Below are positions 1 through 64,000 of a stretch of 64,000 nt of DNA, piece by piece. Numbering within the stretch: position 1 is the first letter of the stretch; every line of letters begins with the position of its first letter. The notes below the pieces were generated by a model, which saw only the letters and a list, made by a program, of their open reading frames with translations, did not search any database and was not told the origin of the DNA. The DNA comes from Pimelobacter simplex (GTDB taxonomy: Bacteria; Actinomycetota; Actinomycetes; Propionibacteriales; Nocardioidaceae), in NCBI RefSeq assembly GCF_024662235.1, contig NZ_CP096276.1, positions 3,348,001 through 3,412,000 on the forward strand. The letters run 5' to 3'. The translations under genes were made by a program, and so were the position numbers.

Positions 1-1
1 G

Positions 2-1570
2 GAGGAGGGCACCAACACGCTGGAGCCGGTCTGGGTGCGCAAGCAGCCGAACGCCTTCCTCGCGGCGACGGTCGCCGCCCACGAGATCGGGCACACCCTC
101 GGCCTGAACCATGACGGAGTCACCACCGCCCCGACCGCGCAGTCCCGGGAGTACTACGGCGGCCAGGGGGCGTGGACTCCCATCATGGGCTCGGGTCTCC
201 ATGGCATCGTCCAGTTCAGCAACGGCGACTACGCCAACGCGACCAACCGTCAGGACGACTTCGCGACGATGGTCGCCACCGGACTCCCGCTGCTGCCGGA
301 CGACGCCGGGAACACCGCCGCCTCCGCGACCAGTCTGGGGGCCCGGACCGACTACACCGTCGACGGCGTCATCACCAGCCGCGACGTCGACTACTACAAG
401 GTGGGCCCGTGCACCGCGGCTCCTTCGGTGGAGGCGCTCGGGAACGGTGACGGCAGCGCGCTCGACCTGCGGGTCGACCTGCGCCGGGCGGACGACAGCC
501 TGGTCGCCTACTCCGACCCTGCCTCGGCGGAGGTCGTCGTCGGCGGCTTCGCCCACCGGACGGCCACCGGAATGGACGCACCGCGGATCTCGCCGAGCGG
601 CGGGGCAGGGACCTACTACGTCAAGGTCCGCGGCGTCGGCAACGGCGATCCGCTCACGACCGGCTACTCCGACTACGGGAGCGTCGGCACCTACACGCTG
701 TCGGTCGACGGCTGCGCCGCCGCGAACGGCACCACGCCGAACGCCCCTGCCTCGATCGACCTGACCACCAGCAAGGGCTCGGGCACGCTGACCTGGTCGG
801 CCCCGGCGACCGGCCCGGCACCGACGGGCTACCGGATCAGCGGGATCGCCGGTGGACCGGTCGAGGTCCCTGCCGGCACCACCACGAAGGCGATCACCGT
901 GCCGGGCGGGTACGACATCAACGTGGCCGTCGCCGCGCTGAACACCGCCGGCGCCGGAGCGCCCGCCACGCTCAACCGGCACGTCGCGTCCTGGGTACCG
1001 TCCGCGCCACCTGCCGTCACCGTGGCGACCAGCGGGCTGCGGGCCACCATCACCTGGACGCCCGCCGCGAACCCCGGCAACGCCCACCTGAGCCACTGGC
1101 TGCTGACCGTCGACGGCCTGCTCGCCCCGCAGACCAGCCCCACCCGGAGCTTCACGACGACGTTCTCGGCGTACGGCACGCACACCATCCGGCTGGTGCC
1201 CGAGATGGAGGCCGAGCTCCCCGGGGCCGCGCCGGCTCGCACGATCCAGGTCCTGGTCGCCGTCAAGCCGTCGGCACCGCGGATCGGCACCGCGTCGCCG
1301 GGCACGCCCGGCGGGAAGGCCACCGCGACCGCTCGCTGGACGGCCCCCACGACCAGCGGCGGCGCGGCGATCACGTCGTACAAGGTCATCGCGTCGAAGA
1401 TCGCGAAGGGCAAGGTGGTCGGGACGAGGGTCTCCGCCGCCCTGCCGGCCACCGCTCGCTCGTACACGTTCCGGCTCGCCAAGGGCTCCTACCGGTTCCG
1501 CGTCGTCGCCACCAACGTCAAGGGCGCGTCGCCGGCGTCGGCGTACTCCCGGACCGTCGTCGCGCGGTAG
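2..1570 (+). CDS. Secreted metzincin-type metalloprotease with FN3 domains, C-terminal part
   Basis: Partial: the reading frame is open to the left window edge, so the apparent GTG at 35 is probably internal and the signal peptide and most of the protease domain lie outside. The zinc motif HEIGHTLGLNHD (HExxHxxGxxHD) is about 20 residues after that GTG, and IMGSG further on suits the Met-turn of metzincins. A region like the bacterial pre-peptidase C-terminal domain follows (DYYKVGPC, then GTYYVKV), then two to three fibronectin type III-like repeats rich in Thr, Pro and Ala up to the C-terminus. FN3 repeats in secreted actinobacterial hydrolases usually aid substrate or wall binding. It converges with the radical SAM gene, 35 bp away. 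Family assignment is firm; substrate is unknown. Confidence 0.85.
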   Translation, partial: EEGTNTLEPVWVRKQPNAFLAATVAAHEIGHTLGLNHDGVTTAPTAQSREYYGGQGAWTPIMGSGLHGIVQFSNGDYANATNRQDDFATMVATGLPLLPDDAGNTAASATSLGARTDYTVDGVITSRDVDYYKVGPCTAAPSVEALGNGDGSALDLRVDLRRADDSLVAYSDPASAEVVVGGFAHRTATGMDAPRISPSGGAGTYYVKVRGVGNGDPLTTGYSDYGSVGTYTLSVDGCAAANGTTPNAPASIDLTTSKGSGTLTWSAPATGPAPTGYRISGIAGGPVEVPAGTTTKAITVPGGYDINVAVAALNTAGAGAPATLNRHVASWVPSAPPAVTVATSGLRATITWTPAANPGNAHLSHWLLTVDGLLAPQTSPTRSFTTTFSAYGTHTIRLVPEMEAELPGAAPARTIQVLVAVKPSAPRIGTASPGTPGGKATATARWTAPTTSGGAAITSYKVIASKIAKGKVVGTRVSAALPATARSYTFRLAKGSYRFRVVATNVKGASPASAYSRTVVAR

Positions 1571-1605
1571 GCGCGCGACGACGGGCGCAGGCGGGTCCGG
1601 GCGGC

Positions 1606-3558
<1,953 letters not shown>

Positions 3559-3565
3559 GAGGTCG

Positions 3566-3571
3566 ATTCTA
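3566..3571 (-). promoter_or_regulatory. -10 hexamer TAGAAT of leaderless radical SAM transcript
   Basis: On the minus strand TAGAAT is followed by 7 nt and then the ATG at 3558, so the expected transcription start is at or next to the start codon. No Shine-Dalgarno sequence is visible. It is divergent from the antiporter promoter 46 bp away. Confidence 0.6.
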
Positions 3572-3616
3572 CGGTCCGCCGCCCGTGCGCCCGTCATCGT
3601 CGCTGGGAGCCTTTTG

Positions 3617-3622
3617 TAGGAT
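3617..3622 (+). promoter_or_regulatory. -10 hexamer TAGGAT of leaderless antiporter transcript
   Basis: TAGGAT, 7 nt, then ATG at 3630. No Shine-Dalgarno sequence precedes the ATG. This spacing selects the ATG at 3630 over the more upstream in-frame ATG at 3585, which would overlap the hexamer. Confidence 0.6.
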
Positions 3623-3629
3623 TCCGGCC

Positions 3630-4748
3630 ATGAGCGCCTCCACCTCAGGAAGACTCGGGTGGACGGTCATCGCCCCACCCGTGGCCGCAGTCGTGCTGGC
3701 GATCAGCTGGGGCAGCCATCCTGCGCCCTTCGCGGCGAGCCTGATCGGTGTCGCGCTCATCGCCGCGGTGCTGGCCGCGGTCCACCACGCCGAGGTGGTC
3801 GCGCACAAGGTCGGCGAGCCCTTCGGGTCGCTGCTCCTGGCCGTCGCGGTGACGGTCATCGAGGTCGGCCTGATCGTGATGCTCATGGTGTCCGGCAGCG
3901 GCGAGACCTCGACGTTGGCCCGGGACACGGTCTTCGCGGCGGTGATGATCACCGTCAACGGCATCGTCGGCCTGGCGCTCGTGGTGGGCGCGGTGCGCCA
4001 CCACCTGGCGACCTTCAACCCCGAGGGCACCGGCTCCGCGCTGGCGACCGTGATCACGCTCGCGGGCCTGACGCTCGTCGTACCGACCTTCACGACCAGC
4101 GAGTCCGGCCCGGTGCTGACCGGCGGCCAGCTGACGTTCGCGGCGCTCGCCTCGCTCGTTCTCTACGGCTCCTTCGTGTTCACCCAGACCGTGCGGCACC
4201 GCGACTTCTTCCTGCCCAACACGACGTCCACGCCGGGCGGCTGGACCGCCGACAACGACGCCGACGGCGACGACCACGCCGACCCGCCGACCAACCGCGA
4301 GACCTGGATCTCGGTGGGTCTGCTGGTCCTGTCGCTGGTCACCGTGGTCGGCCTGGCCAAGGTCGAGTCCTACTCGATCGAGGACGCCGTCGACTGGCTC
4401 GGCTTCCCCCACGCCGTGGTCGGCGTGGTGATCGCGATGCTCGTCCTGGCGCCCGAGACCATCGCCGCGGTCCGCGCGGCCTCGCGCCAGCGGGTCCAGA
4501 TCAGCCTCAACCTGGCCTACGGCTCGGCGATGGCGTCGATCGGTCTCACGATCCCGGCGATCGCGATCGCCTCGATCTGGCTCGAGGGCGACCTCGCGCT
4601 CGGCCTCGAGCCGCTCCAACTCGTGCTGCTCGCGCTGTCCTCCCTGGTCGGCATCCTCACCGTCGTCCCGGGCCGCGCCAAGCCGCTCAACGGCGTCGTG
4701 CACCTGCTCCTGCTGGCCGCGTTCCTGCTGCTCACGGTGTCGCCGTGA
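3630..4748 (+). CDS. ChaA-type calcium/proton antiporter
   Basis: A 372-residue integral membrane protein of the Ca2+:cation antiporter superfamily, closest by eye to the ChaA/y4hA branch. Two homologous blocks of about five helices are separated by an acidic, hydrophilic loop (NDADGDDHADPPTNRET, around residues 205-221). The first block has AEVVAHKVGEPFGSL and the acidic helix VTVIEVGLIVML; the second has the matching LVLAPETIAAVRAA. These paired acidic positions are the usual cation-binding residues. Known members export Ca2+, Na+ or K+ in exchange for protons; the cation here cannot be read from sequence. The stop overlaps the GTG of the following lipoprotein (GTGA), indicating translational coupling. 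Confidence 0.85.
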   Translation: MSASTSGRLGWTVIAPPVAAVVLAISWGSHPAPFAASLIGVALIAAVLAAVHHAEVVAHKVGEPFGSLLLAVAVTVIEVGLIVMLMVSGSGETSTLARDTVFAAVMITVNGIVGLALVVGAVRHHLATFNPEGTGSALATVITLAGLTLVVPTFTTSESGPVLTGGQLTFAALASLVLYGSFVFTQTVRHRDFFLPNTTSTPGGWTADNDADGDDHADPPTNRETWISVGLLVLSLVTVVGLAKVESYSIEDAVDWLGFPHAVVGVVIAMLVLAPETIAAVRAASRQRVQISLNLAYGSAMASIGLTIPAIAIASIWLEGDLALGLEPLQLVLLALSSLVGILTVVPGRAKPLNGVVHLLLLAAFLLLTVSP

Positions 4749-5635
4749 CCGCTCGCCGCTCGCGCGTCGCGGCCGGCACCGCCGCGCTCCTGGCGCTGGC
4801 GCTGGCCGGCTGCGGCTCCGGCGACGAGCCGGGCGCCGGCGGCGGGAGCGACGGCGACCGGATCGTGCTCACCCCCGCCAAGGACGGCGGCAAGGGCGTC
4901 ACCCCCGTCGGCAACCCCGTCGGCGACGGCACCACCGCCGAAGTGCGCGGCTACCGGATGACCGACGTCCGGCTCCCCGCGGCCGGCGACGGCCCCGGCG
5001 AGGTCTCCTTCCGGATCCTCGACAAGGGCGGCCGGCCCCTCACGACCTACACCGAGGAGCAGACCAAGCTCCTGCACCTCTACGTCGTGCGCGACGACCT
5101 CGCCGAGTTCCGCCACCTGCACCCGGTGCTCGGCGACGACGGCACCTGGCGCGGCCAGGTCGACCTCGGCGCCCCCGGCCGCTGGCGCGTGGTCGCGGAG
5201 TTCATCCCCCAGGGCTCCAAGGTCCCCCTCGTCCTCGGCACGACGCTGACCGTGCCGGGCGCGTGGGAGCCCGTCGGCGTCCCCCGCGGCCCCAGTGCCG
5301 AGACCGGCGACGACGGCGTGGTCAAGGTGCGCCTGCTCGGTCCCGGCGAGGTCAGCACCAACGGGCGGCTCCGCCTGTCGGTGACCACCGAGAACGACGA
5401 CCCGGTCACCCTCGGCAGCTATCTCGGCGCGACCGCGCACCTGACCGGCTTCGCGATCGGCACCCGCGGCTTCGTGCACGTCCACCCCTACGGCGCGCCG
5501 GAGACCCAGAAGGACGGCACCGTGCTGACCTTCCACACGGTGTTCACCGAGCCGGGCGACTACCGGATGTTCGTGCAGGTGCGCGTCGACGGACTGCTGC
5601 ACCAGCTCGCGGTCACGGTTCCCGTGACCGGTTAG
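4745..5635 (+). CDS. Putative lipoprotein with His-rich metal-binding-like segments
   Basis: A 296-residue protein with a lipoprotein signal (hydrophobic run ending LALAGC, lipid Cys near residue 20), then a Gly/Ser/Asp linker. The mature part contains HLYVVRDDLAEFRHLHP near the middle and GFVHVHPYGAP close to the C-terminus; proteins with this HLYVV...HLHP pattern are often found near copper CopC/CopD/YcnI genes in actinobacteria, and the histidines could bind metal. No enzyme domain is recognised. The GTG start overlaps the antiporter stop, so the two are probably one operon. The metal link is inference from motif and neighbourhood. Confidence 0.75.
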   Translation: MTARRSRVAAGTAALLALALAGCGSGDEPGAGGGSDGDRIVLTPAKDGGKGVTPVGNPVGDGTTAEVRGYRMTDVRLPAAGDGPGEVSFRILDKGGRPLTTYTEEQTKLLHLYVVRDDLAEFRHLHPVLGDDGTWRGQVDLGAPGRWRVVAEFIPQGSKVPLVLGTTLTVPGAWEPVGVPRGPSAETGDDGVVKVRLLGPGEVSTNGRLRLSVTTENDDPVTLGSYLGATAHLTGFAIGTRGFVHVHPYGAPETQKDGTVLTFHTVFTEPGDYRMFVQVRVDGLLHQLAVTVPVTG

Positions 5636-5645
5636 GACCGTGCTT

Positions 5646-5651
5646 TAGGCT
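5646..5651 (+). promoter_or_regulatory. -10 hexamer TAGGCT of leaderless lipoprotein transcript
   Basis: TAGGCT, 8 nt, then ATG at 5660. It falls in the 24-bp gap after the preceding lipoprotein gene and gives the next gene its own promoter, although the two are co-directional. Confidence 0.5.
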
Positions 5652-5659
5652 CCCTGAGC

Positions 5660-6559
5660 ATGACCGGCCTCCGCACCAAGCTCGTTCGCACGTCCATCGC
5701 GGCCACGCTCTCCTCGGCGCTGCTGCTCTCCGGCTGCGGCGGGGGTGACGACGGCAAGGACGCCGGGAAGAAGGACTCCCAGGAGACCAGCAGCACGACC
5801 TCGTCGCCGTCCGGTGGCGCGTCGGCGTCCGACGGCGCCGGCACCGGCACCGACGGCGGGAGCAGCACCGGGACCGGGAACGGGACCGGCTCGCTCGACA
5901 AGGCGACCTTCTTCAAGACGATCGCCGACGCCCAGAAGCAGGCGGGCTCCTACAAGGCGACGGGCACCACGAGCGTGCAGGGCACCTCGGTGACCACCAT
6001 CAGCGAGGCCCGCTACGACGGCGACAAGCTGCTCGCCCACGCCAAGACGAGCCCGAAGTCCGGCCAGCAGTACGAGTCGGTGCTCGCCGGCGGCGTCATC
6101 TACCTCCAGGGCGCCGGGCTGCCCGTACCCGCCGGCAAGTGGCTGAAGTTCGACCCCAAGGACAAGTCCAACGCGTCCAGCCCGCTGGCCCCGATCCTCG
6201 CGCTGGCCGATCCGCAGAAGCAGCTCGCCGTCTTCGGCTCCCCCAAGGCGCTGACCCTCGTGGGCGAGGAGAACGTCGAGGGCGTCGACACCAGCCACTA
6301 CCGGGTGACCGTCGACTCCGCCGCGTTCGCCAAGAACGCCGGCCTGCCCGCCGACGCCGGCAAGCTGCTGCCGCCCGAGCTCACCATCGACCTGTGGCTC
6401 GACGGCGACGACCGGCCGATCAAGATGCGCCAGGAGTTCGAGATCCAGGGCGCCAAGTCGACCACCGAGCAGGTCTACACCGACTACGGCGCCGACGTGA
6501 AGATCGACGTCCCCGCCGACAAGGACACGGTCACCCCGAGCCAGGCCGGCATCGCCTGA
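5660..6559 (+). CDS. LppX/LprAFG-like lipoprotein
   Basis: A 299-residue lipoprotein: signal peptide with lipobox LLSGC (Cys about residue 26), then a 45-residue Ser/Gly/Thr linker and a domain of about 200 residues like the LppX/LprG fold of mycobacterial lipid-carrying lipoproteins. Recognisable elements are FFKTIADAQKQAGSY at the start, YLQGAGLPVPAGKWLKFDP in the middle and STTEQVYTDYGADVKIDVP at the C-terminal end. Family members shuttle lipids or lipoglycans across the cell wall. No LprG-partner efflux gene is adjacent. Converges with copCD, 30 bp away. Confidence 0.8.
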   Translation: MTGLRTKLVRTSIAATLSSALLLSGCGGGDDGKDAGKKDSQETSSTTSSPSGGASASDGAGTGTDGGSSTGTGNGTGSLDKATFFKTIADAQKQAGSYKATGTTSVQGTSVTTISEARYDGDKLLAHAKTSPKSGQQYESVLAGGVIYLQGAGLPVPAGKWLKFDPKDKSNASSPLAPILALADPQKQLAVFGSPKALTLVGEENVEGVDTSHYRVTVDSAAFAKNAGLPADAGKLLPPELTIDLWLDGDDRPIKMRQEFEIQGAKSTTEQVYTDYGADVKIDVPADKDTVTPSQAGIA

Positions 6560-6589
6560 CCCGACCCGGGCCGACCTGCCTCACCCGGG

Positions 6590-8233
6590 CTACTTGACGT
6601 CGAGGTCGACGGTCGTCACCGGGCTGGTGAACTCGTCGACCCGGATGCTCACCTGGAGCTGCCAGGCACCGGCCGTCGGGAACACCACGTCGGCGGTGTA
6701 GGTACCGGCTCCGGTGGGCGTCAGCGGCACCTCGCCGAGGTCGACCTCGGACGAGCGCAGCACGGCGGCCGGGGCGTCGTACAGGTCGAGGGGGTCACCG
6801 GCCAGGTTCTGCACCTGGACCAGGAGCCGGCGCTGCAGCCCCGGGCCGGGGTCGAGCACCGCGAGCACCTTGAGATCCTCGCCCGCGACCCCGGTCACCA
6901 CGCCGGTGTCGGCGGTCCGAGCAGCGGCCGGCGGCTCGCCGGCGGGCGGCTTCTGGGTGAGGAAGCCGGTCACGCCGAGCACCGCGACGAGCACGGCGGC
7001 CTCGGCGACCACGGCGCGGCGCACGAGGCCCGCCCCCTGCCGGCGTACGTCGTGGCCGCTGTCGCCGGTGACCCGCGGCAGCAGCCGGTACCGGTTGACC
7101 GCGGCGATCGCCGCGACGACGAGCACCAGGGCGACCTTGACCAGCAGCAGCCGGCCGTAGGTCTCGCCGAACAGGCGCGACCAGGAGCCGACGATCCGCC
7201 AGCCCAGCAGCACGCCGGACAGCGCGAGCGCGGCCAGCAGGACCGCGGCGAGGGTGGAGAAGCGGCTGAGCAGCAGCGCCGCGTCCTTCGGGCGCCCCGC
7301 GACCGAGCGCAGGGTCAGCGCCAGGCCGGTCAGGCCGCCGAGCCACACCGCGCCGGCCGAGAGGTGCAGGGCGTCGGTGACGACCAGCAGCGCGCTCGGC
7401 TCGTAGGCCCGGGTGTGGCCGACCAGCGCCGGTGACCAGACCGCGAGTGCGGTGACCAGGTCGACGACGAGCGAGGAGCGCTGCTGACCGGCGGCCCAGG
7501 CCGCGACGGCCAGGCCGAACGCCTGGAGCGCCAGCACCTGCAGGTCCTGCTGCACCAGCCCCGGATCGAGGGCCGCCGGGTCGACGACCCCGCCCAGGCC
7601 GGAGCCGAGCTGGTAGGCCCCCGCGAGCGGTACGGCGGCCGCGGCCGCGAGGACCGCCACCAGGGCGCTCCCCCGCAGCACGCGGACCAGGCGCCGTCGT
7701 ACGTCCTCGGCGAGGCGGACGCCCCGCACCGTCCAGGACAGGAAGATCGCGAGACCGCCGGCGAGCAGCAGCGCGACGTAGTCGATCCCGTGCACGATCG
7801 CCTGGACGGTCGGCAGCGCGCCCGGATCGGTGCTCACCGACCCGGGCGGCACCACCTTGGGGCTCGGCGCGCCGACGTGGAAGGTCAGCGAGCCGGCGAT
7901 GGGGTGACCGTCGGCCGACACCACGCGCCAGGTGATGACGTAGGTGCCCTGGGCGAGGTCGCCGGGCAGCTCGCCCCGCACCTCGACGCCGGAGGCCTGG
8001 GGGTCGAGGTCGACCCGCTTGCCCGCGGCGTCGAAGGCGAGCAGGCCGTCCGGGACCAGCTGCACGGGCTCGTCGAAGGTGAACGTCACCTCGGACGGCG
8101 CCTCGGGCAGCACCGCCCCCTCAGCGGGGTCGGTGGAGACGAGCGTGGCGTGTGCCGACGCCGAGGTCGCCGTACCGAGCACCGTCAGGACGGCGACCAG
8201 GACAGCGATGAGCAACGCCGGCACACGACGCAT
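6590..8233 (-). CDS. CopC-CopD fusion copper resistance/uptake protein
   Basis: A 547-residue fusion. After a signal peptide comes a CopC domain beginning HATLVSTDPAEGAVLP, whose N-terminal His is the usual Cu(II) ligand, with TFTFDEPVQL and WRVVSADGHPIAGSL further on. A CopD domain of about eight membrane helices follows (residues roughly 155-415), including ALHLSAGAVWLGGLTGL and VNRYRLLPR. A final periplasmic beta domain of about 100 residues (LLVQVQNLAG, then WQLQVSIRVDEF) resembles the extension seen in YcnJ-type proteins. CopC-CopD fusions bring copper into the cytoplasm or support copper homeostasis. The start lies 9 nt after the ycnI stop, so they form one unit. Confidence 0.9.
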   Translation of the reverse strand: MRRVPALLIAVLVAVLTVLGTATSASAHATLVSTDPAEGAVLPEAPSEVTFTFDEPVQLVPDGLLAFDAAGKRVDLDPQASGVEVRGELPGDLAQGTYVITWRVVSADGHPIAGSLTFHVGAPSPKVVPPGSVSTDPGALPTVQAIVHGIDYVALLLAGGLAIFLSWTVRGVRLAEDVRRRLVRVLRGSALVAVLAAAAAVPLAGAYQLGSGLGGVVDPAALDPGLVQQDLQVLALQAFGLAVAAWAAGQQRSSLVVDLVTALAVWSPALVGHTRAYEPSALLVVTDALHLSAGAVWLGGLTGLALTLRSVAGRPKDAALLLSRFSTLAAVLLAALALSGVLLGWRIVGSWSRLFGETYGRLLLVKVALVLVVAAIAAVNRYRLLPRVTGDSGHDVRRQGAGLVRRAVVAEAAVLVAVLGVTGFLTQKPPAGEPPAAARTADTGVVTGVAGEDLKVLAVLDPGPGLQRRLLVQVQNLAGDPLDLYDAPAAVLRSSEVDLGEVPLTPTGAGTYTADVVFPTAGAWQLQVSIRVDEFTSPVTTVDLDVK

Positions 8234-8242
8234 CGTCGTACC

Positions 8243-8983
8243 TCAGGCCTTGCGGGTGCGCGCGAGCGCGACGCCGCCGAGCGCGAGCCCACCGAGGCCG
8301 GCGACGAGGCCGCCGATGGCGAGGCCGTTGCCGCCGTCGTCGTCGCCCTTGTCGGACTTGTCGGCCTTGGCGTCGCCCTCGTCGGACTTGTCGGACTTGT
8401 CGCCCTCGGCCTCGGCGCCACCGTGGTGGTCACCCTCCGCGCTGGCCGCGGTGATGGTCACCGACGGTGCGGGGTGGGCGAGCTCCTCGGGGTCCTGGCC
8501 CTCGGCGGCGGTCTCGTTCCAGTTGGTCGAGCCCTTCTCGCAGGTCTGGACGACGGGGAAGGTGAGCGTCTCGCCCTCCTTCTCCGGCAGCTGGAGCGAG
8601 AGCGCCAGCGTGTCGCGGTAGCCGTCGGCCAGCGGCGTCTTGGCCGTGTAGACGACCTGGCTGACGCGCTCGGTGACCTCGTTGCCGTGGGCGTCCTTGA
8701 TCGGCGGGTCGAGCTTGGCCTGGACCTTCTCCACGGTCCAGTTCGGGTTGACCGTGGGGGTGACCTGGGGGACGTCCTCGGGCATCGCGATGGCGACCTT
8801 GGTGGTCGGCGAGCCCTCGCAGCCGTGGGGGACGCTGAACGTCAGCACGGCGTACCCACCGGCGGCGGTGGTGTCCGGGGTGACGCTGACGTGGGCGCTC
8901 GCCGTACCGGCGGTGAGGGCGACGAGGCCCAGCGCGGCGGTCGCGGCGCCGACGGCGGGCAGGGTGAAGCGGCGGATCTGCAT
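8243..8983 (-). CDS. YcnI-family copper-binding membrane-anchored protein (DUF1775)
   Basis: A 246-residue exported protein. The signal peptide ends ASAHVSVTPD, leaving His at the mature N-terminus, the copper-binding His of YcnI proteins. The DUF1775 beta-sandwich spans about residues 30-165 (VLTFSVPHGCEGSPTTKV, TPTVNPNWTVEKV). An acidic linker of Lys-Ser-Asp repeats (about 190-225) leads to a C-terminal membrane helix ending in ARTRKA. YcnI is a periplasmic Cu(II)-binding partner of CopC/CopD-type YcnJ, encoded directly downstream. The repeated TTGTCGGA sequence in the DNA near 8340-8400 simply encodes the linker. Confidence 0.9.
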   Translation of the reverse strand: MQIRRFTLPAVGAATAALGLVALTAGTASAHVSVTPDTTAAGGYAVLTFSVPHGCEGSPTTKVAIAMPEDVPQVTPTVNPNWTVEKVQAKLDPPIKDAHGNEVTERVSQVVYTAKTPLADGYRDTLALSLQLPEKEGETLTFPVVQTCEKGSTNWNETAAEGQDPEELAHPAPSVTITAASAEGDHHGGAEAEGDKSDKSDEGDAKADKSDKGDDDGGNGLAIGGLVAGLGGLALGGVALARTRKA

Positions 8984-9057
8984 GTGATGTCTCTCTTCGT
9001 TGACTCAGGTGTTCGGAGGGTGGGCAGCGCGCGCCGCCCGCCTCCGGGGACCCGGAG

Positions 9058-9603
9058 TCAGACGAGCGCGACGGTGGCCGCCACCGGCGGCCCGCGCGTG
9101 GGCGCGAGCGCCCGGTACCCGCGCCGCGCGCGCACCACCACGACCCGGACCATCCGCTGCGGCCGCAGCCGCGGCACCGGGAGCCGGCCGGGATCGGTCC
9201 ACCCGAGGAGCACCTCGACCGCGCGGCGCCGCAGCGACCACATCGCCCCCGTGACGAGGGCGGCGACCAGGTGCGCCGCCAGCATCGCCGGGGTGAGCCC
9301 GAGGAACGCCGCCATCGCGTGCTCGTGCCCGTGCATCCCGGGCGAGAGCGCCACCAGCCACGCGTGGCCGAGCAGCTGGACCGCGACCAGCACCGGCAGC
9401 ATCACCCGGATGCTCGCCCGCTGGTGCAGCACGAGGCTCCCGGCGCCGTACACGAGGAGGGCGACGAGGCCCAGCCACCACAGCGCCGGCACCTCGCCCC
9501 CGGCCGCGACGTGGGCCAGGACGAGCGCGGTCACGCTCTCGAGGCTGCCGAGCAGCGCCGGTACGGCCACGCGACGGCGCGGCGTACGGCGGACGGTCAG
9601 CAC
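9058..9603 (-). CDS. Small membrane protein of the copper cluster, family not recognised
   Basis: A 181-residue protein with four to five hydrophobic segments in the first 130 residues, a His-containing loop (PGMHGHEHAMAAF) between two of them, and a basic, non-membrane C-terminal 50 residues rich in Arg and Pro. The HGHEH loop could bind metal. It precedes ycnI by 74 bp on the same strand and so may be the first gene of the copper operon. The start is a GTG preceded by CAAGAT at 6 nt, a weak leaderless signature; no Shine-Dalgarno sequence is visible. Function is unknown. Confidence 0.65.
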   Translation of the reverse strand: MLTVRRTPRRRVAVPALLGSLESVTALVLAHVAAGGEVPALWWLGLVALLVYGAGSLVLHQRASIRVMLPVLVAVQLLGHAWLVALSPGMHGHEHAMAAFLGLTPAMLAAHLVAALVTGAMWSLRRRAVEVLLGWTDPGRLPVPRLRPQRMVRVVVVRARRGYRALAPTRGPPVAATVALV

Positions 9604-9664
9604 GGGCCCATCTTGCCGGAGATCCGGTGAAGGTCCGAAGTCGCGGTCCGCTCGCGGACGCGCC

Positions 9665-10888
9665 TCACGACCGGACGAGCACCCGCTGCTGCGGAGCGAG
9701 CCGCGAGGCCGGCGCGGACAGCGTGCGCAGGTGGATGTTCTGGAGCAGCCCGATCGCGAGCATCCCCGCGAACATCGACGAGCCGCCGTAGGAGACGAAC
9801 GGCAGGGGGACGCCGGTGACGGGCATGATCCCGAGGCACATGCCGATGTTCTGGAAGGCCTGGAAGCCGAACCAGCAGGCGATGCCGGCGGCGGCGATGC
9901 GGCCGAAGACGTCGTCGGTACGGGCGGCGATGCGCAGGGCGCGCCAGAGGATGACGCCGAGCAGGAGCACGATCAGGGCGGCGCCCACGAGGCCGAGCTC
10001 CTCGCCGGCGACGGTGAACACGAAGTCGGTGTGCTGCTCGGGCACGAATCCGGACTGGGTCTGCGAGCCCTGGAAGAGGCCCTGGCCGAAGAGGCCGCCG
10101 TTGCCGACGGCGATGCGGGCCTGCTCGACGTTGTAGCCGGCGCCCTTGGGGTCGAGGGCGGGGTTGGTGAACGCGAGGAAGCGGTCGACCTGGTACTCCT
10201 TCAGCATCCCGCTGAGGACGGCGAAGGCGGCGGCGCCGATGCCGCCGACGGTGAGGACGCCGAGCCAGCGGCGGTCGGCGCCGGAGGCGGCGATGACACC
10301 GAAGACGGTGGCCGTGAGGACGAGCATGGTGCCGAGGTCGGGCTGGGCCAGGATGAGGACGGCGGGCAGGCCGGCGACGAGCAGCATGAGCAGGACGTCG
10401 ACATTGCCGACCCGGTCGCGCCAGCGCCGGTCGCTGCGCTCGGCGACGACGAGGGCCATGCCGACGATGACGGCGAGCTTGGCGAGCTCGGAGGGCTGGA
10501 AGGACATCCCGCCGAGCATCAGCCAGGAGCGCGAGCCGTTGACGGTCGTGCCCATCACCAGGACGAGCAGCAGGCCGACGACGGCGACGAGGTAGCCGAT
10601 GGGCGCGAGGATCCGCACCCAGCGGTGGTCGGTGACGACGACGAGCGCCATCAGGCCCAGGCCGATGACCACGTTGACCACCTGCTTGAGCAGGAAGGCA
10701 CGGGTGTCGCCGCCGGTGAGGTCGTCGCGCTCGAGGGTGGCCGACCAGACGAGCACGCAGCCGAGCACCGAGAGCAGCAGGACGGCGGCGAGGAGGACCC
10801 GGTCGATCTCGGCCCAGCGCAGGAAGGAGACGCGGCGCGAGGCCGTCGTGCGCTGCGGCCGGGTGCCGGCCTGGATCCGGTTGCTCAC
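9665..10888 (-). CDS. rodA: Peptidoglycan glycosyltransferase RodA (SEDS family)
   Basis: A 407-residue polytopic membrane protein of the SEDS family, which polymerises lipid II into glycan strands during elongation with a class B PBP. Family hallmarks include QPDLGTMLVL about two thirds through, FVPEQHTDFVFTVAGEE, and the C-terminal GVPLPFVSYGGSSMFAGM. Ten membrane helices are apparent. Its ATG overlaps the mrdA stop by 4 nt, the normal coupling for this pair. Last gene of mreB-mreC-mreD-mrdA-rodA. Confidence 0.95.
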   Translation of the reverse strand: MSNRIQAGTRPQRTTASRRVSFLRWAEIDRVLLAAVLLLSVLGCVLVWSATLERDDLTGGDTRAFLLKQVVNVVIGLGLMALVVVTDHRWVRILAPIGYLVAVVGLLLVLVMGTTVNGSRSWLMLGGMSFQPSELAKLAVIVGMALVVAERSDRRWRDRVGNVDVLLMLLVAGLPAVLILAQPDLGTMLVLTATVFGVIAASGADRRWLGVLTVGGIGAAAFAVLSGMLKEYQVDRFLAFTNPALDPKGAGYNVEQARIAVGNGGLFGQGLFQGSQTQSGFVPEQHTDFVFTVAGEELGLVGAALIVLLLGVILWRALRIAARTDDVFGRIAAAGIACWFGFQAFQNIGMCLGIMPVTGVPLPFVSYGGSSMFAGMLAIGLLQNIHLRTLSAPASRLAPQQRVLVRS

Positions 10889-13014
10889 TGGTCGTCCCCC
10901 TTGCTCCGCCCGGGCGGCAGGATCGAGCCGTCGTCGCCGAAGACCGGCAGGTTGCGCGGCGGCGTGGTGCCGGGGATGGCGGCCTTGTCGGGCTTCACCT
11001 GGTCGCCGTCGACGCCGTAGAGCGCCTCCCAGATGGCGCGGATGCCGTCACCGGTCGAGCCGGAGCCGGTACCGCCCTGGCTCATCATCATCACCACGAC
11101 GTAGTCCTTGGTGTACGACGCCACCCAGCCCGTCGACTGCTTGCCGTAGACCTCGGCCGAGCCCGTCTTGGCGCGGATCTGCACCTTGTCGAGCGGGAAG
11201 CCGCCGAGCTTCCATTGCATCGTGCCCACGGTGGCGACGCCCTTGAGCGCGTCGTCGAGGTAGCGCAGCACCGAGGCGGGGATCTTGACCTGGCGGTCCT
11301 TCTTGGGCTTGATCTCGCGGATGACACGGCCGTCGGGCGAGACGATCGCCTTGCCGACCCGGGGCTCCCAGAGCGTGCCGCCGTTGGAGATCGCGCCGTA
11401 CGCGCGGGCCAGCTGGAGCGGGGTGACGATGGTGTCGCCCTGGCCGATGGCGAAGTTGGCCGCGTCGGGCAGGCGGTACTTCCAGCCCTCGACGCAGAAC
11501 TCGCGGGAGAACTTGTAGACGAAGTCGGAGGTCTTGGCGTCCTGCGGCTTCTTCGCGATGCCGCAGTAGTAGCCCTTCATCGACTCGTAGTAGTCGCGCT
11601 TCCACTTGCGGTCCGCGACCCGGCCCGAGGCCTCGCCCGGCAGGTCGACGCCGGTGCGCGAGCCGAAGCCGAACTTCTCGGCCTGCTCGACCAGCGGGTC
11701 CTTGGCGTTGACGTCGTCGGGGTCGGAGCCCAGGCTCTGCCAGTAGTGCATGCCGACCTGGTAGAAGAAGGTGTTGCAGGAGACCTCGAGCGCCTTGGCG
11801 AACGAGATCGGGCCGTAGCCGGCCGACTCGTGGTTGCGGAAGGCGCGGTTGCCGATCTGCACGGCCGAGGAGCAGTTGAGGATCGTGGACGGCGAGTAGC
11901 CGTGGGTCATCGCGCCGACCGTCATGAACGGCTTCCACGTGGAGCCGGGCGCGAACTGGCCCTGGAACGCCCGGGCGAGCAGCGGAGTGCCGGCCGCCTC
12001 GGAGTAGAGCCGCTTCAGCTGCTTGTCGGTGATGCCGCCGACCCACACCGAGGGGTCGTACGTCGGCTGGCTGGCCATCGCGATGATCCGGCCGGTCTTG
12101 GCCTCGAGCACCACGGCGGCGCCGGAGTCGGCCTCGAAGTTGCGCTTCGTGACCGGGTCGCGGGTGGCGCGCTGGGTGGCGATCATCGTGGCGAGCTGCT
12201 TCTCCACGACGCTCTGGACCTTGGCGTCGATCGAGGTGACCAGGGTGTCGCCGGGCTGCGCCTCCAGGTCCGAGACGTCCTGGCGGACCCGGCCCTTGGA
12301 GTCGACGGCGACCTGCTGGTAGCCGGGCTGGCCGCGCAGCCACTCGTCGTACTCCTTCTCGACGCCGGCGCGGCCGACGACCGAGGCGCCGTTGACCGAG
12401 CTGTCGCCGGCCTCCTCGGCGGACTCGAGCTCGTCCTTGGTGATCGGGCTGAGGTAGCCGAGCAGGTGGGCCGCATTGACGCCGTAGGGGGCGGGGTACT
12501 GGCGCACGCTCTGCCGGTCGACGACGACGCCCGGGAAGTCCTCGGGCTGCTCGAGGATCCGCAGCGCCGCGGCCTCGGGGACGTCGAGCGCCACCGGGAC
12601 GGGCTGGTACGGCGAGCCGTTCCAGCAGGTCCCCGCGACCGCGTCCGCGTCGCCGCACAGCAGCAGCTTGGCCTCGATCTTGGGCACCTTGAGCTTGATG
12701 GCGCGCGCCGTGCGGTGGAGCAGCTCGGTGCGGTCGGCGGGCGACATCCGGCCCAGCAGCGTCCGGTCGAGGGAGACCACCCAGATCAGCCGGTTGCTGA
12801 CCAGCGGACGGCCCATCGCGTCGACGACGAGCCCGCGCTGGGGCTGCACGACGATGTCGCGGACCGACTGGGAGGCGGCCTGGCCCTGATACTGCTCCCC
12901 CGAGATCACCTGGAGGTAGTAGAGCCGCGCGCCGAGGGTGGCGAGCAGCGAGAAGACGAGGGTCTGGATGACGACCAGCCGGAGCCGGCTGCGGTGCGAG
13001 GCGGTGGCGGACAT
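10885..13014 (-). CDS. mrdA: Penicillin-binding protein 2, transpeptidase of cell elongation
   Basis: A 709-residue class B PBP: short cytoplasmic tail, one N-terminal membrane anchor (residues about 12-30), dimerisation domain, and transpeptidase domain with all three active-site motifs: STWK (nucleophile Ser, in FAPGSTWKPF), SCN (in EVSCNTFFYQ) and KTG (in RAKTGSAEVYG). It cross-links peptidoglycan made by RodA. A long insertion between SCN and KTG holds several cysteines (YYCGIAKK, REFCVEGW), a feature of actinobacterial homologues. It starts 4 nt after the mreD stop. Confidence 0.95.
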   Translation of the reverse strand: MSATASHRSRLRLVVIQTLVFSLLATLGARLYYLQVISGEQYQGQAASQSVRDIVVQPQRGLVVDAMGRPLVSNRLIWVVSLDRTLLGRMSPADRTELLHRTARAIKLKVPKIEAKLLLCGDADAVAGTCWNGSPYQPVPVALDVPEAAALRILEQPEDFPGVVVDRQSVRQYPAPYGVNAAHLLGYLSPITKDELESAEEAGDSSVNGASVVGRAGVEKEYDEWLRGQPGYQQVAVDSKGRVRQDVSDLEAQPGDTLVTSIDAKVQSVVEKQLATMIATQRATRDPVTKRNFEADSGAAVVLEAKTGRIIAMASQPTYDPSVWVGGITDKQLKRLYSEAAGTPLLARAFQGQFAPGSTWKPFMTVGAMTHGYSPSTILNCSSAVQIGNRAFRNHESAGYGPISFAKALEVSCNTFFYQVGMHYWQSLGSDPDDVNAKDPLVEQAEKFGFGSRTGVDLPGEASGRVADRKWKRDYYESMKGYYCGIAKKPQDAKTSDFVYKFSREFCVEGWKYRLPDAANFAIGQGDTIVTPLQLARAYGAISNGGTLWEPRVGKAIVSPDGRVIREIKPKKDRQVKIPASVLRYLDDALKGVATVGTMQWKLGGFPLDKVQIRAKTGSAEVYGKQSTGWVASYTKDYVVVMMMSQGGTGSGSTGDGIRAIWEALYGVDGDQVKPDKAAIPGTTPPRNLPVFGDDGSILPPGRSKGDDQ

Positions 13015-13017
13015 GTC

Positions 13018-13617
13018 CTAGACCCGCACCCGCATCCGCTGCTCGGCCCGGTCGGCGGTGAGCCGGCGGAACAGCCAGAACGAGGCGGGGATCGCGAGCA
13101 GCGCGACCACGACGTCGAGCACCAGCGCGACGACCGCGACGGTGAGCAGGTCGCCCACCGCGGCACCGGAGTCGCCCAGGAGCAGCCCGGTCAGCGCGAA
13201 GACCGACGTGCCGATGAACGAGCCGCCCGCGGCGGCGGCGAGCACCACCGGCAGCGGCGGACGCCGTACGCCCTCGCGGGCGAAGCGGCTGCCGGCACCG
13301 GCGTCGCCGGCGTTGTCGTGGACCAGGCGGCCCACGACGTAGCCGACCGCCATCAGGGCGAGCGCCCAGCGTCCGGCGATGTGGTCGGCCGGCGGAGCGA
13401 TGTCGAGCAGCAGGCCGGCCCCGAAGCCGGTGAGCGTGGCGAAACGGGTGTCGGTGGCCAGCGCCGTGGCGACCACGACGAGAAGCACCAGGTCGGGGAC
13501 GATGCCGAGCCCGCCGACGTTCCAGGCGAACGGCGGCAGCACGGTCACCTGGAGCAGCAGCGCGGCGACGACCGCGAGCAGGACCGCAGCCAGCCGGGCG
13601 GTGGATCCGGTCCTCAT
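13018..13617 (-). CDS. mreD: Rod shape-determining membrane protein MreD
   Basis: A 199-residue protein with five to six membrane helices, matching MreD in size and position. The ATG at 13617 is chosen because it forms a 4-nt overlap with the mreC stop, like other junctions in this operon; the longer open frame upstream lies inside mreC. MreD is part of the elongation complex with MreC, RodA and PBP2. Sequence conservation in the family is low, so the call leans on topology and synteny. Confidence 0.9.
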   Translation of the reverse strand: MRTGSTARLAAVLLAVVAALLLQVTVLPPFAWNVGGLGIVPDLVLLVVVATALATDTRFATLTGFGAGLLLDIAPPADHIAGRWALALMAVGYVVGRLVHDNAGDAGAGSRFAREGVRRPPLPVVLAAAAGGSFIGTSVFALTGLLLGDSGAAVGDLLTVAVVALVLDVVVALLAIPASFWLFRRLTADRAEQRMRVRV

Positions 13618-14573
13618 CGCTCGAGCCTCAGGCTTTCGTCGGCCTCGATCACGCGGCCGGCGGTGCCGGACGGCACCACCACGCCGACGAGGTCGAGGGC
13701 GGTGAAGTCGACCGCGGGCGTGATCTCCGCGCGGTAGGAGGTCTCGCGCAGCGACTCGTAGACCTTGCCGACGGTGCCGATCGGCACGCCGGCGACATAG
13801 GGCGCACCGCCCTCGCTCCCCCACGTGAAGACCGCCTGGCCGCTCTTGGGGACGACCTTGCGGTCGGTGAGCTCGAGCTCGAGCCGGTCGTCGACGCCGA
13901 GCGTGCCGTGGCCGCGGACGAAGCCGAGCTCCATGTTGTCACCGATCCGGCCGCCGACCGAGGACGAGTCGTCGATGACGAGCAGGACGGTGGCGGTGTG
14001 GGCGGTCACCGAGGTGATCCGGCCGACCAGGCCGGCGCCCGCGACGACGGTCATGTCGGGGTGCAGGCCGGCGTCGGAGCCGGCGTCGAGGACCACCGAG
14101 CTGCGCGCGGACTGGGCCGAGGACATCGAGATCACCCGGGCCGGGACGAGCGCGTAGCCGATGTCGCCGGCCACGGCCTGGAGGTCCTTGAGGGCCTTGA
14201 CCTGGTGGGCGTTGTAGCCGGCCTTGTCGAGCTGGTTGCGCAGGTCCTGGTTCTCGGCGACCAGCGCCGCGTTCTCGTCGCGCAGCGTGGCGTTGGAGCG
14301 GAAGCTGTCGGGGATCGAGGTGATCGGGCGGACCGCGGAGGCCACGCCGGCCTGGGCCGGGCCGAGCACCTCGCCGGCCACGCGGCGCACCGGGTCGAGC
14401 GGCGAGCCGTCACCGCCGGCCTTGTCCACCGCCATCAGGGCGGCGCAGGCGAGGACGAGGGCGACCACGAGCGAGCGCGAGGGGCGCCCGGAGTCGCGCT
14501 CGGTGTCGCGCGGGGCGTTGCGGGACGCGCCGGTCCGCCGTACGGGGGCGGGGGGTCGGGTGTCGAGGGTCAT
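13614..14573 (-). CDS. mreC: Rod shape-determining protein MreC
   Basis: A 319-residue bitopic protein: basic Pro/Arg-rich cytoplasmic tail, one membrane helix near residues 32-48, a coiled-coil (about 85-115: NATLRDENAALVAENQDLRNQL) and a periplasmic beta-barrel domain with VVAGAGLVGRITSV and a C-terminal TALDLVGVVVP segment. MreC scaffolds the elongasome and activates PBP2. Its ATG overlaps the mreB stop by one base (TGATG). Confidence 0.95.
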   Translation of the reverse strand: MTLDTRPPAPVRRTGASRNAPRDTERDSGRPSRSLVVALVLACAALMAVDKAGGDGSPLDPVRRVAGEVLGPAQAGVASAVRPITSIPDSFRSNATLRDENAALVAENQDLRNQLDKAGYNAHQVKALKDLQAVAGDIGYALVPARVISMSSAQSARSSVVLDAGSDAGLHPDMTVVAGAGLVGRITSVTAHTATVLLVIDDSSSVGGRIGDNMELGFVRGHGTLGVDDRLELELTDRKVVPKSGQAVFTWGSEGGAPYVAGVPIGTVGKVYESLRETSYRAEITPAVDFTALDLVGVVVPSGTAGRVIEADESLRLER

Positions 14574-15604
14574 CAGAACCGCCGGGGGTTGGTGACCAGC
14601 ACCTGCTGCAGCGCCTCGAACTCCTCGACGCAGCGGCCGGCGCCCATGGCCACCGAGACCAGCGGGTCGTCGGCGACGTGGACGGGCATGCCGGTCTCGT
14701 GGCGGATCCGCTCGTCGAGGCCGCGCAGGAGCGCGCCGCCGCCGGTGAGCACGATGCCGCGGTCCATGATGTCGCCGGACAGCTCGGGCGGGGTCTGGTC
14801 GAGGGTCACCCGGACCGCGTCGACGATGGCGTGCAATGGCTCCTCGAGCGCATGGCGTACGTCGGCGCTGGTGACCTCGACCGTGCGCGGCAGGCCGGTC
14901 ACCATGTCCCGGCCGCGGACCTCGCCCTCGGGCTCGCCGGGGCGCGGGAAGGCCGAGCCGAGCGTCATCTTGACGTCCTCGGCGGTGCGCTCGCCGAGCA
15001 TGACGCCGTGCTCCTTCTTCATCCAGGCGATGATCGCGGCGTCGAGGTCGTCGCCCGCGGTGCGGATGGAGAGCGAGGTGACGATGCCGCCGAGCGAGAT
15101 GACGGCGACCTCGGTGGTGCCGCCGCCGACGTCGACGATCATGTTGCCGGTCGCCTCGTGCACCGGCAGGCCGGCGCCGATCGCCGCGGCCATGGGCTCC
15201 TCGACGACGTACACGCGGCGGGCACCGGCCTGGTAGCCGGCCTCCTTGACCGCGCGCTGCTCGACCGGCGTGATCGAGCTGGGGACGCAGATGACCATGC
15301 GGGGCTTGGCGAAGTAGCGGCGCCGGTGCACGCGCGCGATGAAGTGGCGCAGCATCTGCTCGGTCGCCTCGAAGTCGGCGATCACGCCGTCGCGCAGGGG
15401 GCGCAGGGCAGTGATGTTGTCGGGGGTCCGGCCCAGCATCTGCTTGGCCTGGTGCCCCACGGCGATCACCTCGCCGGTGCTGTCGTTGAGCGCGACGACG
15501 CTCGGCTCGTCGAGCAGGACGCCCCGGCGGCGGACGTAGACGAGCGTGTTGGCGGTGCCGAGGTCGACGGCCATGTCCCGGCCGATGATGGAGTTCGCCC
15601 TCAC
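14573..15604 (-). CDS. mreB: Rod shape-determining actin homologue MreB
   Basis: A 343-residue bacterial actin with phosphate-1 loop DLGTANTLVYV near the N-terminus, phosphate-2 DVGGGTTEVAVISLGG, and adenosine motif VLTGGGALLRGLD. MreB filaments orient the elongation machinery. The GTG at 15604 gives a family-typical length and has GAGGA just upstream at short spacing; the longer open frame to 15784 has no family similarity. First gene of the operon. Presence of MreB fits a rod-shaped or branching actinobacterium; lateral-growing genera use it, apical growers such as Mycobacterium lack it. Confidence 0.93.
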   Translation of the reverse strand: MRANSIIGRDMAVDLGTANTLVYVRRRGVLLDEPSVVALNDSTGEVIAVGHQAKQMLGRTPDNITALRPLRDGVIADFEATEQMLRHFIARVHRRRYFAKPRMVICVPSSITPVEQRAVKEAGYQAGARRVYVVEEPMAAAIGAGLPVHEATGNMIVDVGGGTTEVAVISLGGIVTSLSIRTAGDDLDAAIIAWMKKEHGVMLGERTAEDVKMTLGSAFPRPGEPEGEVRGRDMVTGLPRTVEVTSADVRHALEEPLHAIVDAVRVTLDQTPPELSGDIMDRGIVLTGGGALLRGLDERIRHETGMPVHVADDPLVSVAMGAGRCVEEFEALQQVLVTNPRRF

Positions 15605-15826
15605 GCTTCCTCGCAAGACGTCGCCGGACCAGCCGTCTCGGCAGGTCCGCTCGCGCGCGTCTGGGGAAGCCGGCTCACCCCGGGGATTTCGCCGGGGATT
15701 TCGCCGGGGAGACCTCCGGGCGCACGCTCCGACGGCCTCCGTCAGCGAGCGTAAGCAAGGAACCCCGTCGTGCGGGGTAGCCACGCCGTGTCGGCGTGGT
15801 GTAACGGCCGCGAGGGGCCCCAGGTG
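15605..15826. promoter_or_regulatory. mreB upstream region between ndk and mreB
   Basis: This 222-bp gap must hold the mreB promoter. A 12-bp unit GGGGATTTCGCC occurs twice in tandem with a third partial copy at about 15681-15708 on the plus strand, inside the presumed mreB leader. No TAnnnT hexamer stands at leaderless distance from the mreB GTG. The ndk-proximal part carries the hairpins listed separately. Confidence 0.4.
15763..15799 (-). terminator. Tandem hairpins downstream of ndk
   Basis: Two adjacent perfect stems lie 28-64 nt past the ndk stop: CCACGCCG/CGGCGTGG with a 3-nt loop (15781-15799) and CCCCG/CGGGG with a 5-nt loop (15763-15777). There is no U-tract, as is common for actinobacterial terminators. 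They separate ndk from mreB transcription. Confidence 0.5.
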
Positions 15827-16237
15827 TCAGCCGAGGTGCGGGAACCAGAGCGCGATCTCGCGCGCCGCCGACTCCGGCGAGTCCGAGCCGTGCACGAGGT
15901 TCTCGCGGTTGGACAGCGAGAGGTCGCCGCGGATCGTGCCCGGGGCGGCCTTGCGGCCGTCGGTCGCACCGTTGAGCGCGCGGACCACCTCGATGGCCTC
16001 GTCGCCCTCGAGGACCAGCGCCACGAGCGGGCCGCTGGTGACGAAGGTGCGCAGCGGCGGGTAGAAGTCGCGCTCGACGTGCTCGGCGTAGTGCGCGTCG
16101 GCCTGGGCCGCGTCGATGTGGCGGTGCTCCAGGGCGACGATGCTCAGTCCCTTGGCCTCGAACCGGGCCAGCACGTTGCCGACCAGGCCCCGGCGGACCG
16201 CGTCGGGCTTGAGGAGGACGAGGGTGCGTTGGGTCAC
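15827..16237 (-). CDS. ndk: Nucleoside-diphosphate kinase
   Basis: A 136-residue enzyme of standard length that transfers the gamma-phosphate of ATP to nucleoside diphosphates via a phosphohistidine. The active-site His is in NLVHGSDSPESA; the N-terminal LVLLKPDAVRRGLVG and GTIRGDL are family hallmarks. GTG start with TAGGGT 7 nt upstream and no Shine-Dalgarno sequence, so probably leaderless. The ndk-mreB order is conserved in many actinobacteria. Confidence 0.97.
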   Translation of the reverse strand: MTQRTLVLLKPDAVRRGLVGNVLARFEAKGLSIVALEHRHIDAAQADAHYAEHVERDFYPPLRTFVTSGPLVALVLEGDEAIEVVRALNGATDGRKAAPGTIRGDLSLSNRENLVHGSDSPESAAREIALWFPHLG

Positions 16238-16244
16238 GTGCGTG

Positions 16245-16250
16245 ACCCTA
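16245..16250 (-). promoter_or_regulatory. -10 hexamer TAGGGT of leaderless ndk transcript
   Basis: Minus-strand TAGGGT, 7 nt, then GTG at 16237. The divergent phosphatase -10 is only 22 bp away, so the two -35 regions must overlap or interleave. Confidence 0.6.
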
Positions 16251-16272
16251 GGCCATGCGTACCGGCCGTTTG

Positions 16273-16278
16273 TAGGTT
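16273..16278 (+). promoter_or_regulatory. -10 hexamer TAGGTT of leaderless phosphatase transcript
   Basis: TAGGTT, 6 nt, then GTG at 16285. Face to face with the ndk promoter. Confidence 0.55.
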
Positions 16279-16284
16279 GGCCCC

Positions 16285-16743
16285 GTGGACGAGCCCTGGG
16301 ACCCCGCCGCGCCGGGCGTGCTCACCCTCCCCTCCGGGCGGCGGGTGCGCGGCCGCGGGCTGAGCCGCCCCCTGCCCGAGGGACCGCTGCCCACCTACGG
16401 CGTCTACCTCCTCGGCAAGCAGCCCGAGCCGGTCGCCTGGCCGAGCCGGTGGGTGCGCTGGCCCGACTTCCGCCTCCCCGCCGACCCCGACGACCTGCCC
16501 GCCGTCCTGGCCGACGTCCTGCGCCGGTCGGCGTCCGAGCGCGTCGAAGTAGCGTGTTCCGGCGGCCGAGGACGCACCGGTACGACGCTCGCCTGCCTCG
16601 CCGTCCTCGACGGCGTCGCCCCGCGCGAGGCGGTCGCCTTCGTGCGCCGCCACTACAGCCCGCACGCGGTCGAGACCTTCGCCCAGCGCCGTTTCGTACG
16701 ACGCTTCGAGCCCGGCGTCAGCGGCGGTCCAGCGACCGGGTGA
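16285..16743 (+). CDS. Protein-tyrosine-phosphatase-family protein
   Basis: A 152-residue protein with the Cys-phosphatase signature CSGGRGRTG (CxxGxxRT form), in which Cys is the nucleophile and Arg binds phosphate. The flanking VEVACSGG...TTLACLAVLDG and a following Arg-rich helix fit small bacterial dual-specificity or tyrosine phosphatases. The general-acid Asp expected upstream is not obvious, perhaps within RWPDFRLPADPDDL. GTG start, leaderless signature. Its last 26 bp overlap the 3' end of the convergent MerR gene. Confidence 0.75.
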   Translation: MDEPWDPAAPGVLTLPSGRRVRGRGLSRPLPEGPLPTYGVYLLGKQPEPVAWPSRWVRWPDFRLPADPDDLPAVLADVLRRSASERVEVACSGGRGRTGTTLACLAVLDGVAPREAVAFVRRHYSPHAVETFAQRRFVRRFEPGVSGGPATG

Positions 16744-17482
16744 TCACCTTGTTGGCCGAGCGCTGGAAGCCGCGCACGATGGCCTCGACGGTGAGCCGGC
16801 GCAGGGTGGCGATGGTCGCCTCGAGCTGAGCGGCGTCCTCGCGGGAGTGGCTGCGGTCGCGGCGCCAGGGCTCGACGACCTCGTCGTGCAGGACGACGGT
16901 GAGCTCCTCGGCGAGCGCCGACATGTGCCGCTCGATGGCCTCGCCCGCCGCGCGCATGCCGGCCACGGGGATGTCGACCTGGAGCAGCTCGACGGCGACG
17001 TCGAAGCCGTGCACGGGCGTGTAGCGGACCCGGCCGCGCTCGTCGGTGACCCGGCGCAGCATGCCGAAGTCCTCGATGAGGGCGACCTCCTCGTCGGTGA
17101 GCCGGCGCCCGGCGTGCTCGTCGAGCTGGCGGCGGGTGAGCTCGGCCGGCTCCCCCACGGTCCACGAGGTGAGCATCGCCCGCTGGACGGCGAGGTCCTC
17201 GACGCCGGCGTCGGCGGGCAGCGAGGCGAGGTACTTCTCGATCGCCTGGAGGGTGAACCCGTGGCCCTGGAGCGCCCGGATCATCTCGAGCCGGGCGAGG
17301 TGGGTGTCGTCGTACCAGGCCATCCGGCCGCGGCGCGCGGGCGGCGGGAGCAGGCCCAGGCTGGCGTAGTAGCGGGTGGTGCGCACGGTCAGCCCGGCGG
17401 TCGAGGCGAGCTCGTCGATGGTGCGCAGGCCCTCGTCGCGCTCGGACGACGGCCCCGACTCCACTCCGGCGACTGCACTCAT
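16718..17482 (-). CDS. MerR-family transcriptional regulator, probable mce-operon regulator
   Basis: A 254-residue regulator with an N-terminal MerR winged helix (TIDELASTAGLTVRTTRYYASLGLLPPP, shown here in outline: helix-turn-helix about residues 20-45, then wing MAWYDDTHLARLEMI) and a long C-terminal effector domain without the metal-binding Cys of CueR/ZntR. The ATG at 17482 is preferred to the GTG 9 nt upstream because TACTGT lies 7 nt before it. Its promoter carries a 17-bp palindrome matching that of the adjacent divergent mce operon, so self-regulation and mce control are likely. Ligand is unknown, plausibly a lipid or acyl-CoA. Confidence 0.88.
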   Translation of the reverse strand: MSAVAGVESGPSSERDEGLRTIDELASTAGLTVRTTRYYASLGLLPPPARRGRMAWYDDTHLARLEMIRALQGHGFTLQAIEKYLASLPADAGVEDLAVQRAMLTSWTVGEPAELTRRQLDEHAGRRLTDEEVALIEDFGMLRRVTDERGRVRYTPVHGFDVAVELLQVDIPVAGMRAAGEAIERHMSALAEELTVVLHDEVVEPWRRDRSHSREDAAQLEATIATLRRLTVEAIVRGFQRSANKVITRSLDRR

Positions 17483-17487
17483 GACTG

Positions 17488-17504
17488 TCACAGTACGGCT
17501 GTCA
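17488..17504. promoter_or_regulatory. Candidate MerR operator overlapping its own -10
   Basis: Plus-strand TCACAGTACGGCTGTCA; on the minus strand it reads TGACAG, 3 nt, TACTGT, GA. The -10 hexamer TACTGT (17490-17495) is inside the palindrome and 7 nt from the MerR ATG. It matches the mce-side operator in both arms (one mismatch). Confidence 0.6.
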
Positions 17505-17574
17505 TTTCACCGATGCAACGCGGCGATGGACGCGGGGGTTGACGTAGGTCACATCGCCGGGGACAGTACCGGTG

Positions 17575-17591
17575 TGACAGTTCTACTGTCA
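17575..17591. promoter_or_regulatory. Candidate MerR operator in the mce promoter
   Basis: TGACAGTTCTACTGTCA, a perfect palindrome with 7-nt arms and a 3-nt centre. The hexamer TACTGT at 17584-17589 occupies the same place in the palindrome as in the MerR promoter and is the likely -10, giving a leader of about 30 nt with AGGAG 5 nt before the permease ATG. A further small palindrome, TGAC-GTAG-GTCA, is at 17540-17551. Confidence 0.65.
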
Positions 17592-17624
17592 TTCTCGGCT
17601 GCCCCACGAGAGACAGGAGCGACG

Positions 17625-18434
17625 ATGCCGGCCACCAGCGCTGCGCGCGTCCTCCCGGCGCTCGCCCGGCCGCTCGGCGAGGTCGTGGGGCTGCTGCGGT
17701 TCGGCCGGCAGGTCTTCGCCGCGCTCCTGGCCACGATCACCGGGCGCCGCTTCCCGCTCGCCGAGACGGTGCTCCAGACCTGGTACGCCATCCGGGTCTG
17801 CACGCTGCCCGCACTGGCGGTCTCGGTGCCCTTCGGCATCATCCTGGCGCTCCAGGTCGGCGTCCTCGCCCAGGAGGTCGGGGCGGTCTCGTTCACCGGC
17901 GCCGGCAACACGCTCGCCGTGGTCCGCCAGGCCTCTCCCCTGATCACCGCGCTCATGCTCTCCGGCGTCGCCGGCTCCGCGATCTGCGCCGACCTCGGCT
18001 CGCGCAAGATCCGCGAGGAGATCGACGCGATGGAGGTGATGGGCCTGCCGGTCGTCGAGCGTCTGGTCGTGCCCCGGATGCTCGCGATCATCCTGGTCGC
18101 GGTGCTGCTCAACGGCGTCGTCATGTTCTTCACGATCATCACCACGCTCGGCGTGAGCGTCGTGCTCCAGGACCTGCCGCCGGGCAGCTACCTCGCGTCG
18201 GTGACGACGCTGGCGCAGCTCTCCGACCTGTGGCTGTCCTTGACCAAGGCGGCGATCTTCGCGGTCATCTGCGCCGTGGTCGCGTCGTACAAGGGGCTGC
18301 GGGCCGACCGCGGCCCGACCGGTGTGGGCGAGGCGGTGACCAGCGCGGTGGTCACCAACTTCGTGCTGCTGTTCGCCGCCAACTTCGTCATCTCCCAGGT
18401 GCACAGCACGTTCGCCGGAGGTCCGATCGGATGA
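17625..18434 (+). CDS. yrbEA: MCE-associated permease YrbE, first copy (MlaE family)
   Basis: A 269-residue membrane protein of the MlaE permease family, membrane component of the Mce lipid importer, with five to six helices. Family features are QVGVLAQEVGAVSFTGAG, the cytoplasmic coupling segment SRKIREEIDAMEVMGL and PRMLAIILVAVLLNG. The ATG at 17625 follows AGGAG at 5 nt; the longer open frame upstream crosses the operator region. First gene of the mce operon and coupled by a 4-nt overlap to the next permease. The ATPase (MceG/Mkl) is not in the window, as usual for these operons. Confidence 0.93.
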   Translation: MPATSAARVLPALARPLGEVVGLLRFGRQVFAALLATITGRRFPLAETVLQTWYAIRVCTLPALAVSVPFGIILALQVGVLAQEVGAVSFTGAGNTLAVVRQASPLITALMLSGVAGSAICADLGSRKIREEIDAMEVMGLPVVERLVVPRMLAIILVAVLLNGVVMFFTIITTLGVSVVLQDLPPGSYLASVTTLAQLSDLWLSLTKAAIFAVICAVVASYKGLRADRGPTGVGEAVTSAVVTNFVLLFAANFVISQVHSTFAGGPIG

Positions 18435-19282
18435 CGGCCCCCACCGGTACGACGCCCGAGGTCGTCGCCGTCGTCGACCGCGCGGTCGTCGGCCCGCTCG
18501 CCGGCATCGGCCTGCAGCTCGTGCTCGCCTGGCGCGCGGTGGCGGCGCTGCCGATCGCGCTGACCCGCTACCGCGGCGAGATCCGCCGGGTGCTGGCCGA
18601 CGTGACGCTCGGCTCCGGCATCTTCCTGGTCGGCGGCGGCGTCGTGGGCGTCGTCCTGCTGCTCTCGACGCTGACCGGCACCGAGGTCGGCCTGGAGGGC
18701 TACCAGGGCCTCGACGTGATCGGCCTGGCGCCGCTGACGGGCTTCATCTCCGGCTACGCCAACACCCGCGAGCTGGCGCCGATGGTGGCCGCGCTCGGCT
18801 TCGCCGCCCGGATCGGCTGCGGCTTCACCTCGCGCCTGGGCGCGATGCGGATCAGCGAGGAGATCGACGCGCTCGAGTCGATGGCGATCCGGCCCATCCC
18901 CTACCTGATCAGCACCCGCCTCGTCGCGGCCTGGATCGTCGTGCTGCCGCTCTACCTGATCGGCCTGGTCGGCACCTACGTCGCCACCGACGTCATGGTG
19001 ACCACGTTCTACGGCCAGTCGGCGGGCACCTACGACCACTACTTCCGCACGTTCGTCGCGCCGATCGACGTCATCTACTCCGCGATCAAGGTGGTCGTGC
19101 TGACCACCGTCGTCACGCTGATCCACTGCTACCACGGCTTCACCGCCACCGGCGGCCCCGAGGGCGTGGGCCGGGCGACCGGCCGCGCGATCCGGGCCAG
19201 CATCATCTCGCTCACCGTCGTCGACATCCTGCTGACGCTCGTCCTGTGGGGCGTCGACCAGCAGGTCCAGATCTCCGGGTGA
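18431..19282 (+). CDS. yrbEB: MCE-associated permease YrbE, second copy (MlaE family)
   Basis: A 283-residue paralogue of the preceding permease. It carries the coupling segment AMRISEEIDALESMAIRPIPYL and several hydrophobic helices. The two YrbE proteins form the heterodimeric transmembrane channel under the Mce hexamer. ATG overlaps the previous stop (ATGA). Confidence 0.93.
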   Translation: MTAPTGTTPEVVAVVDRAVVGPLAGIGLQLVLAWRAVAALPIALTRYRGEIRRVLADVTLGSGIFLVGGGVVGVVLLLSTLTGTEVGLEGYQGLDVIGLAPLTGFISGYANTRELAPMVAALGFAARIGCGFTSRLGAMRISEEIDALESMAIRPIPYLISTRLVAAWIVVLPLYLIGLVGTYVATDVMVTTFYGQSAGTYDHYFRTFVAPIDVIYSAIKVVVLTTVVTLIHCYHGFTATGGPEGVGRATGRAIRASIISLTVVDILLTLVLWGVDQQVQISG

Positions 19283-19298
19283 GGGGGCCGACGGCACG

Positions 19299-20369
19299 AT
19301 GAGCGAGTTCCTCTTCCCGCACAGCAAGGTCGATCCCGTCGTGCTGCGGCTGCGCCTGGCCGCGGTGGGCCTGGCCGGCTTCCTGGTCCTCGGGCTGTTC
19401 GCCGGCGTGCTCGGCCTCCAGACGCTCGGCGTGCTCAGCGGCGACGTCCGGGTCACCGTGCAGCTGCCGACCGTGGGCGACACGCTCGGCATCAACTCCG
19501 ACGTCAAGTACAACGGCCTGCGCGTGGGCCGGGTGACCCAGGTCGATCCCGCCGGGCCGACGGCCGAGGTGCTGGTCGCGCCCGAGCATGCCGCGCTCAT
19601 CCCCGCGGAGGTGAGCGCCCGGGTGCTGCCCGGCACCCTCTTCGGCAACGAGTACGTCGACCTGGTGGCCGCCCGGCCGAAGGCCGCGGCCGCGCACCTG
19701 GCCGACGGCGCCGTCGTCCCGGCGGACACGTCGGTGGCGACGCTGCGCCTGATGGACACCTTCTCCGCCACCCAGCGGCTGCTCGCCGCCGTCGACCCCG
19801 CCCAGTGGGACGTCGCGCTCTCCCAGCTCGCCGACGCGCTCGACGGCCGCGGCGCCCGGCTCGCCGAGCTGGTCCGCGACGGCGACGCCTTCCTCGGCCG
19901 CTGGACCGCGCTCCAGCCCCAGGTACGCCGCGACGTCGACCTGCTCACCCGCGACCTCGACCTGGCCGCCGACGTCGAGCCCCGGTTGATCTCGGCGCTG
20001 CGCGACACCCGTCCGCTGGCCCGCACCCTGGTCGAGCAGCAGGAGGGCACGACCACGCTGCTCACCGGGACGACGGCCCTCACCGACGACGTCGGGACCT
20101 TCCTGCGCAGCCACGGCGCGGCGACCGCCCGCCTGCTCAACGCGACGGCCGCCAACCTGGACGTGTTCGCCCAGCGGTACCCGGCGTTCGCCCTGCTCCT
20201 GCGCAAGGTGCCGACCCTGCTGCGCAACGGCGCCGCAGCCGTCGAGAACGGCCGGATCCAGATGGAGGGCGTGCTCGCGCCCCAGCTCCTCGACCCCTAC
20301 GACGCGAGCGATCCCGCGGACTGCCCGACGTACCGGGGCCTGCGCGGCCGGTGCGGAGGCGGCCGATGA
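19299..20369 (+). CDS. mceA: Mce-family substrate-binding protein A
   Basis: A 356-residue protein with an N-terminal membrane anchor (about residues 20-42), the MlaD/MCE domain (residues about 48-130; NSDVKYNGLRVGRVTQVDP, LPGTLFGNEYVDL) and a helical tail that builds the periplasmic tunnel. One of six different Mce subunits expected to form a heterohexamer moving lipids or sterols across the wall. It begins 16 nt after the yrbEB stop with GAGGGGG upstream. C-terminal CPTYRGLRGRC has a Cys pair seen in several Mce proteins. Confidence 0.92.
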   Translation: MSEFLFPHSKVDPVVLRLRLAAVGLAGFLVLGLFAGVLGLQTLGVLSGDVRVTVQLPTVGDTLGINSDVKYNGLRVGRVTQVDPAGPTAEVLVAPEHAALIPAEVSARVLPGTLFGNEYVDLVAARPKAAAAHLADGAVVPADTSVATLRLMDTFSATQRLLAAVDPAQWDVALSQLADALDGRGARLAELVRDGDAFLGRWTALQPQVRRDVDLLTRDLDLAADVEPRLISALRDTRPLARTLVEQQEGTTTLLTGTTALTDDVGTFLRSHGAATARLLNATAANLDVFAQRYPAFALLLRKVPTLLRNGAAAVENGRIQMEGVLAPQLLDPYDASDPADCPTYRGLRGRCGGGR

Positions 20370-21424
20370 GCCGCCAGCTTAGCGAGCTGCGCCGGCACCG
20401 GGGCGCGGTCCTCGGCGTGGCCGTCTTCGCCGCGGTCGCCGTCGTGCTCACCAGCATGGTCGCGGGGACGCTCTCGCGCTCGACCAGCGGCGACACGATC
20501 AGCGTCACCGCCGTCTTCCGGGACGCGACCGGCCTGCGCTCCGGGGACGACGTCCGCGTGGCCGGCGTGCGGGTCGGCCGGGTCACCGGCACCCGCGTCG
20601 GCACGGGCGACGAGCGCGGTCTCGCCGTCGTCACGCTGAGCGTCGCCGCCGGCCAGCGCCTCCACGGCGACGTGGTCGCGGCGGTCGACTACCTCAACCT
20701 GATGGGCCAGCGGTACGTCGCGCTCTCCCGGCCGGCCGACGCCGCGGACACCGCCGGGCGGCTGCGCGACGGCGACCGGATCCCGCTCGCGCGGACCCGT
20801 CCGGCGCTCGACCTGACCGCGATGTTCAACGCGTTCGAGCCGATCTTCGACCTGCTCCAGCCCGGCGACATCAACCAGCTCGCCACCGACATCGTCCAGG
20901 TGCTCCAGGGCCAGGGGCCGACGCTGCGCCACCTGCTCGACCAGACCGCCGAGCTCACCTCCGGCCTCGTCGACCGGGACGCGACGCTCGCCCGGGTCGT
21001 CGACAACGTGACGCTGGTGCTGCGCACGACCGACGAGCACCGGGCCGAGGTGACCGCGCTCGTCGACGGCCTCGCCTCGCTCACGACCGGACTGGCGAAG
21101 GACGAGGACCGGATCGCCACCAGCCTCGACTCCCTCGTCCGGCTGTCGGCGACGACGGCCGACCTGGTCGACGAGGCGGGCGGTCCGGTCGTCGACGTCG
21201 CCCGGCTCAGCAACCCGTGGTTCCGCTACCTGGCCGAGCGGCGCGACCTGCTCGCCCGGACCGGGGGCGCCGTCCCGAAGCAGCTCGACACCTACCTGCG
21301 CACGCTCGGCTACGGCAGCTACCTCAACGTCTACGTCTGCACCCTGCGTGCGGGCCTGGCCGGGGTGCCCACCACGGTCGACCTCGGCGTCACCGGCGAC
21401 CGGTTCTCGAAGAGGTGCCGCTGA
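20366..21424 (+). CDS. mceB: Mce-family protein B
   Basis: A 352-residue Mce subunit: N-terminal anchor (VLGVAVFAAVAVVLTSMVAG), MCE domain with RSGDDVRVAGVRVGRVTG and DYLNLMGQRYVAL, then a long alpha-helical region. Overlaps mceA by 4 nt. The C-terminus (SYLNVYVCTLRAG) carries a Cys that may pair with the terminal Cys (RFSKRC). Confidence 0.92.
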   Translation: MSRQLSELRRHRGAVLGVAVFAAVAVVLTSMVAGTLSRSTSGDTISVTAVFRDATGLRSGDDVRVAGVRVGRVTGTRVGTGDERGLAVVTLSVAAGQRLHGDVVAAVDYLNLMGQRYVALSRPADAADTAGRLRDGDRIPLARTRPALDLTAMFNAFEPIFDLLQPGDINQLATDIVQVLQGQGPTLRHLLDQTAELTSGLVDRDATLARVVDNVTLVLRTTDEHRAEVTALVDGLASLTTGLAKDEDRIATSLDSLVRLSATTADLVDEAGGPVVDVARLSNPWFRYLAERRDLLARTGGAVPKQLDTYLRTLGYGSYLNVYVCTLRAGLAGVPTTVDLGVTGDRFSKRCR

Positions 21425-22395
21425 TGGCCCGCCTCGGCTGGCCGCTGCGGGCCGTCGCCGCGGCCGTGGTGCTCGGCCTGCTGCTGCTCGGCGTCCGGGC
21501 GCTCGGCGGCGATCCGTCGTACCACGTGCGGCTGCGGCACGCGGCCGGCATCGAGCCCGGGGACGACGTACGGGTCGCGGGGCTCAAGGTCGGCAAGGTC
21601 CGTGCCGTCACCGCCGACCGGGACCAGGTCGACGTCCGCTTCTCGCTCGACCAGGCGCCCGCCGACCTCGAGGTCACCACCGACAGCACGGTCGAGGTCA
21701 AGCTGCTCTCGATCCTCGGCGAGCGCTTCCTCGCGCTCTCCCCCGGCACCGGCGACGCCCTCGCCGACGGTGCGACGATCGGCGTGCGGCACGCGGTCGA
21801 CAGCTACACGATCGAGCGCTTCTGGCTGGAGTCCACGCCCCAGGTCGAGGCGCTCGACCTCGACCGGGTGCAGCAGGCGATCGACGTGCTCGCCACCGAC
21901 CTGAAGGTCGCGCCCGACAGCCTGCGCGACGCGCTCGACGGGATCGCCGGCGTCTCCGCGATCGCCCAGGGCCGCGAGCAGCAGCTCGACGACCTGCTCG
22001 CGTCGACCCGTGCGGTCACCCGGCTGGTGCTCGACCAGACCGGCCGGCTCGACCAGGTGCTCGGCAGCGGCACCACCGTGCTGCGGATGGTGCAGGAGCG
22101 CCAGGCGACGCTGCGGGCGCTGCTCACCGACGCGCACCGCTTCGTCACGGGGCTCACGGCCGTCGTCCGGCAGAGCGCGCCACAGCTCACCCCGGCGCTG
22201 CGCGACCTGCGCCGCGTCCTGAAGGTGCTCGACGAGCACCGCGCCGACCTGGAGCGCACGATGCGCCTGGCCGGGCCGACGATGCGCGTGTTCACCAACG
22301 CCACCGGCGACGGCCCGTGGCTCGGCGTCAACGCGCCGTGGGCGATCGTCCCCGACGACCTGGTCTGCTCGGTCACGCCGGAGGACTGCCGATGA
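21424..22395 (+). CDS. mceC: Mce-family protein C
   Basis: A 323-residue Mce subunit with an N-terminal anchor in its first 25 residues, MCE domain (EPGDDVRVAGLKVGKVRAV, KLLSILGERFLALSPG) and helical tail. The ATG overlaps the mceB stop by one base (TGATG). C-terminal DLVCSVTPEDC holds the family Cys pair. Confidence 0.92.
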   Translation: MARLGWPLRAVAAAVVLGLLLLGVRALGGDPSYHVRLRHAAGIEPGDDVRVAGLKVGKVRAVTADRDQVDVRFSLDQAPADLEVTTDSTVEVKLLSILGERFLALSPGTGDALADGATIGVRHAVDSYTIERFWLESTPQVEALDLDRVQQAIDVLATDLKVAPDSLRDALDGIAGVSAIAQGREQQLDDLLASTRAVTRLVLDQTGRLDQVLGSGTTVLRMVQERQATLRALLTDAHRFVTGLTAVVRQSAPQLTPALRDLRRVLKVLDEHRADLERTMRLAGPTMRVFTNATGDGPWLGVNAPWAIVPDDLVCSVTPEDCR

Positions 22396-23522
22396 ACCGC
22401 CGTCTCCTGCTCGCCGGCCTCGTCCTCGCGCTGGTCGCCGCGGCCGCGCTCTCGGGCGCGCGCCTGGTCGGCGGCGACGACCCCGAGGACCTCGTCGTGA
22501 CGGCCGACTTCGTCGACACCACGGGCGTCTACGTCGGCAACGACGTCACCTACCTCGGCGTCAAGGTCGGCGAGATCGTCCGCATCGATCCCCGCGGCAC
22601 GACGATGCGCGTGGTGCTGCGCCTCTCCCCCGACACCCGGGTGCCCGCGGACGCCGGCGCGGAGATCCTCCAGGGCTCGCTGGTCACCGACCGGTTCATC
22701 GAGCTCGGCCCGGCCTGGGACGGCGGCCCGACCCTGCGCGACGGCGCGCACATCGAGGCCTCGCACACCCGCGCCCCGGCGACGGTCGACGAGATCGCCA
22801 CCGCCGTCGACGACCTGGTCCAGGCGCTCGACGGGACGCTCGGCAAGAACAACCGGAACGGCAAGGGGCTCGGCGACGTCCTCGCCACGACCGCCCGCGC
22901 CCTCGACGGCAACGGCCCCCACCTGCGCGCCGCGCTGGCCGAGAGCCGCGACGCGCTCGCCCTGCTCAACACCAAGGACGCCGACCTCACCGCGGTCAGC
23001 AAGAACCTCGTCGCCCTGGTCACCACCCTCGCCGAGCGCGACCGCGCGCTGCGCACCTTCACCCGCGCCGCGGCCGACACGGGCGGTGTCCTCGCCGACC
23101 AGCGCGAGGAGCTCGTCGCCACGCTCGACAGCCTCGACGAGCTGACCCGGCTGGCCGACCGGTTCCTCAAGGACAACGGCGACGTGCTCGGCGACGACCT
23201 GGCCGGGCTGGCCGACGTGGTCGGCATCGTGCGCCGGCACCAGGACTCCCTGGAGGAGGCCTTCGACACGATGCCCACGATGGCCGAGAACTTCGCCCGC
23301 GCCTACGACTGGGACCTCGGCCGGCTGCGCGTGCAGTTCGCGTTCAGCGCCGGGCCGTTCGCGGCGATGTTCCGCGACCACACCTGCCGGGTGTTCGCGA
23401 CGACCCTGCTCGGCGAGACCGGCACCCGGGCCTGCGCGCTGCTCTTCAACGGCCAGGGCACGGGCGTGCTCGACCCGATCCTCGACGGGGTCTACAACGG
23501 CCTGCCGGGGGCGATCCCGTGA
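22392..23522 (+). CDS. mceD: Mce-family protein D
   Basis: A 376-residue Mce subunit, the longest here. N-terminal anchor, MCE domain (VYVGNDVTYLGVKVGEIVRI, EILQGSLVTDRFIELG) and long helical region containing KNNRNGKGLGDVL, then a C-terminal domain with FRDHTCRVFATTL and TRACALLFNG. Overlaps its neighbours by 4 nt on both sides. Confidence 0.92.
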   Translation: MNRRLLLAGLVLALVAAAALSGARLVGGDDPEDLVVTADFVDTTGVYVGNDVTYLGVKVGEIVRIDPRGTTMRVVLRLSPDTRVPADAGAEILQGSLVTDRFIELGPAWDGGPTLRDGAHIEASHTRAPATVDEIATAVDDLVQALDGTLGKNNRNGKGLGDVLATTARALDGNGPHLRAALAESRDALALLNTKDADLTAVSKNLVALVTTLAERDRALRTFTRAAADTGGVLADQREELVATLDSLDELTRLADRFLKDNGDVLGDDLAGLADVVGIVRRHQDSLEEAFDTMPTMAENFARAYDWDLGRLRVQFAFSAGPFAAMFRDHTCRVFATTLLGETGTRACALLFNGQGTGVLDPILDGVYNGLPGAIP

Positions 23523-24508
23523 CCGGCCGCTGGCGGCGGGGCGCCGCCGCGCTCACCCTCCTCCTCGGCACCGGGCTCGGCGCCGCGGGGTGCGGACTGA
23601 CCCTCGAGGACGTCCCGCTGCCGAAGCTCGTCGACGGGCCGACGTACCCGTTGACGATCGAGTTCACCGACGCCCTCAACCTCCCGGTCGACGCCCCGGT
23701 CAAGCTCGACGGCGCGACGGTCGGCCAGGTCACCGCCGTCGAGGCGGGCGACTACGTCGCCGAGGTCGAGCTCGCGCTGTCGACCAGCGTCCGGCTGCGG
23801 ACCGGCTCCCGCGCGGAGATCCGGCTGACCTCGCCGATGGGCACCGCCTTCGTGCAGCTCTTCCCTGCCGACCGGGGCGAGGTGCTCGCCGAGGGAGCGA
23901 CCATCCCGGCCACCGCGACCGGCGCCGCGCCCGACGTCACCGACCTGCTCAGCGCGCTGTCGACGGTCGTCACCGGCGGCAGCTTCGCCGACATCTCCAC
24001 CATCGTCCACGAGCTCGACACCGCGCTCACCGGCAACGCCGATGACGTACGACGCCTGCTGGGCCGGCTCGACACGGCCGTCACCGACCTCAACCAGGAC
24101 CTCCCCCGCCTCGACCGGCTCACCGCCGCGCTCGACCGGCTCACCACGCGCCTGACCCGCGACCTGCCCGTGATCACCCGCGCGCTGACCGACCTCACCG
24201 GCCTGGTCGGCGCGCTGGACGAGCAGCGCGACGAGCTCGTCGCCGCGCTGGCGTCGCTGCAGCGCTTCGACGCCGTCGCCACGCCGCTCACCCGGGCGGT
24301 CCGGGCCGACCTGGTGGCCCAGCTGAAGGACATGCGGCCCGTCGTCCAGTCGCTCCTCGACGGCCGCAAGGACGTCGACGGCGTGATGGCCGGCCTCGTC
24401 GCCTTCGCCGAGGGCAGCGACCGCGCAGCCCCCGGCGACTTCGCGAACTTCGACCTCACGTTCCTGCTCGACCTGAAGGCGCTCACCGCGACGGGAGCAC
24501 CGCGATGA
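23519..24508 (+). CDS. mceE: Mce-family lipoprotein E
   Basis: A 329-residue Mce subunit anchored as a lipoprotein, as MceE proteins are: signal peptide with lipobox GAAGC (Cys about residue 24). MCE domain follows (NLPVDAPVKLDGATVGQV, SPMGTAFVQLFP) and then helices. GTG start overlapping the mceD stop. Confidence 0.92.
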   Translation: MTGRWRRGAAALTLLLGTGLGAAGCGLTLEDVPLPKLVDGPTYPLTIEFTDALNLPVDAPVKLDGATVGQVTAVEAGDYVAEVELALSTSVRLRTGSRAEIRLTSPMGTAFVQLFPADRGEVLAEGATIPATATGAAPDVTDLLSALSTVVTGGSFADISTIVHELDTALTGNADDVRRLLGRLDTAVTDLNQDLPRLDRLTAALDRLTTRLTRDLPVITRALTDLTGLVGALDEQRDELVAALASLQRFDAVATPLTRAVRADLVAQLKDMRPVVQSLLDGRKDVDGVMAGLVAFAEGSDRAAPGDFANFDLTFLLDLKALTATGAPR

Positions 24509-25617
24509 ACGACTCCGCCCGCGTCTGGCAGCGCCGCAGCCGGCTCGCGCAGGTGCTGATCCTGCTCATCCTGGTCGGCGGCGTCGTCTACGTCGCCGAC
24601 ACCGTCGTCGGCGGCTCGCTCTTCCACCGCCCGCGCACGATCACCGTCGAGCTCCCCCAGGCCGCTGGGCTGCACGAGGGCTCGGTGGTGACCTACCGCG
24701 GCCAGCGGATCGGCGAGGTCAGCGACGTCCGGCTCTCCGACGCCGCTGGTGTCGGTGCCGTCGCCACGCTCAAGATCGAGACCGACGTCGACCTGCCGCG
24801 CGACAGCGAGATGCAGGTGCGCAACCTCTCCGCCGTCGGCGAGCAGTACCTCGACGTGCGCCCCCGCAGCGACGGCGGCCCCTACCTCGCCGACGGCGCG
24901 ACCGTGCCGGTCGCCGACACCACGGTGCCGCTCAGCGTGCCGGAGGTGCTCGCCCACGCCCAGGGCCTGATGACGCACCTCGACGTCGCCGACATCCGCA
25001 CCATCGCCACCGAGACCTCCGCGATCTTCGGCGACGGCGACCAGGACGTCGACCTGCGCTCGCTCGCCATCGAGATGGAGACCGCGTTCGCCCTGCTGCG
25101 GCGGCTCGAGCCCGACCTGACCACACTGGTCCGGCGCGCCGAGACCCCGTTGCGGACGGTCGCCGACCTCGACCCCGAGCTGCGCCGGCTCTCCGCCGAC
25201 CTCGAGGCGATCGCGCGGTCGCTGGCCGCCGCGACGCCCGCCGTACGCCGGACGGTCGTGACCTCGCTCGACCTGCTCCCGCGCCTGCAGCGCTGGTGGG
25301 AGGCGGCCTCGCCGGAGCTGCGCCGGATGCTGCGCGACGGCGTACCCCTCAGCGAGATGGCCGCCCGGCACCTGCGCGGGCTCCAGCACTGGCTCGACTG
25401 GGCGCCCGTGCAGGCCGACGTGATGGCGGGCAGCACCCGCGACGGCAGCGGCCGCGTCGTGCTGGTGCCGCGCATCCTCAAGAACTGCGTCTACGACCGC
25501 AGCGTCCAGCGCGACATCCAGGACACCCGCCGCCGCGAGCCGCGCACCGACGTCCGCTGCACCGACCCGCCGCGCGGCACCCAGGGCCGCGGCTCCGCGC
25601 ACGTACCCCAGCAGTAG
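24505..25617 (+). CDS. mceF: Mce-family protein F
   Basis: A 370-residue final Mce subunit with N-terminal anchor (LAQVLILLILVGGVVYVA), MCE domain (EGSVVTYRGQRIGEVSDV, RNLSAVGEQYLDVRP) and helical tail. Completes the set of six, so the importer is predicted to be intact. Overlaps mceE by 4 nt; the acyl-CoA ligase begins 30 nt later. Confidence 0.92.
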   Translation: MNDSARVWQRRSRLAQVLILLILVGGVVYVADTVVGGSLFHRPRTITVELPQAAGLHEGSVVTYRGQRIGEVSDVRLSDAAGVGAVATLKIETDVDLPRDSEMQVRNLSAVGEQYLDVRPRSDGGPYLADGATVPVADTTVPLSVPEVLAHAQGLMTHLDVADIRTIATETSAIFGDGDQDVDLRSLAIEMETAFALLRRLEPDLTTLVRRAETPLRTVADLDPELRRLSADLEAIARSLAAATPAVRRTVVTSLDLLPRLQRWWEAASPELRRMLRDGVPLSEMAARHLRGLQHWLDWAPVQADVMAGSTRDGSGRVVLVPRILKNCVYDRSVQRDIQDTRRREPRTDVRCTDPPRGTQGRGSAHVPQQ

Positions 25618-25646
25618 TCCCCCACCCGCACACCGAGAGGAACCCG

Positions 25647-27518
25647 ATGAGCACCGACACCCTGACGATCCGCGCCGAGATCGAGCAGGAGATCGCCGGC
25701 CTCACCCTGCCGATCGCCCTGGCCCGCACCGCCGACGCCGAGGGCGACCGCCCGGCGTACTCCGACAAGGTCGGCATCGACATGTCCGCCGGATATGGGG
25801 CCGGCTGGCGCACCATCGGCTGGACCGAGCTGCGCGAGCGCGCGCTCGACGTGGCCGGCGCGCTGGCCGCCTCGGGCGTCGCGGCCGGCGACCGGGTGGC
25901 GCTCATGGCGAGCAACCGGATCGAGCACGTCGTCGCCGACCTCGGCGCGGTGCACGCCGGCGCGGTCTCGATGTCGGTCTACAACACGCTCTCCCCCGAG
26001 CAGGTCTCGTTCGTCGCCGGGCACGCCGAGCCGGCGGTCGTCGTCCTGGAGAGCGCCGACCACCTGGCCCGCTGGGAGCGCGCGCTGTCCGAGAGCACGT
26101 CGGTCCGCCGCGTCGTCCTCGTCGACGCCGAGGCACCCGCCGGCGACGACCGCTTCGTGCGCTGGGACGACTTCGTCGCCGAGGGTGCGGCCTGGCGCGC
26201 GGACCACGCCGCCGACCTGGACGCGCGGATCGCCGCGATCGCGCCCGACGACGCGCTGACGATCCTCTACACGTCGGGCACGACCGGCAATCCCAAGGGC
26301 GTCGTGCTCACCCACCACGCGGTGCTCTACGAGTGCGCGTGCTCGCTGCGCACGGCCGCGCCCACGCAGCACAACGACTTCATCTCGTACCTGCCGTTCG
26401 CGCACATCGCCGAGCGCACGCTGGGCATGTACATCCCCCAGGTCAACGGCGCGCACATCCACCTCATCGCCGATCCCGCGCTGCTCCTCGGCGCGCTCGG
26501 CGAGGTGCACCCGACGCGCTTCTTCGGCGTCCCGCGCGTCTGGGAGAAGATCAAGACCGGCATCTCCGCCAAGCTCGCCGCCGAGACCGACCCGGACAAG
26601 AAGGCACAGGTCGAGGCCGCGCTCGCGATCGGCCTGGAGTACGTCGAGGCCCAGCAGACCGGCCACACCGTCTCCCCCGAGCTGGAGGCCCGCTTCCAGG
26701 CGGCCGATGCCGGCCTGCTCGCCTTCCTGCGCGCGCTGCTCGGTCTCGACCGCTGCGAGTGGGCCGCGTCCGCGGCCGCCCCGATGCCACTGGAGGTCGC
26801 GCGCTTCTTCGCCGGGCTCGGCCTGCGCATCTACGACGTCTACGGCATGACCGAGACCTGCGCCGCCGTGACCGCCTGCGGCCCCGACGACTTCCGCCTC
26901 GGCACCGTCGGCCGTGCGCTGCCCGGCATCGAGATCACGCTCGGCGAGGACAACGAGATCCTCGCCCGCGGCCCGGTCGCCTCGAAGGGCTACTACAAGC
27001 AGGACGACGCCACCGCCGCGCTCATCGACGCCGACGGCTGGGTGCACACCGGTGACATCGGCGAGCTCGACGCCGACGGCTTCCTCAAGGTCGTCGACCG
27101 CAAGAAGGAGATCATCGTGACCTCCTCCGGCAAGAACATCGCGCCCTCCAACATCGAGAACTACCTCAAGGAGAGCCCGGTCGTGGGCCACGCGCTGGTC
27201 TTCGGCGAGGGCCGCCCCTATGTCGTCGCGGTGCTCACGCTCGACGCCGAGATCGCGCCGCTGGTCGGCGCCCAGCTCGGCATCCCCGCCGGTACGTCGC
27301 TGGCCGAGCTCGCCGAGCACCCCGCTATCCAGGCGGTGGCCCAGCAGGCCGTCGACGCCGCCAACGAGCGGCTCTCGCGTCCCGAGCAGGTCAAGGCCTG
27401 GGAGCTGCTGCCGGTCGAGTGGACCGCCGAGTCCGAGGAGCTCACCCCGACGCTCAAGCTCAAGCGCCGCGTCGTCCACGCCAAGTACGCCGACGTCCTG
27501 GAGCGGCTCTACGGCTGA
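25647..27518 (+). CDS. Long-chain fatty-acyl-CoA ligase linked to the mce operon
   Basis: A 623-residue AMP-forming acyl-CoA synthetase of the FadD15-like long form. P-loop ILYTSGTTGNPKGV, adenine motif YGMTETCA, ribose-binding WVHTGDIGELD and hinge DRKKEIIVTSSGKNI are all present. It activates fatty acids to acyl-CoA. GAGAGGA sits 5 nt before the ATG, and co-direction with mceA-F makes it the likely last gene of the operon, so imported acids could be activated on entry, as FadD5 is linked to mce1 in Mycobacterium. Confidence 0.92.
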   Translation: MSTDTLTIRAEIEQEIAGLTLPIALARTADAEGDRPAYSDKVGIDMSAGYGAGWRTIGWTELRERALDVAGALAASGVAAGDRVALMASNRIEHVVADLGAVHAGAVSMSVYNTLSPEQVSFVAGHAEPAVVVLESADHLARWERALSESTSVRRVVLVDAEAPAGDDRFVRWDDFVAEGAAWRADHAADLDARIAAIAPDDALTILYTSGTTGNPKGVVLTHHAVLYECACSLRTAAPTQHNDFISYLPFAHIAERTLGMYIPQVNGAHIHLIADPALLLGALGEVHPTRFFGVPRVWEKIKTGISAKLAAETDPDKKAQVEAALAIGLEYVEAQQTGHTVSPELEARFQAADAGLLAFLRALLGLDRCEWAASAAAPMPLEVARFFAGLGLRIYDVYGMTETCAAVTACGPDDFRLGTVGRALPGIEITLGEDNEILARGPVASKGYYKQDDATAALIDADGWVHTGDIGELDADGFLKVVDRKKEIIVTSSGKNIAPSNIENYLKESPVVGHALVFGEGRPYVVAVLTLDAEIAPLVGAQLGIPAGTSLAELAEHPAIQAVAQQAVDAANERLSRPEQVKAWELLPVEWTAESEELTPTLKLKRRVVHAKYADVLERLYG

Positions 27519-27522
27519 GGCC

Positions 27523-27540
27523 CGGCCCGTCGTGGGGCCG
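27523..27540 (+). terminator. Hairpin after the acyl-CoA ligase
   Basis: CGGCCC, 6-nt loop, GGGCCG starts 5 nt after the stop codon. No U-tract. It precedes the larger inverted-repeat element. Confidence 0.4.
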
Positions 27541-27558
27541 CGCCCGGCCGATCGTGGG

Positions 27559-27666
27559 GTAACACGCTGTCCACCTGCCTTCGCGCCGCTTGTCGTTGCT
27601 TCCACGCCGTTGCGGTCGGCGTGTCGCGACGACAACCGCCGACCAGCAACGTGGACAGCGTGTTAC
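27559..27666. repeat. 108-bp nested inverted-repeat element
   Basis: Perfect 16-bp terminal inverted repeats (GTAACACGCTGTCCAC at 27559-27574 and its complement at 27651-27666) enclose 76 bp that can fold further: TTGTCGT (27590-27596) pairs ACGACAA (27629-27635), and CACGCCG (27603-27609) pairs CGGCGTG (27617-27623) with a 7-nt loop. GTTGCT (27595-27600) can alternatively pair AGCAAC (27645-27650). It lies between convergent operons, so it may be a bidirectional terminator; the long spacer and exact termini also suit a small mobile or palindromic repeat. No obvious target duplication. Confidence 0.7.
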
Positions 27667-27721
27667 AGCGGCAGGGGCCGGGCGCGGGCCCCCGGGGGAC
27701 CCAGTGCCCCAGGGAGCACAC

Positions 27722-28696
27722 TCAGAACCCGATCGCCACCTTGCCGGCGCCCCGCGACGGGTCGCCGGCGAGGGCGAACGCCTCGGCCACGTCCTCGATC
27801 CCGAAGGTGTGCGTGATCATCGTCGGGGCGTCGGTGCCGGCCGCGGCGACGATGTCGACGGCATCGGCGAACGACGTGAGCCCGTCCTCGAGCTGGGCGT
27901 TCCAGGTCATGTCGATGGTGGCGCGCTTGCGGAACACCGTCTTCATGGGCCAGCTCTCGAGCTCGTCGTCGGCGTAGAGCCCGAACAGCCCGATCCGGCC
28001 CTCGTCGCGGACCATCCGCATCACCTGGTGCCGGGTCGCGTCGGTGCCGGCTGCCTCGATCGCGAGCTCGACGCCGGCGCCGCCGGTGAGCTCGTCGACC
28101 ACCGCGACGACGTCCTCGCCGGGCGCGTGCACCACCGCCGTCGCGCCGTACGACGTCGCGGTGGCCAGGCGCGCCGCGGACAGGTCGCTCACGATGATCT
28201 GTGCGAACCCCGCGCGCCGCAGCAGCTGCACGAACGCCAGCCCCGCGGGCCCGGTCCCGACCACGGCGGCCGCGCGCGGCTCGGCGGTCGCCGGCAGCCG
28301 CACCGCGGGCCAGAAGCGCTTCATCGCGAAGATCGCCGTGCCGAGCTGCTGGGCCAGCACGAGCCGCTCGGCCGGCAGGTCCGCGGGCAGCGGGACGACG
28401 GCCGAGGGCGGCAGCACCTGGAGGTCGGCGAAGCACGCCGAGACCGCGGCGGGCGGTGTGCAGAGCACGCGCGTGCCCACCGCCAGCGCGGGCGTGCGGC
28501 TCTCGACCACGACGCCGACGGCCTCGTGGCCGGGGTTGCCGGGGATGCCGTTGCCACCCTCGGCGGCCAGGTGCAGGTCGGAGCCGCAGATCGCGGCCAC
28601 CTCGGTACGGATGAGCACCTCGCCCGGCCCCGGCACCGGGGCGGGAACCTCCACGACCTCCAGCCGACCGGGCCCGGTGACGAGCGCAGCCCTCAC
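27722..28696 (-). CDS. Zinc-type medium-chain alcohol dehydrogenase, short form
   Basis: A 324-residue MDR-superfamily dehydrogenase. Catalytic zinc ligands are suggested by ICGSDLH and GNPGHEAVG near the N-terminus; the four structural-zinc cysteines of classical ADHs are absent, and the sequence runs straight from VLCTPPAAVSA to the nucleotide-binding half. The cofactor-binding turn appears as VVGTGPAGLAF rather than a perfect GxGxxG. GTG start overlaps the ligase stop (GTGA). Last gene of a three-gene operon. Substrate unknown. Confidence 0.85.
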   Translation of the reverse strand: MRAALVTGPGRLEVVEVPAPVPGPGEVLIRTEVAAICGSDLHLAAEGGNGIPGNPGHEAVGVVVESRTPALAVGTRVLCTPPAAVSACFADLQVLPPSAVVPLPADLPAERLVLAQQLGTAIFAMKRFWPAVRLPATAEPRAAAVVGTGPAGLAFVQLLRRAGFAQIIVSDLSAARLATATSYGATAVVHAPGEDVVAVVDELTGGAGVELAIEAAGTDATRHQVMRMVRDEGRIGLFGLYADDELESWPMKTVFRKRATIDMTWNAQLEDGLTSFADAVDIVAAAGTDAPTMITHTFGIEDVAEAFALAGDPSRGAGKVAIGF

Positions 28697-30198
28697 CGGT
28701 GCGTCCCGATCTGGGCGGCGAGCACCCGGCGCTGGACCTGGCCGGTGGCCAGCGTCCGCGGGATCGCGTCGACGCCGACGACCATCCGCGGGTGCTTGTG
28801 CCGGGCCAGGCGTCCGTCGAGGAGCTGCCGGACGGCGTCCACGTCGGGCATCGGTACGGCGGCCGACGAGCGCACCGCCAGGCAGACGATCTCGCCCCAC
28901 CGCTCGTCCGGCACACCGACGACCGCGAAGTCCTCGGCCCCCGGCAGGCCCCGCAGCGCGGCCTCGACCTCGGTCGGCCACACGGTCTCGCCGCCGCTGC
29001 GGATCAGCTCGCTGACCCGGCCGGTGATGTACAGGTAGCCGTCCTCGTCGAGGTGCCCGACGTCGCCCGAGCGGTAGGCGCCGTCGCGCAGCGCGGCGGC
29101 GGTCTCCTCGGGCCGGTCGAGGTAGCCGTTCATCAGCGTCGGCGAGGCCACGCAGATCTCGTCCTCGTCGCCGATCCACAGCAGGGACGGCGGTGTCGCG
29201 AGCCCGACGCTGCCGGAGCGGGTGCCGAGGTGGGCGTGCGCGTCGTGCAGGCGCGCCATCGAGCCGGCCTCCGTCGTCCCGTAGAGGACGGTCGTCGTCG
29301 CCTGCGGCACGCGGGTCTTGATCCGCTCCAGCAGCGTCTCGGAGATCCGCGAGGTGCCGGTGTCGGCGTGGTGCAGCGAGCTGAGGTCGGCGGCGACGTC
29401 CGTCGCGTCGAGCACCCGCTCCCACACGGCCGGGATCGCGTAGAACGCCGACGCCCGCCACCGCTCCACGGCGCTCAGCAGCTCGGCGGGGTCGGCGCGG
29501 TGCACGAGGTGGATCGCCCGGCCGTTCTGCCAGGCCTCCATCACGTAGTGCCAACCGCCGTAGTGGAACAGCGGGAACGCCGTGACCAGGCCGTTGCGCC
29601 CGCGCATCGCCTGGCCGAAGGTGCCGCCACCCGCGGCCGAGCGCAGCCAGCTCGCCCGGTGGCTGACGAGCGCGCCCTTGGGCCGGCCGGTGCTGCCGCT
29701 GGTCAGGTAGAGGATGTGCGGCGCGCGGTCGTCGATCGCCGTACCGAGGGGGTCTCCGGAGAGCCGGGCGCACAGCGCGTCCAGGTCCGCGCCCGGGACC
29801 AGACCGTCGGCGTCGAAGACGGCGAGCGGCAGCTCGCGCTGACGGGCCAGGTGCTCGGCCTCGTCGAGGTGGTCGAGGTCGGTGACGAGCAGCCGGGGCG
29901 CGACGTAGTCGAGGACGCCGGCCAGCTCGGCCGCCGGCAGCGCGGGGTTGAGCGGCGCGAAGATCGCACCGAGGCGTCCGGCGCCGAGGAAGCCGTCGAG
30001 CGCGCGCAGCGACGGCGAGCCCCACCAGGCGACGGTGTCGCCGGCGCCGATGCCGAGCGCCGCGAAGGCGCGGGCCGTGCGGTTGCCGGCCTGGTCGAGC
30101 TCGCCGAAGCGCACCTGCTGCGCGCCGAGGGTGGCGGCGAGGGCGTCGGGACGGACCCGGCCGAGGCCGGCGACGGTGGTTCCGAGGTCGAGACTCAC
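28693..30198 (-). CDS. AMP-forming acyl/aryl-CoA ligase
   Basis: A 501-residue class I adenylate-forming enzyme: P-loop ILYLTSGSTGRPKGALVSH, adenine motif VLYGTTEAGSM, YRSGDVGHLDEDGY and hinge ITGRVSELIRSGGETVWP, with the catalytic Lys region at the C-terminus (IPRTLATGQVQRR; the conserved Lys position appears to be Gln). If that reading is right, adenylation chemistry could be impaired or the alignment shifted by a residue. It is shorter than the mce-linked ligase and resembles medium-chain, aryl or cyclic-acid ligases. GTG start overlaps the upstream dehydrogenase stop. Confidence 0.85.
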   Translation of the reverse strand: MSLDLGTTVAGLGRVRPDALAATLGAQQVRFGELDQAGNRTARAFAALGIGAGDTVAWWGSPSLRALDGFLGAGRLGAIFAPLNPALPAAELAGVLDYVAPRLLVTDLDHLDEAEHLARQRELPLAVFDADGLVPGADLDALCARLSGDPLGTAIDDRAPHILYLTSGSTGRPKGALVSHRASWLRSAAGGGTFGQAMRGRNGLVTAFPLFHYGGWHYVMEAWQNGRAIHLVHRADPAELLSAVERWRASAFYAIPAVWERVLDATDVAADLSSLHHADTGTSRISETLLERIKTRVPQATTTVLYGTTEAGSMARLHDAHAHLGTRSGSVGLATPPSLLWIGDEDEICVASPTLMNGYLDRPEETAAALRDGAYRSGDVGHLDEDGYLYITGRVSELIRSGGETVWPTEVEAALRGLPGAEDFAVVGVPDERWGEIVCLAVRSSAAVPMPDVDAVRQLLDGRLARHKHPRMVVGVDAIPRTLATGQVQRRVLAAQIGTHR

Positions 30199-31307
30199 GA
30201 CAGCTCCATCTGTGCGGGGTTGATCGCGCCGTACCGGCTCTTGTGCTGGGTGATGTCCATCGCCTCGTGGATCGCCCCCAGTCCCTGGACGGTATGCGTC
30301 AGCAGGGCGTCGGGGTCGACCAGGTTCCGCTGGACGAGTCCGAAGGAGTGCTCGAAGACGCTCGCCGCACTGGCGTAGTCGCCCGCGCCCGAGCGGGGGT
30401 GCACCAGCGTGACCGACTTGCTGCGCAGCAGGCCGGTGGGCAGGGGCGCGTGCGCGTCGAGCACCGAGACCATGGCGATCCGGCCGCCGCGGCGGACGGC
30501 CTGGGCGGCGAGCTCGATCGTGCTCAGCCCGGCGAGGCCGAGGTCGGCGCTGCCGCCCGCCGTCTCCACGACGACGTCGAAGCCGATCCCGTCGGTGAGC
30601 TCGAGCGCGGTGGCCAGCACGTCGGTCCCCGCGTCGATGAGCGCGTCGGCGCCGAAGCGGCGGCCGAGCTCGAGCTTGCGCGGGCTGCGCGTCGAGAGCG
30701 CGACCAGGCCGGCGTTGCCGTGCCGGGCGACCGCGACCCCGAGGAGTCCCATCACGCCGCCGCCGAGGACGAGCACCGACTCCCCCGGCCGTACGCCGAG
30801 CGCGGCGTGCGCGTGCACCGCGCCCGCCAGCGGCTGGATCGCGGCGGCCGCCGAGAGCGAGACCCCCTCGGGCACCGGCACCACCGCCGAGGACGGGACG
30901 ACGACCCGCTCGGCCAGCGCGCCCGGCCGGGTGAACCCGATGATGGCCGGCGCGACGCAGGCGCTCGCCCAGCCGCGGCGGCAGGCCGCGCAGGTCCGGC
31001 ACGGCAGCGTCTCGACCGCGGTCACCCGCTGCCCGACCCGCAGCCCACTCACGGCGGGGTCGACCGCCGTACCGAGGGCGAGGACCTCGCCGGCGAACTC
31101 GTGCCCGCCGAACTGCAGCGGCCCGTCCGCCAGGCGCCGCGCGAGCTGGTCGCCGAGCGCGACGTCCGCACCGGCCATGAGCATGCACTCGGTGACGCTC
31201 AGCTGCACCCGGCGCACGGCGATGACGACGTCCTGGGGGCCGCACGGGGGCTCGGGCACCTCGGCGACGTCCACGACGAAGCCGGGCTTCACGACGACTG
31301 CCTGCAA
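30195..31307 (-). CDS. Zinc-dependent medium-chain dehydrogenase
   Basis: A 370-residue MDR dehydrogenase with the structural-zinc loop CRTCAACRRGWASAC (four Cys), catalytic site residues TECMLMAG and FGGHEFAGEV, and nucleotide-binding VLVLGGGVMGLLGVAVA. The start is TTG at 31307, chosen because AAGGAG lies 7 nt upstream and the family begins at this point (AVVVKPGF); the extended frame to 31361 would run through the leader hairpin. First gene of the leftward operon. The substrate may be an alcohol or a hydroxyacyl compound in the same pathway as the ligase. Confidence 0.85.
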   Translation of the reverse strand: MQAVVVKPGFVVDVAEVPEPPCGPQDVVIAVRRVQLSVTECMLMAGADVALGDQLARRLADGPLQFGGHEFAGEVLALGTAVDPAVSGLRVGQRVTAVETLPCRTCAACRRGWASACVAPAIIGFTRPGALAERVVVPSSAVVPVPEGVSLSAAAAIQPLAGAVHAHAALGVRPGESVLVLGGGVMGLLGVAVARHGNAGLVALSTRSPRKLELGRRFGADALIDAGTDVLATALELTDGIGFDVVVETAGGSADLGLAGLSTIELAAQAVRRGGRIAMVSVLDAHAPLPTGLLRSKSVTLVHPRSGAGDYASAASVFEHSFGLVQRNLVDPDALLTHTVQGLGAIHEAMDITQHKSRYGAINPAQMELS

Positions 31308-31427
31308 GGGATCGCTCCTTCCTCCCGGGCACCGCCCGGGGGCTTGTGTAACCCAGGTCACGGTGATCTAATCACGCCCACTGCATTTTGAATACATTGT
31401 TCAAGATCTGAAATTCATGGAGGCACT
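31308..31427. promoter_or_regulatory. Divergent regulatory region of the catabolic locus
   Basis: An AT-enriched gap between the leftward dehydrogenase operon and the rightward ABC importer. It holds a perfect hairpin CCCGGGC-ACC-GCCCGGG (31324-31340), inside the leftward leader just before its AAGGAG; a palindrome GTGAT-CTA-ATCAC (31363-31375); and TTGAATACATTGTTCAA (31388-31404), a second imperfect palindrome with perfect 5-nt arms. The latter overlaps CTGCATTTTGAAT (31381), which resembles the sequence upstream of the oxidoreductase operon. GGAGG lies 4 nt before the livK GTG. Confidence 0.6.
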
Positions 31428-32621
31428 GTGACCCGATTCAGGGCGACGATCGCCGGACTGCTGACGCTCACCGTCGGCACGGCGCTCACCGGATGCGGCT
31501 CCTCGGGCGACGACGACAGCGGCGACACGGTGGTGGTGATCGGGCTGGTCTGCGACACCACCGGTCCGGGCGCCGGCTACGCGACCCCCGCGTGCACGGC
31601 GACGAAGGAGACCATCGACCAGGTCAACGCCGACGGCGGGATCGACGGCAAGAAGGTCAAGGTCGTGCAGGGCAACGACGAGAGCGACCCGACCAAGACC
31701 CCCACGGTCATCCAGAAGCTCGTCAGCCAGGGTGCCGACGCGCTGCTCATGCTCACCAGCAGCGCCGGCGTGCTCCAGGCCAAGTCGCTCATCGAGCGGA
31801 CCAAGATCCCGGTGTTCATGCCGGTCGCGGCCAACCCGCAGGTCACCGAGCCGCCGGGCAACACCTACCTCTACCAGCTCGGTACGCCGACCTCGGACTG
31901 GGCGACGGTCTACTGCGCCGCGTTCGACTCGCTCGGCGCCAAGAAGGTCGCCTTCCTCCAGGACAGCTCGCCCTCGCAGGTGCAGTTCAACAAGGGCCTC
32001 ATCGACAGCCTCGACTGCGTCGACCTCGACGTCGTCAACGGCGCGATCGACGCCACCGACCTCAGTGCCGAGGTCGCCAAGATCAAGAACGCCGGCCCGG
32101 ACGCCGTCCTGGTCGCGACCCAGAACGCCAACTTCGACGTCCTCGCCCAGAACACGCTGCACCAGCAGCTGCCCGGCGTCCCGCGGTTCACCGAGCTGCT
32201 GCTGAGCTCGCTGCCCTCGGCCTGGAAGCAGGCCCAGCCCGGTGCCCTGGAGGGACTGGTCGGCCTGGCCGGCACCACCGACACCAACACCAAGACCGTC
32301 GAGGTCGCGAAGTTCTTCGCCGAGACCGAGGGCGCGGACTTCCAGGTCAACAACTTCTGGACCCAGTCCTACGACGCCGTGCAGATCCTCAAGCACGCGA
32401 TCGAGGAGTCCGGCACCACCGACGGCGAGAAGCTCAACGACGCCATCCAGAAGGTCAGCGCGTTCGAGGCGAGCTCGGGCTACCCGGGCTTCACGCTGTC
32501 GTTCGGACCGGACAAGCACCTCGGCGCCGACGGCATCTGCGGCCTGGTCCTCGTCGAGTGGGACAAGGACAACACGGTCTCCGGCCCCTGGTCGGGCTAC
32601 GAGCCGGACTGCGCGGCATGA
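31428..32621 (+). CDS. livK: Branched-chain-amino-acid-type ABC transporter, substrate-binding lipoprotein
   Basis: A 397-residue periplasmic-binding-type lipoprotein (LivK/LivJ, Peripla_BP_6 class). Lipobox LTGC with Cys about residue 23; then two Rossmann-like lobes with GLVCDTTGPGAGYATPAC, VQGNDESDPTKTPTV and LTSSAGVLQAKSLIE. Members bind branched-chain amino acids, amides, urea or aromatic acids; the ligand is not deducible. GTG start with GGAGG upstream. The complete five-gene transporter follows with 4-nt overlaps. Neighbouring catabolic genes suggest an acid or amino-acid-like carbon source. Confidence 0.9.
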   Translation: MTRFRATIAGLLTLTVGTALTGCGSSGDDDSGDTVVVIGLVCDTTGPGAGYATPACTATKETIDQVNADGGIDGKKVKVVQGNDESDPTKTPTVIQKLVSQGADALLMLTSSAGVLQAKSLIERTKIPVFMPVAANPQVTEPPGNTYLYQLGTPTSDWATVYCAAFDSLGAKKVAFLQDSSPSQVQFNKGLIDSLDCVDLDVVNGAIDATDLSAEVAKIKNAGPDAVLVATQNANFDVLAQNTLHQQLPGVPRFTELLLSSLPSAWKQAQPGALEGLVGLAGTTDTNTKTVEVAKFFAETEGADFQVNNFWTQSYDAVQILKHAIEESGTTDGEKLNDAIQKVSAFEASSGYPGFTLSFGPDKHLGADGICGLVLVEWDKDNTVSGPWSGYEPDCAA

Positions 32622-33490
32622 CCAACCCGCAGCTGTGGATCGCCGTGGTCGAGAACGGGTGCTTCTTCGCCCTTCTCGGCCTGGCGTTCTACTTCAACCT
32701 GACCGGTGCCGGGTTCTTCAACTTCGGCATCGGCGCGATCGCCATGGCCGCCGCCTTCACCGGCAGCTGGCTGGTCACCGAGCACGGCCTGAGCCGGCCC
32801 CTGGCCGGCGTGGTCGGGGTGCTCGGCGCGATCGCGATCGCGGTGGTCATGGAGCTGGCGGTGGTCCGCCCGGTGCAGGCCCGCGGCGAGGGCGAGCTGT
32901 CCGCCCTCGTCGCGGTCGGCGCCAGCCTGTTCGCGATCATCCAGCTCGCCGGGCTCTTCCTGGGCCACGAGGCGCGGCCGGGCCAGCCGTTCTGGTCGAC
33001 CGCGCCGTTCAGCGTCGGCTCGGCGCGGGTCGGCTCGACCGTCGTACCGATCGTGGTGATCACGGCCGCGCTCTTCACGCTGTCCTACCTCGCGCTCCAG
33101 CGCACCCGGCTCGGCCGGCTGACCCGGGCGATCGGCAACGACACCGATGCCGCCCGGGTGCTCGGGCTGCCGATCAACACCGCCCGGCTGCTGTCGTTCG
33201 CGGCCGCCGGCCTGATCGCGGCTCTCGCCGGGATCACGTTCGCCGGGCGCAGCGGCGTCAGCCCCGACAACGCCCTGCACTGGACGATCACCGGCTTCTT
33301 GGCGCTGGTCATCGGCGGCACCGGCACCGTCTGGGCGCCGCTGCTCGGCGGTGCGCTGCTCGCCCTGGCCAACGTCTTCATCCCCTTCTACTTCGGAGGT
33401 GACGTGCTCGCCTACGGCCTCGTCGTCGTCGCCATGCTCTTCTTCGCCTTCCGCCCCGAAGGTGTCTTCGCCCCGCGGGTGCGCGTGTGA
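32618..33490 (+). CDS. livH: Branched-chain-amino-acid-type ABC transporter permease LivH
   Basis: A 290-residue permease with eight hydrophobic segments and the LivH cytoplasmic motif LTRAIGNDTDAARVLGLPI followed by GLIAALAGITFAGRSGV. ATGA overlap with livK. Forms the membrane channel with LivM. Confidence 0.92.
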   Translation: MTNPQLWIAVVENGCFFALLGLAFYFNLTGAGFFNFGIGAIAMAAAFTGSWLVTEHGLSRPLAGVVGVLGAIAIAVVMELAVVRPVQARGEGELSALVAVGASLFAIIQLAGLFLGHEARPGQPFWSTAPFSVGSARVGSTVVPIVVITAALFTLSYLALQRTRLGRLTRAIGNDTDAARVLGLPINTARLLSFAAAGLIAALAGITFAGRSGVSPDNALHWTITGFLALVIGGTGTVWAPLLGGALLALANVFIPFYFGGDVLAYGLVVVAMLFFAFRPEGVFAPRVRV

Positions 33491-34452
33491 GCGCCCGGGT
33501 GCAGAACGCCGCCGGCGTGCTCGGCCTCGTGCTCCTGGTGGTGTGGGCCGGCGACGACCTCTACCGCAGCAGCCTGCTCGTCACGATGCTGACCTACGCG
33601 CTCGTCGCGCTCGGCATGTACGTGCCGTTCGTGCTGGCCGGCTCGCTCTCGCTGTCCTACAGCGCCTACGCCGCCACCGGCGCCTACGCCGTCGCCATCG
33701 GTACGTCGCACGCCGGCTGGCCGCTGTGGCTCGGCATGCTCGTGGCACCCCCGGTCGCCGCGATCATCGCCGTCGTCCTCGGTGCGGCGACGATGCGGCT
33801 GTCCGGCTTCTACCTGGGCGCGGTGACGCTGCTCTTCGCGGAGGCCTTCATCCAGCTGCTCGGCAACCTCGGCATCACCGGCGGGCCCAGCGGCATCATC
33901 GGCCTCCCCCTGCTGACCTTCGGCGGCTGGGAGCCCACCCCGCAGCAGACCGTGCTCCTCGCGGTCGCGCTGACCGCCGTGCTCGCGCTCGCCCTCGACC
34001 GGCTGCGCCGCAGCCCGTGGGGCGTGGTCATCCGGGCCTCGCGGGAGGTGCCGATCGCGGTCGACACCGCCGGTGTCTCGGTCTCGCTGCTCAACCTCGT
34101 GGCGCTCGGCGCCGGCGCGGCGATCGCCTCGCTGGGCGGCGCGCTCTTCACGACGTACGTCGGCGCGGTCAACCCCGAGACCTTCAGCGTCAACGTGATC
34201 TTCCTGGCCGTCTTCATGCCGCTCATCGGCGGCATCGGCAGCCCGTGGGGCGCGGTGCTCGGCGCGGCGATCGTCGTCCACCTCACGCTCAACGTCGACT
34301 CGCTGGCCTCCAGCGGGACCCTCCTGGTCTCGCTGAGCGTGCTCGTCATCCTCGTCCTCTTCCCGCGCGGCGTGCTCGGCTTCGCCGGCACCGCGAGCCG
34401 CGGCGGGACCTCCCTCCTCACCACCCTCACCAAGCGAGGTGTCCGCACATGA
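33487..34452 (+). CDS. livM: Branched-chain-amino-acid-type ABC transporter permease LivM
   Basis: A 321-residue permease with the LivM features MYVPFVLAGSLSLSYSAYA near the N-terminus, GFYLGAVTLLFAEAFIQL, the cytoplasmic loop GVVIRASREVPIAVDTAGV and GGIGSPWGAVLGAAIV. GTG start overlapping livH. Confidence 0.92.
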   Translation: MSARVQNAAGVLGLVLLVVWAGDDLYRSSLLVTMLTYALVALGMYVPFVLAGSLSLSYSAYAATGAYAVAIGTSHAGWPLWLGMLVAPPVAAIIAVVLGAATMRLSGFYLGAVTLLFAEAFIQLLGNLGITGGPSGIIGLPLLTFGGWEPTPQQTVLLAVALTAVLALALDRLRRSPWGVVIRASREVPIAVDTAGVSVSLLNLVALGAGAAIASLGGALFTTYVGAVNPETFSVNVIFLAVFMPLIGGIGSPWGAVLGAAIVVHLTLNVDSLASSGTLLVSLSVLVILVLFPRGVLGFAGTASRGGTSLLTTLTKRGVRT

Positions 34453-35237
34453 CCACCGCCGACCTGCTGCTCTCCGGCAGCGGCCTGCGCAAGAGCTACG
34501 GCGGCGTGCACGCCGTGAGCGACGTGTCGTTCACGCTCCACGCCGGCGAGGTGCTCGGCCTGATCGGGCCCAACGGAGCCGGCAAGACCACCCTGGTCGA
34601 CCTGGTCACCGGCGCCCAGGACGCCGATACCGGCGAGCTCCTCCTGACCGGGAGCCCGCTGCGCGGCGGCGCCGCCCACCGCGCCGCCCAGGGCCTGGCC
34701 CGCACCTTCCAGCACCCCCAGCTCGCGCTCGACCTCAGCGTCGCCGACAACCTGCTGCTCGGCGCCTACGCCGCCCGGCACCGCGGCCTCGGCCGGCTCC
34801 TGGCCGGACTGGTCCGCGGCATCCTGCGCCCGCACGCCCCCGCCGACCGGGCGCTGGCCGAGCGCCTCGGCGCCGAGGTCGGCCTGGCCGGCCTGGACCG
34901 GCACGCCCGCGACCTCACCCTCGGCGAGCAGCGCCTCGTCGAGGTCGGCCGGGCGCTCGGCGCCGAGCCCTGCGTGCTGCTCCTCGACGAGCCCTTCGCC
35001 GGCGCGGACGCCCACGGCGTCGCCGGCATCACCCGGGTGATCGAGGTGCTCCGCGGCGCCGGGCACGGCGTGATCCTGGTCGACCACAACGTCGACCTGG
35101 TGACCACGCTCGCCGACCGGGTGATGCTCATGGAGCGCGGCCGGGTCGCCTTCGAGGGCAGCCCCGCCGCCTGCCTGGCCAGCCCGGAGATGCAGCGCGT
35201 CTACTTCGGCACCGCCTCCGAGGAGGTCGCGTCGTGA
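34449..35237 (+). CDS. livG: Branched-chain-amino-acid-type ABC transporter ATPase LivG
   Basis: A 262-residue ATPase: Walker A GPNGAGKTTL, Q-loop RTFQHPQ, signature region LTLGEQRLVEVGRAL (LSGGQ variant usual for LivG), Walker B VLLLDEPFAG and H-loop VDHN. Energises the importer with LivF. ATGA overlap with livM. Confidence 0.93.
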   Translation: MTTADLLLSGSGLRKSYGGVHAVSDVSFTLHAGEVLGLIGPNGAGKTTLVDLVTGAQDADTGELLLTGSPLRGGAAHRAAQGLARTFQHPQLALDLSVADNLLLGAYAARHRGLGRLLAGLVRGILRPHAPADRALAERLGAEVGLAGLDRHARDLTLGEQRLVEVGRALGAEPCVLLLDEPFAGADAHGVAGITRVIEVLRGAGHGVILVDHNVDLVTTLADRVMLMERGRVAFEGSPAACLASPEMQRVYFGTASEEVAS

Positions 35238-35938
35238 CCGCGCTCGAGATCGCCGGCCTCTCCGTCCGGTACGGCGGCGCCCTCGCCGTCGACGACATCG
35301 CCCTCTCCGTCCCCGCCGGCCGGGTCACCGCGCTCGTCGGGCCCAACGGGGCCGGCAAGAGCAGCGCCGTGCTCGCCGCCTGCGGCACGGTCCGCTCGAC
35401 CGGGCGGGTGCGGCTCGACGGCGAGCGGGTCGACGGGTGGTCCCCCGGGCGGCGTACCCGGGGCGGGTTGGCGCTTGTCCCCCAGGGCCGCCAGCTCTTC
35501 TCCCGGCTCACCGTGCGCGAGAACCTGCTCATCGGCGCCGACCAGCTCCGCCTCCCGGCCCGCTCGGTCGCCGCCGCCGAGGAGCGCTTCCCGATCCTCG
35601 GCGAGCGCCGCGGCAGCCTGGCCGGGGTGCTCAGCGGCGGCGAGCAGCAGATGCTCGCCGTGGCCCGCGCCCTCATGGGCAGCCCCCGGGCACTGCTGCT
35701 CGACGAGCTCGTCACCGGTCTCGCGCCGCTCATCGTCCAGCAGCTCGCCACCACCGTGCGCACGCTCGCCGACGACGGGCTCGCGGTCCTCGTGGCCGCC
35801 CCCGACCTGGTCGGCCTGCGCGATGTCGTCGACCGCGGCTACGTGCTCGTCCGCGGCCGCGTCGTCGCCGAGGTCGAGGACGGTCACCGCCCGCTGCAGA
35901 CGGCGTACGAGCGCGCGCTCGGGCTGGCCGTCGGGTGA
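35234..35938 (+). CDS. livF: Branched-chain-amino-acid-type ABC transporter ATPase LivF
   Basis: A 234-residue ATPase: Walker A GPNGAGKSSA, Q-loop VPQGRQLF, intact signature LSGGEQQML. Walker B reads LLLDELVTGLAP where LLLDEPSLGLAP is usual, so Pro after the catalytic Glu is replaced; the switch-His region reads VLVAAPDLVGL with no clear His (family EQN). LivG retains canonical versions of both, so one of the two ATP sites may be degenerate. GTG start overlapping livG. Confidence 0.9.
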   Translation: MTALEIAGLSVRYGGALAVDDIALSVPAGRVTALVGPNGAGKSSAVLAACGTVRSTGRVRLDGERVDGWSPGRRTRGGLALVPQGRQLFSRLTVRENLLIGADQLRLPARSVAAAEERFPILGERRGSLAGVLSGGEQQMLAVARALMGSPRALLLDELVTGLAPLIVQQLATTVRTLADDGLAVLVAAPDLVGLRDVVDRGYVLVRGRVVAEVEDGHRPLQTAYERALGLAVG

Positions 35939-36002
35939 CCCGCGTCACGTTGCTGTCCATCCGTCTGCATATTAAATTCAAAGTAGGAGGTGAGGCACGA
36001 CC
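35939..36002 (+). promoter_or_regulatory. Promoter and leader of the oxidoreductase operon
   Basis: The 64-bp gap after livF is locally AT-rich (CTGCATATTAAATTCAAAG at 35965-35983) and carries AGGAGG and GAGG ahead of the ATG at 36003. ACCC-N2-GTCACG straddles the livF stop (35938-35949). The same order of elements, ACCC-N2-GTCACG then CTGCATnTTnAAT, occurs upstream of livK at 31351-31393, suggesting co-regulation. Confidence 0.55.
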
Positions 36003-36620
36003 ATGAGCCCCACGAGCACGAGCACCACCCGCGGCCGCGAGCACGCCCTGATGGTCTCGGGCATCGGCGGCCAGGGCATCCAGCTCCTGGCCAAGACGCT
36101 CGCCCAGGCGCTGACCGAGCAGGGCCGCTACGCCATGCTCGGCGCCGAGTACGGCGGCGAGATGCGCGGCGGCCCCACCCAGGCCACGGTCGTGGTCGGC
36201 GATGCTCCCCTGCGGGCGCTGCCGATCGTGCCCCGCGCCGACACCGCGATCCTCATGCACGACCGGTTCAGCGAGAACACTCTCGCCCGGCTCGCCCCCG
36301 GCGGGCTGAGCCTGGTGAACTCCTCGGTCGCCCCCGACGACTTCCTCGCCGACCGCGACCCCGTCGTCCGGGTCCCCGCGACCGCGCTGGCCCGCGAGGC
36401 CGGCGCCGCCCAGGCCGGCGGCTTCGTCATGCTCGGCGCCTACTGCGCGCTGACCGGCGTGGCCGGGCACGACGAGCTCGTCGCCACGATGACCGCCCTG
36501 CTGCCGCCGTACCGCCGCCAGCACGCCGAGGGCAACGCCCGCGCCCTCGAGGCCGGCGCGGCCCACGTCGCCGGCACCCCGATCCCCACGATCCCCACCG
36601 CCGCAGGAGCCCTCTCGTGA
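36003..36620 (+). CDS. 2-oxoacid:ferredoxin oxidoreductase, gamma subunit
   Basis: A 205-residue subunit of the PorC/VorC-type gamma family: GIGGQGIQLLAKTLAQAL at the N-terminus and GAEYGGEMRGGPTQATVVV, both hallmarks. It contributes to the CoA/TPP interface of enzymes that convert 2-oxoacids and CoA to acyl-CoA, CO2 and reduced ferredoxin. First gene of gamma-alpha-beta-gntR-ferredoxin-ferredoxin; GTG of the alpha subunit overlaps its stop. Confidence 0.9.
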   Translation: MSPTSTSTTRGREHALMVSGIGGQGIQLLAKTLAQALTEQGRYAMLGAEYGGEMRGGPTQATVVVGDAPLRALPIVPRADTAILMHDRFSENTLARLAPGGLSLVNSSVAPDDFLADRDPVVRVPATALAREAGAAQAGGFVMLGAYCALTGVAGHDELVATMTALLPPYRRQHAEGNARALEAGAAHVAGTPIPTIPTAAGALS

Positions 36621-37714
36621 CCCTCGAGCTGCTGCAGGGCAGCGTCGCCATCACCCGCGCCGCCCTCGCCGCCGACTGCAAGTTCTTCGCCGGCTACCCC
36701 ATGTCGCCGTTCACCCCTCTCCTGGAGGCGATGTCGCGCGAGATGGCCGACTCCGGCGGGGTCTGCATCAACGCCGAGAGCGAGATCGAGGGCGCCAACA
36801 TGGCCCTCGGCGCCTCGGCCGCCGGCTTCCGCGCGGCGACCGGGTCCTGCGGCCAGGGCATCGCCCTCATGCAGGAGACCATCGCCGAGGCGGCCCTCAA
36901 CGAGACGCCCCTCGTCGTGTTCAACATGGCGCGCAACCAGCAGGACTACTACCAGTGCACCCGCGGCGGCGGCTGGGGCGACTACCGCACCATCACGCTC
37001 GCCCCCAAGGACATCACCGAGGCCGTCGAGCACACCCAGGTGCTCTTCCACCTCGCCGACAAGCACCGCGCCCCGGTGATCCTCTACGGCGACGACCTGC
37101 TCGCCAAGACCCTCGTCGGCGTCGACGTCGCTCCCCTCGACCTCCCCGAGCTGCCCGCCAAGGACTGGGCCCTCGACGGCTCCGCCAGCGGCACCGGCGG
37201 CTCGCGCCAGGTCTGGACCTTCGCGATGGGCAAGAAGAACGACCCCGGCCCCGGCCCGGACGGCCAGTGGCGCCGGGTCGCCGCGAAGTTCGCCGACATC
37301 GAGCAGGTCGAGGCCCGCCACGAGAGCGTCCACGCCGACGACGCCGAGACCCTCGTCGTCGCCTTCGGCTCGGCCGCCAAGTTCGCCGAGTACGTCGTCG
37401 AGGAGCTCCGCGAGGAAGGCCACCGCGTCGGCCTCTTCCGCCCGATCACCCTCTGGCCCTTCCCCGGTGCCGCCCTGGCCGAGGCGACCCGCGGCGTGAA
37501 GCGGGTCCTCGTCTTCGAGCTCAACGCCGGGCAGATGATCGACGACGTACGCCAGTGGGCGCACGACCGCGACGTCATCCGGTTCATCGGCGGGGTCAGC
37601 ATCGACGAGTCCGGGCTGGCCTTCGGGCCGCTGCTCGACGCGCCCGTGATCCGGGAGCGGATCCTCGCCGAGCACGCCGAGCCCGCTGCCGCCGTACCGA
37701 CCGCGAGGAGCTGA
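36617..37714 (+). CDS. 2-oxoacid:ferredoxin oxidoreductase, alpha subunit (VorB-like)
   Basis: A 365-residue subunit: domain I (KFFAGYPMSPFTPLLEAM), NAESEIEGANMALGASAAG and SCGQGIALMQE, then QQDYYQCTRGGGWGDYRTI, corresponding to the QxDYxQATKGGGHGDYR of 2-ketoisovalerate (VOR) and related enzymes, and domain II with TLVVAFGSAAKFA and VGLFRPITLWPFP. Closest by eye to the VOR class; substrate specificity is not certain. About 45 residues (185-230, SASGTGGSRQVWTFAMG) form a linker. No ferredoxin domain is fused, consistent with separate ferredoxin genes downstream. Confidence 0.9.
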   Translation: MTLELLQGSVAITRAALAADCKFFAGYPMSPFTPLLEAMSREMADSGGVCINAESEIEGANMALGASAAGFRAATGSCGQGIALMQETIAEAALNETPLVVFNMARNQQDYYQCTRGGGWGDYRTITLAPKDITEAVEHTQVLFHLADKHRAPVILYGDDLLAKTLVGVDVAPLDLPELPAKDWALDGSASGTGGSRQVWTFAMGKKNDPGPGPDGQWRRVAAKFADIEQVEARHESVHADDAETLVVAFGSAAKFAEYVVEELREEGHRVGLFRPITLWPFPGAALAEATRGVKRVLVFELNAGQMIDDVRQWAHDRDVIRFIGGVSIDESGLAFGPLLDAPVIRERILAEHAEPAAAVPTARS

Positions 37715-37716
37715 CC

Positions 37717-38532
37717 ATGGCCACGACCGACATCACCATCGACACCCGCACCGCTCCCCCGCCGCCGGCCTCGAAGGCGGCCGCCGGTGCGCCGTCCCTC
37801 ATCCTCGGCGAGCACTCGCTGTGCCCCGGGTGCGGCGAACCGGTCGCGCTGCGGCTGCTCCTGGAGACCCTGCAGGAGCTCGACGTCGTGCACCGCTCGA
37901 TCGGCGTCGTGGGACACGGCTGCTACGGCAGCTTCGTCCGGATCATGGATATCGACGTCCTACAATGCCTGCACGGCCGCGCCCCGTCCTGTGCCACCGG
38001 GATCAAGCGGATGCGACCCGATTCGGTGGTCTTCACCCTGCAGGGGGACGGTGACATGGTCAACGAGGGCCTCCAGGAGATCCTCCACTCGGCGGCCCGC
38101 GGCGAGAACATCACCTGCATCCTGCTCAACAACGGCGTCTTCGGCGACACCGGCGGCCAACAGACCGCGACCACGGTGCTCGGCCAGCGGACCAAGACCA
38201 GCCTCGAGGGACGCAACGCCGAGCAGCACGGCTACCCCATCCCCATCTCCGACATGGTCGCCTCGCTCCAGGGCAGCGGGTACGTCGCCCGCGGCGCCGT
38301 GTCCACCCCCGCCGCGGTCGCCAAGACCAAGCGGATGATCAAGCGTGCCGTCCAGTCCCAGCTGGACGGCAACGGGCTCTCCCTCGTGGAGATCCTCACC
38401 ATGTGCCCGACCGGCTGGTTCGTCCCGGCCGCGGAGGGCGCCGACTACCAGGGCTCCTCGATGGAGCCGGTCTACCCGATCGGCGAGCTGAAGACCCCGG
38501 AACCCCAGACCCAGGAGGCAGGGCATGCTTGA
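37717..38532 (+). CDS. 2-oxoacid:ferredoxin oxidoreductase, beta subunit (TPP-binding)
   Basis: A 271-residue TPP-binding subunit: LCPGCGEPVALRLL near residue 35 (cluster/TPP-site Cys pair), GHGCYGSFVRI, AHGR-type motif LHGRAPSCATGIKRM, the TPP/Mg motif GDGDMVNEG followed by NNGVFGDTGGQ. These match PorB/VorA-type beta subunits. GAGGAG lies 6 nt before the ATG. Overlaps the GntR gene by 8 bp. Confidence 0.92.
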   Translation: MATTDITIDTRTAPPPPASKAAAGAPSLILGEHSLCPGCGEPVALRLLLETLQELDVVHRSIGVVGHGCYGSFVRIMDIDVLQCLHGRAPSCATGIKRMRPDSVVFTLQGDGDMVNEGLQEILHSAARGENITCILLNNGVFGDTGGQQTATTVLGQRTKTSLEGRNAEQHGYPIPISDMVASLQGSGYVARGAVSTPAAVAKTKRMIKRAVQSQLDGNGLSLVEILTMCPTGWFVPAAEGADYQGSSMEPVYPIGELKTPEPQTQEAGHA

Positions 38533-39250
38533 GCGGGCCAACACGAGCCAGGCCGTCGCGGACGTGGTCGTCCAGCGGATCATCAGCGGCGAGCTCGCCG
38601 CCGGTGACCGGATCGACCTCGACGCCCTCGGCAGGAGCCTGGGCGTGAGCCGCTCCCCCATCCGCGAGGCGCTCATCCAGCTCGAGCGCGACGGCCTGGT
38701 CGAGATGCCCTACCACCGCGGCGCGTTCATCGCCGAGATCGGCGTGGCCGACGTACGCGAGGGGTTCACGCTCTACGCCCTCCTCTCCGCGCTCCCCGCC
38801 CGTACCGTCGTCTCCCGGCGCGACCCCGAGGTCTGGGCCGAGCTCACCGAGGCCGCCGAGGCCGCGCTCGCGGCCGGTTCGGTCGACGAGTTCGAGAAGC
38901 AGGCCCAGCGCTTCCGCCGGGTGATCGCCCGCGCCGCCGGCGGCCCGCACCTGCGCTCGCTGCTGCGTACCTTCAACGGTCTGGTCCGGGTCGCCTCGCG
39001 GCTGTCGATGGAGGACGACCTCGAGCAGGAGCGCAGCCTCTTCCGCGCCGAGTACGAGGCCTTCCGCGACGACACCCCCGCGGCCGCGGTCACGGCCACC
39101 GTCCGTCACGTCGTCGGTACCGGCGAGCACGCGGTCCGCGTGCTCCGCGACCGCGGCGTCCTCCCCGACAGCGAGGGCGACGCCCTCGACGTCACCGTCG
39201 AGGACCTGCTCACCGTCGGCAACCTCGTCCGTCCCGAAGGAGAGGCCTGA
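38525..39250 (+). CDS. GntR-family transcriptional regulator (FCD-like)
   Basis: A 241-residue regulator with an N-terminal winged helix (IISGELAAGDRIDLDALGRSLG, then SRSPIREALIQLERDGLV, the diagnostic GntR recognition region) and an all-helical C-terminal ligand-binding domain of FadR/FCD size. Embedded between the beta subunit and ferredoxin genes, it is the obvious candidate to control this operon and the divergent promoters at 31308-31427. Ligand may be the pathway substrate or acyl-CoA. ATG overlaps the beta-subunit end. Confidence 0.9.
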   Translation: MLERANTSQAVADVVVQRIISGELAAGDRIDLDALGRSLGVSRSPIREALIQLERDGLVEMPYHRGAFIAEIGVADVREGFTLYALLSALPARTVVSRRDPEVWAELTEAAEAALAAGSVDEFEKQAQRFRRVIARAAGGPHLRSLLRTFNGLVRVASRLSMEDDLEQERSLFRAEYEAFRDDTPAAAVTATVRHVVGTGEHAVRVLRDRGVLPDSEGDALDVTVEDLLTVGNLVRPEGEA

Positions 39251-39501
39251 TGGCCACCACCGACACCCCGAACGGCCGCGTCAGCCGCGGCACCCTCGTC
39301 ATCGACGCCGACCGCTGCAAGGGCTGCGAGCTGTGCATCGCCGCCTGCCCGCCGTCGGTGCTGGAGATGTCCACCGACGTCAACGAGATGGGCTACCGCT
39401 ACCCCCTCCTGCACGAGGGCTGCACCGGCTGCACCGCCTGCCAGATGGTCTGCCCCGACTACGTCTTCGACGTCTACCGGCTCAAGGCGCCGCGCGCATG
39501 A
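39250..39501 (+). CDS. 2x[4Fe-4S] ferredoxin, oxidoreductase delta subunit
   Basis: An 83-residue ferredoxin with two CxxCxxCxxxCP-type motifs: CKGCELCIAACPPSV and CTGCTACQMVCPDYV, framed by GTLVIDADR as in KorD/PorD delta subunits. It should take electrons from the TPP enzyme. Its ATG overlaps the gntR stop (TGATG), and the next ferredoxin overlaps its end. Confidence 0.92.
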   Translation: MATTDTPNGRVSRGTLVIDADRCKGCELCIAACPPSVLEMSTDVNEMGYRYPLLHEGCTGCTACQMVCPDYVFDVYRLKAPRA

Positions 39502-39818
39502 CCTACGTGATCTCGTCGTCCTGCGTGGACGTCAAGGACCGCGCCTGCGTCGAGGAGTGCCCCGTCGACTGCATCTACGAGGGCGCCCGGATGCTCTACG
39601 TCCACCCCGAGGAGTGCGTCGACTGCGGCGCCTGCGAACCCGTCTGCCCCGTCGAGGCCATCTACTACGAGGACGACCTGCCCACCGGCCAGGAAGACTT
39701 CCTCGCCGTCAACACCGGCTTCTTCGACGACCTCGGCTCGCCCGGCGGAGCCGCCGCGCTCGGGGCGCTCGCGCACGACCACCCGGTCGTGGCGGCGCTG
39801 CCGGTCGCCTCGGCCTGA
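39498..39818 (+). CDS. fdxA: FdxA-type 7Fe ferredoxin
   Basis: A 106-residue ferredoxin with CVDVKDRACVEECPVDCIYEG-type N-terminus (key Cys at positions about 9, 16, 20, 24) and CVDCGACEPVCPVEAI, the pattern of 3Fe-4S/4Fe-4S actinobacterial FdxA; the C-terminus has the usual EDFLAVNTGFFDDLG. A second carrier alongside the delta subunit suggests electrons pass from the oxidoreductase to a soluble pool. It converges on the YcaQ-like gene 14 bp away. Confidence 0.92.
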   Translation: MTYVISSSCVDVKDRACVEECPVDCIYEGARMLYVHPEECVDCGACEPVCPVEAIYYEDDLPTGQEDFLAVNTGFFDDLGSPGGAAALGALAHDHPVVAALPVASA

Positions 39819-39831
39819 CTCACTGGCCTGT

Positions 39832-41046
39832 CTAGGCGGCCTGGCCCCGGACCTCCGCCGCGAGGGCCGGCGCCAGGTCACCGCGCGGGGCCACCACGAT
39901 CTCGCCCAGGCCCAGCCACCCGGCGAGCCGGTCGAGCTCGGCCGCCAGCTCGGCAGCGGTCTCGGCCGGCGCGTGCGGCTCGGCCCACGCCGACTGCACG
40001 AGCAGCCGGCCGGTCGCGCGATCGGCCTTGAGGTCGACCCGCCCCACGATCCGGTCACCCAGCAGGAACGGCAGCACGTAGTACCCGTGCACCCGCTGGT
40101 GCGCCGGCGTGTAGATCTCGATGCGGTAGAAGAACCCGAACAGCGCCTCCGCCCGCGCCCGCTCCCACACCACCGGGTCGAACGGGCTCAGCAGTGTCCG
40201 CGCCCGCACCCGCCGCGGCACCCGCGCCTCCCGGTGCAGGTACGCCGGGCGCTGCCACCCCGCCACCTGGACCGGCTCGAGCTCGCCGGCCGCGACCAGC
40301 GCCTCGATCGCCGGGCGGGCGTCGCCGACCCGGATCCGGTAGTAGTCGGCCAGGTCCTGGGCCGTCCCGACGCCGTGGGAGCGCGCGGCCCGTCGTACCA
40401 GCTCGATGTGGGCGTCGGCCGTGCTCAGTGCCGGCTGCTCCAGCACCACGGCCGGCAGCACCCGCTCCGGTACGTCGTACCGGATCTCGAACTGGCTGTT
40501 GCGCCCCGCGATCGCCAGCGCACCGGTCATGTAGAGGTAGTCGAGCATCCGCCGGGTGCGCGACCAGTTCCAGCCCCAGTGGTCCTTCTTGCGCGGCAGG
40601 CCGTCATCGAGCTCGCGCGCCGTGCTCGCCCCGCGCTCGGCGATCTCGGCCAGCAGCGCCGTCTCGAGGGCGTCGTCCTCGGCGACCGTGAACCACTTGC
40701 CGCGCCGCGCGCGGTAGTCGTCCATCCGGTGCCTCATCGCCGGCCACAGCTCGACCGGCATGTAGGCCTGCACGTGCGCCCAGTACTCCACCACCCGCCG
40801 GCCCTTGCTGCCGTGCCCCGCGCGCCGGAGCAGATCGACGTCGTAGGCACCCATCCGCGAGTAGAGCGGCATGTAGTGCGCCCGCTGCAGCACGTTGACG
40901 CTGTCGACCTGCAGCACCCCGGTCCGCGCGAGCGTGCGGTCGAAGGTCCGCAGCGTCGGTACGGCGTGCGGCGGGTCCAGGAAGCCCTGCGCGGCCAACG
41001 CGATCCGGCGGGCCTGCGCGAGCGTCAGGGTCTGCGTGGTGGGCAC
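39832..41046 (-). CDS. YcaQ/AlkX-like winged-helix DNA glycosylase family protein
   Basis: A 404-residue HTH_42-family protein. Members open interstrand crosslinks by removing alkylated bases (E. coli YcaQ/AlkX; Streptomyces AlkZ). The catalytic region is TGVLQVDSVNVLQRAHY, giving a QxD motif like YcaQ rather than the QxQ of AlkZ. Further family features are EYWAHVQAYMPVELWP and SPFDPVVWERARAEALFGF. GTG start with TAGGGT 6 nt upstream, so probably leaderless. Its place next to the LuxR regulator and hpf matches conserved actinobacterial order. Confidence 0.88.
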   Translation of the reverse strand: MPTTQTLTLAQARRIALAAQGFLDPPHAVPTLRTFDRTLARTGVLQVDSVNVLQRAHYMPLYSRMGAYDVDLLRRAGHGSKGRRVVEYWAHVQAYMPVELWPAMRHRMDDYRARRGKWFTVAEDDALETALLAEIAERGASTARELDDGLPRKKDHWGWNWSRTRRMLDYLYMTGALAIAGRNSQFEIRYDVPERVLPAVVLEQPALSTADAHIELVRRAARSHGVGTAQDLADYYRIRVGDARPAIEALVAAGELEPVQVAGWQRPAYLHREARVPRRVRARTLLSPFDPVVWERARAEALFGFFYRIEIYTPAHQRVHGYYVLPFLLGDRIVGRVDLKADRATGRLLVQSAWAEPHAPAETAAELAAELDRLAGWLGLGEIVVAPRGDLAPALAAEVRGQAA

Positions 41047-41052
41047 GCGCCC

Positions 41053-41058
41053 ACCCTA
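41053..41058 (-). promoter_or_regulatory. -10 hexamer TAGGGT of leaderless ycaQ-like transcript
   Basis: Minus-strand TAGGGT, 6 nt, then GTG at 41046; no Shine-Dalgarno sequence. It lies in the 71-bp gap after the response regulator gene. Confidence 0.6.
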
Positions 41059-41117
41059 GATGCGCCCGCCGACACCCGAGACGGCCAGGCAAGGCCACCC
41101 CCCGGGCGCGGACGGAC

Positions 41118-41825
41118 TCAGTCGAGCTCGACCAGCTTGGCGCGCACGGCGTACATGACGGCCTCCATGCGCGAGTGCAGCTGAAGCTTCTCCAGGATGT
41201 TGCGCACGTGGTTCTTGACCGTGTTCTCGCTGATCGCGAGCTGGGCCGCGACATCGCGGTTGCTCAGCCCCCGCGCGACGAACCGCAGCACCTCGAGCTC
41301 GCGCTCGGTCAGCTTGAGCGCGGGCCCGGTGGCCCGGTCGGGCTTGGACATGGTCTTGAACTCGTCGATCAGCTTGGCCGCCATCGACGGGCTGATCAGC
41401 GACTGCCCATCGGCGACCACGCGGATGCCCTGGGCTACCTCCTCGATGGACGAGTCCTTGAGGAGGTAGCCCGAGGCGCCGCTCTTGACCGCTTCGTAGA
41501 GGTCGGCCTCGTCGTCGGAGACGGTCAGCATGATGATCTTCGTCATCGGGACCGCCTCCTTGATCGCGACGCACGCCTCGATGCCCGACTGCTTCGGCAT
41601 CCGTACGTCGAGCAGGACGACGTCCGGCACCGAGCTCGTCACGAGCGCGACCCCGTCGATGCCGTTGCTGGCCTCGCCGACGACGTCGATGCCGTCCTCG
41701 ATCCCCAACAGCATGGTCAGCCCACGCCGAAAGAGCTCCTGGTCATCGACGACCACCACGCGTACCGGCTCGCTCACAGGCTGGCCCCCCGACCCTGTGG
41801 CTTCCGGCGAAGTCCCAATCGCCAC
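41118..41825 (-). CDS. NarL/LuxR-family response regulator
   Basis: Receiver domain with phospho-acceptor Asp in DVVLLDVRMPKQSG and conserved Lys in SGYLLKDSS, then LuxR helix-turn-helix LTERELEVLRFVARGLSNRDVA...SENTVKNH. 235 residues from the GTG at 41825, which has CATGAT 6 nt upstream (near-consensus leaderless); a second GTG at 41777 (219 residues, beginning MSEPVRVVVVDD) fits receiver domains better and leaves no 16-residue extension. No histidine kinase is adjacent. This orphan regulator beside hpf is conserved in Streptomyces-like genomes. Confidence 0.9.
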   Translation of the reverse strand: MAIGTSPEATGSGGQPVSEPVRVVVVDDQELFRRGLTMLLGIEDGIDVVGEASNGIDGVALVTSSVPDVVLLDVRMPKQSGIEACVAIKEAVPMTKIIMLTVSDDEADLYEAVKSGASGYLLKDSSIEEVAQGIRVVADGQSLISPSMAAKLIDEFKTMSKPDRATGPALKLTERELEVLRFVARGLSNRDVAAQLAISENTVKNHVRNILEKLQLHSRMEAVMYAVRAKLVELD

Positions 41826-41878
41826 AGCGGCATCATGGCACGCTTTGGGCGTGAGCAGCGGTCCAGACCATTGCGGAG

Positions 41879-42502
41879 TCAGCCTTCGGCGCCTCCGACG
41901 TCGAGCGAGATGACCCCGTAGTCGTACCCCCGGCGTCGGTAGACCACCGCCGGCCGCTCGCTCTCCTTGTCGACGTACAGGTAGAAGTCGTGCCCCACCA
42001 GCTCCATCTCGTAGAGCGCCTGGTCCAGGGTCATCGGGTTGGCCGGGTGGGTCTTCTCGCGGACCACGAGCGGCCCGTCACCGGTCACCGTGATCGGACC
42101 GACCTGCCGCTCGATCGCGATGTCGTCGGACTCGTTCTCGGTCTCGACCTGCACGTCCGAGAGCGCCTTGCCCACCGACACCGGCGTCCGCCGGCCACGG
42201 TGCACCCGCCGCCGGTCGGCGGCCTTGCGCATCTGGGCGGCCATCTTGTCGAGGGCCAGGTCGAGCGCCCCCATCTTGTCGTCGGCCGCAGCCTCCGCGC
42301 GGATCACCGGGCCCTTGGAATAGGCCGTCAGCTCCACATGGACGGAATGGTCGTGCTGGCGCGGGTTCGATTCGCAATCGACCTCCACGTGCACCCGCAT
42401 GATGCGGTGATCGTGCTTCTCCAGCTTGGTGAGCTTCTCAGCGGCATGCGCCCGGAATCGGTCCGAGATCTCGCAGTGCCGTCCAGTGACCACGACGTCC
42501 AT
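41879..42502 (-). CDS. hpf: Long ribosome hibernation promoting factor
   Basis: A 207-residue long-form HPF: N-terminal S30AE domain (MDVVVTGRHCEISDRF, about 1-100), linker, and C-terminal dimerisation domain ending YRRRGYDYGVISLDV. Long HPF dimerises 70S ribosomes into inactive 100S particles in stationary phase. ATG at 42502 with GGAGG 6 nt upstream. Preceded by an unusually long 586-bp intergenic stretch. Confidence 0.95.
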   Translation of the reverse strand: MDVVVTGRHCEISDRFRAHAAEKLTKLEKHDHRIMRVHVEVDCESNPRQHDHSVHVELTAYSKGPVIRAEAAADDKMGALDLALDKMAAQMRKAADRRRVHRGRRTPVSVGKALSDVQVETENESDDIAIERQVGPITVTGDGPLVVREKTHPANPMTLDQALYEMELVGHDFYLYVDKESERPAVVYRRRGYDYGVISLDVGGAEG

Positions 42503-43088
42503 CAGATACCTCCAAGGAATTTCGGTGTGATGGGTTCTCCCGCCATCCAGGGCGGGACGTCTGTACGCCGGCCGTGCTCCCGACCGGCGGAAAAGTGGGG
42601 ACGCGGGACGCGGGCGCGCCGAGAGAGGCAGGCACGTGGGGCGCGCCGACAAGGTCTGGCCGCCAGCGGTCCCCGCACCCAGCGAGCGTCAACCGCGAGG
42701 CCGGCAGCGCGCCGAGAGGCGCGCCCGGGGCAGCTTGCTGCCTCCCCCCGCGCCGAAGGCGCGCTCGGCCGCAACAAGACAGCGGAGTCCGCCCGGCCGA
42801 CCTGGTCTTCTGCCCCACACCCGCCTGCTGAGGCTCCCGCAGCTTGTTGCCACTACTGACCTTCTCCCGGAGCCGGACGTATCTGACGTCCGGACCGAGG
42901 CAGGACTGACGACTAAGCCGCACCGTGATCACCGGCCCGAGGGCCGGCTTACGTGGACCGTTTCGCCTGCGACTGGCATCGGCTTGCCACCCGGAACTGG
43001 GCTCGCGCCCGGCCTGGGCGACGCAACCACGGACCCGGGCGGACTCCATGACCAGACGTTAGTCCGTCGGTGGTGACGAAGAAAGCCT
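42503..43088. other. 586-bp intergenic region between comF and hpf, candidate leader or ncRNA
   Basis: No convincing protein gene. On the minus strand it holds, in order: a TAACGT hexamer (43056-43061) 6 nt before an ATG, a perfect hairpin CCGGCCC-GA-GGGCCGG (42932-42947), a second CCGGACGT-ATCTG-ACGTCCGG (42873-42893), and a GGCAGC/GCTGCC palindrome within the 75-bp repeat at 42701-42775, after which about 200 bp run to hpf. The ATG opens a 203-codon frame overlapping hpf, but its Arg-rich composition and mixed third positions do not look coding. Sequence does not match tmRNA, RNase P RNA or SRP RNA as I know them. Confidence 0.45.
42701..42775. repeat. Dispersed 75-bp repeat, copy A
   Basis: Begins CCGGCAGC and contains GAGAGGCGC, the palindrome GGCAGC-TT-GCTGCC and GCGCCGAAGGCGCGCTCGG. 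About four of five positions match copy B at 59463-59536 by eye, allowing three short gaps. Located about 315 bp beyond the comF stop. Confidence 0.65.
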
Positions 43089-43892
43089 TCACCCGAAGTT
43101 CGGTACGGCGACCTTGCGCCGGGTCGCGGCAACCGTCGCGGCCCCGAGCACGGGCACCCCCACGACCTCGAGCGCGCGCTGTGCCTCGCGCAGCGTCGCC
43201 CCCGTCGTGAGCACGTCGTCGCACAGCACCACATGGGCCCGCGGGCACCGCTCCCCCGCCCTCCGCACGACGCGCGCCGGCGCGGTGAGCGTCCCCGCCA
43301 GGTTGGCCGCACGCGCGGTCGCGCCGAGCCCGGCCTGGTCGACGAGACCCGACCCACGGCGGACCCGGAGCAGCCGCGCCACGCCCACCCGCGGCCCCGC
43401 CGGAAGCCCCGCCTCCAGCACCCGAGCCGCCACCCGGGTCATCGCCAGCGTCGGGTCGTGCCCCCGCCGGCGCACGACCGCCGGCCGTGAGGGCACCGGC
43501 ACGAGCAGCACCGGCCCGTCCCGGGCGAGGCCCCCGACGCCCCCGAGGCCCTCAAGCTCCCCGAGGCCCTCCAGACCCGCGAGGTCCGCGAGCGCCGCCG
43601 CCACCGACCGCGCGAGCAGCCGCCCCAGCGGCCGGGTCAGCGCGAGCACCCGGTGCTCCTTGTGCGCCAGCACCAGCGCCCGGAGCACGCCGTCGTAGTC
43701 GCCCACCGCGAAGGTCGGGACCAGCCCCGGCGGGGGCGGCCGGGGCCCGTGGAACGCCGCGTCGCCCGGGACCGCCGCCCAGCACGGCGCGCACAGCGCC
43801 CGCCCCGGCCGTTCGCAGCCGACGCAGCACGACCCGAGCACGAGGTCGACGAAGCCGTCGGTGAGCGAGGACAGCGATGACGAGGTGGGCAT
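43089..43892 (-). CDS. ComF-family phosphoribosyltransferase-like protein
   Basis: A 267-residue protein with N-terminal zinc-binding cysteines CCVGCERPGRALCAPC and a C-terminal phosphoribosyltransferase-type loop VVLCDDVLTTGATLREA. The middle contains a low-complexity Gly/Leu/Glu stretch (LAGLEGLGELEGLGG). ComF proteins are linked to DNA uptake in Firmicutes; in actinobacteria the function is unclear. It follows lpqB as in Mycobacterium. ATG at 43892 gives the expected start just before the zinc motif; GGAG is 8 nt upstream. Confidence 0.88.
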   Translation of the reverse strand: MPTSSSLSSLTDGFVDLVLGSCCVGCERPGRALCAPCWAAVPGDAAFHGPRPPPPGLVPTFAVGDYDGVLRALVLAHKEHRVLALTRPLGRLLARSVAAALADLAGLEGLGELEGLGGVGGLARDGPVLLVPVPSRPAVVRRRGHDPTLAMTRVAARVLEAGLPAGPRVGVARLLRVRRGSGLVDQAGLGATARAANLAGTLTAPARVVRRAGERCPRAHVVLCDDVLTTGATLREAQRALEVVGVPVLGAATVAATRRKVAVPNFG

Positions 43893-43981
43893 GTCCACCA
43901 CTCCACCAGCCGCGGCCGGAAGGGCAGAACGGCAGCGCGCGGCCTGTGGAGAAGCAGCGGCGAGCGGGCGGCCTGTGGACG

Positions 43982-45727
43982 CTAGCCGGCGTAGTCGAGC
44001 TGGGTGAGCGGCAGTGACCCGGTGTCGTACTCCTCCTGGCGGACCACGTCGACGTAGCGGTCGGCGTAGACGGCGAGCATCGGGGCGTCCGCGACCGGTG
44101 AGGCCGCGAAGCCGAGGACCCGCCCGGTGACGATGGTCGAGAGCGCGTCCACGCCGACCGTCGCGCCGTCGGCCGAGACCACGTCGACCTCGGAGAGCGC
44201 GCCGGGCGAGGTGGGCGCCAGCAGGCCGATCTGGATGGGGCTGGTCCAGGCGAGGTCGGTGATCCGGTTCCCGTCCGGCGGCCGTACGACGGACGGCTCC
44301 CGCGTCGCACTCACCTTGCCGCGCCCGCCGATCACCACCCGCGCACCGACCACCCGGTCGCCACCGGCGCCGCGGACCACCGCGACCAGGCGCGTCCCGT
44401 CGCGGCTGACCGCGAGCGAGCGCGCACGCGTACCGCTCACCCCGTCGACGTCGACCTGGCGCGCCACGCCGTCCTCGCCCTCGACGAGCCACACGACCGC
44501 GTCGCCGGAGCGGCGGTCGAGCACCCAGAGCCGGCCGGCGTTGTCCCAGGTCGGGCGCGCGTACTGCCCGCCGCTGAGCACGGTCCGCGGGGGGACGTCG
44601 TCGTCGGCGCGCACCGTGGCGATCCGGACCCGGCGCCCGTCGCTGTCGACAGCGGCCGCGCGCTCCCCGTCGGGGCGGACCGCGACCGAGACGACTCCGG
44701 CGTCCTCGGCGCCGAAGACGCCGGTGGTGAGCTCGAGCTCGCCCAGGGGTCCGGCGACGAGGCGGCCGCGGCTGATCCCGTAGACCTGGTGTCCCGAGCC
44801 GGGTCCGGCCGGGCCGAACGCGGAGGCCGACTCGACGGAGTACTGCGACGCACCGCCGGGCAGCGGCAGGTCGGTCCCGTCGAGGGTCACCCGGAGCGCG
44901 GAGATGGTCGGGTCCTGGCGCAGCGTCCAGGCGAGCTGGGCGAGCATCAGCTCGGCCTCTTCGGAGGTCACCTTGGGCGCCTCGCCGACCAGCGCGACGT
45001 GGGCGATCCCCTCGTCGTCGACGGGAACGGAGAGGCCGACGGTCAGCCCCGGCGGCAGGAACGAGCGGACGATCCCGCGCGCCAGCGGCGGCGGTCCGCT
45101 CAGCAGCGCCGAGACCAGGCTCGACGCGAGCTGGTCGCCCTCGGGCACGAAGACCGGCTCCGGGACGAGGATCTGGGCCAACGGGTCGAAGTAGAACAGC
45201 GACACCTGGCGGTAGCGCTGCCGGAACCACGACGCCGGTACGACGAGCGCATCGGGCGGATCGGCGATCCGGTACTCCCCCTTGTCGATGGTGACGTGGA
45301 GGTTCATCGTCAGGTCGGGCTTGGCGATCGCCCCGCGCCAGGCACCGATCTGGTCGAGACGATCCGCCGCGGTGAGCTGGACGGCGACCGTGCCCGCGGT
45401 CTCGCGCACCGGCAGCGAGTCGCTGTAGATGATGGTCTCCTGCTCGGGGTTCCAGCCCGCGGCGGCCTCGTCGGTGAGGTACTCCTTGGCCACGCTGGTC
45501 TGGATCGGCCACGCCGTCATCGCGTCGAGGAAGCCGTTGACCACCTCGCTGCGCGTCGCCCCGGTGGCGGGCGGACGCGCGTCGATGTCGCTGGCCCGGC
45601 GGGTGTTGGTGCGGTCGGTGCCGGCACTCTCGACGACCGGTCCGCTGGTGGGCAGCGAGACGCAGCCGGACAGCGCGACCGCGAGCGCCAGCGCGGCGGC
45701 CAGGGTCAGCGGGAGACGGCGGTTCAT
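43982..45727 (-). CDS. lpqB: Lipoprotein LpqB, MtrB partner
   Basis: A 581-residue lipoprotein: lipobox ALSGC (Cys about residue 23), GerMN-like domain in the first half (FFDP..., PPGLTVGLSVPVDDEG) and a C-terminal beta-propeller-like region. LpqB modulates the MtrAB two-component system in mycobacteria. ATG overlaps the mtrB stop by 4 nt. Confidence 0.93.
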   Translation of the reverse strand: MNRRLPLTLAAALALAVALSGCVSLPTSGPVVESAGTDRTNTRRASDIDARPPATGATRSEVVNGFLDAMTAWPIQTSVAKEYLTDEAAAGWNPEQETIIYSDSLPVRETAGTVAVQLTAADRLDQIGAWRGAIAKPDLTMNLHVTIDKGEYRIADPPDALVVPASWFRQRYRQVSLFYFDPLAQILVPEPVFVPEGDQLASSLVSALLSGPPPLARGIVRSFLPPGLTVGLSVPVDDEGIAHVALVGEAPKVTSEEAELMLAQLAWTLRQDPTISALRVTLDGTDLPLPGGASQYSVESASAFGPAGPGSGHQVYGISRGRLVAGPLGELELTTGVFGAEDAGVVSVAVRPDGERAAAVDSDGRRVRIATVRADDDVPPRTVLSGGQYARPTWDNAGRLWVLDRRSGDAVVWLVEGEDGVARQVDVDGVSGTRARSLAVSRDGTRLVAVVRGAGGDRVVGARVVIGGRGKVSATREPSVVRPPDGNRITDLAWTSPIQIGLLAPTSPGALSEVDVVSADGATVGVDALSTIVTGRVLGFAASPVADAPMLAVYADRYVDVVRQEEYDTGSLPLTQLDYAG

Positions 45728-47481
45728 CGCTCCTCCTCGTGCGCCGGTACGACGGTGCCCGGGCCCACCACGGCGGCCTCGCTCGACGCGGCGTCGTCGG
45801 GGATGAGCGGGAGCGGGCTGTGCCGCAGCGTCCCCCCGTTGTGGCGCGGCACGGTGAGCCGGAACTGCGCGCCCTGACCGGTGCGGCCCCACGCCTGGAG
45901 CCACCCGCCGTGCAGGTGCGCGTCCTCCTGGGCGATCGCCAGGCCGAGGCCGGTGCCACCGCTGGTGCGGGTGCGGGCCGGGTCCGAGCGCCAGAACCGG
46001 TTGAACACCATCGAGGCCTCGCCGGGCGCGAGCCCGATGCCGTGGTCGCGGACGGTGATCGCCGCGGCCTCGTCGTCCGAGGCGAGCCGGACGATGACGG
46101 CCTCGGTCGGGTCGTCGGCGAGCGCGTGGTCGATGGCGTTGGTGACGAGGTTGCGCACGATCCGCTCGATCCGGCGTACGTCGACCTCGGCGCGGACCGG
46201 CACGTCGGGCTCCTCGACGACCACCCGGATGCCGCGCTGGTCGGCCAGCGGGCTGGCGGCAGCCACCTCGCGTCGTACGACGTCGCCGAGGTTGACGTTC
46301 TCGGGCGTCAGCACCGCGGCACCGGCGTCGAAGCGGCTGATCTCGAGCAGGTCGACGAGCAGGTTCTGGAAGCGGTCGAGCTCGGCCTGGAGCAGCTCGG
46401 CGGCGCGCGCGGTACCGGGGTCGAACTGCTCGCGCGCGTCGTGGAGCACGTCGGAGGCCATCCGGACCGTGGTCAGCGGCGTGCGCAGCTCGTGGGAGAC
46501 GTCGGAGACGAAGCGGCGCTGCACCCAGCTCAGCTCCTCGAGCTGGCGGATCTGGCGCTGGAGGTTGGTCGCCATCTGGTTGAACGAGTAGGCCAAGCGG
46601 GCGATGTCGTCCTCACCGGACACCTGGAGCCGCTCCTGGAGCCGGCCCGCGGCGAGCCGCTCGGCGACCTGACGGGCCATCCGGACCGGCGTGACGACCT
46701 GGCGGGTGACCACCCAGGTGAGCCCCGCGACGAGCGCGAGCAGCAGGCCCGCGGCGGTGAGCAGCGCCCGGGTGACCAGGCCGAGGGTGTCCTGCTCCTC
46801 GGTCAGCGGGAACAGGAAGTAGAGCGTGTAGGTCTTGCCGTCCGAGGGCAGCTGGACCTGTGAGCCCACGATGATCCCGGGCACCCGCGTGGTCGGTCCC
46901 TCGGCGCCCGAGGTCGCATCGCGCGGGCGGCGCACGATGTCGGTGTAGGTCCACGCGGTCGGGCGGTTGACGCCGTCGAAGTGGTCCTCGAGGCTGCGCG
47001 GAACGCTGACCAGGTCGAGCCCGCTGGTGTACTCGCCGCCGCCCGTGCGCAGCGGCGGGTCGTCGCCCTCGGGACCGGCGAGCACGACGGCGTACCCCCG
47101 GCTGACGCCGCGCTCGATGATCGGGTCGACCAGGTCGCGCTGCTGGCGCCCGGCGTTGACCTCGGTACCGGATGCCGCCTCGAGCCGGTCCTGGGCGTCG
47201 GACACCTCGGCGTCGACCTCGCCCAGCACCACCTCGGAGCGGTGGCGCAGCAGTCCGTCGCGGGTCTGCTGCAGCAGGATCCAGCCCACGCCGCTGATCA
47301 CGACCGCCGAGAGCACCAGCGTGCTCGCCACGACCCGCGCCTGGATCGAGCGGCGCCAGAACGTCAGCGCACGGCGCAGCCGCGGCGCCAGCCAGCCCCA
47401 GATCCGCCGCAGCCGGTCGAGCAGCGCACGCCCGACCCGCGCCGCGCCGCTAGGCGGAGCCGGCCTTGTAGCCGACACCAC
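45724..47481 (-). CDS. mtrB: Sensor histidine kinase MtrB
   Basis: A 585-residue kinase: two membrane helices (about 45-65 and 225-250) flanking a periplasmic sensor, HAMP domain, HisKA with phospho-acceptor VSHELRTPLTTVRM, and HATPase motifs NLVTNAIDHA, DHGIGL and GGTGLGLAI. MtrAB controls cell wall and division genes and osmotic response. GTG at 47481 overlaps mtrA by 32 bp; a second GTG follows at 47478. Confidence 0.95.
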   Translation of the reverse strand: MVSATRPAPPSGAARVGRALLDRLRRIWGWLAPRLRRALTFWRRSIQARVVASTLVLSAVVISGVGWILLQQTRDGLLRHRSEVVLGEVDAEVSDAQDRLEAASGTEVNAGRQQRDLVDPIIERGVSRGYAVVLAGPEGDDPPLRTGGGEYTSGLDLVSVPRSLEDHFDGVNRPTAWTYTDIVRRPRDATSGAEGPTTRVPGIIVGSQVQLPSDGKTYTLYFLFPLTEEQDTLGLVTRALLTAAGLLLALVAGLTWVVTRQVVTPVRMARQVAERLAAGRLQERLQVSGEDDIARLAYSFNQMATNLQRQIRQLEELSWVQRRFVSDVSHELRTPLTTVRMASDVLHDAREQFDPGTARAAELLQAELDRFQNLLVDLLEISRFDAGAAVLTPENVNLGDVVRREVAAASPLADQRGIRVVVEEPDVPVRAEVDVRRIERIVRNLVTNAIDHALADDPTEAVIVRLASDDEAAAITVRDHGIGLAPGEASMVFNRFWRSDPARTRTSGGTGLGLAIAQEDAHLHGGWLQAWGRTGQGAQFRLTVPRHNGGTLRHSPLPLIPDDAASSEAAVVGPGTVVPAHEEER

Positions 47482-48157
47482 GCACCGTCAGGACGATCTC
47501 GGGATGCTCCGGATCGTGCTCCACCTTGGACCGCAGCCGCTGCACGTGGACGTTGACCAGGCGCGTGTCCGCGGCGTGCTGGTAGCCCCAGACCTCCTCG
47601 AGCAGCACCTGCCGGCTGAACACCTGCCCCGGCTTGCGGGCCAGGCACAGCAGCAGGTCGAACTCCAGCGGCGTCAGCGAGATCTCCTCGCCGCCGCGGG
47701 TGACCGCGTGACCGGCCACGTCGATCTCGACGTCGCGGATCGCCAGGGTCTCGTGCGGCACCGACTCGGTCCGCCGTACCCGGGCGCGGATGCGGGCCAC
47801 CAGCTCCTTGGGCTTGAACGGCTTGACGACGTAGTCGTCGGCACCCGACTCGAGCCCCACCACGACGTCGACCGTGTCGCCCTTGGCGGTCAGCATGACG
47901 ATCGGTACGCCGGACTCGGCGCGGATCTCCTTGCAGACGTCGATGCCGTCCTTGCCCGGCAGCATCAGGTCGAGCAGCACCAGGTCGGGCCGGTAGTCGC
48001 GGAACGCCGCCAGCGCCAGGTCACCGCGCGGGCAGACCCGGCTCTCGAAGCCCTCCTGGCTCAGCACGATGCCGAGCATCTCCGCCAGCGGGGCGTCGTC
48101 GTCCACGACGAGGACGCGGCCCCGGGTGGGGTACGGCGCGCTGGCAGACGGGGTCAT
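47450..48157 (-). CDS. mtrA: Response regulator MtrA
   Basis: A 235-residue OmpR-family regulator: receiver with acidic triad and phospho-Asp in DLVLLDLMLPGKDG, Lys in DDYVVKPF, and winged-helix DNA-binding domain (LTPLEFDLLLCLARKPGQVFSR... and VNVHVQRLRSKVE). ATG at 48157 is selected by TAGGAT 7 nt upstream; leaderless. Preceded by a strong hairpin ending the ahcY transcript. Confidence 0.96.
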   Translation of the reverse strand: MTPSASAPYPTRGRVLVVDDDAPLAEMLGIVLSQEGFESRVCPRGDLALAAFRDYRPDLVLLDLMLPGKDGIDVCKEIRAESGVPIVMLTAKGDTVDVVVGLESGADDYVVKPFKPKELVARIRARVRRTESVPHETLAIRDVEIDVAGHAVTRGGEEISLTPLEFDLLLCLARKPGQVFSRQVLLEEVWGYQHAADTRLVNVHVQRLRSKVEHDPEHPEIVLTVRGVGYKAGSA

Positions 48158-48164
48158 GCGGTCA

Positions 48165-48170
48165 ATCCTA
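48165..48170 (-). promoter_or_regulatory. -10 hexamer TAGGAT of leaderless mtrA transcript
   Basis: Minus-strand TAGGAT, 7 nt, then ATG at 48157; no Shine-Dalgarno sequence. It sits 14 bp downstream of the ahcY hairpin. Confidence 0.65.
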
Positions 48171-48183
48171 GGTGTGAGACGCA

Positions 48184-48217
48184 CGGAGCCCCGCACCCCG
48201 AGGGGTGCGGGGCTCCG
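48184..48217 (-). terminator. Strong hairpin terminating ahcY
   Basis: Perfect 16-bp stem (CGGAGCCCCGCACCCC and its complement) with a 2-nt loop, 32 nt past the ahcY stop. No U-tract. It separates ahcY from the mtrA promoter. Confidence 0.85.
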
Positions 48218-48219
48218 CG

Positions 48220-48237
48220 GCGCCGGAGACGCGCTCG
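48220..48237. repeat. Short element shared with the dispersed repeat
   Basis: GCGCCGGAGACGCGCTCG differs at one position from the matching part of copy B (59511-59528) and at two from copy A. Here it lies between the ahcY stop and its hairpin; in copy B it likewise follows a minus-strand stop codon and precedes a hairpin. Confidence 0.5.
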
Positions 48238-48248
48238 CGCCGACCAGC

Positions 48249-49691
<1,443 letters not shown>

Positions 49692-49924
49692 GAAAGTGAT
49701 CCTCGAGTTCGAGTGTCGTAAGACAACTGGGTCCTGCGGCGCATCTGCGCATCGTCGGGATCTCCCGCGCATGACGGAGTCCACCCTACAAGCGCCGTCC
49801 GAGGCCCGCTGAATCTCCGGAAACGTCCCCTTTCCCTCCCCACCCACCCCTCCCCACCCCCTCTCTCCACAGCCCGCCCCACCTCCCACCCCCTCCCTCG
49901 CCCCCTCCCCCTCAACTGGTCCCC
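49692..49924. promoter_or_regulatory. ahcY/HNH divergent region with G-poor tract
   Basis: The left part carries the presumed ahcY promoter (minus-strand TAGGGT at 49783-49788). From 49826 to 49917 the plus strand is almost all C, T and A, with three G in 92 nt, directly ahead of the HNH-gene ATG. No Shine-Dalgarno sequence or TAnnnT hexamer precedes that ATG. Confidence 0.5.
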
Positions 49925-51262
49925 ATGACCACCTCAGCCACCCTCACCGCCCTCTTCCCCGAGCACACCCCCGCCGACCTCCTCCACACCATCCGCAGCG
50001 GCGTCCGCAGCCGCGAGACGCTCGTCGTCGCCGAGTGGGACGCGATCGTCGCCTGGGCCGAGCGCCACGTCCTCGCCTCCCCCGAGGGCGCCGCCACCCT
50101 CACCGACGGCGTCATCGACACCGGCGTCCCCATCGCCGGCGACGGCGCCCCGCTGGTCAGCGACTACCACCTGATGGAGCTGGTCTCCGCGCTCGGCCGC
50201 TCCGCCCACGGCGGCCGCGCCTTCGTCGGGCGCGTCATCGAGTGCGCCTGGCGACTCCCCCAGGTCTACGCCGCGGTCGCCGCCGGACGGCTGGCGCCCT
50301 GGCGCGCCGAGCGGATCGCCGACCTCACCCGCCCCCTCTGCGCCGACGCCGCGGCCTACATCGACCGCCAGCTCTACGACGTCACCGCGGTCGGCTGGGC
50401 CCAGCTCGGCCGGCTCGTCGACGAGGCCGTGCGCCGCTTCGACCCAGCCGCGGCCGAGGCCCGCCGGATCGCCGCCGCCTCCCGCCGACGTCTCGACGTC
50501 GAGGAGGCCGACGCCGACGGCCTGGTCCAGGTCAACGGCACCCTCGACGCCGCCGACGGCCACGACCTCGACCAGGCCGTACGCCGCCGCGCCGTCCTCA
50601 TCGGCCGCCTCGGCAACGACCAGCCGCTCGAGGTCCGCCGCTCCATCGCCATCGGCGAGCTCGCCCGCCAGGACCTCACCCTCGACCTCGACGGCGCCCC
50701 CGGCCGCAAGGTCGTGCTCAACCTCCACCTGACCGACGACGCCGCCAACCCGGTGGCCCGCTGGGACGACGGCGCCTGCCCGGTCAGCCCGGCCCAGGTC
50801 CGCGAGTGGCTCCAGGTCCCGGGGACCTCGGTCGTGGTGCGGCCCGTCATCGACCTGGCCGACCACGTCCCGGTCACCTCCTACGAGGTGCCCGACCGGC
50901 TCCGCACCCGGGTCGCCCTGCGCGACCCGACCTGCCGCTTCCCGCACTGCACCACCCCGGCGGGCCGCTGCGACCTCGACCACGCGCTCGCCCACGCCGA
51001 CGGCGGCCCCACCTGTCCCTGCAACCTCGTACCGCTGTGCCGCCGGCACCACCGCGCCAAGACCTTCAGCTCCTGGCGCTACCTCGCGCTCGCGCCCGGC
51101 AGCTACCTCTGGCAGTCGCCGCGGCAGCTGCTCTTCCTGGTGGACCACCGCGGTACCCACGCGCTGGACCTCGATCAGTCCGCACCGCGTGCCCTGGCGC
51201 TGGCGTCGTGCCCAGGGCCGGGGCCGGGCGCGGAGCCCGGCTCCGGGGTGCCCGCGGCATGA
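49925..51262 (+). CDS. DUF222/HNH endonuclease-domain protein (13E12-type)
   Basis: A 445-residue protein with DUF222 helical region (about 1-320) and a C-terminal HNH domain: [25 protein letters not shown]... then [15 protein letters not shown], holding the His and Cys pairs expected for the nuclease fold. Such genes are strongly multiplied in Nocardioides, Mycobacterium (REP13E12) and relatives; function is unproven, possibly nuclease or mobile-element derived. The last 30 residues are Pro/Gly-rich and overlap the convergent MFS gene by 88 bp. Confidence 0.9.
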
Positions 51263-52521
51263 CGCGACCGGCCCGCCACCACGGCGACCACGACGACGAG
51301 CCCCAGGCCGGCGCTGGTCCACAGCGGTACGAGCGCCGCCGTGGTCGCGTCCCCGCCGACCGCGCTCAGCGCCCCGGACGCCGCGAGCGGCCCGACGACC
51401 GCCCCGACGTTGAGCGCGGCCGTGGCGTAGGACCCGCCCATCGTCGGAGCCGGACGCGGCCCCGCGGCCGCCGCCCCCAGCACTCCCGCCACCAAGGAGG
51501 TCCCGACCCCGAACGACAGCGCCCCCAGCACCACCACGAGCACCAGCAGGAGTACCCGCCACGCACCTGTCGTCGCCTGCTCCGCCACCACCGCCAGCGC
51601 GGCCCACCCGATCGGGACGGCGAGGGCGACCCAGGCGGCGACCGAGACGCGCACCGTTAGCGGCCCGACGGCGGCGCGGTCGACCACCCGACCCGCGATC
51701 GTGACGCCGGCGAAGGCGCCGACCCCGAACAGCGCCAGCGCGACCGGTACCCACAGCTCGCCCAGCCCCGCCGGCCCCACCACCACGGGCGCCAAGAACG
51801 TGAACCCCGCGAACGTCGCCGCATTGGCCAGCGCCGCCAGCACCAGCGTCCGGACCAGCACCGGGCTCCGGAGCGCCGCCAGCTCCGCCCGCAGCGGCAC
51901 CGCCTGGCCGGACCCCGCCGCACTCGCACCCGCGTCCGCGGCGGCACCCGGCGTTCCGGCCGGGTGCGGCGGTGCGGCCGGGCGCGGCAGCCCCCACGCG
52001 ACGCCCAGCGCCGCCGGCAGGCAGAGCAGCGCGATCGCCCAGAAGGTCGCGCGCCAGCCGAGCAGCGTGCCCACCAGAGCGCCGGCGGGGACACCGATCA
52101 CCGTGGCGAGCGTCGTACCGGAGAGAAGGACGGCCAGCGCCCGCCCCCGTCGTTCCGGCGGTACGAGCGTGGTCGCCGTGGTCAGGGCGACCGCGAGGAA
52201 GCCGGCGTTCGCCAGCGCCGCCACCACCCGGGTGGCCAGCAGGAGACGCAGGTCGGCGACGAGCGCGCCCGCCACGTGCGCGGCGGCGAACACCAGCACG
52301 AACCCGAGCAGGCTGCGCCGTGGCGGCCAGCGCCGGGCCAGCGCGGCGGTCAGCGGCGCGCCGACGACCATGCCGATCGCGAAGGCCGGCGTCGCCAGGC
52401 CGACCGCGGCCAGCGGCTGGTCGAGGTCGGCGGCGAGGTCCGGCAGCAGACCGGCGAGGACGAACTCGGACGTACCCATGGCGAACACCGCCAAGGCAAG
52501 GAGGTACAGCGGAAGAGGCAT
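51175..52521 (-). CDS. MFS exporter of the Cml/Cmx chloramphenicol-efflux type
   Basis: A 448-residue DHA1 transporter with twelve hydrophobic helices. The N-terminus MPLPLYLLALAVFAMGTSEF and GLLPDLAADL, plus motif A-like ALARRWPPRRSLL and antiporter motif region (GTTLATVIGVPAGALVG), match actinobacterial chloramphenicol exporters. Substrate is not certain. ATG with CTGGAG 5 nt upstream. The tail after helix 12 (ending ARARGAD) is low-complexity and overlaps the HNH gene. The 250 bp upstream hold a leaderless leader ORF and stem-loops (see below), suggesting drug-inducible expression. Confidence 0.88.
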   Translation of the reverse strand: MPLPLYLLALAVFAMGTSEFVLAGLLPDLAADLDQPLAAVGLATPAFAIGMVVGAPLTAALARRWPPRRSLLGFVLVFAAAHVAGALVADLRLLLATRVVAALANAGFLAVALTTATTLVPPERRGRALAVLLSGTTLATVIGVPAGALVGTLLGWRATFWAIALLCLPAALGVAWGLPRPAAPPHPAGTPGAAADAGASAAGSGQAVPLRAELAALRSPVLVRTLVLAALANAATFAGFTFLAPVVVGPAGLGELWVPVALALFGVGAFAGVTIAGRVVDRAAVGPLTVRVSVAAWVALAVPIGWAALAVVAEQATTGAWRVLLLVLVVVLGALSFGVGTSLVAGVLGAAAAGPRPAPTMGGSYATAALNVGAVVGPLAASGALSAVGGDATTAALVPLWTSAGLGLVVVVAVVAGRSRHAAGTPEPGSAPGPGPGHDASARARGAD

Positions 52522-52541
52522 CGAGACTCCAGGTGGGTATC

Positions 52542-52567
52542 CACATGCGCGTGCACGTGTGCATGCG
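52542..52567. other. 26-nt alternating pyrimidine-purine run, Z-DNA-prone
   Basis: Strict Y-R alternation for 26 nt (CACATGCGCGTGCACGTGTG and six more), near-palindromic around GTGCAC. It lies in the MFS leader, 9-34 nt upstream of the CTGGAG ribosome site. Confidence 0.6.
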
Positions 52568-52589
52568 GATGCGAGGACGGAACGAGGGA

Positions 52590-52692
52590 CGAGACAGGTC
52601 TCGCTCACCGCCGCGCGCCCACCACCGAGCGTGCCGATGCCTACCCGCGTCGGCGTCCGCGTCGGCTGCGGCCGACGTCAGGGCGCGGGTAG
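52590..52692 (-). promoter_or_regulatory. Nested stem-loops between leader ORF and MFS gene
   Basis: Outer stem CTACCCGCG/CGCGGGTAG (52641-52649 with 52684-52692), inner stem GTCGGC/GCCGAC (52661-52666 with 52671-52676), then a third stem CGAGAC/GTCTCG with 2-nt loop (52590-52603). In minus-strand RNA the 5' arm CGAGAC of the third stem could instead pair with GTCTCG at 52522-52527, directly before the MFS ATG and overlapping the last base of its CTGGAG. The outer stem begins 15 nt after the leader-ORF stop. This is the architecture of an attenuator; pairing is predicted by eye only. Confidence 0.55.
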
Positions 52693-52706
52693 ATCAGGTC
52701 AGGTAC

Positions 52707-52772
52707 TCAGTCGTTCAGGGACGTACGCCGGCGAGCGCACGCCCCGTCTCTGGATGCCTCGGGACTCGACAT
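52707..52772 (-). CDS. Leaderless 21-residue leader peptide of the MFS exporter
   Basis: ATG at 52772 opens a 21-codon frame (MSSPEASRDGACARRRT, SLND, stop) preceded at 7 nt by TAGGGT (52780-52785), the same spacing as at other leaderless genes in the window. The peptide has an Arg cluster, ARRR, near its end. It stands 185 nt upstream of the MFS ATG with nested stem-loops between. Similar short leaders govern cmlA, cat and erm genes through ribosome stalling; that role here is inference. Confidence 0.55.
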   Translation of the reverse strand: MSSPEASRDGACARRRTSLND

Positions 52773-52856
52773 GGCCCCCACCCTAGAGACGCGACCGCGC
52801 TCGGCCCACCGGTTTTCCACGCGCCACGACGAGCACCGGTGACCGATCATGGACGC

Positions 52857-53666
52857 ATGCCCCTGCCCCCGGACCGGGACCGGGAGCCGGACCCGCTCCG
52901 GCCCCAGCGCGACGCCGTCACCCGCCACTACGACGCCCGCGCCACCACGTACGACGACGGGCCGCTCCACCGCGCCCTGGCCGACACCATCGCGGGCCTG
53001 GTCACCGAGATCCTCGCCGCCGCCGTGGGTCCTCCGACGCGACCCCGGGTCTTGCTCGACGTCGGTACCGGCACCGGGCTGGTCCTCCGCGCCCTCACCG
53101 TCGCCTCCGCTCCACCCCAGCACGCACCCTCGCGCCCTCGCATCGTCGGCATCGGCGTCGACCTGTCCCCGGCCATGCTCCGCATCGCCGCCGCGGAGTC
53201 CACCGGCGCCGCCGCCTACCTCCGCGCCGACGCCACCGCGCTGCCCCTGGCGGACTCCTCGGTCGACGTCATCACCTGCGTCACGGCCCTGCACCTGCTG
53301 CCGTCCGCGGCGGCCGCCGACACCGCCATCGCAGAATGGCAGCGGGTGCTCCGGTCCGACGGGCACGTCCTCACCGCGACGTTCGCCCCAGCCCCGGCCC
53401 CGCCCACGACCCCGCCGCCGGCAGCCGCCCCCGCTGCAACCGCCCCGGCCGCAGCCGCCACCAGCATGCGCCGCCGCCACGACGCCTACGCCACCCCGGC
53501 CCAACTCGCCGCGGCCCTCGCCCCGCACGGCCTCCATCTCGACGACCACCGCACCCGTACCTGGACCGACGGCGAGCACCACCTCCTCCTCTGCCAGGCA
53601 ACGCCGAGCCCCCGCCAGGGTCCGCGCACCGGCCCCGTCCCCGCACCACCCCCGCCCAACCAGTAA
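52857..53666 (+). CDS. Class I SAM-dependent methyltransferase
   Basis: A 269-residue methyltransferase with motif I LLDVGTGTGLVLRAL, motif II region IGVDLSPAMLRIA, RADATALPLADSSVD and TCVTALHLL. The substrate is unknown. A Pro/Ala-rich insert (about residues 178-205) interrupts the C-terminal half. An in-frame GTG at 52839 is an alternative start; neither has a clear ribosome site. Divergent from the MFS leader promoter. Confidence 0.82.
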   Translation: MPLPPDRDREPDPLRPQRDAVTRHYDARATTYDDGPLHRALADTIAGLVTEILAAAVGPPTRPRVLLDVGTGTGLVLRALTVASAPPQHAPSRPRIVGIGVDLSPAMLRIAAAESTGAAAYLRADATALPLADSSVDVITCVTALHLLPSAAAADTAIAEWQRVLRSDGHVLTATFAPAPAPPTTPPPAAAPAATAPAAAATSMRRRHDAYATPAQLAAALAPHGLHLDDHRTRTWTDGEHHLLLCQATPSPRQGPRTGPVPAPPPPNQ

Positions 53667-53731
53667 CGTCGTCCCGCACCAACCGAGCCACACCCGAGCC
53701 ACACCGCCACCAGCCCGAGAGCGAGCCCCGC

Positions 53732-54172
53732 ATGTCTGCCCCAGCCACCGGTCCCCGCGTCGCGATCGTGGCGGCTCGCTGGCACGCCGACATCGTCGAC
53801 GTCGCCGTCACCACGTTCACCGCCGAGCTCGAGCAGCGCGGCTACCAGGTCGACGTCGTGCAGGTGCCGGGGGCGTTCGAGATCCCCCTCCAGGTACGAC
53901 GCCGCGCCCTCTCGGGTGACTACGCCGCCGTCGCGGCGGCGGCGCTGGTGGTCGACGGCGGGATCTACCGCCACGACTTCGTCGCGTCCTCGGTGGTCGA
54001 CGCGCTGATGCGGGTGCAGCTCGAGACCGATGTGCCGGTGTTCTCGGCGGTGCTGACGCCGCACCACTTCCACGAGCACGACGAGCACACGGGCTACTTC
54101 CGCCGGCACTTCGAGACGAAGGGCCGCGAGCTCGCGACCGCGGTCGACGCGATCGTCCAGCTGCCTGCCTGA
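53732..54172 (+). CDS. ribH: 6,7-dimethyl-8-ribityllumazine synthase, RibH2-like
   Basis: A 146-residue lumazine synthase, which condenses ribulose-derived 3,4-dihydroxy-2-butanone-4-phosphate with the aminouracil precursor of riboflavin. VPGAFEIPLQ is the substrate-binding loop and the SVLTPHHFHE-type segment (here SAVLTPHHFHEHDEH) resembles the RibH2 class of Brucella and Mesorhizobium rather than the usual NGVLTVEN form. It stands alone, without ribA/B/D/E, so it may be a second copy or have another role. Confidence 0.88.
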   Translation: MSAPATGPRVAIVAARWHADIVDVAVTTFTAELEQRGYQVDVVQVPGAFEIPLQVRRRALSGDYAAVAAAALVVDGGIYRHDFVASSVVDALMRVQLETDVPVFSAVLTPHHFHEHDEHTGYFRRHFETKGRELATAVDAIVQLPA

Positions 54173-54219
54173 GCCCGCGCGCTCAGGCGCCGGGGTCCTG
54201 GAGCGGCGAGGCTGCTGGG

Positions 54220-54621
54220 GTGCCCCGGCGTCCCGTACCCCCGACTCTGTCCGCGCTCGAGCTGCTGGCGTCCCTCGCCGCGGTGATCGTGGTGGTGCTG
54301 ATGCCGCTGCAGTTCATCGGCGCGCACCTGTGCGCGTGGGGTGAGTGCTCGGTGCCGGACTCCGACGCGATCCGCACCTACCGGCTGATGGTGCTCGTGC
54401 TGGTGGTCGCCGTGACGACCACCCTCACCCTCTCCGTACGACGCCGCGCCCACGTCGCCGTCGCCGGGCACGCCGTCGTCGGGCTGGTGGGGCTGGCGGT
54501 GGCGCTGGTGTTCGCGATGCCGACGATCGACTGGGCGGACCTGCGGCGCGAGGAGCCGTCGGCGCCGAACCCGGACTACGTCCCGTGCTACTCCGGCTCG
54601 GGCGACTGCGTCGGCGGCTGA
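54220..54621 (+). CDS. Small membrane protein, unknown
   Basis: A 133-residue protein with three hydrophobic segments (LLASLAAVIVVVLMPLQFI, LMVLVLVVAVTTTLTLSV and VVGLVGLAVALVFAM) and two cysteine-bearing hydrophilic stretches (LCAWGECSVPDS; C-terminal VPCYSGSGDCVGG). GTG start, no ribosome site or hexamer visible. Its end overlaps the convergent DUF808 gene by 34 bp. Clear hydrophobic periodicity supports a real gene; no family is recognised. Confidence 0.6.
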   Translation: MPRRPVPPTLSALELLASLAAVIVVVLMPLQFIGAHLCAWGECSVPDSDAIRTYRLMVLVLVVAVTTTLTLSVRRRAHVAVAGHAVVGLVGLAVALVFAMPTIDWADLRREEPSAPNPDYVPCYSGSGDCVGG

Positions 54622-55613
54622 GCCGGGGCCTCGGCGGCCGCGGCGGACTCGTCCGCGTCGTAGCGCTCGATCGGGTCCTTGTCGCCCGAGAAGGGCAGCA
54701 CGCGCACGATCATGACGACCACGCTGCCGACGACGAGCCCGATGACGGCCGAGATGCCGGTGTTGGCGAGCCAGGCGAGGGTCGCGCCGGCGAAGCCGTG
54801 CACGGCGTGCTTGATGTCGTGCTCGATGTCGTGGACCCACTCGTAGGGGGCGTTCCACCAGCCGACCTCGTGGATGTTGACCAGGAGGATGTGGCCGCCG
54901 ACCCAGAGCATGGCGACGGTGCCGATGATGGAGAGCGCGGAGAGCACGCGCGGCATGGCGGCGACCAGGCCGCGGCCGACCCGCTGGGCGAGGGCGGAGG
55001 GGCGCTGGGCGAGGAGGAGCCCGGTGTCGTCCATCTTCACGATGAGCGCGACCACGCCGTAGACGGCGACGGTGATGACGATCGCGACGACGACGAGGAT
55101 GGCGAGACGGGCCCAGAAGCTCTCGTCCTTGACCGTGTCGAGGGCGATCACCATGATCTCGGCGGACAGGATGAGGTCGGTGCGGACGGCACCGGCGATC
55201 ATCTTCTTCTCCGCCTCGGGGCTGACCTCGGTGACCGGCGTCGCGTGGTCGTCGTGCTTCGAGAACAGGTGCCAGACCTTGTGCGCGCCCTCGTAGGCGA
55301 GGAAGGTTCCGCCGGCCATGAGGATGATCGGCAGCAGGCCCGGCAGGAACTCGCTGAGCAGCAGCGCCACCGGCAGGATGATCAGCAGCTTGTTGCGGAT
55401 CGAGCCGACCGCGATCTGCTTGACGATCGGGAGCTCGCGCTCCGCGGCGAGGCCGTGGACGTACTGCGGGGTGACGGCGGTGTCGTCGATCACCACGCCG
55501 GCGGCCTTGGTCGTGGCCCGGCCGGCGGCCGCTCCGACGTCGTCGATCGAGGCGGCGGCGAGCTTGGCGATGGCCGCGACGTCGTCGAGCAGGCCGAAGA
55601 GTCCGGCGCTCAC
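54588..55613 (-). CDS. DUF808 (YedI-like) membrane protein
   Basis: A 341-residue membrane protein. The N-terminal SAGLFGLLDDVAAIAKLAAASIDDV, then KAAGVVIDDTAVTPQYVHGL and GTFLAYEGAHKVWH are diagnostic of DUF808. About seven helices; an acidic, Pro-rich C-terminus. Function unknown. The GTG start overlaps the stop of a 9-codon leaderless ORF (GTGA), implying translational coupling. Confidence 0.9.
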   Translation of the reverse strand: MSAGLFGLLDDVAAIAKLAAASIDDVGAAAGRATTKAAGVVIDDTAVTPQYVHGLAAERELPIVKQIAVGSIRNKLLIILPVALLLSEFLPGLLPIILMAGGTFLAYEGAHKVWHLFSKHDDHATPVTEVSPEAEKKMIAGAVRTDLILSAEIMVIALDTVKDESFWARLAILVVVAIVITVAVYGVVALIVKMDDTGLLLAQRPSALAQRVGRGLVAAMPRVLSALSIIGTVAMLWVGGHILLVNIHEVGWWNAPYEWVHDIEHDIKHAVHGFAGATLAWLANTGISAVIGLVVGSVVVMIVRVLPFSGDKDPIERYDADESAAAAEAPAQPPTQSPEPE

Positions 55614-55639
55614 GACGGACCGTGGGTGCTGAGGCGCAT
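55610..55639 (-). CDS. Leaderless 9-codon ORF coupled to DUF808
   Basis: ATG at 55639 encodes MRLSTHGPS and a TGA that overlaps the DUF808 GTG by two bases. TAGCCT (55646-55651) lies 6 nt upstream, so the transcript should begin at this ATG and the downstream GTG be reached by termination-reinitiation. No Shine-Dalgarno sequence precedes the GTG, which fits such a mechanism. Too short for homology evidence. Confidence 0.55.
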   Translation of the reverse strand: MRLSTHGPS

Positions 55640-55645
55640 GCCGGA

Positions 55646-55651
55646 AGGCTA
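55646..55651 (-). promoter_or_regulatory. -10 hexamer TAGCCT before the 9-codon ORF
   Basis: Minus-strand TAGCCT, 6 nt, then ATG at 55639. It overlaps the end of the upstream co-directional acyltransferase gene (55649-55651). Confidence 0.5.
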
Positions 55652-56743
55652 CCGGCCGGCGTGCACCACCTCGTCCGCCTGCTCGGGCGTGGGCGCTCCC
55701 CCGTGCTCCTGGTCGTGGACGACCGCGGTCAGCACGACCGCCTCGCGGACCCTGCGCTGCGCGGTGCCGAAGGGGTCCGCGACGTGGGTGAGCACGCGTC
55801 GTACCGGGGGCGAGGCGAGGCCGAGGGCGATCCCCAGGCCGAGCGCGGTGCCGACGACCAGGCTGAGGGCGGGGTGGGTGTCGGCCCAGTCGCTGAAGCC
55901 GGCGTAGTCCAGGCCCTTCACGGCGAAGCCGTGGACGAGGTAGACGATCATCGTCGCGGCACCCATCCGAGTGAACCAGCCGCTGACCCGCGGGACGACG
56001 GCCAGCCACGCGAACGTCCCCGCCAGTCCGACGCCCACGACCATGAGCCGGGTGAGCAGCGCGGTCGGCGTCGGGTCGTCCATGAGGGTGAACGGGCGGT
56101 AGTAGAGGTACCCGGTCGAGGCCCAGTGCTCCAGGTTGACCGCGAGCACCCCGATGAGCGCGAAGGCGGCGACACCGAGGATCGCGGGGGTCCGGCCGCG
56201 GAGCCACTCCATCCGCTCCGGCGTCATCATCGCCCCGAGCACGAAGAACGGCAGGAAGCCGAGGATCCGGGGCAGGTCCATCCAGCGGGTCCACTCGCCG
56301 TCGAGGAAGCCGCTGCCCAGGCAGATCCCCAGCGCCAGGACGACGGCCGCGCCGGGTCCGAGCGGGCGCAGCATCGGGAGGACGAGGCGCCACCCGACGA
56401 GCGCCAGGAGGTACCACATCGGGAAGTGCGGATCGGTCCACAGGTACTCCAGGCGCTCCCCGCCGACGTGCAGCCGGAACCAGGCCAGCGCGCCCTCGAA
56501 CAGGACGTACGGCACGAGCAGCGTGGTGACCAGGCCCCAGAGCCGGTCGGGCCGGTAGGAGAACCCGCGCGAGAGGTAGCCGGAGAGGAACACGAACGCC
56601 GGCATGTGCCACAGGTAGACGAAGTCGTACAGGTGTCCTGCCAGCGCGTCCGAGGGCAGCAGCGCCCACGTGTGCCCGAGCACGACGAGCACGATGAGGC
56701 CCATCTTGGCGTTGTCCCACCAGGGATCCCGAGGAGTCGGCAT
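55649..56743 (-). CDS. Membrane acyltransferase, fucose-4-O-acetylase-like
   Basis: A 364-residue protein with ten or so hydrophobic helices, of the acyltransferase-3 superfamily. N-terminal RDPWWDNAKMGLIVLVVLGHTW carries the catalytic His (GHTW), and YLWHMPAFVFLSGYLSRGF and FPMWYLLALVGWRL are typical. Members acetylate glycans or membrane sugars. The ATG at 56743 begins the conserved MPTPRDPW; AAGGAG lies only 2 nt away, so the true start may be the adjacent GTG or upstream TTG. Confidence 0.85.
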   Translation of the reverse strand: MPTPRDPWWDNAKMGLIVLVVLGHTWALLPSDALAGHLYDFVYLWHMPAFVFLSGYLSRGFSYRPDRLWGLVTTLLVPYVLFEGALAWFRLHVGGERLEYLWTDPHFPMWYLLALVGWRLVLPMLRPLGPGAAVVLALGICLGSGFLDGEWTRWMDLPRILGFLPFFVLGAMMTPERMEWLRGRTPAILGVAAFALIGVLAVNLEHWASTGYLYYRPFTLMDDPTPTALLTRLMVVGVGLAGTFAWLAVVPRVSGWFTRMGAATMIVYLVHGFAVKGLDYAGFSDWADTHPALSLVVGTALGLGIALGLASPPVRRVLTHVADPFGTAQRRVREAVVLTAVVHDQEHGGAPTPEQADEVVHAGR

Positions 56744-56830
56744 CACTCCTTGGTACCCGCCGCTCCTGAGGAAAGTCCAAGTGTCCGACAACCTGACACC
56801 CGGCTCAGGTCGCTCAGGCGGCGCGGCAGC

Positions 56831-57856
56831 TCAGTCGGCGACGAGCCCCAGGCGCAGGTACTCCGCGGCGTAGGTGCCGCTGAGCAGCAGCGAGGCGTAC
56901 CGGCCGACCTCGGCGGCCGCCTCGGACGCCACGTGCTCGATCCGGACGTCGTGGGCCCGGGCGGCGTCCTCGAGGCGCAGCCGCTGGTCGCGCACGACCG
57001 GGTCGTCGATGCCGTCGTCGAGCAGCACGAGGACCGGCCGGCGCTCGCCGGTGTCGTCGGCGAACGGGTCGGCGAAGACGTTGCGCGGGCGGGCCGCCTC
57101 GATCACGGGCAGGAGGTGCTCGGCGTCGCCGGCGAGCGCCGCCCGTCCGGACGTACGCCGGATCGACTCCGCGACCCGGCGTGCGGCGCGGGCCGCGAGC
57201 ACCGATCCGCCCCACAGCAGGGGGTTGGCGTCGGCGAGCGAGATGGCGAGCATCTTGGCCGGGTTGATGGAGATGTCGCGGTGCGGCGAGCAGCCGATGG
57301 CGACGGCGTCGAGTGCCTCGGCGACGGCCTCGGGGTCGGCGGTGGGGCCGAGCTCGACCTGGTCGAGGAAGGAGAGCATGGCGACCGCGGTGGCGAGCTG
57401 GTCGCTGGTGCTGGTCGGGAGGACGGTCGCCCAGCGGCCGGTGGCGTGCTCGGCGACGACCGAGTCCGGGGGCGCGGCGACGACGAGCTGGCAGCCGCGG
57501 CGGGCGGCCTCGGCGACCGCGAGCGCGGTCCCGGCGTCCCCACCCTCGGGGGCCAGGACGACGACCAGGTCGAGGCTGCCGGCCCAGCCGGGCAGCGCCG
57601 GGGAGGGCCAGGCCACGAACGGCACCGGGCAGAAGGGCTCCAGCACCGCGCGGAGCAGGCGGGAGTCGGGGCCCGCCGCGATGACCGCGCGGGGCCGGGT
57701 GTCACTGGCACGGGCGACCGCCTCGGCGATCGCGTCGGTGGCGGCGTCGACCTCACGGCGTACCCGGGCGCCGGACTCGGCCAGCGTCCGCAGCCGCAGG
57801 TCCGCTCCGGCCAGGGCCGATGCGTCGTCCAGCCGCGACTCGTCGAACCAGACCAT
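56831..57856 (-). CDS. SIS-domain phosphosugar-isomerase-like protein of the manB cluster
   Basis: A 341-residue protein resembling the bifunctional phosphoglucose/phosphomannose isomerase-like proteins found between manB and manA in actinobacteria (Rv3256c position). Segments AVIAAGPDSRLLRAVL and LVVVLAPEGGDAGTALAVAEA fit a SIS fold; LLWGGSVLAARAARRVAESI is conserved C-terminally. Enzymatic activity is unproven. GAGG about 8 nt before the ATG. manA itself, usually next, is replaced here by the acyltransferase. Confidence 0.8.
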   Translation of the reverse strand: MVWFDESRLDDASALAGADLRLRTLAESGARVRREVDAATDAIAEAVARASDTRPRAVIAAGPDSRLLRAVLEPFCPVPFVAWPSPALPGWAGSLDLVVVLAPEGGDAGTALAVAEAARRGCQLVVAAPPDSVVAEHATGRWATVLPTSTSDQLATAVAMLSFLDQVELGPTADPEAVAEALDAVAIGCSPHRDISINPAKMLAISLADANPLLWGGSVLAARAARRVAESIRRTSGRAALAGDAEHLLPVIEAARPRNVFADPFADDTGERRPVLVLLDDGIDDPVVRDQRLRLEDAARAHDVRIEHVASEAAAEVGRYASLLLSGTYAAEYLRLGLVAD

Positions 57857-57867
57857 CGCAGGCTGCC

Positions 57868-58044
57868 TCAGGCCGGCTTGCGGGCTTCGTCGACCAGCAG
57901 GACCGGGATCCCGTCGCGCACCGGGTAGACCAGTCCGCAGCCCGAGCAGGCGAGCTCGGGGACCTCGGTGAGCGTCAGCTCGCCCTTGCAGGACGGGCAG
58001 ACGATGATCGCGAGGAGCTCCGGGGAGACCTCCGGGGCGCTCAC
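57868..58044 (-). CDS. Trm112-family protein
   Basis: A 58-residue protein: LLAIIVCPSCKGELTL and ELACSGCGLVYPVRDGIPVLL, giving the four zinc-type cysteines and the PVRDGIPVLL tail of bacterial Trm112. These small partners activate methyltransferases or stabilise other enzymes. Its GTG overlaps the manB stop (GTGA), and the SIS-like gene follows 12 nt later. Confidence 0.92.
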   Translation of the reverse strand: MSAPEVSPELLAIIVCPSCKGELTLTEVPELACSGCGLVYPVRDGIPVLLVDEARKPA

Positions 58045-59420
58045 TTGCCGCTCCGGATGATCGCGAGGGCCTCGTCACGGACTCGGGCCATGGTGGGCTC
58101 GTCCTTTCCTTCGGCGTTCAGCCGCAGCAGCGGCTCGGTGTTGGAGGCGCGCACGTTGAACGCCCAGTCGGCGTGGCCGATGCTCAGCCCGTCGAGCTTG
58201 TCGATGGTGACGCCGTCCTGCGCGCCGTACGCCTCCTCGAGGGCGGCGAGCACGGCGTCCTGGTCGGCGACGGTGCTGTTGATCTCGCCGCTGAGCGGGT
58301 AGCGCTCGTAGGCCCGGAGCAGGTCGGAGAGCGGACGGTCGGACTCGGCGAGCGCGGCCAGCGCGTGGAGCGCGGCGAGCATGCCGGAGTCGGCGCGCCA
58401 GAAGTCGCGGAAGTAGAAGTGACCGCTGTGCTCGCCGCCGAAGACGGCGTCGGTCTCGGCCATCGTCGCCTTGATGTAGGAGTGGCCGACCCGCGTGCGC
58501 ACCGGCGTACCGCCGAGCTCGGTGACGATCTCGGGCACCGCGCGCGAGGTGATCAGGTTGTGGATCACCGTGGCGCCGGGCTCCTTGGCGAGCTCGCGCG
58601 CGGCGATCAGCGCCGTCAGCGTGGACGGCGAGACCAGCTCACCGCGCTCGTCGACCAGGAAGCATCGGTCGGCGTCGCCGTCGAAGGCGAGCCCGATGTC
58701 GGCGCGCTCGGCGATCACGCGCTTCTGGAGGTCGACCAGGTTGGCGGGCTCGATCGGGTTCGCCTCGTGGTTGGGGAAGGTGCCGTCGAGCTCGAAGTAC
58801 ATCGGGATCATCTCGACCTGGCCGGCCAGCCGCTCGAAGACGGCCGGCGCGGTGTGCCCGGCCATGCCGTTGCCGGCGTCGACCACGACCTTGAGCCGGC
58901 GCCCGGCGACGGGAGCGAGCGAGAGCAGGTGCGCGGCGTAGGCCTGGAGCACGTCGTGCTCCCCGATCGACCCCGAGCGTCCGCTCGCGGCGACCGGCGA
59001 TCCGGCCGCGACCCGGTCCCGGATCTCGGCCAGGCCGCTCTCGGCACCCACCGGCTGCGCGAGGGCCCGGCACATCTTGATGCCGTTGTACTGCGCGGGG
59101 TTGTGGCTCGCGGTGAACATCGCGCCCGGCAGGTTGAGGTGCCCGGAGGCGAAGTAGAGCTGGTCGGTCGAGGCCAGGCCGATCATCGTCACGTCGGCGC
59201 CGGCCGTGGTCGCCCCGTCGGCGAAGGCACCCGCCAGCGCGGGCGAGCTGGGCCGCATGTCGTAGCCGATGACGAGCGCGTCGATGCCGAGCACCGCGAC
59301 GTAGGCCGCACCGGCGGCGCGGGCGAGCTCCTCGTCGAGCTGTTCACCGACGATGCCACGGACGTCGTAGGCCTTGAAGACCTTGCTCAGGTTGTCCGGG
59401 GACGTGGTGGCACTGGCCAT
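58041..59420 (-). CDS. manB: Phosphomannomutase/phosphoglucomutase
   Basis: A 459-residue alpha-D-phosphohexomutase: active-site phosphoserine loop FTASHNPAQYNG, metal-binding FDGDADRCF, sugar-binding GGEHSGHFYF and phosphate-binding RASNTEPLLRL. It interconverts mannose-6-P and mannose-1-P for GDP-mannose and glycolipid synthesis. ATG with TAAGGT 6 nt upstream, leaderless. First gene of manB-trm112-SIS. Confidence 0.95.
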   Translation of the reverse strand: MASATTSPDNLSKVFKAYDVRGIVGEQLDEELARAAGAAYVAVLGIDALVIGYDMRPSSPALAGAFADGATTAGADVTMIGLASTDQLYFASGHLNLPGAMFTASHNPAQYNGIKMCRALAQPVGAESGLAEIRDRVAAGSPVAASGRSGSIGEHDVLQAYAAHLLSLAPVAGRRLKVVVDAGNGMAGHTAPAVFERLAGQVEMIPMYFELDGTFPNHEANPIEPANLVDLQKRVIAERADIGLAFDGDADRCFLVDERGELVSPSTLTALIAARELAKEPGATVIHNLITSRAVPEIVTELGGTPVRTRVGHSYIKATMAETDAVFGGEHSGHFYFRDFWRADSGMLAALHALAALAESDRPLSDLLRAYERYPLSGEINSTVADQDAVLAALEEAYGAQDGVTIDKLDGLSIGHADWAFNVRASNTEPLLRLNAEGKDEPTMARVRDEALAIIRSGK

Positions 59421-59426
59421 GCGGCG

Positions 59427-59432
59427 ACCTTA
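59427..59432 (-). promoter_or_regulatory. -10 hexamer TAAGGT of leaderless manB transcript
   Basis: Minus-strand TAAGGT, 6 nt, then ATG at 59420. Confidence 0.6.
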
Positions 59433-59462
59433 GTGCACGGCGGTGGGGCGCAGTTACTCCGA

Positions 59463-59536
59463 CCGGCAGCACGGCGAGAGGCGCCGCCCGGCAGCTTGCT
59501 GCCCCAACCTGCGCCGGAGACGGGCTCGGTCTCAAT
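59463..59536. repeat. Dispersed 75-bp repeat, copy B
   Basis: Counterpart of copy A at 42701-42775: begins CCGGCAGC, contains GCGAGAGGCGC, GGCAGC-TT-GCTGCC and GCGCCGGAGACGGGCTCGG. Its right end overlaps the DUF3499 stop, so on the minus strand it starts exactly where the DUF3499 transcript should end, suggesting a terminator role. Confidence 0.65.
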
Positions 59537-59909
59537 CAGAGGTCAGCATGCGCAGGTGGCCCTTGCGAGCCACCTCACGTCCGGGCTCACGCGGCGCCTC
59601 GACGGGCTCGCGGCGGACCGGACGCGCGGCCTCGCGGACCGCGTCGGCGAGCGCCAGCAGGTCGTCGTTGCTGGGCCCCTGCTGCTGGTTGCCGAGCGAG
59701 AGCCGGACGACCTCCCAGCCGCGCGGCGCGGAGAGCCGCTCGCTGTGGACGTCGCACAGGTCGTAGGCGTGCGGCTCGGCGAAGGTCGCCAGCGGGCCGA
59801 GCACGGCGGTCGAGTCGGCGTACACGTAGGTCAGGGTGGCGACGGCGCGACGGGCACAGGCCGTACGCGAACACGTACGCAGGCTCTGGGGTGCCGGACT
59901 CGCGCTCAC
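59532..59909 (-). CDS. DUF3499 family protein
   Basis: A 125-residue protein whose N-terminal half holds the DUF3499 Cys pattern RTCSRTACARRAVATLTYVYADS and HAYDLCDVHSERLSAPRGW, likely zinc-binding. Function unknown; conserved beside manB in actinobacteria. GTG start at 59909 with TAGCGT 7 nt upstream. Confidence 0.92.
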   Translation of the reverse strand: MSASPAPQSLRTCSRTACARRAVATLTYVYADSTAVLGPLATFAEPHAYDLCDVHSERLSAPRGWEVVRLSLGNQQQGPSNDDLLALADAVREAARPVRREPVEAPREPGREVARKGHLRMLTSD

Positions 59910-59916
59910 GCGGCAG

Positions 59917-59922
59917 ACGCTA
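59917..59922 (-). promoter_or_regulatory. -10 hexamer TAGCGT of leaderless DUF3499 transcript
   Basis: Minus-strand TAGCGT, 7 nt, then GTG at 59909; it faces the zincin-family promoter 24 bp away. Confidence 0.55.
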
Positions 59923-59946
59923 CCGCCCCGAGCCTCGTGGAGTGGA

Positions 59947-59952
59947 TAGGCT
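59947..59952 (+). promoter_or_regulatory. -10 hexamer TAGGCT of leaderless zincin-family transcript
   Basis: TAGGCT, 7 nt, then GTG at 59960. It defines the start of the downstream gene and removes the overlap with DUF3499 that a longer open frame would imply. Confidence 0.6.
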
Positions 59953-59959
59953 CGCTGAC

Positions 59960-60403
59960 GTGGAGCAGCTCGTCCCCCGCCGCCGGCGCGACCGACGTGG
60001 GCGCGGCATGCGCGGACCCGCCGTGCTCCCGCTCGAGACCGGGCACCAGCCGCCGGTCCCCCGCAGCTCGCGCGAGACCTTCGACCGGATCATGCTCGAT
60101 GTCGTCTCCGCCATCGACGAGCGCTGGTCGGACCACCTCGGCCTGGTCGAGTACGCCGTCGAGGACACCCCCGACCTGCCCGACGACTGGGACTCCGGCC
60201 GGGTGCCCCTCTCCTCGCTGGTCCGCGGCTCCGGCAGCCGGCCGACCCGGCTCGTCGTGTTCCGGCGGCCCCTGGAGCACCGGGCGGCCGACCGTGCCGA
60301 CCTGGAGGCGATCGTGCTGACCGTGGTGGTCGAGCAGGTCGCCGAGCTGCTCGGGATCGAGCCGAGCGACGTCGACCCGCGGTACCCGTCGGACGACGAC
60401 TGA
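59960..60403 (+). CDS. Zincin-like metallopeptidase family protein, active site degenerate
   Basis: A 147-residue member of the minor zincin family (PF06262 type): SSRETFDRIMLDVVSAIDERW, LGLVEYAVEDTP and the helix that normally carries HExxH. Here that helix reads VVVEQVAELLGIE, lacking both His, so metal-dependent proteolysis is unlikely. Actinobacterial members at this locus (Rv3259 position) may generally be inactive. GTG at 59960 is selected by the leaderless hexamer; the frame extends upstream to 59891 without family similarity. Confidence 0.85.
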   Translation: MEQLVPRRRRDRRGRGMRGPAVLPLETGHQPPVPRSSRETFDRIMLDVVSAIDERWSDHLGLVEYAVEDTPDLPDDWDSGRVPLSSLVRGSGSRPTRLVVFRRPLEHRAADRADLEAIVLTVVVEQVAELLGIEPSDVDPRYPSDDD

Positions 60404-60418
60404 GGCGCGGCCTGGCCG

Positions 60419-60804
60419 ATGAGGCTGTGGATCGTGGGCTGTGCGCCCGGGGCGCGGGGCTGCCCCGTCGTACTGAAGGGCGAGCTCAACCAGCCGTGGT
60501 CGTGGGACGCCCACCGCCCCGGACCGCCGGGGGACGTGCCGTCCGGCTACGTCTACACCGCCCGGCACCGGTGCTCGACCTTGACTACTGGGACCTGAAC
60601 TGGCTGGCCTCGGAGCGGTTCCTCGACGTCTGCCGGGCGTTCGGCCTGCGCGTCCACCCGGTCCGGTCGAGGTGCTGCAGTCGGGCGGGAAGCCGACCGG
60701 GCCTCGGTGATCGACCTCGAGGCCTCGGAGGCCGAGCTCGCAGGGCTGCGCGGTCTCGCGTTCTCCGACCTGACCACCCACACGCAGGCGGACTTCTGGG
60801 GCTG
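60419..60804 (+). pseudogene. Frameshifted hypothetical gene
   Basis: A protein-like sequence spread over three frames: ATG at 60419 starts MRLWIVGCAPGARG and continues to SGYVYTARH; it then resumes in another frame as VLDLDYWDLNWLASERFL and FGLRVHPV, and finishes in a third as SVIDLEASEAELAGL and SDLTTHTQADFWG with TGA at 60802. At least two frameshifts are needed, so it is a decayed gene or the assembly has indels. The intact protein would have about 125 residues. Family not recognised. Confidence 0.6.
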
Positions 60805-60811
60805 AGGCCCG

Positions 60812-62266
60812 CTACTGCGGCGCGACCACCGGGATCCGCGCGTGCGTCTCGGCCGGCCGCAGCCGCAGCGTCGCGAGCCCGCCCTGACGCCCGGCGACGG
60901 GCATCGAGAACACCCCGGCGACGCGGGTGTTGCGTGCCTCCACCGCGACCCGTACGGCGCCCGGCGGCAGCGCGAGCGACGCGGCCCGGTCGGGGGCGAC
61001 CTCGACCTGGTCGTCGCGCAGCTGCGCCCCCGCCGCGTCGTACGACGTCACGTGGACGACGCCCGGGCGCTGGGCGCCGCCGAGCAGCAGCGTCTTGGCG
61101 CCCGCGGGGAGGACGGCGGCGGTGGGCTCGCGGACGTCGATCGCGGGGGCGAGCAGGACCAGGTCGGAGCTCTGGAGCAGGCGGACCGAGGTGGCGACGG
61201 GGTCCGGGGACTCGACGAGGACGCCGACGACGCCCTCGCCGCTCTTGCCGGCCAGCAGCTTGCTGAGGTCGGCCGTCGCCATGGCGCCGGGGGCGACCGA
61301 GATCGGTTCGGCGTCGGTGGGGGTGAAGGTGGCATCGGTGGTGACCAGGCGGACGGTGGCGCGCACCTCGTCCTGGCCCGGGTTGGCGATGAAGAGGGTC
61401 GCGCCGGTGGGCTTGGCGGGGAGGCCGAGGATGAGGTTGCTGGTGTCGGGCTCGGCCTGGGTGGGCTGGAACTCGGTGCTCACCCGGCCGCGGCCGAGGG
61501 GGTCGCGGGTGGTGCGCGCGGTGGTGGTGACCCGGCCGCGGATGACGGTGACATGAGCCGCCGTGAGCGTACGACGGGGCGCGGTCGCGCTGAGGTCGAT
61601 CCGCTTCACCCCGTGCGCGGGGACCTGGATGCCGCGCAGGGCGGGCTCCTCGACGGGGCCGGAGGCGTCGGAGAGGGCGATGTCGACGACGGCCTCGCCG
61701 TCGTCGGGGTTCACCAGCTCGACGGTGGTGGCGTAGCGGGCGCTGGCGCCGAGGCCGACCAGCCACTCGTCGTACGAGGGGGCGCGGCACTCGGGGACGG
61801 CGAGGCCCTCGCCGCGGCCGGCGACGATGCCGGGTGCGGCCTCGCCCTTGCCGGTGAGGACGGTGGCGCCGGTGCTGCCGGGCACGGTGGCGGTCGCGTC
61901 GGCGGTGACGGTGACGGGCGCCGCCTCGGTGACGGTCGTCGCGGTGGGCGCGCCGGTCAGGACGTCGAGGTCGCCGCCAGGGACGCCGGGGCTGCGGCCG
62001 ACCCGGACCGGGACCGGGCCGGGCTCGAGGCCGGCCGGGCACACGGTCGTGGCCGAGGTGAGCGCCGAGCTCGTGGGCGGGCGGACACCGCCGGGCTGCG
62101 GGGAGTCCTCGCCGCCGATGGCGCCGATGCCGAGGGCGACGACGGTGGGCAGGCCGATCGCGAGGGCGACGAGGATGTCGACCCGGCGGCGCCGGACCAC
62201 CGAGGCGCGCCGGCCGGGACCGGAGGGCGCGGGAGCCGGAGTCGGGGTGGGGGTGGGGTCAGTCAT
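60812..62266 (-). CDS. DUF5719 family membrane-anchored protein
   Basis: A 484-residue protein: Pro/Thr-rich basic cytoplasmic N-terminus, one membrane helix (about 30-52), then an extracellular beta-rich region with repeated segments such as ATTVELVNPDDGEAVVDIAL and LFIANPGQDEVRATVRLV. DUF5719 proteins lie between a large glycosyltransferase and DUF3499 in actinobacteria. Function unknown. Its ATG overlaps the glycosyltransferase stop by 8 bp. Confidence 0.88.
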   Translation of the reverse strand: MTDPTPTPTPAPAPSGPGRRASVVRRRRVDILVALAIGLPTVVALGIGAIGGEDSPQPGGVRPPTSSALTSATTVCPAGLEPGPVPVRVGRSPGVPGGDLDVLTGAPTATTVTEAAPVTVTADATATVPGSTGATVLTGKGEAAPGIVAGRGEGLAVPECRAPSYDEWLVGLGASARYATTVELVNPDDGEAVVDIALSDASGPVEEPALRGIQVPAHGVKRIDLSATAPRRTLTAAHVTVIRGRVTTTARTTRDPLGRGRVSTEFQPTQAEPDTSNLILGLPAKPTGATLFIANPGQDEVRATVRLVTTDATFTPTDAEPISVAPGAMATADLSKLLAGKSGEGVVGVLVESPDPVATSVRLLQSSDLVLLAPAIDVREPTAAVLPAGAKTLLLGGAQRPGVVHVTSYDAAGAQLRDDQVEVAPDRAASLALPPGAVRVAVEARNTRVAGVFSMPVAGRQGGLATLRLRPAETHARIPVVAPQ

Positions 62267-64000
62267 CGCGGTTCCTTCGCAGCGGCGGCAGGGCCAGCAC
62301 GACCAGGACGGGGATCGCGGCGCCCTGGAGGGCCAGCAGGATCCAGCGCAGCCAGGAGCCGTCGTCCGGGAGCGGGCCGGGCTCCGGGGTGACCTGCCAG
62401 GCGCGGGTGCCGCGCTCGGAGCTGGCCTGGACCAGGCCGGAGGTGGCGTCGAGGCTGGCGGCGACCGCGCCGTCGGCGGGGGCGGCCTGGACGATGTAGA
62501 GGATGCCGCGCTTCGACAGCTCGGCCACGGCGTCGGGATCGGGCGAGGTGACGAGCGAGCGGATGGTGGCGCTCACCGCGGGGTCCTCGGGGGTGAGCGC
62601 GGCGATCTCGTCCTCGCCGACGGTCGGTCCGTCGCCGCGGCGCACCTCGTAGCGCACGCCGTCGTCGATGCTGCCGCGCAGCACGAGGACGCCGTCCTGC
62701 TCGGCCTGCTCGGCGCGCTGGGCCATGTAGACGGGGACGTCGGACGGCGGCGGGTCCGTCAGGTCCTCGCTCCCCCAGCCGGCGAACCAGACGAGCCCGG
62801 CGAGCGGGGCGACGATCCCGGCGAGGGCGACCAGCGCGAGGCCGGCCTGGGCAGGCTTGGCCTGGTCGCCGAGGTGGTGCAGGGCCAGGCCGCCGAGCAC
62901 GGCGGCGCTCACCCAGGCACCGGCCAGGAAGAGCAGCACCACGCCGAGGCCGGGCTGCTGCGAGGTGGTCCCGCTCAGGTCGACGCGGGTGACCGCGAGC
63001 GGGATCGCGACCACGGCGGTGATCGCGGCGACCAGCCAGCAGAAGATGACGGAGATCCGGGTCGCGCGCGGGATCAGCGCGAGGAGGGCCAGCACCGGCA
63101 GTGCGAACCCGATCCACGCGGGGGCACCCAGGCCGCCCAGGCGTCCGGCGAGCAGGTCCCAGCCGGAGGTGGCGGCGGTCGGCCAGCGGCCGATGTCGAG
63201 CAGGGTGCCGGCGGCGGCGCCCTCGAGCAGGGCCGGCAGCCACCACGGCAGGAGGACGACGAGCGGCACCAGCAGCGCGGCGACCGGCGGTCCCCACACG
63301 GTGCGGTCGCGCGCCTCGCCGGGCACCAGCCGGACCGCGCAGCCGAGCAGCACGGCAACCAGGACGGCGGTCACGAACCAGGCCGGCGGGGCGACGGCGG
63401 TCAGCACGGCGAGGAGCAGGCCGGTCCGCCAGCCCGCGCGGCGCCGGTGGGCGGCGTCGGGGTCGGCGAAGCCGAGGGCGCTGTGCGCCATCCAGGGCAG
63501 CACGGCCGCGGCGACGACGATCCCCCAGCGGCCCCCGCCCCAGGCGCCGGCGACGAGCGGGACGAGCGCCCAGGTGACCGCGCCCCACAGGAGCAGCCAG
63601 CGCGGCGCGCCGTACGGCGTGACCAGGCGCCCGACGACCCGCAGGAAGCGCCACGCGCCCCACAGCCCGAACGGCGCGGCCAGCGCCATGAGCAGCGACA
63701 TCAGCAGGGAGGGGCCGAACGGGATGCCGAGCAGCGCCAGCAGCAGCACGTACGGCGGCGCGGGCACCGCCGAGCCGAAGCCGATCGGGTGGTTCGCCTC
63801 GACGTGGAGCGCCCACCAGGCGCCGATCCCGTCGGGCGTGGGCGAGAGCGCCCCGCCGCTGATCCCGCCGACCACGTCGCGCACGCCGACGAGCAGCGCG
63901 ATGACGGTGATCGCGGTCGCCACGGCGACCGGGCTGGTGAAGAAGCGGACGACGATGCCGGTGTCGGCGAACTCGTCCTCCTCGTCGCGGTGCCGGGCCG
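62259..64000 (-). CDS. Large family-2 glycosyltransferase, C-terminal membrane part
   Basis: Partial: the frame is open through the right window edge, with RDEEDEFADTGIVVRFF preceding the apparent internal GTG at 63923. The visible 580 residues are about twelve to thirteen hydrophobic helices, a long soluble loop (TDPPPSDVPVYMAQRAEQAE to VQASSERGTRAWQVTP) and a final helix near the C-terminus. In related genomes this gene is a >1000-residue glycosyltransferase upstream of DUF5719; the catalytic domain would be outside the window, so the call rests on topology and synteny. Confidence 0.7.
   Translation of the reverse strand, partial: ARHRDEEDEFADTGIVVRFFTSPVAVATAITVIALLVGVRDVVGGISGGALSPTPDGIGAWWALHVEANHPIGFGSAVPAPPYVLLLALLGIPFGPSLLMSLLMALAAPFGLWGAWRFLRVVGRLVTPYGAPRWLLLWGAVTWALVPLVAGAWGGGRWGIVVAAAVLPWMAHSALGFADPDAAHRRRAGWRTGLLLAVLTAVAPPAWFVTAVLVAVLLGCAVRLVPGEARDRTVWGPPVAALLVPLVVLLPWWLPALLEGAAAGTLLDIGRWPTAATSGWDLLAGRLGGLGAPAWIGFALPVLALLALIPRATRISVIFCWLVAAITAVVAIPLAVTRVDLSGTTSQQPGLGVVLLFLAGAWVSAAVLGGLALHHLGDQAKPAQAGLALVALAGIVAPLAGLVWFAGWGSEDLTDPPPSDVPVYMAQRAEQAEQDGVLVLRGSIDDGVRYEVRRGDGPTVGEDEIAALTPEDPAVSATIRSLVTSPDPDAVAELSKRGILYIVQAAPADGAVAASLDATSGLVQASSERGTRAWQVTPEPGPLPDDGSWLRWILLALQGAAIPVLVVLALPPLRRNRDD

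Follow-up and report, generated by a model that had tools for sequence, protein, structure and literature searches.

In Pimelobacter simplex, a chloramphenicol-type exporter encoded in the window (the whole stretch of 64,000 nt that was analysed, to which all positions refer) is probably controlled by a ribosome-stalling attenuator, most likely of the translational kind. In the most likely reading, a drug-stalled ribosome is sensed by the leader and the folding of its RNA, which then turn the exporter on (Table 1). From its anatomy, the arrangement may be read as translational attenuation of the ermC kind, in which the sensor ORF is leaderless. The mRNA would begin at the leader ATG, as the spacing from the -10 element suggests, and the leader would therefore be translated without a Shine-Dalgarno site. 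When no drug is present, the ribosome would read through the leader, hairpin 1:2 would re-form and segment 3 would join segment 4, and this 3:4 pairing would mask the exporter Shine-Dalgarno sequence (the OFF state). Chloramphenicol, or some other inhibitor of the peptidyl transferase centre, would arrest the ribosome at codon 7, with the Ala or Ser at position 6 as the penultimate residue. The arrested ribosome would occupy segment 1 and so leave segment 2 available for segment 3, and 2:3 pairing would expose the exporter ribosome-binding site and allow the exporter to be made (the ON state). Both the direction of the switch and translation as the controlled step are predicted.

Table 1. Positions in the window of the exporter, the leader, the promoter elements and the RNA segments of the proposed attenuator
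Feature	Position	Strand	Basis
MFS exporter, 448 aa, Cmx/CmrA-like, putative regulated gene	51175..52521	-	Pfam MFS_1 and NCBIfam NF033135
Segment 4, CCCACC-T-GGAG, including the exporter Shine-Dalgarno sequence GGAG	52527..52537	-	Sequence and 3:4 pairing
32-bp palindrome (arms of 10 bp) in the stretch from segment 3 to the exporter Shine-Dalgarno sequence	52539..52570		Window copy only
Segment 3, predicted to pair with segment 2 (ON) or segment 4 (OFF)	52601..52624	-	Helix counts, RNAalifold, forced-structure energies
Linker hairpin (9-bp stem), not conserved	52641..52692	-	Sequence; linker unaligned; absent from consensus fold
Leader ORF, 21 codons, peptide MSSPEASRDGACARRRTSLND, start codon at predicted transcription start	52707..52772	-	Sequence and homologous leaders
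Segment 2, predicted partner of segment 1 or of segment 3	52716..52737	-	Window duplex, 2:3 covariation
Segment 1, 5' arm of the hairpin within the leader ORF	52734..52745	-	Window fold, 1:2 covariation, RNAalifold
Codons 6-7 (Ala-Ser), where chloramphenicol is predicted to stall the ribosome with codon 7 in the P site	52752..52757	-	Residue counts and published stall rule
-10 element TAGGGT, 7 nt 5' of the leader ATG	52780..52785	-	Sequence and family spacing
AAAA, 3 bp, GTGGGC (-35-like), putative WhiB7-like promoter arrangement	52804..52816	-	Sequence

The leader, its promoter, the RNA segments and the exporter all lie on the minus strand, with the exporter ATG at 52521-52519 and a distance of 251 nt from leader start to exporter start. 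The exporter matches Pfam MFS_1 (E 7.9e-36), and its top NCBIfam model is NF033135 Cmx/CmrA (chloramphenicol efflux); the protein is named here only Cmx/CmrA-like because its score of 392.3 bits sits under the 400-bit cut-off of that model. Encoded nearby on the plus strand are a protein with a methyltransferase domain (52857-53666) and a lumazine synthase (53732-54172; NF009084, score above the cut-off). In Rfam 15, no family reached the gathering score in 52519-52785, and the sole such match in the window is a raiA RNA (RF03072) at 42788-43043 on the minus strand (134.9 bits; gathering score 101.3).

A preliminary description of this DNA had reported a TAGGGT element 7 nt from the ATG of a 21-codon ORF, and each of these is present in the sequence, the element at 52785-52780, the ATG at 52772-52770 and a TGA stop that ends at 52707. 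The spacer between GTGGGC and TAGGGT is 18 nt in the window. Across homologous loci, the distance from the -10 element to the start codon is conserved, being 7 nt in 83 of 85 loci and 6 nt in two in a script search that sought 6-7 nt only; when 4-9 nt were allowed, 77 leaders were listed for the best 80 of 405 loci, and the distance was 7 nt in 76 of them and 6 nt in L020. This spacing fits transcription beginning at the leader start codon, i.e. a predicted leaderless mRNA.

Homologues of the exporter were sought in 58 related genomes, 11 of which (own genome included) gave a match at E <= 1e-40, and also in named genome contigs, from which the best 80 of 405 confirmed relatives were kept. Leaders were sought by a script that required a TAnnnT box 6-7 nt before a start codon, with a short related peptide following; it found one in 86 of 100 records, two of the 86 being the same window locus. 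Conservation of the leader ORF, which the preliminary description had proposed as a check, was seen: the script located a leader at 78 of the 80 named loci (best 80 of 405), and a 79th leader was recognized by eye. The proposed leaderless leader ORF before a Cmx-type exporter is therefore supported as a member of a conserved family, whose consensus, upstream of Cmx/CmrA-type exporters, is MSSPE[A/S][S/D]xxGAFGHAVSPLNH. The genera among the best 80 of 405 loci include Pimelobacter, Streptomyces, Micromonospora, Nocardia and Mycobacterium, as well as Actinomadura, Arthrobacter, Pseudonocardia, Williamsia and Lentzea, and the distance from leader start to exporter start, where both could be placed among these 80, is about 150-370 nt. 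No NCBIfam model matched three 21-residue leaders.

At 12 loci from the related genomes (L005-L011 and L015-L019), the script found no leader, and the exporters of these loci are 39-45 % identical, with the exception of L018 (53 % over 193 residues). Natural losses are also found. Among the 80 named loci, L051 has lost both promoter and leader, L041 carries a stop at leader codon 6, and L099 (Lentzea flava) has a leader by eye with no stop seen before the exporter and without segment 3; L125 retains a leader but shows no exporter motif on the stretch concerned. Among 25 plasmid records with a match, all seven copies inspected bear a leader of the family, namely those of Corynebacterium glutamicum pXZ10145, Rhodococcus fascians A21d2, Nocardioides, Micrococcus, Streptomyces, Microbacterium and Comamonas aquatica. 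The leader and cmx occur together on the plasmids of L100, L102 and L132, and an IS5564-family transposase adjoins them in L102 and L132. The actinobacterial leaderless leader is thus also present in a betaproteobacterium, Comamonas.

The association also appears when the leader itself is the starting point. Among 296 genomes of the class, 15 contain the leaderless-leader pattern with the first residues of the peptide, at 16 places in all, and 14 of these places precede a Cmx-type exporter, 12 with the exporter start within 400 nt and two in which its N-terminal motif lies about 460 nt away. The remaining two are L125, a relic with a leader and no exporter motif on that stretch, and L131, which runs on as a longer, other protein. 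The own genome holds 13 pattern sites; none of the 10 examined besides that of the window carries a -10-like TAnnnT in the preceding 16 bases (by eye), whereas the window's own site does. Single features of the window, such as the ORF or the stems, could arise by chance in such G+C-rich DNA; chance is ruled out because exporters of this one type are repeatedly preceded by the ORF, the -10 spacing and the N-terminal peptide.

Conservation within the leader was counted over an alignment of 86 rows (A1), related to each other by descent, from which L058 and L068 (long leaders), L099, L051, L012-L014, the non-carriers and later-fetched loci were excluded. Codon 4 encodes Pro in 86/86 rows (CCT 54, CCC 23, CCG 5, CCA 4) and codon 5 encodes Glu in 86/86 (GAG 74, GAA 12), while codon 3 is AGT in 47 rows, AGC in 37 and another in two, and codon 2 is TCG in 81, the five others being residue-changing. 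Over codons 3-5, the alignment thus indicates that amino acids are kept and codons drift. In the 3' half of the ORF, several loci use another frame over the same RNA (GLSVTPSAP etc.), and here it is apparently the RNA that is kept rather than the peptide. Five leaders have only nine codons, L012-L014 (of 18 related-genome loci) and the later-found L118 and L122; they keep MSSPE or MSTPE, then [A/S]-[S/D]-R, and the downstream RNA looks different by eye. As the N-terminus is kept despite different following RNA, it seems to be conserved as peptide, and residues 1-7 appear to be the conserved message of the leader.

The predicted stall site lies at the end of this conserved part. Residue 6 is Ala in 35 rows of A1 and Ser in 50 (85/86 together, with one stop), and the pairs at residues 6-7 are Ser-Asp in 48 of the 86 rows, Ala-Ser in 28, Ala-Ala in five, Ala-Val in two, and Ser-Ser, Ser-Ala and stop-Asp in one each. 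Residue 8 is Lys in 33, Arg in 31, Thr in 10, Glu in 10 and Asp in one, with one unread, and Gly was seen at this position in none of the 85 rows read. Chloramphenicol is described as arresting the ribosome best at a penultimate Ala and less at Ser or Thr, with arrest favoured by Asp in the P site and almost abolished when Gly occupies the P or the A site (PMC11832420). By residue identity, positions 6-7 (Ala-Ser or Ser-Asp) match this stall rule. The weaker penultimate Ser appears to be accompanied by the helpful Asp at residue 7, Ser6 being paired with Asp7 in 48 of 50 rows, which is not a number of events because the rows share descent. Where residue 8 is Arg, its codon (52749-52751 in the window) is AGG in 27 rows and AGA in four, never CGN (31/31 AGG/AGA); elsewhere, these codons account for 158 of 1537 Arg codons in the 86 exporters and 0 of 13 later Arg codons in the leaders. 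A slow AGG/AGA codon in the A site might lengthen the pause; descent from the common AAG codon is an equally simple explanation.

The RNA evidence comes from helices 1:2, 2:3 and 3:4, which were delimited by eye and then counted over A1. In the fold of the window, segment 1 forms a 12-bp hairpin with segment 2, and across the alignment 97.6 % of the cells of helix 1:2 are paired, with four pairs changed on both sides and 0/500 shuffles as high on that measure. Helix 2:3, which joins leader codons 13-17 to a stretch lying about 43-57 nt (L023) or 80-103 nt (window) before the exporter, is paired in 97.8 % of cells, with five both-side-changed pairs in 17 cells (0/500 shuffles). Shifting its partner by 1-3 columns lowers the pairing to 20-57 %, and L020 and the window have different letters on both sides at two counted 2:3 pairs, with pairing retained. 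Helices 1:2 and 2:3 are therefore conserved in the aligned sequences, with compensatory changes, and would be mutually exclusive, segment 2 being common to both. Support for helix 3:4 is weaker, with 96.8 % of cells paired, and one both-side-changed pair in six cells; by the number of changed pairs, 297/500 shuffles were as good. The 2:3 duplex of the window comprises 19 pairs (-34.5 kcal/mol); when the downstream sequence was shuffled, 18 of 1000 versions equalled this pairing with segment 2. Over the 86 rows, 68 reach p <= 0.05 and 38 reach p <= 0.01 (100 shuffles per row, 1000 for the window and L020). Run without a given structure, RNAalifold predicted 3:4 together with a 1:2 helix whose outer pairs were displaced by one position, a combination that corresponds to the proposed OFF state; the covariation contribution was small (-0.29), and both sides had changed in 3 of 19 pairs. 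The conserved stall-type residues and the covarying alternative helices support, at the sequence level, an attenuator driven by ribosome stalling, as the preliminary description had suggested.

In model calculations, forced-structure energies lean towards the attenuator, whereas the equilibrium model does not. Structures were forced, with loop costs, in 84 rows, the window and L020 being left out because their stem register differs. OFF was lower in the free RNA in 61/84 rows and ON was lower with a ribosome at codon 7 in 70/84, while 14/84 did not prefer ON; stalling moved the balance toward ON in 66/84 rows, by a mean of -5.1 kcal/mol. This test is preferred to segment energies alone, since the latter omit loop costs; by segment energies, OFF was favoured in 86/86 free RNAs and ON in 84/86 masked ones, and both states fit in 84/86. 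The two exceptions include the window (3:4 region -45.1, 2:3 -34.7), perhaps due to its extra palindrome. In the equilibrium model, the mean accessibility of the Shine-Dalgarno sequence is 0.28 in free RNA and 0.13-0.16 with a ribosome at codons 5-8, and it increases only at codons 9-11 (0.32-0.40); for the window, the values are 0.11 free and 0.07-0.13 at codons 6-8. A ribosome at P=7 increased accessibility in 26/86 rows and, as a test of the stall position, equilibrium accessibility gave no support for Shine-Dalgarno release at codons 5-8. Anatomy and covariation are weighed above the equilibrium model as the stronger evidence.

The same helices could serve other forms of regulation. Transcription attenuation, in which the 3:4 helix, or Rho loading on RNA left untranslated, would stop transcription short of the exporter and stalling would let RNA polymerase pass, as in whiB7/wblC, could use identical helix logic; actinobacterial whiB7 leaders consist of a uORF and a rho-independent terminator (PMC10727445), and Rho coupling has been described for a uORF of Escherichia coli (PMC12121999). 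This alternative is nevertheless considered unlikely. No terminator-like site was found in 52400-52900 of the window, TTTT occurs between leader stop and exporter in only 6/86 linkers and a run of at least 6 T in 7 in 1/86, which is evidence against an intrinsic terminator, and the 3' side of helix 3:4 is the Shine-Dalgarno sequence itself. Conservation of the RNA fold alone, with the ORF as an incidental passenger, would account for the 3' half of the ORF, which is kept as RNA and read in another frame at several loci, but it is highly improbable given that codons 3-5 vary almost only synonymously, that MSSPE/MSTPE and [A/S][S/D] survive in the five 9-codon leaders with their different-looking following RNA, and that the 7-nt spacing recurs in 76 of the 77 listed leaders.

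A transcription factor might instead dominate, either WhiB7 acting at the A-tract or a factor acting at the window palindrome, leaving the leader only to fine-tune expression. The WhiB7 motif is described as AT-rich and placed 3 bp upstream of the -35 (PMC10727445), and the window A-tract lies 3 bp upstream of a -35-like box, in the arrangement of WhiB7 targets. Of 82 promoters, 62 carry, around -50 to -39, an A-rich motif that was picked after the base profile had been inspected, compared with 3, 0 and 2 in three control stretches; WhiB7 control of the leader promoter, predicted from this motif, is a fair guess, no more. The motif as written is missing in 20/82 loci, the palindrome occurs only once in its own genome, and no palindrome-like insert lies at that place in the other 85 rows of A1, so dominance of a transcription factor is quite unlikely. 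The palindrome may be either an insert or an operator, and a transcription-factor layer can coexist with the attenuator.

The preliminary description had placed the switch elsewhere, proposing that a stalled ribosome would open an outer 9-bp stem and thereby alter access to the exporter start. Its structural elements exist: the perfect 9-bp stem (CTACCCGCG at 52692-52684 with CGCGGGTAG at 52649-52641) starts after 14 nt from the leader stop, its inner stem has 6-7 bp (CGTCGGC/GCCGACG), and CGAGAC can pair either with a local GTCTCG or with the GTCTCG directly before the exporter ATG. The stem is perfect in the window, but it is only an unconserved linker hairpin between segments 2 and 3, lying in a linker that does not align and missing from the consensus fold. 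Covariation of stems, also put forward at that stage, was found for helices 1:2 and 2:3. The CGAG/CTCG alternative near the start was likewise rejected as a conserved pairing, with 0 pairs changed on both sides family-wide. Opening of the 9-bp stem is thus the least probable of the explanations considered, and it is set aside as the switch in favour of 1:2 / 2:3 / 3:4, with segments 1 and 2 inside the leader ORF.

The proposed attenuator is related to several known systems. In ermC-type translational attenuators, four segments form 1:2 and 3:4 pairings that alternate with 2:3, and the ribosome-binding site lies in segment 4. The arrangement described here shares with them a leader ORF, segments predicted to alternate and a ribosome-binding site in segment 4, but differs in having a predicted leaderless leader, an exporter rather than a methylase, and chloramphenicol-type stall residues, and in occurring in actinomycetes. 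The chloramphenicol-inducible leaders of cmlA and cat encode another peptide and are preceded by a Shine-Dalgarno sequence. They likewise represent a short leader before chloramphenicol resistance genes, with a small penultimate residue in the stall motif; the present family would be set apart by its different peptide and its lack of a leader Shine-Dalgarno sequence. The exporter genes closest in kind are cmr of R. fascians and cmx of corynebacterial transposons, and the A21d2 and pXZ10145 plasmid copies bear the family leader. Work on R. fascians cmr from 1992 reportedly suggested inducibility and attenuation.

Among the literature titles and abstract openings listed, with most subscription papers outside the coverage, none was recognizable as a description of this leader. 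On a cmx-bearing plasmid, leader peptides are named for erm(X) and tet(W), and none for cmx, in the accessible part of the source (PMC3350403). A 'chloramphenicol resistance leader peptide' is mentioned in islands of Corynebacterium striatum, with no sequence given in the portion available (PMC10486106), and it could be the same leader. The whiB7/wblC leaders resemble the present one as actinobacterial uORFs that sense ribosome drugs via competing hairpins, yet they are described as acting through a terminator and controlling a regulator (PMC10727445), whereas here no terminator was found and a transporter would be controlled. The preliminary description had held a leaderless leader ORF to be unusual in such a role, a view that is not supported: in Streptomyces lividans, 7 of 8 leader peptides of amino-acid, tRNA-synthetase and methionine-import genes are reported to be leaderless (PMC8079986). 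Those leaders are likewise leaderless ORFs in attenuators, but according to the available part of that report they depend on amino acids and not on drugs, with no exporter leader among the tabulated eight. The kind of switch is therefore known, while its leaderless chloramphenicol-exporter version and its wide spread look new. More tentatively, the family might represent an ancient, actinomycete-wide sensor that combines three layers, namely a WhiB7-type promoter, a leaderless leader in which residues 6-7 (Ala-Ser or Ser-Asp) form a minimal stall code for chloramphenicol, often with a rare AGG/AGA codon next in the A site, and the 2:3 switch, and that moves with cmx on mobile elements, even into a Comamonas plasmid.

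If the proposed attenuator operates as predicted, chloramphenicol efflux in actinomycetes, both intrinsic and mobile, would share one ribosome switch that can be read from sequence. The natural leader set offers a ready test of the chloramphenicol context rule, evolution having retained both Ala-Ser and Ser-Asp where stalling is predicted. The family would also provide a clean case of drug-induced stalling on leaderless mRNA, as well as a route to such sensors in G+C-rich genomes, where stem-loops alone say little.
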